A stretch of 32,248 nt of DNA. It comes from Polaromonas sp. Lineage in GTDB: Bacteria > Pseudomonadota > Gammaproteobacteria > Burkholderiales > Burkholderiaceae_C. Positions 1 to 32,248 of the stretch are shown one piece after another. A program made the position numbers and the translations under genes. Under the pieces are notes generated by a model. It was not told the origin of the DNA and made no database searches. It saw only the letters and a list, made by a program, of their open reading frames with translations. Position 1 is the first letter of the stretch; each line of letters starts with the position of its first letter. The DNA lies in the NCBI RefSeq assembly GCF_012927415.1, contig NZ_JABBPF010000010.1, positions 1-32,248 of the forward strand, read 5' to 3'.

Positions 1-1
1 G

Positions 2-211
2 CCGGGAGCAATGCAAAATCAACCCGCGCCGCAGTCGGGCGCCTTGCCCGCCGCGCCGCCCGCTTCAGCTGCAACTCCCGGTAAACCAGCAGTGACGCCA
101 GCTGCTGTGGGCGCAGCCCCGGCCGCATTGCCCGCTGCCAGTTCCGCCAGGCCTGCCGTTGCGACTTCTCCGGCTTCCGCAAACCCGCCGCCCACGGCAA
201 TCGCCAAATAA
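2..211 (+). CDS. 3' end of an upstream gene (Pro/Ala-rich tail), possibly a GspC/GspN-like T2SS component
   Basis: The frame is open from the first bases of the window and ends with TAA at 209-211, so this is probably the C-terminal tail of a gene starting upstream rather than a 66-aa protein. An internal ATG at 11 has no clear ribosome binding site. The tail is almost only Pro, Ala, Ser, Thr and Val, a low-complexity composition with no recognisable domain. It stops about 40 bp before gspD and looks co-transcribed with it. In Xps-type type II secretion operons the gene just before gspD is the inner-membrane GspC/XpsN-like protein, so that is a reasonable guess from position only. The visible part carries no sequence evidence for function. 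Confidence 0.5.
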   Translation, partial: PGAMQNQPAPQSGALPAAPPASAATPGKPAVTPAAVGAAPAALPAASSARPAVATSPASANPPPTAIAK

Positions 212-251
212 TTCAGAACACCGGCTGCGACCGGAAAATTAAGGAATCTTG

Positions 252-2510
252 ATGAGGAAACATTCATACGCGCAGCTGGCAATGCTGATGGCTTATTGCC
301 TGCCAGTCGCATTGGTCGGTTGCGCCACGCAGCCAGGCTTTTTACCCGCAGCGAAGAGCCCCGAGCTGGCAAGTCCTATCCTGCTGACAGCCCCCCCGGG
401 CGGGGACGGAACGCAGGACATGAAAAAAGATGCAAAAAAGGATGACGACAACCAGATGAAGATCACGCCGGGCACCGGCGTCTTCGTCAAACCTGCAGCA
501 GTCATCGCCGTTCCTTCGGGCGCCAAAGACATCTTGCTCAACTTCGAAGGTGCAGACCTGCGTGAGGTGGTGCGCGTGGCCATGGGCGACATGCTGCACG
601 AAAACTACACGATTGACCCCAAGGTCAACGGCACCGTGACCATCCACACCAGCCAGGCCGTCAGCCGGGCCGCTGTGCCTGCCATCCTTGAAACCGTGCT
701 GCGTATGAACGGCGCGGCCATGGTGCGTGAAAACGGCGTTTACAAGATCGCACCCATCGGCAACGCGCTGCGCGGTGCCACCACGCCCCAGGTCGGCAAC
801 CTGCAGCAGGGTTACAGCGTTCAGGTGGTGCAGCTGCAATTCATCTCATCGCGCGAAATGGCCAAGATCCTCGAACCCCTGGTGCCCGAAGGCAGCATCC
901 TGCGGGTCGATGAAACCCGAAATCTGCTGATCCTCGCCGGCGCCGAGGGTGAGATGCGCCACGCCCTTGAGACCATAAGTGTGTTCGACCTCGACTGGCT
1001 GGCCGGCATGTCGGTCGGCCTGTTCACCCTGAAAAGTGTGGATGTCAAAAGCGTCATGCCCGAAATTGAACTCCTCTTCGGCGACAAATCCAAGGGGCCG
1101 TTCGCCGGCATGCTGCGCGTCATTCCCATGGAGCGCATGAACGCCTTGCTCGTCGTCAGCCCACGGGCGCAATACCTGGAACAGGCGAAGATCTGGGTTG
1201 AACGGCTCGACCGCAACGGCGGCAAGAGCGGCACCCGCCTGCACGTTTACGCGGTACAAAACGGCAATGCCGAAAAGATCGCAGCGCTGCTCAGCCAGGT
1301 GATTGGCGGTAATTCTTCTTCCGGTTCGTCCAACCAGCCTATGGTAGCCCCCGGTCTGGCGGCAGCCACTCTGCAGACGGGCGGCGCTCCGGGTCAGGGT
1401 ACCAGTTCGCTTGGCGCTGCTGCGGGCGGCGCATCTGTCGGCGCTGCGCTTGGTGCCACACCAACAGCAACAGGCCCCGGCGTGGTCGCGGCCGGCACCG
1501 GCGAAGCGCTCGGTCTGGGCTCGGCCAGTACCATCAAGGTCATTGCCGACCGCGACAACAATGCCCTGCTGGTGATGGCCAACGGCGCTGAATACGAAAA
1601 AATCGAGGAAGCCATTAAAAAGCTCGACGTCGTGCCGCGCCAGGTGCTGGTCGAGGTCACCATTGCCGAGGTAACTCTCAACGGAGCGCTCAGCTATGGG
1701 CTTGAATGGTTCTTTAGCAGCGGCAATGTGAACGGCTCGCTGTTAAATTCCGGCGGTATTGGCGCGGGGCTTTCCACACCGACCGGATCGGTCTCGCCGC
1801 AACTGCCTTTCTCTGCTGTCTGGCGCGGCGCCGGCGGTAATATCAAGGCGGTGCTGAGCGCATTGGCGAAGACCACCAAGGTCAACGTGCTCTCGTCACC
1901 GCACATCATGGTGACAGACAACCAGGTGGCCAAAATCAACGTCGGTTCCAGCGTCCCGGTGCAGGGACAAAGCACCCTGACTGGCACCACCGCCAACACC
2001 GCCATCACCACTTCGGTCAACTACATTGACACCGGCGTTGTGCTTTCGGTGCGGCCGCACATCAACGCGGGCGGTTTGGTTACGCTTGAGGTCAGCCAGG
2101 AAGTCAGCGACGTGCAAATCGGTGTGACCACCACCGGCCTCAATTCTCCGACCATCAACAAGCGCTCCGCGCAAACCATTGTGGCCGTGCAGTCGGGTGA
2201 CACCATGGTGTTGGGCGGCCTGATCAAGGACGACAACGAAAACGGATCATCGGGTCTGCCCTTCCTGTCCGAGATCCCCGTGGTTGGCGCGCTTTTTGGC
2301 GCGAAGACCCAAACCAAGACACGTCGCGAGATGATCATCACCATCACACCGCGTGTAGTGAATGATTACCAGCAGGCCCGTGACGTCACCGCCGAGTTCC
2401 GCAAAAAACTCACCGGCATGCGCAAGCTGAACCCGGAATCAGGCGCCACCGTCAAAGAATCGGAAATCAGCGCCAACCCCTTCGAAATTGAAAAATCACC
2501 AGCACGCTAA
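252..2510 (+). CDS. gspD: Type II secretion system secretin GspD (lipoprotein form)
   Basis: Outer-membrane secretin that forms the channel for folded proteins leaving the periplasm. A short signal peptide ends in a lipobox, LVGC, with the lipidated Cys at residue 24, as in the Xanthomonas secretin XpsD. An N0 domain begins near residue 93 (LLNFEGADLREV), and N1 begins near 187 (VQVVQLQFISS). A Gly/Ser/Ala-rich insertion occupies roughly 350-427. The secretin core runs from about 463 (VLVEVTIAEV), through VPVQGQ (about 567) and SPTINKRSAQT, to VLGGLI and PFLSEIPVVGALFG, and ends in ITPRVV plus a short tail that may bind a pilotin. The length of 752 aa is normal for GspD. ATG 252 is chosen over TTG 249 because AAGGAA at 241-246 is well spaced for it. 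The domain order and lipobox make the family assignment secure; the system it serves is inferred. Confidence 0.93.
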   Translation: MRKHSYAQLAMLMAYCLPVALVGCATQPGFLPAAKSPELASPILLTAPPGGDGTQDMKKDAKKDDDNQMKITPGTGVFVKPAAVIAVPSGAKDILLNFEGADLREVVRVAMGDMLHENYTIDPKVNGTVTIHTSQAVSRAAVPAILETVLRMNGAAMVRENGVYKIAPIGNALRGATTPQVGNLQQGYSVQVVQLQFISSREMAKILEPLVPEGSILRVDETRNLLILAGAEGEMRHALETISVFDLDWLAGMSVGLFTLKSVDVKSVMPEIELLFGDKSKGPFAGMLRVIPMERMNALLVVSPRAQYLEQAKIWVERLDRNGGKSGTRLHVYAVQNGNAEKIAALLSQVIGGNSSSGSSNQPMVAPGLAAATLQTGGAPGQGTSSLGAAAGGASVGAALGATPTATGPGVVAAGTGEALGLGSASTIKVIADRDNNALLVMANGAEYEKIEEAIKKLDVVPRQVLVEVTIAEVTLNGALSYGLEWFFSSGNVNGSLLNSGGIGAGLSTPTGSVSPQLPFSAVWRGAGGNIKAVLSALAKTTKVNVLSSPHIMVTDNQVAKINVGSSVPVQGQSTLTGTTANTAITTSVNYIDTGVVLSVRPHINAGGLVTLEVSQEVSDVQIGVTTTGLNSPTINKRSAQTIVAVQSGDTMVLGGLIKDDNENGSSGLPFLSEIPVVGALFGAKTQTKTRREMIITITPRVVNDYQQARDVTAEFRKKLTGMRKLNPESGATVKESEISANPFEIEKSPAR

Positions 2511-2780
2511 TTTTTTCGGCTACACATGTTTCATACGCGTTACTGGGGGCGTAAAAGCCGGGCCAAAATCTGCGATTTCCCAGCCTCCTTCACAGTAAGG
2601 AAGGGGGACTGAAGTGCGGCCACATCCGGTAACGTAAAGAGATTAGGTATCTGCGACCACTGGTTTAATCTGTTCGTGTTTCCGGAATTTAGTGATTGGT
2701 AACAACGCACTTTTTTCCGGCGACAAACGTCTTTTTTTTGTCTGAAATTATTTTAATTTTGCCAAGATTGGAAACGTAAC
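2511..2780 (+). promoter_or_regulatory. Conserved promoter/leader region of secreted paralogue 1
   Basis: Gene-free 270 bp between gspD and the first paralogue. It carries the blocks shared with the two other paralogue leaders: block I GCTACACATGTTTCAT (2519-2534), block II GGTAACGTAAAGA (2628-2640) and block III ATTTAGT (2687-2693). A T-rich stretch ending in GGAAACG just before the ATG is block IV, nearly the same as in the third leader. Block I lies only 8 bp after the gspD stop, so this gene has its own promoter region. At the place where the third leader has a clear -10 box, only a weak CACAGT (2591-2596) is visible. AGATTA and TAATCT after block II can pair. Function is unknown. Confidence 0.55.
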
Positions 2781-3716
2781 ATGAAAACCACTTTTCAAAG
2801 AACCCTGGTCGCCGCTTCTGTCGGCGCAGCGATGCTCGCTGCTGTCGGCACTGCCAGCGCCAACTCGCTGCTATTCCCTTTCTTCACCACGACCAGCGGC
2901 GCCCAAAGCGCGCTCAGCATCTCCAGCAACACCAACGCCGTCGGTGCTCCGGAAACGCTGCATTACGTTTACAACTACGGTGACGCCTGTACCCACTACG
3001 ACGGCAATGGCAAGGTCACTGCCAACGACCTGATGCAGCATTCCATCGCCTCACCGTCCGCCGGCGGTTATGGCAAGGCCGCTGGCGCTGACGGCTCCAC
3101 GCCGTTTTACTTTCCCCTGGCCAACAGCTTCGGTTTTCTGGTGGTGTCTAACAAGAGCAGCCCCGGCCCCGACGTCATCACCGGCGACATGGCCATTGTT
3201 GACCCGTCTACCGGCCTGGTCGTGTCGTATGCGGGCATCAGCAACGGTTTGGCGACCAACGTTGCTGCCAACGAAGGCAATTACGCCGCCATCACCGACA
3301 ACAACTTCAACCTGACCACCTATGGCTCGGGCCTGGTCGACACGTCCTGGTATGGCGTCGTGGTGGGCGACATGTCCCCAGCCATCATTGCCAGCGCCAA
3401 CTGGACCGGCGCATCCACCCTGGGCAACAATGGCGTGGTGTATGACAACGACGAGCAGGCTTTCTCAGGGGTGAAGACAAAGGTGCTGAGCTGCGCCGGC
3501 AAATTCGCCACTGCTGACCTCCTGACCAGCGCCCAGCAAGCGGCAGTGGGGCCGAACGGCGGTCTGATTCACGCGACCGGTACCCCTGTTGCGCCTTCTG
3601 CCACTGTGCTGGCCAGCACCGGCTTGATCCTGAACAAGATCCAGGTGGTCAAGGCTGCTGTGGGCGCGCCTTTCGCTGGTAAGCAGTTTCTGCACCGCGA
3701 AGCCAAGTCTTTCTGA
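2781..3716 (+). CDS. Secreted protein of unknown function, paralogue 1 of 3
   Basis: A 311-aa exported protein. It has a classical signal peptide (Lys near the start, hydrophobic core, cleavage after ASA near residue 27) and the mature protein starts NSLLFPFF. It shares with the next two genes the motifs HYVYNYG, ACTHYD, HSIASP, GFLVVS, AIVDP, GLVVSY, ANWTG, NGGL and a final FLHRE. The mature part has exactly two Cys (in ACTHYD and SCAG), the same two as in both paralogues, so one disulphide is likely. There is no membrane segment, lipobox or PEP-CTERM tail. I do not recognise the family. The position just after gspD makes it a candidate substrate of the type II system, which is inference. 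It is the most diverged of the three. Confidence 0.85.
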   Translation: MKTTFQRTLVAASVGAAMLAAVGTASANSLLFPFFTTTSGAQSALSISSNTNAVGAPETLHYVYNYGDACTHYDGNGKVTANDLMQHSIASPSAGGYGKAAGADGSTPFYFPLANSFGFLVVSNKSSPGPDVITGDMAIVDPSTGLVVSYAGISNGLATNVAANEGNYAAITDNNFNLTTYGSGLVDTSWYGVVVGDMSPAIIASANWTGASTLGNNGVVYDNDEQAFSGVKTKVLSCAGKFATADLLTSAQQAAVGPNGGLIHATGTPVAPSATVLASTGLILNKIQVVKAAVGAPFAGKQFLHREAKSF

Positions 3717-3785
3717 TCAAACTATCGTTTTCTCGCCGACCGGGCTTTCTTTAAAGACGGCGGGTTAGGGAATGGTTGGAAAAGA

Positions 3786-3818
3786 CCAAGAAAAAGCCCG
3801 GCAAGGGCTTTTTCTTGG
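3786..3818 (+). terminator. Intrinsic terminator after paralogue 1
   Basis: A perfect 14-bp inverted repeat, with arms at 3786-3799 and 3805-3818 and a 5-base loop. The stem contains AAAAAGCCC/GGGCTTTTT, so T-runs occur on both strands and it could work in either direction. The rest of 3717-3937 shows no gene or other clear signal. Confidence 0.85.
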
Positions 3819-3937
3819 TTCAGCTCGCGCCAATGGCGGCTTTTGCTACTGAGGCATTGCAAAAAAACTGCGCGATTCATGGCGTCTGCATAATTACGCA
3901 CCGTTAGGGTGAGCTTCTGGATAAAACAGAGTTTCTT

Positions 3938-4202
3938 TTTTGCTACTGATGTTGCATTGAAGACGAACCCTCGCAACAGTCGCACTGAATCGTTGTTGCT
4001 GCCCACCATGCACTTGATACAGGGGCATGCATCGAAGGGCGGGTACGACCGGTAACGTAAAGAAGCCATTTGCTCACGCAGGCGAATTGGTCGGACTCGT
4101 AACTTGTGAAATTTAGTTGGTGGATGTAACATCATGCGTGAACGGTAATAACCACCCTCTTTTTTTGCATGAACTCTTTTTGGACACAATAGGAAACGCA
4201 AC
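3938..4202 (+). promoter_or_regulatory. Conserved promoter/leader region of secreted paralogue 2
   Basis: Carries block I GCTACTGATGTTGCAT (3942-3957), block II GGTAACGTAAAGA (4051-4063) and block III ATTTAGT (4111-4117). Block I to block II is 109 bp, as in paralogue 1, and block II to block III is 60 bp. A possible promoter sits where the third leader has its strong one: TTGTTG (3993-3998) and TGATAC (4015-4020), spacer 16. It is weaker than the paralogue 3 promoter. TACGA (4044-4048) and TCGTA (4097-4101) could pair around block II. The leader ends in GGAAACGCAAC directly before the ATG, as in the other copies. The minus-strand reading frame across this region is not credible as a gene. 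Confidence 0.55.
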
Positions 4203-5156
4203 ATGAAAACTTCTTTTCAAAAGACTCTGATCGCCGCTTCTATTGGCGTGGCGATGTTCGCCGCTGTTAGCACCGCCAGCGCCAACTCGCTGCTGTTCCC
4301 TTACTTCACGACCAATTCCGGCGCACAAAGCGTGCTGAGCCTGTCGAACACTGCTACTGGTACCGGTACTGGTGTTGTACCTGTGCACTATGTGTACAAC
4401 TACGGCACGGCTTGCACCCACTACGATGCAAACGGCTCTTTGACCGCCAATGACATCTTGTCGCACTCCATCGCTTCACCTGCTGCTGGCGGTTTCGGCC
4501 TGGCAGTCGGCACTGACAAGTCCATTCCTGTTTACTTCCCATTGGCTAATCAATCCGGCTTTCTGGTGGTTTCCAGCAAGAACACGACATCGACAACCGC
4601 TCTGCGCGGCAGCATGGCCATTGTTGACCCATCAAGCGGCCTGGTGGTTTCCTACCCTGGCATCGACAATGCCCTTGATACCAGCGCCACTGAAGGCAAC
4701 TTCAGTGCTATCAAGGATCTGAACTTCCCATTGACCAGTCTCCCCGGCGCGGTGGTTGCCACTTCTTGGTACGCCGTGGTTGTCGGTGACATGTCTACTG
4801 CTATCACCAACGGTGCAAACTGGACTGGCGCGGTGTCTTTCAGCAATAACGGTAACGTCTACAACAACGACGAAGTGGCCTACTCTGGCACGGCCACCAA
4901 AACCATCACCTGCTCTGGTGCTCTTGTTCCGACCGATCTGGCTACCTCTGCCCAAGCATCGGCTGTTGGTTCCAATGGTGGTCTGATCAACTCAGTCGGC
5001 ACGGTTGTCGCTGGTACTCCCGCTACCGGTGTTGTGTTGATGAAGCTGCAATACGTTCAGCCAGCAGTGGGTGGCGTGTTTGGTGGCAAACAGTTCTTGC
5101 ACCGCGAAGGTGGTACGCCGACTCCAGCGCCGGTGCTACTGGCAAATATGGGATAA
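4203..5156 (+). CDS. Secreted protein of unknown function, paralogue 2 of 3
   Basis: A 317-aa exported protein with the same plan as its neighbours: signal peptide cleaved after ASA, mature start NSLLFPYF, ACTHYD and TCSG as the only two Cys sites, ANWTG, NGGL and FLHRE near the end. It differs by a C-terminal extension of about 15 residues after FLHRE, rich in Gly, Thr and Pro. The first 107 bp of the gene match paralogue 3 with a single mismatch, although the rest has diverged, which points to recent duplication or gene conversion of the 5' end. Codons end in T more often than in paralogue 1. Function is not recognised; export is clear from the sequence. It has its own leader and terminator, so it is probably a single-gene transcript. 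Confidence 0.85.
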   Translation: MKTSFQKTLIAASIGVAMFAAVSTASANSLLFPYFTTNSGAQSVLSLSNTATGTGTGVVPVHYVYNYGTACTHYDANGSLTANDILSHSIASPAAGGFGLAVGTDKSIPVYFPLANQSGFLVVSSKNTTSTTALRGSMAIVDPSSGLVVSYPGIDNALDTSATEGNFSAIKDLNFPLTSLPGAVVATSWYAVVVGDMSTAITNGANWTGAVSFSNNGNVYNNDEVAYSGTATKTITCSGALVPTDLATSAQASAVGSNGGLINSVGTVVAGTPATGVVLMKLQYVQPAVGGVFGGKQFLHREGGTPTPAPVLLANMG

Positions 5157-5225
5157 CAAGCAAGGTGTAACTTATTCCCGCTCTGACGCGCTTGCAGGCG
5201 GTAGTGAATGTCGTCAACAACTCTC

Positions 5226-5251
5226 AAAAGCCCCGTTCTCGGGGCTTTTTT
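5226..5251 (+). terminator. Intrinsic terminator after paralogue 2
   Basis: Perfect 10-bp stem AAAAGCCCCG/CGGGGCTTTT (5226-5235 and 5240-5249) with loop TTCT, followed by more T. It lies 70 bp after the stop codon. The following 5252-5525 holds no gene I can support. Confidence 0.9.
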
Positions 5252-5400
5252 CGTTGGTCACAACGATGCGGGCCGGTTTAAGTCGACATCGCCATGGCGA
5301 GCTTGCGCTTGCAAGCGTTGCCGGGCACTTTCACCTCGGCGAACCGTCGGTGTCCAGAGTCATCAGGTAGCTGTGGGCATTGAATCCTGAAAATATCGGT

Positions 5401-5419
5401 GGCAGGGCAGGGCAGGGCA
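5401..5419. repeat. Short tandem repeat, GGCAG units
   Basis: Three GGCAG units plus a partial fourth in the gap between paralogues 2 and 3. It lies upstream of the shared leader blocks. No function is evident; such 5-bp tracts can vary in copy number by slippage. Confidence 0.6.
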
Positions 5420-5528
5420 TGTGATGGATGGCGAGGCCAGCCAGCAATTCAGCAGCAGAGTTAAAGAGGCGGAAGTGAACGCCAACACCTTGCAAAATTT
5501 GAAAATTGCAATCCGGCCAAGTTTTTCT

Positions 5529-5799
5529 GCTGTCGATGTTGCAATTAACGCACACAGTGTCGAAAGTCAGGCTAAATACCTTTGACCTGATAGGTCTTCC
5601 TTTATATAGTGAGGCCATGAGTCAGGGAGCTGGCACAGCTGGTAACGTAAAAGAAGTCACTTTTCTTACGTAGTCGGCGAAGACTGCCCATGTCTCATGG
5701 ATTTAGTTAGGACAAGTAATACAGTTTGCTCTGGCGGAAACGTCTTTGTATTTTTTGTATGAAATTATTTTATTTTGGCCAAAATAGGAAAAACGCAAC
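5529..5799 (+). promoter_or_regulatory. Conserved promoter/leader region of secreted paralogue 3
   Basis: Block I GCTGTCGATGTTGCAA (5529-5544), block II GGTAACGTAAAAGA (5641-5654, one extra A) and block III ATTTAGT (5701-5707). Block spacing is 112 and 60 bp, matching the other two copies. If the promoter at 5582-5610 is real, blocks II and III are in the transcript, near +25 and +85, and the untranslated leader is about 180 nt. CCATGAG (5614-5620) and CTCATGG (5694-5700) pair perfectly and would close a domain just before block III. Inside it AGCTG-GCA-CAGCT forms a small hairpin, and ACGTAA of block II can pair with TTACGT. This looks like a structured leader RNA, but no known riboswitch class was recognised. 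Confidence 0.55.
5582..5610 (+). promoter_or_regulatory. Sigma-70 type promoter of paralogue 3
   Basis: TTGACC (5582-5587), 17-base spacer, TATAGT (5605-5610), so a start near 5617 is expected. Block I lies 37 bp upstream of the -35, a place where an activator could bind. This is the best promoter match among the three paralogues. Confidence 0.6.
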
Positions 5800-6729
5800 A
5801 TGAAAACTTCTTTTCAAAAGACTCTGATCGCCGCTTCTGTTGGCGTGGCGATGTTCGCCGCTGTTAGCACCGCCAGCGCCAACTCGCTGCTGTTCCCTTA
5901 CTTCACCACCGCCACCGGCGCACAAAGCGTCTTGAGCCTGTCCAACACCGGTGCCGCTCCAGCTACCCAAGCTCTGCACTATGTGTACAACTACGGCCCG
6001 GCTTGCACCCACTACGATGCTAACGGTTCCCTGACCGCCAATGACATTCTGAGCCACTCCATCGCTTCCCCTGCTGCTGGCGGTTTCGGCAAGGTTGTCG
6101 GCAGCGACACGTCGACTCCTGTCTACTTCCCGCTGGCTGGCCAAACCGGCTTCCTGGTCGTGTCCAGCAAGTCCTTCGCTGCCAACGACGCGCTGCGCGG
6201 CAGCATGGCTATTGTTGATCCGACCAGCGGCTTGGTCGTGTCTTACCCAGGTATCGACAATGCAGCTGCAACCAACGGCGCCTTCGGTGCCAATGGTGAA
6301 GGTGACTTCTCTGGCATCACTGATCTGAACTTCCCCCTGACCGCCCTGCCTGGTGGCATCGTGAACACCAGCTGGTTCGGCGTTATCGTCGGCAACATGG
6401 GCCCAGTTATCACCGCCGGTGCGAACTGGACCGGTGGTGTGACATTCACCAACAACGGCAACATCTACAACAACGACGAAGTCGCTTACTCCGGTACAGC
6501 CGGCAAGACCATCACCTGCTCTGGCACGCTCGCGACTTCTGACCTGGCGACCTCTGCCCAGTTGGCTGCCGTCGGCGGCAATGGCGGTCTGGTCAAGGTT
6601 ACGGGAACACCAGTTCCGGCTACCAACGCCACCGGTGTTGTGCTGATGAAGATGCAAACGGTTCTGCCAGCCGTTGGCGCGCCTTTCGCCGGCAAGATGT
6701 TCCTGCACCGCGAACAAGCTGGCCTGTAA
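5800..6729 (+). CDS. Secreted protein of unknown function, paralogue 3 of 3
   Basis: A 309-aa exported protein with the family features: signal peptide with an ASA cleavage site near residue 27, mature start NSLLFPYF, HYVYNYG, ACTHYD, HSIASP, GFLVVS, AIVDP, ANWTG, TCSG, NGGL, and FLHRE five residues from the end. The two Cys are conserved. Codon choice leans to CTG, GGC, AAC and TTC. Together with the best promoter, a perfect terminator and a good leader, this suggests it is the most highly expressed copy; expression level is inference. It shares its first 107 bp almost exactly with paralogue 2. The role is unknown. A surface or secreted structural protein is possible, and I see no enzyme motif. 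Confidence 0.87.
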   Translation: MKTSFQKTLIAASVGVAMFAAVSTASANSLLFPYFTTATGAQSVLSLSNTGAAPATQALHYVYNYGPACTHYDANGSLTANDILSHSIASPAAGGFGKVVGSDTSTPVYFPLAGQTGFLVVSSKSFAANDALRGSMAIVDPTSGLVVSYPGIDNAAATNGAFGANGEGDFSGITDLNFPLTALPGGIVNTSWFGVIVGNMGPVITAGANWTGGVTFTNNGNIYNNDEVAYSGTAGKTITCSGTLATSDLATSAQLAAVGGNGGLVKVTGTPVPATNATGVVLMKMQTVLPAVGAPFAGKMFLHREQAGL

Positions 6730-6796
6730 TCCAGCCCTGGTTTTTGTTGCAAGCCAAGCCAACCTCGCGGTTGGCAAAGCTTGCAGGAAAACAACA

Positions 6797-6825
6797 AAAG
6801 GCCCCGCTTGCGGGGCCTTTTTTTT
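6797..6825 (+). terminator. Intrinsic terminator after paralogue 3
   Basis: Perfect 10-bp stem AAAGGCCCCG/CGGGGCCTTT (6797-6806 and 6811-6820), loop CTTG, followed by a T-run to 6825. Confidence 0.93.
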
Positions 6826-6871
6826 ATCTGGCATTTTGCCGGCGCGCTGTGCGTTTGCGACCTGAGGGCGA

Positions 6872-6880
6872 TGCTAAACT
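6872..6880 (+). promoter_or_regulatory. Candidate extended -10 promoter of Asp-box lipoprotein 1
   Basis: TGCTAAACT lies 36 bp before the ATG. The paralogous gene downstream has TGCTAGACT at almost the same distance (35 bp), while the sequence around it differs. That conservation is the main support. No good -35 box at standard spacing is visible here. Confidence 0.4.
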
Positions 6881-6915
6881 GCTAGGTTAATTTCAATTCG
6901 GGAGACATCGGGAAC

Positions 6916-8673
6916 ATGAAACGCTATTTGTTCATATGGGCTTTACTGACGTCGCTCGTTTCGGCGGGTGGCTGCGCTTCAATTGGCGCCGAATCAGGCA
7001 ACAAGGTGCTGGCGCAAGTGGATGACGCTGCCACCGGTACCTTGCAAAACCGGCCAGCCATCGTCGAACTCAATGGCAAGCCGGCCATTCTTTATGCTGC
7101 CAAGGACGACCGCGTGGCCCTGCAGATTGGTGGGCAGCGACAACTGCTGGACGAAACCGCGCGCGTGCGTGGGGGCAATCATTTCCAGCTGCATCGCCAA
7201 GACCAGAATCTGCAGGCACTCTGGTGGTCCCACGATGATGGTAAAAACATTTATTTCACGTCGTCGGCCGACGAGGGCAAGAGTTTTAACGCGGTCAGCA
7301 TGGTCAACGACGAGCATGGCGTGCTTCCACCGTATTCCCTGACCCAGGGGCCGCAAGGCGTGGTGGGTGTCACCTACCAGGACGAGCGCGCAACCGGCTA
7401 CCAGGCCTATTTCAACCGCTCCACCGACAACGGCCGTTCCTGGGCGCGTCCCGACCAGCGGCTGGACACCCCGCCCAAGGGGCGGACCAGCGACGTGCAT
7501 GAGGCGCAAAGCGTGCAGTCGGGCACGGTCTGGGTCAGCGCCTGGACGGACAATACGCCAGGCACGGGCCAAGCCAGCTACCGCATTGTCAGCCGCCGCA
7601 GTGTGGACGAGGGCCAGAGCTGGAGCGCGCCAGAGGTGCTTTACAGCGCCGACCACCAGATATCGTCGCTGATGATTCGCGCCCAGAGCGGCAACATGGT
7701 CATCGCCGCCGATGAGCTGAACCGCGGCATCATTGCCCTGGGTTCGCAGGACGAGGGCCGCAGTTGGCGCAGCGCGGGCGTGTTGGCCGGCACCGAGGGT
7801 GCGAGCAACAGCGGTATCGACATGGCGGTGACTGGTGGCCGCGCGCACCTGGTCTGGATGCAGGACCGCAAGGACGAGAAAACCCGCATCATGCGCGCCA
7901 GCCTGGACGTCGCCCAGTCCAAGTGGCTGGGCGCGGTTCAAAGGCTGGATCTGAAGTCGCATGAGAACACGCGCTCCACGTCGCCAGTCATCCTGGCAAC
8001 GCCGCAGGGCTCGGTGCTGGCGAGCTGGGTCGACTTCCGCGACATTCGTCCCAACGTCTACCTGTCTTCATCGTCTGATCAGGGGCAGGCGTGGTCCGCA
8101 CCGCAAGCCCTGCTCAAGCCCGGCGAGGTGTCGGCGGGCTGGCCCCAGTTGCTGCCCTGGCGCGATCAGGTCGCCATCGGTTATGAGCTTTACCCGACTG
8201 ACCGTCCCGCAGACGGCAAGTTCGTCGTCAGGCTGCTGGAAGCCGCCGATAGCGCCAAGGGCCTGGCCGGTCTGCCCGCACCCTCGGCGCTCAGCGAGGC
8301 CGACCGCAAGGCGCGGCTGGAGCAACGGGTAAAAACGATGTGGGATCAGCGTGTGGCCGGCAATTATGAGCCCACCTACGACATGTTCGACTTCGCCTAC
8401 AAGGCCGCCACACCGAAGAAATATTATGTGGACAGCGTGGGCGTCATCAGCTATTTGTCTTATGCGGTAGGCGACATCGCCATCGCCGGCAACGAGGCGA
8501 GCGTGAAAATGAAGCTCAGGTACGAGGTCAAGCCGACGGTCCTGCCGTCAACGGGCAAAAAAATTACTCTTCCGGCTGCCGATGTTGAGTCTCCCCCTAC
8601 CTGGGTGTGGGTTGCGAATGACTGGTACATGGTGTACTCGCCTTCTTTTGAGCCGCCGCAGCTTAAATATTAA
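6916..8673 (+). CDS. Asp-box (BNR) repeat lipoprotein with C-terminal domain, copy 1
   Basis: A 585-aa predicted lipoprotein. The signal peptide ends in SAGGC with Cys at residue 20. Five Asp-box motifs of the S-x-D-x-G-x-(S/A)-(W/F) type occur near residues 117 (SADEGKSF), 169 (STDNGRSW), 229 (SVDEGQSW), 277 (SQDEGRSW) and 386 (SSDQGQAW). They mark a beta-propeller of the sialidase-like fold. I see no clear RIP motif or other catalytic set, so binding is as likely as hydrolysis. Residues from about 465 to the end form a separate domain (GNYEPTYDMFDFAYK, later WVWVANDWYMVYSPS) that resembles small NTF2-like domains; this is a tentative reading. It has its own terminator, so the gene is likely monocistronic. 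The sequence is closely similar to the next gene along its whole length. Confidence 0.8.
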   Translation: MKRYLFIWALLTSLVSAGGCASIGAESGNKVLAQVDDAATGTLQNRPAIVELNGKPAILYAAKDDRVALQIGGQRQLLDETARVRGGNHFQLHRQDQNLQALWWSHDDGKNIYFTSSADEGKSFNAVSMVNDEHGVLPPYSLTQGPQGVVGVTYQDERATGYQAYFNRSTDNGRSWARPDQRLDTPPKGRTSDVHEAQSVQSGTVWVSAWTDNTPGTGQASYRIVSRRSVDEGQSWSAPEVLYSADHQISSLMIRAQSGNMVIAADELNRGIIALGSQDEGRSWRSAGVLAGTEGASNSGIDMAVTGGRAHLVWMQDRKDEKTRIMRASLDVAQSKWLGAVQRLDLKSHENTRSTSPVILATPQGSVLASWVDFRDIRPNVYLSSSSDQGQAWSAPQALLKPGEVSAGWPQLLPWRDQVAIGYELYPTDRPADGKFVVRLLEAADSAKGLAGLPAPSALSEADRKARLEQRVKTMWDQRVAGNYEPTYDMFDFAYKAATPKKYYVDSVGVISYLSYAVGDIAIAGNEASVKMKLRYEVKPTVLPSTGKKITLPAADVESPPTWVWVANDWYMVYSPSFEPPQLKY

Positions 8674-8695
8674 GCGGGTGCTTGTTTGAGCGTTC

Positions 8696-8728
8696 AACCT
8701 CGTCCGTCACTGGGCGAGGTTTTTTTTC
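8696..8728 (+). terminator. Intrinsic terminator after Asp-box lipoprotein 1
   Basis: 10-bp stem (AACCTCGTCC at 8696-8705 with GGGCGAGGTT at 8712-8721, one G-T pair) followed by a long T-run. Confidence 0.88.
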
Positions 8729-8750
8729 GCGCGTGAACGGGCCAGCGATC

Positions 8751-8767
8751 AAGCCGGTTTCCGGCTT
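8751..8767. repeat. Small perfect hairpin
   Basis: AAGCCGG-TTT-CCGGCTT, 7-bp arms with a 3-base loop, in the gap between the two lipoprotein genes. It has no T-run, so it is not a terminator by itself. It may belong with the REP-like sequence just downstream. Confidence 0.5.
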
Positions 8768-8836
8768 CGAGGCCTGCGAACCGTCCGTCAACCTAAAGCC
8801 GTGGTCGTGATGGTCCGGGATCGATCAATCGCAGTA

Positions 8837-8866
8837 ATGGATGGCCACGCTGCGCTCGCAATGACC
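8837..8866 (-). repeat. REP-like dispersed repeat
   Basis: Read on the minus strand this is GGTCATTGCGAGCGCAGCG followed by TGGCCATCC. It closely resembles the GTCATTGCGAGCG-type intergenic repeat known from many bacterial genomes. Only one copy is seen in this window, so the assignment rests on the resemblance. Its left end (plus strand) overlaps the candidate -35 of the next gene. Confidence 0.5.
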
Positions 8867-8888
8867 GAACAGGGCGCGGTGCTAGACT
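8861..8888 (+). promoter_or_regulatory. Candidate promoter of Asp-box lipoprotein 2
   Basis: ATGACC (8861-8866), 16-base spacer, TAGACT (8883-8888) within TGCTAGACT. The -10 matches the candidate in front of copy 1 in sequence and in distance to the ATG. The -35 falls in the end of the REP-like repeat. Confidence 0.4.
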
Positions 8889-8922
8889 GCGCTGTGAACT
8901 CAAATCGAGGGAATTCAACGTC

Positions 8923-10677
8923 ATGAAACGCTTTTTGTTCATGCTGGCTTCACTGGCTTCACTGGCCTCGTTCAGCGGCTGTGCTTTGGTCGGCGCCGAT
9001 TCGGCCGGCAAGCTCTTGCTGCAGGTAGACGACATGTCTACCGGTGCGGCGCAAACCCGGCCTGCCATTGCCGAAGTCAATGGCCAGCCAGCTCTGCTTT
9101 TTGCCACCCAGGACAACCGGGTCGTCTTCCAGCTCGGCGACAAGCGCCAGCTGCTCGATGAAAGCGCCCCGGTGCGTGGCGGCAACCGCTTTCAGCTGCA
9201 GCCGCAGGAGCAGCAACTGCACGCCCTCTGGTGGTCGCACCAGGATGCGAAAAACCTCTATTTCACCTCATCGGCCGACGGCGGCAAGGGTTTTGCGCCG
9301 GTCAGTATCGTCAACGACAACCATGGCGTGCTTGCGCCCTTCAGTCTGCTGCGCGCGCCCGGCGGCGTGCTGGGCATGACTTACCAGGACGAGCGCCTGC
9401 CGCGCTACCAGGCATTTTTCAACCGCTCCACCGACTATGGCCGTAGCTGGGCCAGGCCTGATGTGCGGCTGGACCTTCCTGATGGTTCCCTTTCGACTAA
9501 TGTGCATGAACCGCAGAGTGTCGAGTCAGGCAATGCCTGGGTCACGGCCTGGGTCGATGCCGTGCGCGTGTCCGGCAAGCTCAGCTACCGCATCCTAAGC
9601 CGCCACAGCGAAGACTCCGGCCTTCGCTGGTCGCCGCAGGAGGTGCTTTTCACGTCAGACAAGCTGATTTCGTCGCTGATGGTGCGCGCGCAAGGCAACG
9701 ACATCGTCATCGCCGCCGATGAGCATGAGCGCGGCATCCTCGCCTTCGCGTCGAAAGACCAGGGCCGCAGCTGGCGCGGCACGGGCCTGCTGGCGGGCAC
9801 CGAGGGCATGAGCAACAGCGGCGCGCAACTGGCGCTGGCCGGTGAGCGTGCCCACCTGGTATGGATGCAGGAGCACGAAGGCACGAAAGCCAGGGTCATG
9901 CGGGCGAGCCTGAACATCGCCGATGCCCAGTGGCTGGGTGCAGCGCAGCGGCTGGACACCAAAGCGAACGACAACACGCGCTCCATGGTGCCGGTCATCA
10001 TGGCGGTGACTAAAGGCCCCTTGCTGGCTAGCTGGGTCGATTACCGCGACATTCGCGCCAATATTTACCTGTCGGCCTCGTTTGACCAGGGGCAGACGTG
10101 GTCCGCGCCGCAGCCACTGCTCAAGCCCGGCGAGGTGTCGGCAGGCTGGCCCAAGCTGGTCCCCTGGGGCAATCAAGCCGCCATTGGCTACGATGTCTAT
10201 CCGTCAGAGGACCTGCTCAAAGGCAAGTTTGTCTTAATACTGCTGCCGCTGGTTGAAGGTGCCAAAGCGCTGCCCGAGTTTGCCGCCCAGCCGATCGTCG
10301 ATGAGGCCGAGCGCAAGGCCAGACTGCTGCAACGGGTGAAAACGCTGTGGCAAAACCGCGTCGAGGGCAACTACGAACCGACCTACGACGTGTTCGATTT
10401 CGCCTACAAGGCCGCCACGCCGAAGAAGACTTATCTTGAAAGCGTCGGTGTCATTACCTACCAGTCGTTTTCGATTGATGACGTCGCCATCGCCGGCAAC
10501 GAGGCCAGCGTGAAAATGAAGATCAGGTACGAAGTCAAGACCACGCCGCTGGCCAGCGGCAAGTCGCTCACGCTGGTGCCGGCCGACGTCGAGGCCATCA
10601 ATACCTGGGTTTGGGTCGGCAAGGAGTGGTACTTGGTTTACAGCCCTTCTTTTGGTCAGCCCAACCTCAAATACTGA
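8923..10677 (+). CDS. Asp-box (BNR) repeat lipoprotein with C-terminal domain, copy 2
   Basis: A 584-aa predicted lipoprotein and tandem paralogue of the preceding gene, with Cys at residue 20 after FSG. Asp-box motifs are again present (SADGGKGF, STDYGRSW, SEDSGLRW, SKDQGRSW, SFDQGQTW), giving a sialidase-like propeller. Some are weaker than in copy 1. The C-terminal domain is the best conserved part of the pair (NYEPTYDVFDFAYKAATPKK, IAGNEASVKMKIRYEVK, WVWVGKEWYLVYSPSF), which suggests that it carries the shared job. No sialidase catalytic residues are obvious. It has its own promoter candidate and terminator, so the two copies can be expressed separately. Probably anchored to the outer membrane; the leaflet and ligand are unknown. 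Confidence 0.8.
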   Translation: MKRFLFMLASLASLASFSGCALVGADSAGKLLLQVDDMSTGAAQTRPAIAEVNGQPALLFATQDNRVVFQLGDKRQLLDESAPVRGGNRFQLQPQEQQLHALWWSHQDAKNLYFTSSADGGKGFAPVSIVNDNHGVLAPFSLLRAPGGVLGMTYQDERLPRYQAFFNRSTDYGRSWARPDVRLDLPDGSLSTNVHEPQSVESGNAWVTAWVDAVRVSGKLSYRILSRHSEDSGLRWSPQEVLFTSDKLISSLMVRAQGNDIVIAADEHERGILAFASKDQGRSWRGTGLLAGTEGMSNSGAQLALAGERAHLVWMQEHEGTKARVMRASLNIADAQWLGAAQRLDTKANDNTRSMVPVIMAVTKGPLLASWVDYRDIRANIYLSASFDQGQTWSAPQPLLKPGEVSAGWPKLVPWGNQAAIGYDVYPSEDLLKGKFVLILLPLVEGAKALPEFAAQPIVDEAERKARLLQRVKTLWQNRVEGNYEPTYDVFDFAYKAATPKKTYLESVGVITYQSFSIDDVAIAGNEASVKMKIRYEVKTTPLASGKSLTLVPADVEAINTWVWVGKEWYLVYSPSFGQPNLKY

Positions 10678-10701
10678 GCCGGTACAGCCCTGAGCCATCA
10701 G

Positions 10702-10729
10702 CCTCGCCCGAACCCGGGCGAGGTTTTCT
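10702..10729 (+). terminator. Intrinsic terminator after Asp-box lipoprotein 2
   Basis: Perfect 9-bp stem CCTCGCCCG/CGGGCGAGG (10702-10710 and 10715-10723), loop AACC, then TTTTCTT. Confidence 0.88.
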
Positions 10730-10741
10730 TACCCGTTTAAA

Positions 10742-10980
10742 TGCTATTATTTATATAGCAAACTATGACCGTATTCGTTGGACGTGAAGCCGATTTAATT
10801 GATTCATGCAATTATCAGGGTGTTGGCGGCCTCACGCGCCCCATGAAGAACCAGCGCAACCGGCTTTCCGTCTTTGCGAGAAGGACGGAAACCCCGGAGA
10901 GCCGGGCAGTTACAAATAAAGTATCCAACAAGCATCAGGTCCAATAAGTACGGTCATGGTTAGCTATTTATTTCGTAGCA
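10742..10980. mobile_element. MITE-like element with imperfect terminal inverted repeats
   Basis: The ends 10742-10773 and 10949-10980 are inverted repeats of 32 bp with about 25 matches. They are strictest at the inner ATGACCGTA/TACGGTCAT and the outer TGCTA/TAGCA. Similarity continues inward (TTGGAC near 10778, GTCCAA near 10939) to give arms of about 50 bp. The interior holds a strong nested hairpin: TTTCCGTC (10865-10872) pairs with GACGGAAA (10884-10891), and CCGGC (10860-10864) with GCCGG (10901-10905). No transposase or credible ORF is inside. The total length of 239 bp and these features suit a non-autonomous miniature element. No clear target duplication was seen. An alternative is a structured RNA gene. 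Confidence 0.5.
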
Positions 10981-10986
10981 ATTTTG

Positions 10987-11010
10987 GGCCTGCAGGCCTG
11001 CAGGCCTGCT
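10987..11010. repeat. 8-bp tandem repeat GGCCTGCA, three units
   Basis: Units at 10987-10994, 10995-11002 and 11003-11010 (the last ends in T). The repeat lies between the MITE-like element and the point where similarity to MazF begins, as if it marks a rearrangement or slippage site that removed the start of the toxin gene. Confidence 0.75.
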
Positions 11011-11296
11011 GCGTGCGACTTTGGTCCTCTGTCCCGCTGCCTGCAGCGCTGGGACGAGGCTCATGACCTGTTGCCCCGTAAGCCCCATAAGCCCCCTTAA
11101 GCCTTCTAAGTACCAAAATCAAGGGCTATCCGTTGAAGTGTTTGCGTCGGTCGATGGCGTGGACTGTGTCGTGCTTGCCGATCAAGTGAAGTCGCTTGAC
11201 TGGAAAGTTCGAGAGGCCAGAAAAAAGGCTGCCGGCAATACGGATGTGATGCTTTCTGTCCGTGCAAAGATCAAAAGCTTTCTCATGATTCATTGA
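11009..11296 (+). pseudogene. Decayed mazF (mRNA interferase toxin), N-terminus lost
   Basis: MazF/PemK toxins cut mRNA. From about 11009 the reading shows LVLCPAACSAG and LMTCCPVS, which align with the LVLSPAAYN and LMxCCPxT parts of MazF. The MazF motif KIKGYP follows in the +1 frame (11115-11132). Then the first frame resumes with VEVF, VVLADQVKSLDWK, and RAKIKSFL to TGA at 11294-11296; compare ADQVKSIAWRAR and IKAKI in E. coli MazF. About 31 bp built of TAAGCCCC-like units separate CCPVS from KIKGYP, and one T seems lost before GAAGTG. The two changes nearly cancel, so an open frame survives. The first 25-30 residues, including the start and the conserved GR-P loop, are gone, and no mazE antitoxin is present. 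It is surely non-functional as MazF. Confidence 0.7.
11079..11110. repeat. 9-10 bp degenerate tandem repeat inside the mazF remnant
   Basis: Units TAAGCCCCA, TAAGCCCCCT, TAAGCCTTC and a final TAAG. The tract falls where MazF proteins have no extra residues, so it looks like a slippage expansion that put the central motif out of frame. Confidence 0.6.
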
Positions 11297-11425
11297 AACA
11301 GACGCAGGGCATCGGCGCCGCAATTCTGAGCCGCGTGTTCGGGGCTCCTGCCGCATGGTTTCTGCGCCGGAAGGTCGGGTTTTACCCGGCATTAAAATAC
11401 AGGCTTTTTTGCAGGCAGGATGCTC

Positions 11426-12871
11426 ATGATCAACGGTGTGGCCACGGCTTCGGCCAGCGCACAGGCGGCGCTGACTGAAGTGTTGGAAAAGCAACTGCCT
11501 GCGGCGCCGCTGGAGCTGCTGTTGCTCGGTGAGTTTCCGGCCACGATGACAGCTGCACTGCAGGCGCGCGGCTATCGGCTGACGACCCTGCGCTGGCGCG
11601 ACCCGCAACATCTGGAGCAGCCCCCGGCAGGCGCCAGGGGCGAGCTGCTTCAGGTCAGGCTGAGTGGGCCAGCCACCGCGGGCCGCCATTTTGACGCCGT
11701 TCTGGCGCTGGATTTTGCCGCTGACATTCATCCACTGGCCTTGTTTGACGGGCTCAATGACTTGCTGACGCCGCAAGGGGTGGTGCTGCTGGCAGGCGAG
11801 CGCGCCGCCGGTTCCTGGATGGACTACTTGCAGGCGCTGGCGGCGCGTTGCGGGTTTGACATGGCCACGCCGTCTGCTGACACCGCAGGGCCGTTTTTTG
11901 TGCATGTCCTGCACCGGGCGGCGACCGCACCACGCTGGCGTGTGGGTCATGTCCTGCCGACGGATTTCGACGAACTGGCCGCGCTGTTCCAGGATGTGTT
12001 TGGTCATCCGCTGAGCTGGGCCCTGTGGGACTGGAAATACGGCGCCAGCCGGGGCAATGCGGTGCTGGTGCGCAGCGAGGGCAAAGTGGTGGCGCACTAC
12101 GGCGGCATTTACCGCGATATTTTGCGCTGCGGCAAACCAGACCGGGTGGCGCAGATCGGTGATGTGATGGTCCAGTCGCGGGAGCGGGGGGTGTTGACGC
12201 GCAATGGGCCGTTTTTCCTGATCGGCACCAGTTGGCCTGAAGTCTATGGCCCGCGGGGTTTTGGGTTCCCGAATGCGCGGGCCATGCGCGTGGCGGAAAA
12301 AATGGGGCTGTACACCAAGGCGGGTCAAATGGCGCAGCTGCGCTGGCTGCCGTCCTCGCCGCGCTGGCGCCTGCAAACCCGGGTGCGAAACCTGGCCCGG
12401 GGCAATGCCGCCGATGGCGCGCTGGTGGCGCCACTGTGGGCGGCGATGGCGCACGATTTGCGCGAGAGCGTCGTGGGCGTCAGGGACTGGGCCTATCTGG
12501 AACGGCGTTATTTCAGCCACCCGCATAACCACTACGAGTTGCTGCTGGTCACTGCGCGTTTGACCGGCAAGCCGCTGGGCGTGGCGGTGCTGCAGCGGCT
12601 GGAAGACGCTTGCGAGCTGATGGACGTGATTGCACCGCTGGCCCATTTCGCGCTGGTGATCGACCAGGCGCGCCGCCTGACCGGACGCTGGGGCTTGCCG
12701 TCTCTGTATGCCTGGACGACGACCAACCATTTACCGCTGTTCGTGGCCTGCGAGGGCACGGAGGAGCCATTGAATGTGCTGATTCCAGCCAGCAGCTGGA
12801 CGGCCGATCCGCAGTCTGAACTGTTTGTGGGCAAGTGGTGGCTGACGTCGGGCGACACGGATTTTCGGTAA
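11426..12871 (+). CDS. Methyltransferase-like/GNAT two-domain protein of the polysaccharide locus
   Basis: About 481 aa. Residues up to about 165 resemble a class I methyltransferase fold without a good SAM-binding GxGxG motif: LELLLLGEF as the first strand, FDAVLALDF and LLTPQGVVLLAGE as the later strands. This part may be degenerate or structural. The remainder, from about residue 172 (WRVGHVLPTDFDELAALF), reads as a GNAT-type acyltransferase of the kind seen in polysaccharide loci, with the typical WDWKYG, VLVRSEGKVVAHYGG and IGDVMV segments. It could acetylate a sugar or amino sugar. ATG 11426 is preferred to ATG 11420 because AGGA (11417-11420) is correctly spaced for it. It stands at the start of the locus with its own short upstream region. 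The enzyme family of the second half is fairly sure, the substrate unknown. Confidence 0.7.
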   Translation: MINGVATASASAQAALTEVLEKQLPAAPLELLLLGEFPATMTAALQARGYRLTTLRWRDPQHLEQPPAGARGELLQVRLSGPATAGRHFDAVLALDFAADIHPLALFDGLNDLLTPQGVVLLAGERAAGSWMDYLQALAARCGFDMATPSADTAGPFFVHVLHRAATAPRWRVGHVLPTDFDELAALFQDVFGHPLSWALWDWKYGASRGNAVLVRSEGKVVAHYGGIYRDILRCGKPDRVAQIGDVMVQSRERGVLTRNGPFFLIGTSWPEVYGPRGFGFPNARAMRVAEKMGLYTKAGQMAQLRWLPSSPRWRLQTRVRNLARGNAADGALVAPLWAAMAHDLRESVVGVRDWAYLERRYFSHPHNHYELLLVTARLTGKPLGVAVLQRLEDACELMDVIAPLAHFALVIDQARRLTGRWGLPSLYAWTTTNHLPLFVACEGTEEPLNVLIPASSWTADPQSELFVGKWWLTSGDTDFR

Positions 12872-12890
12872 GCCGTGTTAAAAAGCGGGC

Positions 12891-13370
12891 GTGTCCAGAT
12901 CGCGGTCCACTTCCCACCGTTGCGCCCCAGGCGCGACAACACCGTTGCCGCGCTGGCGCTGGCTGGTTTACCTTGCCCTTGGCCTGATCGTGTTTTTTCT
13001 GGTGTTTGTCGGGGTGGGCGGTCGTTTGCCGCATGAGGTTTTTAGTCGGAATGCATGGTTCGCCTCGACGCGAGGCGGTGAGCTCCTCCTGATCACCGGG
13101 GTATTTGGCGGCCTGATCATGGCCCTGCTGAAGCTTTTTCTTGATCCGGTCTTTTTGGGTATTGCCCAACATCGCTCATCGCTGGAACTTGGCGTTGATC
13201 TTGCAGTGACGGTTGCGGCGACCGCAGCCGGCGTGGCAGCCGATGGTCTGCTCAATGCGGCCGCTTCGGCAACGGCTTCTGGTGGCGATTCGGGCAGCCA
13301 GCCTGGCGCTGCTGAAAGTTCAGGTGGTGGTGGAAACTTTGGCGGTGGTGGCGCTTCGGGCAGGTATTGA
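12891..13370 (+). CDS. Small membrane protein with a Gly-rich TPM-like tail
   Basis: 159 aa starting at GTG 12891, 19 bp after the GNAT gene; a TAA lies in frame just upstream, so no earlier start is possible. Two likely membrane segments: WLVYLALGLIVFFLVFVGVG (about 24-43) and LLLITGVFGGLIMALLKLFL (about 64-84). An Ala-rich part follows, then a tail GGGGNFGGGGASGRY. That tail closely resembles the end of YgcG/TPM-domain membrane proteins, but there is no TPM domain here. The reverse strand is also open, but the membrane segments and tail make this strand more credible. The lack of a strong ribosome binding site lowers confidence. Function unknown. Confidence 0.5.
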   Translation: MSRSRSTSHRCAPGATTPLPRWRWLVYLALGLIVFFLVFVGVGGRLPHEVFSRNAWFASTRGGELLLITGVFGGLIMALLKLFLDPVFLGIAQHRSSLELGVDLAVTVAATAAGVAADGLLNAAASATASGGDSGSQPGAAESSGGGGNFGGGGASGRY

Positions 13371-13470
13371 CTTGCCGTATCGCCTGAGGCGCAAGGTCGG
13401 CAAGCGTTGCTGCAATGGCGATTCGCAGTTTTTCCTTGATTCAAGCCTGGCAAGAGGCGGCAACTCCTCA

Positions 13471-13479
13471 TGGGATAAT
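13471..13479 (+). promoter_or_regulatory. Candidate extended -10 promoter for the rfb genes
   Basis: TGGGATAAT (13471-13479) is an extended -10 of the TGn-GATAAT type, 71 bp before the rfbB ATG. No good -35 box is present, which extended -10 promoters can tolerate. The rest of 13371-13549 shows nothing else. Confidence 0.4.
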
Positions 13480-13549
13480 TTACAACGCATCATTTTCGTG
13501 TGGTTCGGAGGGTCCGGCCTTCCGCAGCGCGCGCAACCCAAGGAGTTTC

Positions 13550-14620
13550 ATGATTCTGGTGACTGGCGGGGCCGGCTTTATCGGTGCCAATTTTGTTCTG
13601 GACTGGCTGGCAAGCGGGGAGGAGCCGGTGCTCACGCTGGACAAGCTGACCTATGCGGGGAATCTTGAAAACCTGGCGTCTTTGCAAGGCGATAGCCGCC
13701 ACACCTTTGAGCAGGGTGATATCGGCGATGCGGAACTGCTGACGCGCCTGCTTGCGCAGCACCAGCCGCGCGCGGTCGTCAACTTCGCAGCCGAGTCGCA
13801 TGTGGACCGTTCGATTCTTGGCCCGGACGACTTTATCCAGACGAACATTGTCGGAACGTTTCAGCTGCTTGAGGCGGTGCGCAAGCACTGGGGTGGGCTT
13901 TCGGGTCAGGCGCAGGCGGAGTTTCGTTTTCTGCATGTGTCCACCGATGAGGTCTATGGTTCGCTTTGCGCCACCGAACCGGCGTTTACCGAGACGCATC
14001 GCTACGAGCCGAACAGCCCTTACTCGGCCAGCAAGGCCGCCAGCGACCACCTGGTGCGCGCTTACCACCACACCTATGGCCTGCCGGTGCTGACCACCAA
14101 TTGCTCCAACAACTACGGGCCTTACCATTTCCCTGAAAAACTCATCCCGCTGCTGATCGTCAACGCGCTTGCAGGCAAGGACTTGCCGGTGTACGGCGAC
14201 GGCATGCAGGTGCGCGACTGGCTGTACGTGAAGGACCATTGCAGCGCCATTCGCCGCGTGCTTGAGGCCGGCCGCCTGGGCGAGGTCTACAACGTCGGGG
14301 GCTGGAACGAAAAGCCCAATATCGAGATCGTGCACACCGTGTGCGCCCTGCTTGACGAGCTGCGTCCGCGAACGGATGGTGTCGGCTACCAGTCGCAAAT
14401 CACCTTTGTCAAAGACCGGCCCGGCCATGACCGGCGTTATGCCATCGATGCGCGCAAGCTTGAAAAAGAACTCGGTTGGAAGCCAGCCGAAACCTTTGAC
14501 TCGGGCATCCGCAAGACGGTGCAGTGGTATCTGGACCACCCCGAATGGGTCGCCCATGTGCAGAGCGGCGCTTATCGGGACTGGGTGCAGACGCAGTATG
14601 AGGCTTCGCCCATTGTTTGA
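13550..14620 (+). CDS. rfbB: dTDP-glucose 4,6-dehydratase (RfbB/RmlB)
   Basis: Second enzyme of dTDP-L-rhamnose synthesis: converts dTDP-glucose to dTDP-4-keto-6-deoxyglucose using bound NAD. It is a short-chain dehydrogenase-type protein with the NAD loop GGAGFIG near the start, [15 protein letters not shown] (Thr and acidic residue of the active site) and catalytic [10 protein letters not shown] (Y-x3-K). Further RmlB marks are [18 protein letters not shown] and [10 protein letters not shown]. Length 356 aa, normal. The start at 13550 follows AAGGAG (13540-13545) and gives the standard [12 protein letters not shown] beginning; the frame is open 135 bp further upstream but has no support there. 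Cytoplasmic. The other three pathway genes follow, but two broken toxin-antitoxin loci interrupt them. Confidence 0.96.
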
Positions 14621-14664
14621 ATTGAGTGTGATGTGCCAAAGTGTTATCACGTCAATGGATTTGT

Positions 14665-14943
14665 ATGACTACGACGGCCCAACTTTTTATGAGCTGCCGC
14701 AGCCATGCCATCCGTCTGCCGGCCAAATTGCGTCTGGATGTCAGAGCAGTTCGTATTGAGCGGATTGGCAGCGAGGCGATTCACCACTACGCCACCATTC
14801 GTGTGGCGCCGGGGCGGGCAGGGCAACCCATAGCCGGCATGGATCTGCTGATTGCTGCCCATGCCGTGACCGAGAAATCGGTGGTGGTGACTAACAATGC
14901 CCGTGAATTCCTCCGTGTCCCCGGCTAGGCTGTGAAAGAGTGG
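14665..14943 (+). pseudogene. vapBC remnant: VapB start fused in frame to VapC end
   Basis: ATG 14665 opens a frame whose first 30 residues look like a VapB antitoxin (MTTTAQLFMS, then RSHAIRLPAKLRLD, compare GRSQAVRLPKxFRF). It continues directly into the C-terminal half of a VapC PIN-domain toxin: HYATIRV, AGQPIAGMDLLIAAHAV, VVVTNNAREFLRVPG. The first half of VapC with its first catalytic Asp is missing, so an internal deletion joined the two genes. TAG at 14926-14928 replaces the usual Leu after VPG. The codons after it still read AVKEW, matching the usual VapC ending, so this stop is a later mutation. It is inactive as a toxin. It sits between rfbB and rfbD. Confidence 0.7.
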
Positions 14944-14954
14944 AGTCTTGAATC

Positions 14955-15830
14955 ATGAAAATCCTGCTATTCGGCAAAAACGGCCAGCTTGGCTGGGAAC
15001 TGCAACGCAGCCTGGCGCCCCTCGGCGAACTGGTCGCGTTGGACCGGCACAGCCTTGAGCTGTGCGGTGACCTGAGCAATCTTCAAGGGCTGGCAGAAAC
15101 GGTTCAACGCGTGCGTCCGGATGTGATCGTCAATGCCGCAGCCCACACGGCGGTGGACAAGGCAGAGAGCGAGCCCGAACTGGCGCGCACACTGAACGCA
15201 ATGGCGCCCGGCGTGCTGGCGCAAGAGGCGGACAAACTGAATGCCTGGCTGGTGCATTATTCGACCGACTACGTGTTTGATGGCAGCGGCAGCACGCCGT
15301 GGCTTGAAACCGATGCGCCGGCGCCGCTCAGCGTTTATGGCCGGACCAAGCTGGAGGGCGAGCAGCTGATCAAGGCCACCTGCATCAAACACCTGATTTT
15401 TCGCACCAGCTGGGTCTATGCTGCGCGTGGTGGAAATTTTGCCAAGACCATGCTGCGCCTGGCGCAGGAACGTGAAAGTCTGTCTGTGATTGATGACCAG
15501 TTCGGCGCGCCGACCGGCGCCGAACTGCTGGCCGATGTGAGCGCCCATGCGATTCGCCAGGTCGCAGGCCTCTACCACCTGGCTGCAACGGGTGAAACCA
15601 CCTGGAACTGGTACGCAAAACACGTTCTGGTCCAGGCAAAACGGGCACGACCAGCTATTAAAATAATAGCAAATGAAGTGAAGGCCGTGGCCAGCAGTGC
15701 TTTCCCGACGGCCGCAACGCGCCCGCTCAACTCCCGACTCAACAGCGCCAGGCTGCAACTGACCTTTGGCTTGAGTCTGCCGCCCTGGCAGCAGGGCGTG
15801 GACCGCATGCTGGCGGAGGTGTTGGCATAA
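14955..15830 (+). CDS. rfbD: dTDP-4-dehydrorhamnose reductase (RfbD/RmlD)
   Basis: Last step of dTDP-L-rhamnose synthesis: NAD(P)H-dependent reduction of dTDP-4-keto-rhamnose. Visible marks are the nucleotide-binding loop GKNGQLG near the start, DVIVNAAAHTAVDKAE, HYSTDYVFDG, catalytic YGRTKLEGE (Y-x3-K), RTSWVY, DQFGAPTGAELLAD, and AFPTAATRPLNSRL near the end. 291 aa, normal length. GGAG at 14942-14945 supports the start. A perfect GCTATTA-AAA-TAATAGC palindrome (15654-15670) lies inside the gene and encodes part of PAIKIIA, in a region of RmlD that varies in length. The frame is intact, so the protein is probably active. In this locus it comes before rfbA, with a broken vapBC in between. Confidence 0.95.
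   Translation: MKILLFGKNGQLGWELQRSLAPLGELVALDRHSLELCGDLSNLQGLAETVQRVRPDVIVNAAAHTAVDKAESEPELARTLNAMAPGVLAQEADKLNAWLVHYSTDYVFDGSGSTPWLETDAPAPLSVYGRTKLEGEQLIKATCIKHLIFRTSWVYAARGGNFAKTMLRLAQERESLSVIDDQFGAPTGAELLADVSAHAIRQVAGLYHLAATGETTWNWYAKHVLVQAKRARPAIKIIANEVKAVASSAFPTAATRPLNSRLNSARLQLTFGLSLPPWQQGVDRMLAEVLA
15654..15670. repeat. Short palindromic repeat (GCTAT/ATAGC family) inside rfbD
   Basis: GCTATTA-AAA-TAATAGC, a perfect 7-bp stem. Related copies occur at 10742-10760, 27736-27758 and 29640-29656, with a weak one at 10962-10979. Two of the copies are inside coding sequence and keep the frame. Confidence 0.65.
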
Positions 15831-15878
15831 AATATGTTGGTCATTGATGCCTTTTTTTGATGCTCAACAGGAAACTCC

Positions 15879-16202
15879 ATGCGCACCACACTGACGCTCG
15901 ATGACGAATTGCTGGCGTAGGCGCAGCAAATCAGTGGCTTGACCGAAAGAGGCCAATTGATCCGCGAGGCCTGACTGGCGCCGGAGGATGGGCAGCTGCG
16001 GATGCAGCCGCTTTGGAGCGGGAAGGTGGCTCGCGAAAATCTGCGTGCGCGCGCGGAAGTCCTGAGCCTGCTGCAGGCGATTCCAGCCAGCCCGGTGGCC
16101 ACGGCCGCGGAAGTGCTGTTTTTCATGGACCAGCAGGCTTGGTTGGGGCGGGGCATTGGCTATGTCGGCGTCCCTCCGCTGAGCTCCGCCTGGTTTATAT
16201 AG
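15879..16202 (+). pseudogene. vapBC remnant 2: VapB with two stops, joined to a mutated VapC
   Basis: From ATG 15879 the frame reads MRTTLTLDDELLA, stop (TAG 15918), AQQISGLTERGQLIREA, stop (TGA 15972). This is the usual start of a VapB antitoxin of the MRTTLTLDDxLLxxA type. In the same frame there follows a VapC PIN-domain remnant: EDGQLRMQPLWSGKV, ENLRARAEVLSLLQAIP, SPVATAAEVLFFM, GRGIGYVGVPPLSS. In this toxin family the matching places are HPFVxGEL and GRGIGYVDxHLL. The catalytic Glu has become Lys and the catalytic Asp has become Gly. The antitoxin end and toxin start are deleted. It lies between rfbD and rfbA and is a different module from the one at 14665. Confidence 0.75.
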
Positions 16203-16241
16203 AAGTGATGAAAGTGAGACATTGAATTGAAGACGAACACC

Positions 16242-17132
16242 ATGACCCAACGCAAAGGCATCATCCTTGCAGGCGGCTCCGGCACGCGGCTGCACCCGGC
16301 CACCCTGGCCATGAGCAAGCAACTGCTGCCGGTCTACGACAAGCCGATGATTTATTACCCGCTCAGCGCGCTGATGCTGGCGGGCATTCGCGACATCCTG
16401 CTCATCAGCACACCGCAGGACACGCCGCGCTTTCAGCAACTGCTGGGCGATGGAAGCCAATGGGGACTGAACCTGCAGTACGCGGTGCAGGCCAGCCCGG
16501 ACGGTTTGGCGCAAGCCTTCATCATTGGCGAGAGCTTTGTCGGCAACAACCCCAGCGCGCTGGTGCTGGGCGACAACATCTTTTATGGCCATGACCTGCA
16601 AAAGCTGCTGGCAGGGGCTGATGTCCAGAGCCATGGCGCCACCGTATTTGCCTACCATGTGCATGACCCTGAGCGCTATGGCGTGGTGGCGTTCAACGCC
16701 GAGGGGCGTGCCAGCAGCATAGAGGAAAAGCCTGCCAGGCCCAAAAGCAGCTACGCCGTCACCGGCCTGTATTTCTACGACCAGCAGGTGGTGGACATTG
16801 CCAAGGCCGTCAAGCCGAGCGCGCGCGGCGAGCTGGAAATAACGGCCGTCAACCAGGCCTACCTGGAGCGCGGCGAACTGAATGTCCAGATCATGCAGCG
16901 CGGCTACGCCTGGCTGGACACCGGCACGCATGACAGCCTGCTGCAGGCCAGTCAGTTCATCGCCACACTGGAGCACCGGCAGGGACTGAAGATTGCCTGC
17001 CCGGAAGAAATCGCCTGGCGCAGCGGCAGCATCAGCAGCGAGCAGCTTGAAAAGCTGGCACATCCGCTGGCCAAGAGTGGCTATGGCGAATACCTGCTCC
17101 GCCTGCTGCAGGAGCAGCAATCAATTCCTTGA
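16242..17132 (+). CDS. rfbA: Glucose-1-phosphate thymidylyltransferase (RfbA/RmlA)
   Basis: First enzyme of the pathway: joins dTTP and glucose-1-phosphate into dTDP-glucose. The nucleotide-binding signature [14 protein letters not shown] opens the protein. Then come [28 protein letters not shown] with the metal-binding Asp, [19 protein letters not shown], and [11 protein letters not shown]. 296 aa, the usual length. ATG 16242 is chosen over TTG 16227 because it gives the standard [12 protein letters not shown] start. Cytoplasmic; the enzyme class is usually inhibited by dTDP-rhamnose. The stop overlaps the region just before rfbC, so the two are surely co-transcribed. Confidence 0.96.
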
Positions 17133-17143
17133 GAATGAACGCC

Positions 17144-17686
17144 ATGAAAGTCATTCCCACCGCCATCCCTGACGTACTCATCATCGAACCCAAAGTGTTC
17201 GGCGACGAGCGCGGTTTTTTCTTTGAGAGCTTTAACAGCCTGGCCTTTTCCCAGGCAACCGGCTTGACGCACAACTTTGTGCAGGACAACCACAGCCGAT
17301 CAGGCCGGGGCGTGCTGCGCGGCCTGCACTATCAGTTCAAACAGCCGCAGGGAAAGCTGGTTCGCGTGGTACGCGGCGCGGTATTTGACGTAGCGGTGGA
17401 CATCCGTAAATCATCGCCCACCTTCGGGCAATGGGTGGGTGTCGAGCTGACTGAACAAAACCATCGCCAGCTTTGGGTGCCGCCAGGCTTGGCGCATGGC
17501 TTTCTGGTGACCAGCGAATCGGCAGATTTTCTGTATAAAACCACTGATTACTACGCGCCTGAACACGAGCGATGCCTGTTGTGGAACGATCCTGCCATTG
17601 GTATTGAGTGGCCGCTGGATAGCGAGCCGCAACTTTCGGCAAAAGACAAGGTTGGGCAACGCCTGGCCGATGCAGGGCTGCGTTGA
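17144..17686 (+). CDS. rfbC: dTDP-4-dehydrorhamnose 3,5-epimerase (RfbC/RmlC)
   Basis: Third step of dTDP-L-rhamnose synthesis: epimerises C3 and C5 of the 4-keto sugar. It is a small cupin protein of 180 aa. Marks are IPDVLIIEPKVFGDERGFF at the start, QDNHSRSGRGVLRGLHYQ with the catalytic His, GKLVRVVRGAVFDVAVDIR, WVPPGLAHGFLV, LYKTTDYYAPEHE and the WNDPAIGIEWP signature. The ATG at 17144 fits the usual beginning; ATG 17135 and TTG 17129 are in frame but too close to the rfbA stop for a good ribosome binding site. It completes the four-gene pathway. Confidence 0.95.
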   Translation: MKVIPTAIPDVLIIEPKVFGDERGFFFESFNSLAFSQATGLTHNFVQDNHSRSGRGVLRGLHYQFKQPQGKLVRVVRGAVFDVAVDIRKSSPTFGQWVGVELTEQNHRQLWVPPGLAHGFLVTSESADFLYKTTDYYAPEHERCLLWNDPAIGIEWPLDSEPQLSAKDKVGQRLADAGLR

Positions 17687-17802
17687 TGAAGCTGTGCAGC
17701 CTGGCACGGTGAGCTGCGCTTTCATTTTGCGTGTCATACATGGCGATGGCGCAGGGCGCTTGTCATTGAAAGGCTTTTCGGGGCCATCGACTCTGCCCAT
17801 CA

Positions 17803-17827
17803 CGGGAAATATTCTGGGCATTTCCCG
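17803..17827. repeat. Hairpin upstream of the flippase gene
   Basis: CGGGAAAT (17803-17810) and ATTTCCCG (17820-17827), a perfect 8-bp stem with a 9-base loop, 26 bp before the flippase start. There is no T-run. It could stabilise or attenuate the transcript between rfbC and the flippase. The rest of 17687-17841 shows nothing else. Confidence 0.45.
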
Positions 17828-17853
17828 CGCAAGCGCAGTGCATGGGCGTGGTC

Positions 17854-19110
17854 ATGTCCCTTAAGCGTAATACGCTGTGGAATCTGGCAGGCAGCACCGT
17901 GCCGCTGGTCGCTGGTGCAGCACTGATTCCCTTCACGCTGGGTCGCTTGGGCAATGAAGCCTTCGGGGTGCTGACCCTGATCTGGGGCCTGATCGGTTAT
18001 TTCAGTCTGTTTGACCTGGGCGTCGGCCGGGCGCTGACTTACCAGCTGAGTCAACTCAGTGCGGCCGGGCGAGCTGCGGAGATTGGCCCGACGCTGAGGG
18101 CGGGAATGGTACTGACCCTGGCTGCGGGCCTGCTCGGCGCGGGCGTGGTCTGGGTGCTGGCCCCCGGTCTGGCACAGCACTGGTTAAAGATCAGCCCGGC
18201 TTTGCAGCACGATTCCATGCAGGCCTTCTTGATTGCCGCACTCGGGGTTTTGCCCACGACGCTGGCCAGCGGCCTGCGCGGCGCCCTGGAAGGGCTGGAC
18301 CGCTTTTCTGCCTCCAACATCAGCAGAATCGCACTGGGTCTGTGGATGTTCATGGTGCCAGCCTGGTCCGTCTACATTCATGGACCGGATTTATGGGTGA
18401 TCACGTTCTATCTTGTGTTGGGGCGGTGTCTGGTGGTGCTTGGCATGGGCTTGCAACTGCGCAGTGAACTGTTTTCAAAAGGCGCTGTTCTGGAAAAACG
18501 GCACCTCGGTGGCTTGTGGAATTACGGTTTCTGGATAACGGTGACTGGCGTCGTCGGCCCGCTGATGGTGTACGGGGACCGGTTTTTTGTCAGCGCGGCG
18601 GTGGGCGCCGAACAGTTGCCCCTGTATGCCATTCCACAGGAAGGTTTGCTGCGGCTATTGCTGATCCCGATGGCATTGACCGGAGCCTTGCTGCCGCGCC
18701 TGGCTGCCATGGGGCAGCAGGAAGCTGCAAGCTCTTATCGCCAGAGTTACAGGCGGGTGATGCTGTCGATGTTGGGTGTCTGCCTGCTGGCAGCCGCGCT
18801 GGCCTATCCGGTGCTGGCGGTCTGGCTCTCTGCCGAATTTGCGCGAGCGGCGCTGCCGGTGGTGCTGGTCCTGTGTGCTGGCGTCTGGATCAATTCGATG
18901 GCCTTGCTCCCCTACACACTTTTGCATGCCAGGGGAAACCCCAGGCTGACGGCGATTTTTCACCTGTTTGAATTATTGTTCTACTTTTTTCTGCTCTGGT
19001 TTTTGTCCTCATGGTTGGGCTTGCTCGGGGCTGCGCTGGCTTGGGCGGCGCGCGTGCTGCTTGACCTGGTGCTCTTGCGCCTGGCTGCAAGACGCCTTTA
19101 CGGTGTTTGA
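17854..19110 (+). CDS. Wzx-type lipid-linked oligosaccharide flippase
   Basis: About 418 aa, almost entirely hydrophobic, with roughly 12 membrane segments, typical of the polysaccharide transporter/MATE-like superfamily that flips undecaprenyl-PP-linked oligosaccharides across the inner membrane. The start MSLKRNTLWNLAGSTVPLVAG, a Gly near LGRLGNEAFGVL, and the D-G-V-G-like FDLGVGRALTYQL are standard for this family. ATG 17854 is preferred because it gives the usual beginning; ATG 17842 in the same frame is possible. It lies between the rhamnose genes and the glycosyltransferases, as expected of a Wzx. Substrate inferred from the locus: a glycan containing rhamnose and probably a 6-deoxy-HexNAc. 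Confidence 0.85.
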   Translation: MSLKRNTLWNLAGSTVPLVAGAALIPFTLGRLGNEAFGVLTLIWGLIGYFSLFDLGVGRALTYQLSQLSAAGRAAEIGPTLRAGMVLTLAAGLLGAGVVWVLAPGLAQHWLKISPALQHDSMQAFLIAALGVLPTTLASGLRGALEGLDRFSASNISRIALGLWMFMVPAWSVYIHGPDLWVITFYLVLGRCLVVLGMGLQLRSELFSKGAVLEKRHLGGLWNYGFWITVTGVVGPLMVYGDRFFVSAAVGAEQLPLYAIPQEGLLRLLLIPMALTGALLPRLAAMGQQEAASSYRQSYRRVMLSMLGVCLLAAALAYPVLAVWLSAEFARAALPVVLVLCAGVWINSMALLPYTLLHARGNPRLTAIFHLFELLFYFFLLWFLSSWLGLLGAALAWAARVLLDLVLLRLAARRLYGV

Positions 19111-19119
19111 AACAGGCCG

Positions 19120-20154
19120 ATGAAAACCCTCCGCACAAGCCCGCTGGACGAGTCTTGGCCCCTGCAGGATCTGGAGCCGGTTTCTGCTTGCCCGTATTGC
19201 GGCGGAATCGACCAGACCCTGGTTTATCAAAACGTCCAGGATTGGACTTTTGGCTCGGCTCCCGGGCGCTGGCGTTACTGGAACTGCCGGCATTGCGCCG
19301 CACTTTTTCTGGATCCCAGGCCAACGGCCGGGTCAATCGGCAGGGCCTATGGTGGTTATTACACGCACGGCCCGGCGCGACCGGCGAGTCTTCTCAATAC
19401 ACTTAAACAGCGCTTGCGCAATGAGTACTGGTCTTATCGGTTCGGAAGGTCTGTCAGTCCGCGCCTGGGAATGCCGCGCTGGGCGGGCCCGGTTTTCGGG
19501 TTGCTCAAACCGTGGATTACCGAACCGTTTGGACTGCGGCAATTGGCAGAGTTGCCAAAGGGCTTGCTGATTGACGTGGGATGCGGCAATGGGGATACCC
19601 TGAAGTTGGCCAGCCAACTGGGCTGGCAGTCGCTCGGCATTGAACTGGACCCTTCCGCAGTTCAGGCTGCTCAGGCGCAGGGACTGAATGTGATTCAGGG
19701 CGGCTACGAGGCGCTGTCAGCCCATCAGGAACGGGCCGATTGCCTGATTTGCTCTCACGTTCTTGAGCATGTGCACCAGCCCTTGCGGCTTTTGCGCTTG
19801 TTGCTTGCGGCGCTCAAGCCCGATGGGGTGTTGCTGCTCTCAGCACCCAATGCATCGAGTTATTTGCGCGATCAATACGGTGAGAACTGGCGTGGCCTGG
19901 AAGCACCCCGGCATCTGGCCATCCCCGATGCCGCATGGCTAATGGACTGGCTTCGGTCTGAAGGCTTTCAATGCAGCCAGTTTCCGTCCAGCGATGTTGT
20001 CGCGATGACTGAATCAGAGCGCATCAAACGCAGGTCGCGTGACACGCTGCCCTCTGATGTTGCGGTGGGGAAAAGGGCGATGCGAAGAAAAGCCAGGGTG
20101 AACCTGGGCAAGCAGGATATTGTTCAAGTCGTCTGCACCAGGGCCAAGGCATGA
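19120..20154 (+). CDS. Class I SAM-dependent methyltransferase with N-terminal Cys motif
   Basis: 344 aa. The N-terminal part has CPYCGG and NCRHCAALFLDPRP, two C-x2-C pairs that probably bind zinc. The SAM-binding domain starts near residue 149: LLIDVGCGNGDTLKLA (motif I), IELDPSAVQAAQ (acidic end of strand 2), ADCLICSHVLEHVHQP (motif IV with the common S-H-V-L-E-H) and LLLSAPN. This architecture is common for methyltransferases in surface-polysaccharide loci, where they may methylate a sugar or cap the chain. It begins 9 bp after the flippase stop and its TGA overlaps the next small ORF by ATGA. Reaction and acceptor cannot be told from the sequence. Confidence 0.85.
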   Translation: MKTLRTSPLDESWPLQDLEPVSACPYCGGIDQTLVYQNVQDWTFGSAPGRWRYWNCRHCAALFLDPRPTAGSIGRAYGGYYTHGPARPASLLNTLKQRLRNEYWSYRFGRSVSPRLGMPRWAGPVFGLLKPWITEPFGLRQLAELPKGLLIDVGCGNGDTLKLASQLGWQSLGIELDPSAVQAAQAQGLNVIQGGYEALSAHQERADCLICSHVLEHVHQPLRLLRLLLAALKPDGVLLLSAPNASSYLRDQYGENWRGLEAPRHLAIPDAAWLMDWLRSEGFQCSQFPSSDVVAMTESERIKRRSRDTLPSDVAVGKRAMRRKARVNLGKQDIVQVVCTRAKA

Positions 20155-20279
20155 GTACTTTTTCGGGTTGCGTCAATTGGATTCTGGCTACCGTTACCGG
20201 CGGGCCGTTTTTTGCGCCCCAGCGTCCGCCTCAGCAAAAGGCCTGGCGATTCAAACATAAAGCCGGGCGCGCAAGATGA
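20151..20279 (+). CDS. Candidate small protein, 42 aa, doubly coupled
   Basis: Its ATG overlaps the stop of the methyltransferase gene (ATGA, 20151-20154) and its TGA overlaps the ATG of the next glycosyltransferase (ATGA, 20276-20279). The protein starts MSTFSGCVNWIL, has a short hydrophobic part, and ends basic and Pro/Gln rich (PQRPPQQKAW, then Lys and Arg). No family is recognised. The exact stop/start overlaps on both sides are typical of translational coupling. They may mean the peptide only keeps ribosomes moving to the next gene. Chance cannot be excluded, as no strong ribosome binding site is seen. Confidence 0.35.
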   Translation: MSTFSGCVNWILATVTGGPFFAPQRPPQQKAWRFKHKAGRAR

Positions 20280-21103
20280 GGCATGTGGAAATCGTGGTGC
20301 TCAACTGGAATGGCTGGCAAGACACGCTCTGCTGTATCGCCTCCCTGCAGCGCCTGGACTATCCCGACTTCCATTTGCTGGTGGTCGATAATGCGTCGAC
20401 TGACGGGTCGGTTGAGCAGATAAAAAAGGCAATGCCGTCGGTCGAGTTGTTGCAAACCGGGGCCAATCTGGGCTTTGGTGGCGGGTGCAACGCCGGTATT
20501 GAACTCGCCTTGGCCCGTGGCGCAGATTATGTATGGCTGGTCAATAGTGATGCCACAGTCGACTGCCGCTCGCTTTCGGCGCTGGTTCGGGTGGCAGATG
20601 AAAACCTTGCGCTGGCTTCGGTCGGATCAGTCGTTTATGAGGCGGACCAGCGTGACAAAATTCAGTTGTGGGGTGGTGGCAGAATAAACCTCTGGACTGG
20701 CCACTCACGCCATCAGCTGTCTCCGGGAGTGCCCGATTTCATCTCGGGGGCGTCGCTGTTGTTGCGCCGTACTGCGCTTGAAGAAGTAGGTTTGTTCGAT
20801 CAGATGGCTTTTTTCATGTACTGGGAGGACTCCGACTTGGCTTTGCGCCTGCGCAAGGCCGGTTGGCAACTAGCCGTAGCAGATGATTCCCGAATAATGC
20901 ATAAACAATCAGCCAGCCTGGGCAAGGGCAGTTCCCTGCTTGACCAGTACTTCACCCAGTCCGGTGTGCGCTTTCTGCGGCGGCACGCCCCCATTCCATT
21001 CATTCCGATTTCTCTCATGCTGCTCAGGATGCTGGCCAAGCGGCTGGCGATTGGCGATATGGGCCGGGTCCGGGCTGTGCTCAAAGGATTTCTGGCCGCA
21101 TGA
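20276..21103 (+). CDS. Family 2 glycosyltransferase (rhamnosyltransferase-like)
   Basis: 275 aa, GT-A fold. It starts with EIVVLNWNGWQDTLCCIASL, then LLVVDNASTDGSVE, TGANLGFGGGCNAGIELAL, and YVWLVNSDATVD, where NSDA takes the place of the metal-binding D-x-D. FISGASLLLRRTALEEVGLFD and MYWEDSDLALRLRKAGW form the acceptor/catalytic part with its ED pair. This pattern is that of the WbbL-type group, many of which transfer L-rhamnose; since dTDP-L-rhamnose is made in this locus, rhamnose is a plausible donor. Cytoplasmic side of the inner membrane. Start and stop overlap both neighbours by four bases (ATGA), so it is part of a coupled operon. Confidence 0.88.
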   Translation: MRHVEIVVLNWNGWQDTLCCIASLQRLDYPDFHLLVVDNASTDGSVEQIKKAMPSVELLQTGANLGFGGGCNAGIELALARGADYVWLVNSDATVDCRSLSALVRVADENLALASVGSVVYEADQRDKIQLWGGGRINLWTGHSRHQLSPGVPDFISGASLLLRRTALEEVGLFDQMAFFMYWEDSDLALRLRKAGWQLAVADDSRIMHKQSASLGKGSSLLDQYFTQSGVRFLRRHAPIPFIPISLMLLRMLAKRLAIGDMGRVRAVLKGFLAA

Positions 21104-21924
21104 CTGAAGCAGTGCCGGTCTCCGTGGTCATGCCTTGCTACCGCTGCGCGCAGACCGTGGAGCGCGCCGTGGCGTCTGTGGCCGCGCAGACGGTTAGGCC
21201 CATGGAATTGATTCTTGTGGATGACGGCAACGCAGACGAAACCCGCTCGGTGCTCGCTGCGCTGCGCGACCGCCATTCTCCGGGCTGGATCAAACTGGTG
21301 TTGCTTGAGCAAAACGTGGGCGCCGCAAGTGCGCGCAACGCTGGCTGGGAGGCGGCATCAGGACAATTCATCGCATTTCTGGACGCAGATGACTCCTGGC
21401 ATCCGCGCAAGATTGAGCTGCAATACCGCTTCATGCTCGCCCAGCCTGATATCGTGATGTCCGGTCATGGCCACGCGCAGGTCGAGGGCACTCCGACACT
21501 GGCGCGGCTGGGTGAGCCGGTGTTTTATCACTTGCCTGCCTTCTACGTGCTGTTGAAGAATCCGTTTATAACGCCGTCTTTCATGGTGCGCAGCGATTTG
21601 GCATTTCGTTTTCTTCCTGGCCGGCGTCATATGGAAGACCATTTATTTTTGATGCGCGTGACGACGGCTGGCCTGCGCATCGCCAAGACAAAATTGCCGC
21701 TGGCGTTTATTTACAAGAATATTTTCGGCGATGCCGGCTTGAGTGCGGATCTTTGGGTCATGCAGCATAGTGAGCTGGAAAATTATGAAATTCTCTGCCG
21801 CGAGGGACGTATTTCCCAAGGGATGATTCATTTTTTCAGGGTTTACTCGTGGATCAAGTTTTCCCGCCGCGTTTTAATTGTCAGACTCCGCCGCTTGCTT
21901 GCTGGTAAAACCGGCTCGAGATAA
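21100..21924 (+). CDS. Family 2 glycosyltransferase
   Basis: 274 aa. Classic GT2 start VSVVMPCYRCAQTVERAVASV, then LILVDDGNADETRSVL, NVGAASARNAGWEAASGQFIAFLDADDSWHP with the D-x-D as DADD, and a C-terminal part without membrane segments. It differs from the WbbL-type enzymes on each side; the donor sugar cannot be read from sequence. ATG overlaps the stop of the preceding gene. The last third is richer in A and T than its neighbours, which is common in laterally exchanged glycan genes but weak evidence alone. Confidence 0.88.
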   Translation: MTEAVPVSVVMPCYRCAQTVERAVASVAAQTVRPMELILVDDGNADETRSVLAALRDRHSPGWIKLVLLEQNVGAASARNAGWEAASGQFIAFLDADDSWHPRKIELQYRFMLAQPDIVMSGHGHAQVEGTPTLARLGEPVFYHLPAFYVLLKNPFITPSFMVRSDLAFRFLPGRRHMEDHLFLMRVTTAGLRIAKTKLPLAFIYKNIFGDAGLSADLWVMQHSELENYEILCREGRISQGMIHFFRVYSWIKFSRRVLIVRLRRLLAGKTGSR

Positions 21925-21949
21925 TTGCAGGACGACCAGATGCGGGCGG

Positions 21950-21977
21950 TTGCCGAGTAAAAACAAGCTGCTATTTA
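21950..21977 (+). promoter_or_regulatory. Candidate internal promoter of the glycosyltransferase genes
   Basis: TTGCCG (21950-21955), 16-base spacer, TATTTA (21972-21977), in the only gap (77 bp) in this otherwise overlapping gene string. A TACAAT at 21976-21981 is an alternative -10 but is too far from this -35. Confidence 0.3.
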
Positions 21978-22001
21978 CAATCATCTCCGACCATTGCAAC
22001 C

Positions 22002-22793
22002 ATGACCCGCGCCGCAGTATCCCTATCCATAGTCAGTCACGGCCAGGCAGCGCTTGTCCAGTCACTACTGAACGATCTTCAGGCGCATTGCGGTGCAACG
22101 TCCCTGGAAGTGTTGTTGACAGTGAACATACCCGAAGACTTGCCGGCCTCTCTGGCGCAGCTTAACTTCCCTGTGACGGTCATCCATAACGCCTCACCGC
22201 TTGGTTTTGGTGAAAATCACAATCGTGCATTTCGGCAGGCGCAGGCCGGGTTCTTTTGTATCATCAACCCCGATGTGCGGATGGATTCAGACGTGTTTCC
22301 GGTTCTTCTGGCAAGCCTGAATGCTTCGTCTGTAGGTGTGGCGGCACCACTGGTGGTCACTGGCGGGGGCATGATTGAAGACAGCGCGCGTCGCTTTCCG
22401 ACACCGCTCAAGATACTCTGCAAGGTATTTGGACGCTGCGCGGGCGGGGATTACCTCATTGGTCTCGCGCCGATTTACCCCGACTGGGTGGGCGGTATGT
22501 TCATGCTGTTTCGCAGGGATGTTTATCGGCAAATGGGCGGATTCAACGAGAAGTTCTTTTTGTATTACGAAGATGTCGACCTCTGTGCCCGAATCTGGCT
22601 TAAAGGCATGCGCGTTGCCCTCATTCCCCAGGCAAGGGTTATGCATGAAGCGAGGCGTAGCAGTCATGAAAACGCCACTTATCTGCAAGTGCATATCCGC
22701 AGCATGATGCAGTTTTTTCTTTCGGCAACCTTTTGTAAAGTCATGTATTTGCGCCTGGTGCGCTCACTCAGTCCGGTCCGTGAGACGCTTTGA
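22002..22793 (+). CDS. Family 2 glycosyltransferase (WbbL-like)
   Basis: 263 aa. The N-terminal strand VSLSIVSHGQAALVQSLL is followed by LLTVNIPEDLP, NASPLGFGENHNRAFRQAQ, and FFCIINPDVRMDSDVF, where NPDV is the metal-binding motif of WbbL-type rhamnosyltransferases. VGGMFMLFRRDVYRQMGGFN and FLYYEDVDLCARIW provide the catalytic part. It is likely a rhamnosyltransferase, given family and context. It has its own short upstream region, and its stop overlaps the TTG start of the next gene (TTGA). Confidence 0.88.
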   Translation: MTRAAVSLSIVSHGQAALVQSLLNDLQAHCGATSLEVLLTVNIPEDLPASLAQLNFPVTVIHNASPLGFGENHNRAFRQAQAGFFCIINPDVRMDSDVFPVLLASLNASSVGVAAPLVVTGGGMIEDSARRFPTPLKILCKVFGRCAGGDYLIGLAPIYPDWVGGMFMLFRRDVYRQMGGFNEKFFLYYEDVDLCARIWLKGMRVALIPQARVMHEARRSSHENATYLQVHIRSMMQFFLSATFCKVMYLRLVRSLSPVRETL

Positions 22794-23746
22794 CGCCAAT
22801 TGATTTATCTGCCGGCCCGGTGCTGGTGACTGGCGCCAACGGCTTCGTCGGGCGGGCGCTGGTCCGGAGCCTGACTGCCAATGGCCGTGCCGTCACGGGG
22901 GTTGCGCGCAGTGGCGGGAAGGGCTCGTGTGCTGGCCTGGTGAGCGTTCAGCGTTACGAAGATGCAGTGCCGCTCATGGCCGGCCATGCCTGCATGGTCC
23001 ACCTGGCGGCGCGGGTCCACGTCATGAGCGACGCGGCGCAAGATCCGCTGTCCGCATTTCGCGCTGCCAACGTCATACTGGCAAAGCAGCTGGCGCGTCA
23101 CGCCGCCGCTGCCGGTATCAAGCGTTTTGTCTTCATCAGTTCCATCAAGGTCAATGGCGAGGTAACCCTGCCCGGGCAATCCTTTGATGAAAATCATGCC
23201 CTGGCACCGCAAGACCCTTATGGCGTTTCCAAAATGGAGGCGGAACGGGGCTTGCGGGAGATTGCCCGCGAAACCGGGATGGAACTGGTCATTATTCGGC
23301 CTCCCCTGGTCTACGGCCCCGGCGTGCGTGCCAATTTTTCGGCCTTGCTACGGGCGGTCGCGCATGGTGTGCCCCTGCCGCTGGGTGCCGTCAACAACCG
23401 GCGCAGTCTGGTGGCACTGGACAATCTGCTCGATTTCATCGTGACCTGCATCGGCCACCCGGCTGCGGCCAACCAGACATTTATGGTCAGCGATGGCGAA
23501 GACTTGTCCACACCCGAGCTGATTCGGCGCATGGCCCGCGCCTTAGGCAAGCCGGCCCGGCTGGTTCCGGTTCCGCCGGGGTGGTTGCGTGTCGCGGCGC
23601 TGCTGCTGGGCAAACAGGACGTCTTGCTACGGCTGTGCGGCAATTTGCAGCTGGATATAAAAAAAGCCCGTGATGTGCTGGGCTGGCAACCGCCTATCAC
23701 GGTGGATGAAGGTTTGCGGCTCACGGTGGCTGGCAACCGGCCATGA
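22790..23746 (+). CDS. NAD-dependent epimerase/reductase (WbpV-like)
   Basis: 318 aa extended short-chain dehydrogenase: VLVTGANGFVGRALV (NAD loop GxxGxxG), VHLAARVHVM, FVFISSIKVNGE, catalytic DPYGVSKMEAERGL (Y-x3-K), IIRPPLVYGPGVRANF. In O-antigen loci this type (WbpV and relatives) stands beside the small initiating transferase and WbpM. There it reduces the 4-keto product of WbpM, giving UDP-QuiNAc or a related 6-deoxy-HexNAc; that arrangement is present here. The alternative is a simple 4-epimerase. Start TTG 22790 overlaps the previous stop; a downstream GTG is possible but would cut into the first strand. The stop overlaps the next ATG (ATGA). Confidence 0.82.
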   Translation: MTPIDLSAGPVLVTGANGFVGRALVRSLTANGRAVTGVARSGGKGSCAGLVSVQRYEDAVPLMAGHACMVHLAARVHVMSDAAQDPLSAFRAANVILAKQLARHAAAAGIKRFVFISSIKVNGEVTLPGQSFDENHALAPQDPYGVSKMEAERGLREIARETGMELVIIRPPLVYGPGVRANFSALLRAVAHGVPLPLGAVNNRRSLVALDNLLDFIVTCIGHPAAANQTFMVSDGEDLSTPELIRRMARALGKPARLVPVPPGWLRVAALLLGKQDVLLRLCGNLQLDIKKARDVLGWQPPITVDEGLRLTVAGNRP

Positions 23747-24306
23747 CCAAACGTTTCTTCGATATTATTTTGACCGCCATGGCTGGCGTCATTTTTTTGT
23801 TGCCGCTGCTGCTGACGGCGCTGCTCGTGAAACTCACCTCGCGCGGGCCGGTGCTGTATTGGTCCGAACGGGTAGGGCGGCAAAATCGTATTTTCAAAAT
23901 GCCGAAATTTCGCAGCATGCAGGTCGGCACGCCGGCCCTGGCGACGCATTTACTCAATAACCCGGAGGCCTGGCTGACGCCGGTCGGTAATTTTCTGCGT
24001 AAAAGCAGCCTCGATGAGTTGCCCCAGTTGTGGAGTATTCTTTGCGGCGACATGAGTTTTGTCGGGCCGCGCCCCGCATTATTCAATCAGCATGACCTTA
24101 TCGCATTGCGCACCCAATATGGCGTGGATAAGCTGGTGCCTGGTTTGACGGGCTGGGCCCAGGTCAACGGGCGCGATGAGTTGCCCATTCCACAAAAAGT
24201 CGCCCTGGATGTGGAGTATCTGCGGTGCCGCTCGTTCCGGCTCGACATGAAAATAATATTTATGACCGCCATCAAGGTGGCCAGGCGCGAAAGCGTGACG
24301 CATTGA
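23743..24306 (+). CDS. Initiating sugar-phosphate transferase (small PglC/WbaP-type)
   Basis: 187 aa. One N-terminal hydrophobic segment (about 8-29) is followed by the catalytic domain of the bacterial sugar transferase family: YWSERVGRQNRIFKMPKFRSM, FLRKSSLDELPQLWSIL with the catalytic DE pair, GDMSFVGPRPAL, and PGLTGWAQVNGR. It transfers a sugar phosphate from a UDP-sugar to undecaprenyl phosphate and so starts the repeat unit at the inner membrane. Being the short form, it lacks the extra membrane helices of WbaP/WcaJ. Its likely substrate is the UDP-6-deoxy-HexNAc made by the flanking WbpV-like and WbpM-like enzymes. ATG overlaps the preceding stop. Confidence 0.92.
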   Translation: MTKRFFDIILTAMAGVIFLLPLLLTALLVKLTSRGPVLYWSERVGRQNRIFKMPKFRSMQVGTPALATHLLNNPEAWLTPVGNFLRKSSLDELPQLWSILCGDMSFVGPRPALFNQHDLIALRTQYGVDKLVPGLTGWAQVNGRDELPIPQKVALDVEYLRCRSFRLDMKIIFMTAIKVARRESVTH

Positions 24307-24340
24307 GCTTACCAAGGATAAGGATTCATCGGTCTGCGGA

Positions 24341-24377
24341 TATAGTATGAAGCTTTCCGGGTAAATTCATCAAGGAG
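24341..24377 (+). promoter_or_regulatory. Candidate -10 box and ribosome binding site of the H-NS-like gene
   Basis: TATAGT (24341-24346) and a strong AAGGAG (24372-24377) five bases before ATG 24383. No convincing -35 box is seen at 17 bases. The good Shine-Dalgarno, unlike its overlapping neighbours, suggests separate and strong expression of the H-NS-like gene. Confidence 0.4.
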
Positions 24378-24382
24378 TATTC

Positions 24383-24739
24383 ATGAGTAATTTGATCGAT
24401 ATCCAGAGCCAGATTGAAAAACTGCAAAAGCAGGCCAGCGAAATCAAGACGCGCGAATTTGACAAGACGGTGCAGGAAATCGTCGTGAAAATGCAGGCTT
24501 TTGGTATTACCGCCCGGGATCTCGATCTGGGCAAGCGCCGCGGTGCAAAAGGCAAGACCAAAGCGGCGCTGCCGGGCAAGCGTACGCCCGCTGCCGCAAA
24601 AAAGACGGGCAGTCCGGTCGCCGCCAAATTTCGCGGTCCCCAGGGTGAAACCTGGAGCGGCCGCGGTTTGATGCCGCGCTGGCTTTCCGCACTCGTCGCG
24701 CAAGGGCAGGCCAAGGAAAACTTTGCCATTAAAGACTGA
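24383..24739 (+). CDS. H-NS family nucleoid protein
   Basis: 118 aa. The N-terminal part is a coiled coil for dimerisation (IDIQSQIEKLQKQASEIKTR). A basic Lys/Ala/Arg-rich linker follows (about 49-80). The C-terminal H-NS DNA-binding domain is standard: KFRGPQGETWSGRGLMPRWL with the core W-S-G-R-G and P-R-W, ending AKENFAIKD. Proteins of this kind bind AT-rich DNA in the minor groove and silence acquired genes. It sits inside the polysaccharide locus between the initiating transferase and the WbpM-like gene, with its own ribosome binding site. Whether it regulates the locus is a guess from position. Confidence 0.93.
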   Translation: MSNLIDIQSQIEKLQKQASEIKTREFDKTVQEIVVKMQAFGITARDLDLGKRRGAKGKTKAALPGKRTPAAAKKTGSPVAAKFRGPQGETWSGRGLMPRWLSALVAQGQAKENFAIKD

Positions 24740-24760
24740 GGGTTGCCAGGCACAACCTTG

Positions 24761-26668
24761 ATGCAGGAAACAATACTCGGCTGGCCCCGCGCGCTCAAAC
24801 ATTTGGTGGTGTTGGCGCTGGATGTACTGTTGTGCCTGTTTGCCACCTGGCTGGCTTTCAGCCTGCGGCTGGACACGCTCAATTGGCCTGACGGCGCGCA
24901 GTGGTGGGTGTATGCGTTGACGCCGGTTCTGGCTGTGCCGGTGTTTATCCGCTTCGGGCTTTACCGCGCCATTTTCAGGTACACCGGCCAGGCCGCCCTG
25001 GTCGCCACGGCCAAGGCCGTGGCGGTATACGCTGCGGTGCTGCTGGCGCTTCTCCTGTGGATGCGCTGGCCCAATGTTCCGCGTACCCTTGGGGTGTTGC
25101 AGCCGCTGATATTTTTGCTGCTGGTCGGCGCCAGCCGGGCGATGGCCCGATTCTGGTTAACCGGGTGGGACGAGCGCCGTGAAGCACAGGGCCGCCTCCT
25201 TATCTTCGGGGCCGGCACGGCGGGGGTGCAAACAGCGGCCGCGCTGGGGGTTTCCAGCCAGTTCAAGTTGCTGGGTTTCGTCGATGACGACGCTGGCAAG
25301 GTGGGCCGCAGCGTCAACGGGGTGCTGGTGTATTCGCCGGCCGCCGTGGCCGACCTGGTGAGCCGCGAGGGTGTGACCGATATTTTGCTGGCCCTGCCCA
25401 GCGCCACCCGTGAGCGGCGCAACAGCATCATCGAAAGCCTGCACCGTTTGCCGGTTCATATCCGCACGCTGCCGGGCCTGGCTGATCTGGCCAGTGGCCG
25501 GGTGACGGTTCAGGATTTCAAGGAACTCGATATCGAGGACTTGCTGGGGCGCGACCCGGTGCCACCCGATGCGGCCCTGCTGGCGCGCAATCTGGTCGGC
25601 AAGGTGGTGCTGGTGACCGGCGGCGGCGGCAGCATTGGCAGCGAGTTGTGCCGGCAGATTTTGCTCGAGCGGCCGCGCTGCCTGCTGCTGCTCGACCACA
25701 GCGAGTTTGCGCTCTACAGCATTCATCAGGAGTTGCAGGGCTTGTGCGCCGCCATGGGTTTGAAAGTGGAACTGGTGCCCTTGCTGGGCTCGGTGACCAA
25801 CCCGCTGCGGCTGCAGGAAATCTGCCTCGCCTACCGACCCGATACCGTCTATCACGCGGCGGCCTACAAGCATGTGCCGATGGTCGAGGCCAATCCGGCC
25901 GAGGGCATTGTCAACAATGTGTTTGGCACGCTCAATATGGCGCGCGCGGCGCAGGCCAGCGGCGTTGCGCATTTTGTGCTGGTGTCGACCGACAAGGCAG
26001 TCCGTCCCACCAACATCATGGGCGCCAGCAAACGCATGGCCGAGCTGGTTCTGCAGGCGCTGGCCGCGCAGGCGGCGCCGTCGGCGGGTCAGGCAGCGGG
26101 CGTGTGCTTCAGCATGGTCAGGTTTGGCAATGTGCTGGGCTCCAGCGGCAGCGTGGTGCCGCTGTTCCGCCGCCAATTGGCAAGCGGCGGCCCGCTGACG
26201 GTCACGCACCCCGAAGTCACCCGCTATTTCATGACGCTGTCGGAAGCCGCCCAACTGGTGCTGCAGGCGGGGGCCATGGGCACGGGCGGTGATGTGTTTG
26301 TGCTCGACATGGGCAAGCCCGTCAAAATTCTTGATCTTGCCCGCCGCATGGTCGAGTTGTCGGGCATGAAGGTGCGTGATGCGGCGCAGCCCGATGGCGA
26401 TATTGAAATCGCCCTCACCGGGTTGCGGCCGGGCGAAAAGCTCTACGAGGAACTGCTGATTGGCGAGAATCCGGCCCCTACCGTTCACTCGCGCATCATG
26501 AAGGCGCATGAAGACCACCTGGACTGGCCGACGCTTGAAAAGCATCTTGAGGCCCTGCACCAAGCGGCGGAGCGGGGGGACGTCAGGCTCATCAAGGCGG
26601 TGCTGAAAGCCTGCGTTGACGGTTACGGCCAACGGCCTCCGGCGGCAAGCGTGCCGATCAGGTCGTGA
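24761..26668 (+). CDS. UDP-HexNAc 4,6-dehydratase, membrane type (WbpM/CapD)
   Basis: About 635 aa. The N-terminal third has about four membrane segments (VVLALDVLLCLFATWLAF and others). Then comes a first Rossmann domain (LLIFGAGTAGVQTA, about 145) and the dehydratase domain (VVLVTGGGGSIGSELCRQI, about 286). Marks are YHAAAYKHVPMVEANP, VSTDKAVRPTNIMGASKRMAE, where M-x3-K takes the place of Y-x3-K as in WbpM, and RFGNVLGSSGSVVP. It converts UDP-GlcNAc to its 4-keto-6-deoxy form for QuiNAc or FucNAc synthesis. ATG 24761 is used; TTG 24743 is in frame but gives an atypical start. It closes the locus, as wbpM often does. Paired with the WbpV-like gene upstream. Confidence 0.93.
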   Translation: MQETILGWPRALKHLVVLALDVLLCLFATWLAFSLRLDTLNWPDGAQWWVYALTPVLAVPVFIRFGLYRAIFRYTGQAALVATAKAVAVYAAVLLALLLWMRWPNVPRTLGVLQPLIFLLLVGASRAMARFWLTGWDERREAQGRLLIFGAGTAGVQTAAALGVSSQFKLLGFVDDDAGKVGRSVNGVLVYSPAAVADLVSREGVTDILLALPSATRERRNSIIESLHRLPVHIRTLPGLADLASGRVTVQDFKELDIEDLLGRDPVPPDAALLARNLVGKVVLVTGGGGSIGSELCRQILLERPRCLLLLDHSEFALYSIHQELQGLCAAMGLKVELVPLLGSVTNPLRLQEICLAYRPDTVYHAAAYKHVPMVEANPAEGIVNNVFGTLNMARAAQASGVAHFVLVSTDKAVRPTNIMGASKRMAELVLQALAAQAAPSAGQAAGVCFSMVRFGNVLGSSGSVVPLFRRQLASGGPLTVTHPEVTRYFMTLSEAAQLVLQAGAMGTGGDVFVLDMGKPVKILDLARRMVELSGMKVRDAAQPDGDIEIALTGLRPGEKLYEELLIGENPAPTVHSRIMKAHEDHLDWPTLEKHLEALHQAAERGDVRLIKAVLKACVDGYGQRPPAASVPIRS

Positions 26669-26704
26669 ATCAGCGGAAAGCCGCCAGGATGCGGCACAAT
26701 TTGA

Positions 26705-27655
<951 letters not shown>

Positions 27656-27735
27656 GCGGTTTGCGACCGCGGTGCTGCCGAAAAAGCTCGGGGTTTGAGC
27701 TAATTAGACCGCAGGTCCATTATCTTCGGTTATTG

Positions 27736-27758
27736 TTTGCTATAACAAATATAGCAAA
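27736..27758. repeat. Short palindromic repeat (GCTAT/ATAGC family)
   Basis: TTTGCTATA-ACAAA-TATAGCAAA, a perfect 9-bp stem and the longest copy in the window. It sits in the 294-bp gap between argB and slmA, which otherwise shows only GC-rich sequence and a T-rich stretch before slmA. Confidence 0.7.
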
Positions 27759-27949
27759 TGCGGCGCAGCCGGGCCGGGCCCCGATCGCCGCTGCGGCGGG
27801 TTCGAGTGCGGGCGGGCCGGTGTTTTGCCTTTTGTCATGGATGAAAACCCCATGTGCCGCTAGCCAGCGCTGCCATCTTGCTGTGAGAGAATCATTTGCA
27901 ACATTCCTCGTTTTTTTGAAACATTTTTCATCTTTGAGGGCTGCAACCT

Positions 27950-28600
27950 ATGTCTGACCTGGTGTCCGAACCCGAACTGAGCCTGCCGTTCCCGTCAGTC
28001 GCCGAGGAGCCTGCGGCGCGCAAGCGTCCCAAGCCGGGCGAACGCCGGATCCAGATCCTGCAGGCCCTGGCCGCCATGCTGGAGCAGCCGGGTGCCGAAC
28101 GCATCACGACCTCGGCGCTGGCTGCGCGGCTCGGCGTGAGCGAGGCGGCGCTGTATCGGCATTTCGCCAGCAAGGCGCAGATGTTTGAAGGTCTGATCGA
28201 GTTCATCGAGCAAAGCGTTTTCATGCTGGTCAACCAGCTCGCCGAGCGTGAGTCCGATCCGGCAGCGCGCAGCCGCAAGCTGGTCGTCATGATGCTGCAA
28301 TTCGGTGAAAGAAACCCCGGTATGGCGCGCGTGATGGTCGGTGATGCGCTGGTGTTTGAAAATGACCGGCTGCAAGAGCGCATGAACCAGTTTTTCGACA
28401 AGCTTGAATCGAGCTTCAAGCAGAACCTGCGCGATGCCGCGGCGGCTGCCGGCCAGGCCACGCCGATGGTCGATGCGCAGGTCCGGGCTTCAGTGATCGT
28501 GGCCTTCATGGTCGGCCGCTTGCAGCGTTTTGCCCGGTCCGGTTTCAGGCGCCTGCCGTCCGAGCATCTTGAAGCCAGCCTGGCCATCATTCTGGCCTGA
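27950..28600 (+). CDS. slmA: Nucleoid occlusion factor SlmA (TetR family)
   Basis: 216 aa. A Pro-rich N-terminal stretch of about 25 residues precedes a TetR-type helix-turn-helix: [18 protein letters not shown], then [21 protein letters not shown] and [14 protein letters not shown]. The ligand-type domain carries [19 protein letters not shown] and [17 protein letters not shown]. These match E. coli SlmA ([44 protein letters not shown]). SlmA binds specific DNA sites and blocks FtsZ ring assembly over the nucleoid. The neighbourhood with argB supports a chromosomal housekeeping role. Its N-terminus is longer than in E. coli. Confidence 0.92.
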   Translation: [216 protein letters not shown]

Positions 28601-28633
28601 GGGAGAGTCCGCAGCGGGCGCTGGCTGCTGCCG

Positions 28634-29698
28634 TCACTCCGGCAAAGAGACGCCGACTTTCTTGCCCGCAGCAACAATCTCCTGCCAGGTCAGGGCGTCG
28701 ACCGTGATGCCCTCGCTCTGGCGCTGCAGGCGGCAGGCGCGCTCCGGCTCGCCGGCAATCTGCACCGCGTCAAAGCCCGGGGCGACCGGACCGGCCTTGA
28801 GCCAGTCGACGAAGGCCAGCGCTTCCTGTTCGAAGGCGGTTTGCGAGCCGATCCTGGCTGGGTCGATCACGATGCTCAGCATGCCGTTGACGATGGCGCG
28901 CACGGCCGGGTCGGTCGGCTGGTGCCAGGTGCCGCTGCCGGTCAGGGCGCCGCCCAGCAGTTCGCAAGCCACGGCCAGGCCGTATCCCTTGTGTTCGCCA
29001 AAGGCCAGCAGGGCGCCAAACAGTCCCTTGCTTTGCGGCACCACGACCACGCCGGGGTCGGTGGTTGGCAGACCGTCTTCGTCAATCAGTGTGCCGGGCG
29101 CCACGCGCCGCCCTTCGTTGTGCGCGACCCGCATCTTGCCTTGTGCGACGCGGCTGGTGGCGAAGTCCAGCACGAAAGGTTCGCGGCCTTTCAGCGGCAC
29201 GCCGATGCAGCAGGGGTTTGTGCCGTAACGCCCGTCGGCGCCGCCAAAAGGCGCCACCACCGGGCGCGACAGAACATTGACAAAATGCAGCGACACCAGC
29301 CCCTGCGCCACCGCCATCTCGGCAAAGTGGCCGATGCGGCCCAGGTGGTGCGAGTCGGCCAGCGACATGATGCAGCTGCCATGGGTTTTGGCGCGGGCGA
29401 TGGCAAGGTCCATGGCCTGCTCGCCGACGATCTGGCCATAACCGCGCTGGCCGTTCAGGGTGAGCAAAGAGCCGGTATCGAGCACGATCCGCACGTTCGC
29501 GTTGGGCTTGAGGCCGCCTTCAAGAACAGCGTCGACATAGCGCGGCAGCATGCCGACACCGTGTGAGTCATGGCCGCTCAGGTTGGCCATGACCAGGTTG
29601 GCGGCGACTTTCCCGGCTTCTTCCCCGGTGCTGCCGCATGCTATTAAAACAGTAGCGCATTGAGACCGTAGTTCCTGGACGTGAATGGTTTTTTGCAT
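28634..29698 (-). CDS. Ldh-family (malate/L-lactate dehydrogenase-like) oxidoreductase
   Basis: 354 aa NAD(P)-dependent dehydrogenase of the family named for malate/L-lactate dehydrogenase (YlbC-like), unrelated to classical LDH. Marks are SGHDSHGVGMLPRYVD near the N-terminus, NGQRGYGQ, DSHHLGRIGHFAE, FVLDFATSRVAQGKM and GEHKGYGLAVACELLGG. Members reduce 2-keto acids or oxidise 2-hydroxy acids. Next to a UxaA-family dehydratase it probably handles a keto intermediate of sugar-acid breakdown; the precise substrate is unknown. It is the last gene of the minus-strand operon and starts 14 bp after the dehydratase stop. A GCTAT-type palindrome (29640-29656) is inside the coding region near the N-terminus and encodes part of ATVLIAC without breaking the frame. 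Confidence 0.88.
   Translation of the reverse strand: MQKTIHVQELRSQCATVLIACGSTGEEAGKVAANLVMANLSGHDSHGVGMLPRYVDAVLEGGLKPNANVRIVLDTGSLLTLNGQRGYGQIVGEQAMDLAIARAKTHGSCIMSLADSHHLGRIGHFAEMAVAQGLVSLHFVNVLSRPVVAPFGGADGRYGTNPCCIGVPLKGREPFVLDFATSRVAQGKMRVAHNEGRRVAPGTLIDEDGLPTTDPGVVVVPQSKGLFGALLAFGEHKGYGLAVACELLGGALTGSGTWHQPTDPAVRAIVNGMLSIVIDPARIGSQTAFEQEALAFVDWLKAGPVAPGFDAVQIAGEPERACRLQRQSEGITVDALTWQEIVAAGKKVGVSLPE
29640..29656. repeat. Short palindromic repeat (GCTAT/ATAGC family) inside the Ldh-family gene
   Basis: GCTATT-AAAAC-AGTAGC: 6-bp stem with one G-T pair. Less perfect than the copies in rfbD and upstream of slmA. Confidence 0.45.
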
Positions 29699-29712
29699 AA
29701 AATATCAGGTTT

Positions 29713-31251
29713 TTACATGACGGCGCCGACTTGCCAGGGCACAAACTCGTTTTGCCCGTAACCGTGTCGTTCGCTCTTGCTCTGCGCGCCGGAAGCGGTA
29801 GCCAGCACCATGTCGAAAATTCGCTGCCCCATCTGCTGGATGGAGACCGTACCGTCGATGATTTCGCCGCAGTTGATGTCCATGTCCTCTTCCTGGCGCT
29901 GCCACAGTGCAGAGTTGGTGGCAAGTTTCAGTGAAGGCGAGGGCGCGCAGCCGTAGGCAGAACCGCGGCCGGTGGTAAAGCAGATCAGGTTGGCGCTGCC
30001 CGCCACCTGGCCGGTGGCGCTCACCGGGTCGTAGCCGGGAGTGTCCATGAAGACAAAGCCGTGTTCGCTGACCGGTTCGGCATACTCATAGACCGCCTGC
30101 AGATTCGTCGTTCCGCCCTTGGCGACCGCGCCCAGCGATTTTTCAAGAATGGTGGTGAGACCGCCGGCCTTGTTGCCGGGCGATGGGTTGTTGTTCATTT
30201 CGCCGTTGTTGACCTCGGTGTAATGCTCCCACCACCTGATGCGGGCAAGCAGTTTTTCCGCCACCGCCGGCCGCACGGCGCGGCGCGTCAGCAAATGCTC
30301 GGCGCCATAGATCTCGGGGGTTTCGCTCAAAATGGCGGTGCCGCCGTGCGCCACCAGCAGATCAACGGCGGCGCCCAGCGCCGGGTTGGCGCTGATGCCC
30401 GAGTAGCCGTCCGAGCCGCCGCATTGCAGGCCGATGGTGATGTGCGAAGCACTGCAGGGCTCGCGCCTGACGGCATTGGCGCGCGGCAGCATCTCCCGGA
30501 GCAGTGCAATACCCTTGTCTACCGTCCGGCGCGTGCCGCCGATGTCCTGGATATTGAAGACGCGAAAATTCTCGCCTTCGCGCAAGGCGCTGTGCGCCAG
30601 CCAGGCGTTGATCTGGTTGGCCTCGCAGCCCAGCCCGACAACCAGCACGCCGGCGAAATTGGCGTGGGTGGCGTAGCCCGCGAGCGTGCGCTGCAGGATT
30701 TGCAGGCCCAGGCCCTCGCTGTCCATGCCGCAACCCGTGCCGTGTGTCAGCGCCACGACGCCGTCGATGTTGGGAAAGTGCTGCAGCGCAGAAGGATTGT
30801 TCTGCCTCGAAAAATGATCCGCAATGGCGCGTGCTGCAGTGGCTGAGCAGTTGACGCTGGACAAAATGCCGATGTAGTTGCGCGTGGCCACCCGGCCATC
30901 GGCCCGTTTGATACCCATGAAGGTTGCTTCTCGCCGTATTGACGCCGGCTTCAGGTCAGCGCCAAAAGCATAGTCACGCGCAAAGTCGCCCTTGTCGGGG
31001 CCCATGTTCAGGTTGTGGGTGTGCACATGCTCGCCCGGCGCAATCGCCTGGCTGGCAAAACCGATGATCTGGTTGTAGCGGCGAACCGGCTCGCCGGCCG
31101 CCAGTGCGTGCGTCGCCACCTTGTGTCCCGGCGGGATAAGGCCCCTGACGGTGATGTTTTCGACGAGAGTGCCGCCCACCAGCTGGGCGCGTGCGATCAG
31201 GACATCGTCGGCGGGATGAAGGCGGATAAAGGGCGTCATGGAGGGCGTCAT
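29713..31251 (-). CDS. UxaA-family sugar-acid dehydratase (altronate/galactarate type)
   Basis: 512 aa, the full-length two-domain type. A small N-terminal SAF-like domain (about 1-90; LHPADDVLIARAQLV, GHKVATHAL) is followed by the UxaA catalytic region: TRNYIGILSSVNCSAT, LTHGTGCGMDSEG, LVVGLGCEANQIN, GLQCGGSDGYSGISANPALG, ETPEIYGAEHLL, GNKAGGLTTILEKSLG, FTTGRGSAYGCAPSPSLK. Conserved Cys residues match the iron-dependent dehydratases of this family, which remove water from altronate, galactarate or similar acids. ATG at 31251-31249 overlaps the regulator's TGA (ATGA), so they are coupled. The frame is open 5' to this into the regulator gene but that part is not coding. The actual sugar acid cannot be fixed here. 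Confidence 0.9.
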   Translation of the reverse strand: MTPSMTPFIRLHPADDVLIARAQLVGGTLVENITVRGLIPPGHKVATHALAAGEPVRRYNQIIGFASQAIAPGEHVHTHNLNMGPDKGDFARDYAFGADLKPASIRREATFMGIKRADGRVATRNYIGILSSVNCSATAARAIADHFSRQNNPSALQHFPNIDGVVALTHGTGCGMDSEGLGLQILQRTLAGYATHANFAGVLVVGLGCEANQINAWLAHSALREGENFRVFNIQDIGGTRRTVDKGIALLREMLPRANAVRREPCSASHITIGLQCGGSDGYSGISANPALGAAVDLLVAHGGTAILSETPEIYGAEHLLTRRAVRPAVAEKLLARIRWWEHYTEVNNGEMNNNPSPGNKAGGLTTILEKSLGAVAKGGTTNLQAVYEYAEPVSEHGFVFMDTPGYDPVSATGQVAGSANLICFTTGRGSAYGCAPSPSLKLATNSALWQRQEEDMDINCGEIIDGTVSIQQMGQRIFDMVLATASGAQSKSERHGYGQNEFVPWQVGAVM

Positions 31252-31991
31252 CGATTGAATTCCGGTTGCTTTTTGGCCTTGCGCCAGCTCACGCTGAAGC
31301 GCGTGTGCGAGTTGTCCATGTGCTGATGCATGGCCAGGCGGGCGGAGCTGGCGTCGTGGCTGCGCACGGCTTCCAGAATGGCTTCGTGCTCGACGATGGC
31401 GGCGCGCCATGACTCCACCGTTTCGAAATAACCGCCCAGCCGCACGAAAATTGGACCGCGCCGAGAGTCCCAGAAACGCTGCACGGTTTCAAGAAGAACG
31501 ACGTTGGCGCAGGAGTCGGCCAGAGCGGTATGAAATGCGCGGTCGCCTTCAAGCGGCAGCACACTGCGGTCGGCGTCGCTTTTCATCGAAGCCTGGGCTT
31601 TGCTCATGGCGGCAATATGTTTGCGCCCGGCCTGGGTTGCGGCCATGGCAGCGATTTCGCCTTCCACGAGCCGGCGCGCCCGGATCAGCTCCAGCGGCCC
31701 CCATTCATCGGCTGGAATCTGTGGTCGACGGGTTGAGCCGCCCTGGCCAGCGCCCGCCGTGCGGTCCAGCACATAGACGCCCGAGCCGGTGCGGACCTCG
31801 ACCCAGCCCTCCACTTCCATGGCGATCAGTGCTTCACGCACCGAGGGCCGGCTCACGCCGAGCTGACGCGCGAGGTCCCGCTCCGCGGGCAAGCGGGAAC
31901 CCGCCACGAACTCGCCGGCCGTGATCAGCGCGCGCAGCTGGCTGGCAATCTGGCGGTAGAGGCGTTGTGGTTCGACGGTTTGCAGGGGCAT
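31248..31991 (-). CDS. FadR-type GntR transcription regulator
   Basis: 247 aa. N-terminal winged helix of the GntR family: YRQIASQLRALITAGEF, GSRLPAERDLARQLGVSRPSVREALIAMEVEG, and VRTGSGVYV. The C-terminal FCD domain is all-helical: ELIRARRLVEGEIAAMAA, DRAFHTALADSCANVVLLE, EHEAILEAVRSHDASSARLAMHQHMDNS, with the Asp/His positions that bind metal and acid ligands. Regulators of this type usually repress sugar-acid genes until the acid or a product binds. It is divergent from the short-chain dehydrogenase gene and first in the minus-strand operon. A matching operator lies in the intergenic region, so it most likely controls the dehydrogenase and perhaps itself. Confidence 0.92.
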   Translation of the reverse strand: MPLQTVEPQRLYRQIASQLRALITAGEFVAGSRLPAERDLARQLGVSRPSVREALIAMEVEGWVEVRTGSGVYVLDRTAGAGQGGSTRRPQIPADEWGPLELIRARRLVEGEIAAMAATQAGRKHIAAMSKAQASMKSDADRSVLPLEGDRAFHTALADSCANVVLLETVQRFWDSRRGPIFVRLGGYFETVESWRAAIVEHEAILEAVRSHDASSARLAMHQHMDNSHTRFSVSWRKAKKQPEFNR

Positions 31992-32037
31992 GAGGGCGAT
32001 AAGGGAATACGCGGGGCGGCTTAAGGGTTAGCCAGAA

Positions 32038-32066
32038 TTGGACAAGTGGTAAGACCAATTGATAAT
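32038..32066 (+). promoter_or_regulatory. Promoter of the short-chain dehydrogenase gene
   Basis: TTGGAC (32038-32043), a 17-base spacer and GATAAT (32061-32066), close to the sigma-70 consensus; a start near 32073 is expected, about 40 bp before ATG 32116. Confidence 0.6.
32047..32057. promoter_or_regulatory. FadR/GntR-type operator
   Basis: TGGTAAGACCA, a perfect palindrome of the TGGT-N3-ACCA form recognised by FadR-type GntR regulators. It occupies the spacer between the -35 and -10 boxes, where a bound repressor would block RNA polymerase. The divergent gene on the other side encodes such a regulator. Confidence 0.6.
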
Positions 32067-32115
32067 CCCATGAAAGGCGTTCGGCAACATCGGGCAAAAC
32101 CCTGTAGGAGCATTC

Positions 32116-32248
32116 ATGAGACTTGAAGGAAAAACTGCGCTGGTCACAGCGGCCGGTCAGGGCATAGGGCGCGCCAGCGCCCTGGCGCTCGCGGCAGAAG
32201 GCGCGCGGGTCTGGGCGACTGACGTCCACGCCGCGCTGCTGGAATGTT
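32116..32248 (+). CDS. Short-chain dehydrogenase (SDR), 5' part only
   Basis: Only the first 44 residues are in the window; the gene continues beyond. [20 protein letters not shown] carries the NAD-binding loop with TAAGQGIG in place of the usual TGxxxGIG, followed by [13 protein letters not shown]. The TAAGQGIG variant and EGARVxATD are typical of the SDR subgroup containing 2-keto-3-deoxy-L-fuconate dehydrogenase and the BDH2-type hydroxybutyrate dehydrogenase. A role in sugar-acid breakdown with the divergent operon is likely. TAGGAG (32105-32110) before the ATG supports the start. Confidence 0.85.

Follow-up and report, generated by a model that had tools for sequence, protein, structure and literature searches.

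The window, the whole stretch of 32,248 nucleotides that we analysed, carries three paralogous genes behind a type II secretion gene, and each of them is preceded by three short conserved blocks (I, II, and III). Do these blocks act together as the control element of a regulon, as the first-pass annotation had suggested, or are they the remains of a more ordinary structure? All coordinates refer to the forward (+) strand.

The gspD-linked paralogues

The type II secretion secretin gene gspD (249–2510; TIGR02517, E 9e-147; Pfam Secretin) lies directly upstream of the cluster, which consists of W1 (2781–3716, 311 amino acids, with a signal peptide judged by eye) and the open reading frames W2 (4203–5156, 317 amino acids) and W3 (5800–6729, 309 amino acids). 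The products are probably secreted. Such a gene follows gspD in the window and at the loci L004 and L059, and also at L058, where about 1.9 kb of other open reading frames lie between; this gsp linkage, as looked for in type II cargo, suggests that W1–W3 may leave the cell through type II secretion. No family for W1–W3 emerged from Pfam, NCBIfam, or PDB sequence searches. The match of W3 to DUF5719 (E 0.018) failed the family cut-off, and an AlphaFold model of W3 was discarded at a mean pLDDT of 36.8. A terminator-like hairpin stands behind each gene: a perfect 14-bp hairpin after W1 (3786–3818) and another hairpin after W2 (5226–5249), both read by eye and missed by the scan, and an intrinsic terminator-like hairpin after W3 (6796–6821) that the terminator scan reported. 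W2 should therefore need its own promoter.

Position, spacing, and conservation of the blocks

Block I (GCTnnnnATGTTnCA) starts at 2519, 3942, and 5529; motif comparison places it at 2519–2533 in W1 (GCTACACATGTTTCA), 3942–3956 in W2 (GCTACTGATGTTGCA), and 5529–5543 in W3 (GCTGTCGATGTTGCA). Block II occupies 2628–2640, 4051–4063, and 5641–5654, respectively, and its W3 form (GGTAACGTAAAAGA) has one additional A. Block III (ATTTAGT) was found at 2687–2693 in W1, at 4111–4117 in W2, and within ATTTAGTTAG (5701–5710) in W3. The distances from block I to block II are 109, 109, and 112 bp, and those from block II to block III are 59, 60, and 60 bp, so that the spacings before all three paralogues are exactly those first described. 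The sequence between the blocks has largely diverged, as was also claimed: the three-way identity in the alignment of the copies (A1) is 0.19 between blocks I and II and 0.23 between blocks II and III. Block II forms 13 consecutive identical columns when the 1-nucleotide insertion is set aside. Column shuffles of A1, which used 175 of its 181 columns after those with gaps in two of the three rows had been dropped, reached a run of 13 in none of 20,000 trials and a run of 8 in 309. These results indicate that the conservation of block II is beyond chance. In 500 shuffles, all seven letters of block III arose 22, 13, and 23 times for the respective leaders, so that this block taken alone is weak.

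Partial conservation extends beyond block III as far as the ATG, with a three-way identity of 0.39 and a longest run of 7; the first-pass annotation did not mention it.

Through tandem duplication the copies have about 260–270 bp of promoter and leader in common, and the blocks sit within this region. Duplication followed by local gene conversion could have homogenised short stretches passively, in which case blocks II and III would be without function, and the first 90 coding nucleotides of W2 and W3 do look converted, being 99% identical against 60–87% in 90-nucleotide windows from nucleotide 91 onward. However, dS between the copies is 0.73–1.64 (from codons ungapped in both rows), so drift has had time to act, and block II is a 13-nucleotide island amid 19–23% three-way identity. 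Gene conversion tracts are expected to be longer than this. A purely passive origin is consequently unlikely.

Upstream site and promoter in W3 and its homologues

We compared the leaders with those of two close single-copy homologues (L011 and L004) and one distant homologue (G152 copy 2). Many loci repeat stretches of the window, for example L001–L003, L005, L008, L010, L014, L015, L060, and L062–L068. The best-conserved parts in L011 and L004 are a TGTTGC-N10-CACAG site, a sigma-70 type promoter, the start-site sequence, ATTTnGTTAG, and a 16-bp palindrome. Block I is one half of the TGTTGC-N10-CACAG site and block III is a variant of ATTTnGTTAG; the two homologues carry them as GTGTTGCATT and ATTTCGTTAG, respectively. 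The palindrome (TATTTTGGCCAAAATA, 5771–5786) lies just 5′ of the ribosome-binding site of W3 and recurs in L004 and L058 (the L011 locus), and its 12-bp core occurs at a single place in its own genome.

In W3, the full site (TGTTGCAATTAACGCACACAG, 5537–5557) precedes a predicted sigma-70 promoter, TTGACC-17-TATAGT (5582–5610), found by the promoter scan and conserved together with the start-site sequence in L011 and L004; its hexamers match 10 of 12 consensus letters, and the 17-bp spacer lies within the usual 16–18 bp. The predicted transcription start is 5617, the seventh base past the −10 hexamer. The scan returned 2 promoter-like sites against an average of 2.0 in shuffles, and 13 of 200 shuffles of the region upstream of W3 scored as high as its promoter; the support for this candidate promoter is its conservation.

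The full site stands ahead of the promoter in W3, L011, and L004, and a variant 2 bp shorter stands ahead of the promoter of G152 copy 2, whose protein is only weakly similar (E 6.2e-7). Against a 16-letter consensus drawn from L011, L004, and W3 themselves, the matches were 16, 16, and 14 letters, and none of 500 shuffles reached any of these. The full 21-bp consensus matched G152 copy 2 at 9 of 16 letters, a score reached by 481 of 500 shuffles, because its site is 2 bp shorter. From the start of the site to the −35 hexamer the distance is 45 bp in W3, 45 in L011, 55 in L004, and 44 in G152 copy 2, which puts the site centres at −70, −70, −80, and −69 from the predicted starts. L004 has exactly 10 bp extra, about one helical turn, and the site accordingly lies on approximately the same face of the DNA in all four promoters. 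Sites placed upstream of −35 by whole helical turns in this way are consistent with a class I activator, and the proposal that block I marks an upstream activator-type site is supported.

The same arrangement, a site near −70 or −80 followed by −35 and −10 hexamers, is found in class I activator-dependent sigma-70 promoters of the CRP-at-lac type, which differ from the present case in that the activator here is a putative one. To our knowledge, TGTTGC-N10-CACAG is not the CRP consensus. In a CRP promoter series (PMC6301791), activation was strong at −61.5, −71.5/−72.5, and −81.5/−82.5 and absent at −66.5.

In regards to the other two copies, the full site matched 11 of 16 letters in W1 and 12 of 16 in W2, scores reached by 41 and 5 of 500 shuffles, respectively; W1 has lost the right half, and block I of W2 is likewise a left half. 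The best sigma-70 match of either copy was no better than in shuffles, so that the layout derived from W3 need not apply to them. Among the three paralogues, W3 alone keeps the complete site with recognisable hexamers. The promoter postulated at 5582–5610 is therefore seen before W3 and not before W1 and W2, and the idea that blocks II and III belong to the leader RNA is upheld for the predicted W3 leader, the layout of W1 and W2 not being assumable. W1 and W2 keep the half site and blocks II and III without a recognisable promoter; they are consequently probably weaker copies, copies driven in another way, or copies in decay. Sigma-54 promoters and integron attC sites were dropped after inspection by eye.

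These observations are best explained, with a probability of about 0.6, if the blocks are the surviving islands of one promoter and 5′ leader that was spread by tandem duplication behind gspD, with activation of the class I type in W3. In W3, a putative activator would bind TGTTGC-N10-CACAG at about −70, with block I as the left half of its site, and would recruit RNA polymerase to TTGACC-17-TATAGT in a class I manner. The transcript would begin near 5617 with a leader of about 183 nucleotides, the first 85 or so of which tend to fold in prediction; block II would fall in the 5′ arm of the middle hairpin and block III just past the last one. Most likely, such a leader tunes the stability or translation of a presumably abundant secreted protein.

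Block II is absent from L011 and present in L004 only in part (GTAACTAAAAG). The first-pass annotation had named homologues lacking the blocks as a refutation of its proposal, and this is partly what we found: blocks I and III are retained as variants, and block II as written is missing from both homologues, so that a conserved leader fails to account for it. It could instead be a young target, specific to the cluster, through which a protein or small RNA sets the expression of the three copies together, gained after the duplication or lost in the single-copy relatives, and both its absence or partial form there and its standing as the longest identical run across the three leaders agree with this. 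The partner is putative, however, the comparison covers three sequences from one genome, and the promoters of W1 and W2 are unrecognised, and we regard the proposal as distinctly unlikely.

Predicted folding of the leader RNA

Under the promoter-leader reading preferred above, the predicted W3 leader has an RNA domain at 5617–5700 with two alternative folds. In one, hairpins form at 5621–5634, 5638–5678, and 5688–5700, and block II begins within the 5′ arm of the second; in the other, 5617–5627 pair with 5687–5698 in a long helix. The z-scores were −3.08 for W3, −2.68 for L011, and −2.38 for L004, and they became −1.94, −2.24, and −2.24 when the leaders were cut at the predicted +1. The leaders of W1 and W2 folded no better than shuffles (z +1.39 and −0.01). 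Folding better than shuffles was thus seen in three of five leaders, whose three folds differ and whose start site is a prediction, and in four of the five the foot of the hairpin that holds block II, considered by itself, was within chance. In a five-row alignment (A9) that had been fitted to the structure, four pairs were changed on both sides, a number reached by 2 of 500 shuffles, and 318 of 500 shuffles came up to its count of further pair types. The evidence that the leader folds is no more than suggestive.

Known leaders offer two comparisons. Titles cited in PMC3997798 present the ompA and papA leaders as 5′-terminal stem-loop stabilisers; W3 and L011 would resemble this type in a long leader and in predicted pairing from the predicted 5′ end, whereas L004 prefers separate hairpins in the models and W1 and W2 fold no better than shuffled sequence. 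Rfam leader families and riboswitches occupy the same position, but the covariance check that had been recommended found no family at gathering score in the window. A permissive Rfam scan of 2400–6950 gave nine weak matches, all downstream of or inside W3 and none in a leader.

In W3, L011, and L004, the predicted start coincides exactly with an ATG, whose A is at 5617 in W3. A conserved leader peptide from this ATG was rejected by eye, the frame being broken in L004 and only two codons long in G152. It is conceivable, if quite improbable, that the 13 nucleotides of block II evolved or were kept after duplication to let one leader-acting regulator (it might be an RNA-binding protein or a small RNA) adjust the dosage of the three diverged secreted paralogues together, the single-copy relatives having lost the block; in a related scenario, a leaderless mini-ORF at +1 would couple its translation to leader folding.

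Distribution in the genome and the genus

The block II 11-mer (GGTAACGTAAA) occurs three times in the 3.65-Mb genome, always within the W1–W3 cluster, and the composite block pattern has three genome matches, at the W1–W3 leaders. TGTTGC-N9/10-CACAG has one match in the genome against two for the reversed control. A model built from the W3, L011, and L004 leaders also recovered W2 (E 0.0052) and W1 (E 0.0081) in 123,395 bases drawn from 19 of 61 sources, which comprised 60 loci and the window (those used were the window, L004, L007, L012, L013, L046–L057, L058, and L059); at genome scale, W2 and W1 matched only at E 0.15 and 0.24. Across 87 genomes of the genus, the model found, at E up to 1, only this cluster and one locus in one other genome. 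A regulon-wide cis element would be expected at several unlinked genes, and none were found in the cluster's own genome or in those 87; with the 11-mer confined to the cluster and no other model match, such an element is not supported. That blocks I–III jointly form one switch for a gene set is thus very improbable: fixed spacing and the beyond-chance conservation of block II in all three paralogues favour it, and the restriction of 11-mer, composite pattern, and leader model to these genes, together with the lack of block II as written in L011 and L004, opposes it. Control looks local to the gene cluster, with no new genome-wide switch. A limited literature search returned nothing on the element, from which its absence from print does not follow.

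The promoter-leader is an ordinary kind of object, and the tempting reading of three blocks as a regulon signal gives way to a testable layout of an activator site, a promoter, and a possibly folded leader near type II secretion genes. Should block II prove to have a function, it would offer a simple example of a control element particular to a duplicated gene set. The recurrent pairing of gspD with a gene for a secreted protein makes these proteins candidate cargo for this secretion system.

Gene cluster and homologues

In the window (contig C168 of a 3.65 Mb genome in 219 contigs), gspD (249–2510; TIGR02517, E 9e-147) is followed by the tandem, probably secreted paralogues W1 (2781–3716), W2 (4203–5156), and W3 (5800–6729), and two BNR-repeat proteins come next. 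Identity to W3 is 75% for W2 and 62% for W1, and searches of Pfam, NCBIfam, and PDB with the paralogues gave no family match. A dTDP-sugar (rfb-like) gene run was observed at 13415–17686, followed by more polysaccharide genes; all were named from their translations by eye.

Profile searches, own genome included, gave matches in 3 of 200 family, 2 of 87 genus, and 3 of 399 order genomes. The only close match beyond the own genome was the single-copy locus L011 of genome G233 (73% identity to W3). A Rhodoferax metagenome-assembled genome carries the same gene (L004, 65% identity), the sole locus from the genome_contigs scan, in which a peptide pattern matched 48 stretches and 1 was confirmed. 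Weak matches in G152, G194, G587, and G566 were distant proteins, located near a gspD found by search (G152 and G194) or an ORF taken for gspD by motif (G587). G152 has two tandem copies behind a GspD that is itself 80% identical across query residues 1–140; the gene pair occupies 3335–5979 of its locus L059, and the frame of copy 1 is broken in the assembly. Six more Burkholderiales genomes (loci L007, L047, L049, L050, L056, and L012) encode a protein whose N-terminal region is similar (ILLVPYFSTQGGNATLLNITNTD, for example) and whose gene stands behind gspD or a motif-assigned ORF, mostly after a small lipoprotein-like gene; these proteins are perhaps a wider gspD-linked cargo family.

In L058, the wider G233 locus, gsp-like genes lead up to gspD; about 1.9 kb with other ORFs separates it from the single-copy gene, after which comes a gene of BNR type (names except gspD were assigned by reading the sequences). 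In both L004 and L059, gspD is directly followed by the secreted gene or genes, with no gene between, and a lipoprotein-like gene comes next. From this linkage to gspD we infer that W1–W3, which by eye have a signal peptide, are probably cargo of the type II secretion system. By eye, two small genes at 8463–9165 of L058, in the interval that separates gspD from the secreted gene, resemble a toxin-antitoxin pair with an XRE-type regulator; this is perhaps the former place of another paralogue.

Conservation of the upstream blocks

The first-pass annotation described three conserved blocks at fixed spacing before W1–W3 and proposed a regulon-specific element in which block I would be an upstream activator site. 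The observation itself was confirmed, since the nine positions and the six distances all agree with that description, and the interpretation was supported in part. Three-way identity was 0.19 from block I to block II and 0.23 from block II to block III. With the single inserted A of W3 set aside, block II comprises 13 consecutive identical columns, a run reached by none of 20,000 column shuffles. Synonymous divergence among the copies was 0.73–1.64 (NG86), which indicates enough time for neutral sequence to drift. Over the first 90 nt of coding sequence (signal peptide region), W2 (4203–4292) and W3 (5800–5889) are 99% identical against a diverged remainder, which suggests local gene conversion; identity between copies alone is thus no proof of selection.

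W3, L011, and L004 have in common TGTTGC-N10-CACAG, TTGACC-17-TATAGT (TACATT in L004), CATGnGTCAGGGAnCTGGC, a CCATG/CATGG-type repeat (CCATG/AATGG in L004), ATTTnGTTAG, and the palindrome TATTTTGGCCAAAATA 5' of the ribosome-binding site. Block I corresponds to the left half of TGTTGC-N10-CACAG, a probable activator site, which agrees with that part of the proposal. W1 and W2 have lost the right half (11/16 and 12/16 letters of the full site, respectively). The counterpart of block III in L011 and L004 is ATTTCGTTAG. In regards to block II, L011 has CCGGCAATAGTCAGC and L004 has CCGGCAGAGTAACTAAAAG at its location, sharing CCGGCA where the window has CCGGTA or CTGGTA; the best matches across the whole leader were within chance (8/13 in L011, reached by 429/500 shuffles; 9/13 in L004, 163/500).

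Predicted promoter and upstream site

The promoter predicted at 5582–5610 is conserved among W3, L011, and L004, but the best sigma-70 matches of W1 and W2 were no better than shuffles (reached by 191/200 and 193/200). The W3 match was reached by 13/200 shuffles and a general scan gave 2 promoter-like sites against 2.0 in shuffles, no excess; the W3 prediction therefore rests on conservation. A scan found a terminator-like hairpin after W3; hairpins after W1 and W2, seen by eye, are absent from that scan. If active, these would require an own promoter at least for W2.

The upstream site, counted from a +1 predicted as the 7th base past the -10 hexamer, has its centre at -70 in W3 and L011 and at -80 in L004, where exactly 10 additional bp lie between the site and the -35. 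In a published CRP series (PMC6301791), positions -61.5, -71.5/-72.5, and -81.5/-82.5 gave strong activation and -66.5 gave none; such periodicity is what a putative class I activator would impose. G152 copy 2 also shows an upstream site and promoter like those of W3, with the centre at -69, a site 2 bp shorter, a -35 of TTGGTC, and a spacer of 16. In three leaders (window 5617–5673, L011 1326, and L004 3825), the predicted start falls on the A of an ATG, which opens a short leaderless frame of 18, 16, and 10 codons, respectively (counted by eye); that of L004 is not conserved past codon 6.

Predicted folding of the leader RNA

Against dinucleotide shuffles, the 94–95 nt around and after the predicted start gave fold z values of -3.08 (W3), -2.68 (L011), and -2.38 (L004), and -1.94, -2.24, and -2.24, respectively, after cutting at the predicted +1. 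The W1 (103 nt) and W2 (108 nt) leaders folded no better than shuffles (+1.39 and -0.01). In W3 and L011 the preferred fold is a long helix that joins the 5' end with the CATGG repeat; L004 prefers separate hairpins. RNAalifold gave a poor consensus for five rows (-6.11 kcal/mol, unfavourable covariation term) and -15.24 for three. In a model-fitted five-row alignment, which is biased toward the structure, 89.5% of cells pair (reached by 6/500 shuffles) and 4 pairs change both sides (2/500; 0–1 in slid versions); the count of further pair types was ordinary (318/500). The block II hairpin foot alone was within chance in four of five leaders. RNA structure is considered likely in W3-type leaders; for blocks II and III it is unproven.

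Genomic specificity

The block II 11-mer GGTAACGTAAA has 3 sites in the own genome, all within the cluster (reversed-pattern control, 1). In 87 genus genomes, the covariance model of the leaders, R1, searched at E up to 1 with stricter Infernal filters, matched the own genome at 3 places and G233 at 1; at this scale W2 reached only E 0.15 and W1 only E 0.24. The core of the palindrome was found at a single place in the genome (reversed control, 4 per strand). The full upstream site occurs once, against two occurrences of its backward pattern, a count within chance. Together, the blocks represent islands of a duplicated promoter-leader: block I probably belongs to an activator site, block III belongs to a conserved leader motif, and block II is a cluster-specific stretch. 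The confinement of GGTAACGTAAA, R1, and the palindrome core to these genes speaks against the proposed regulon-specific element and indicates that the module belongs to this gene and not to a dispersed regulon.
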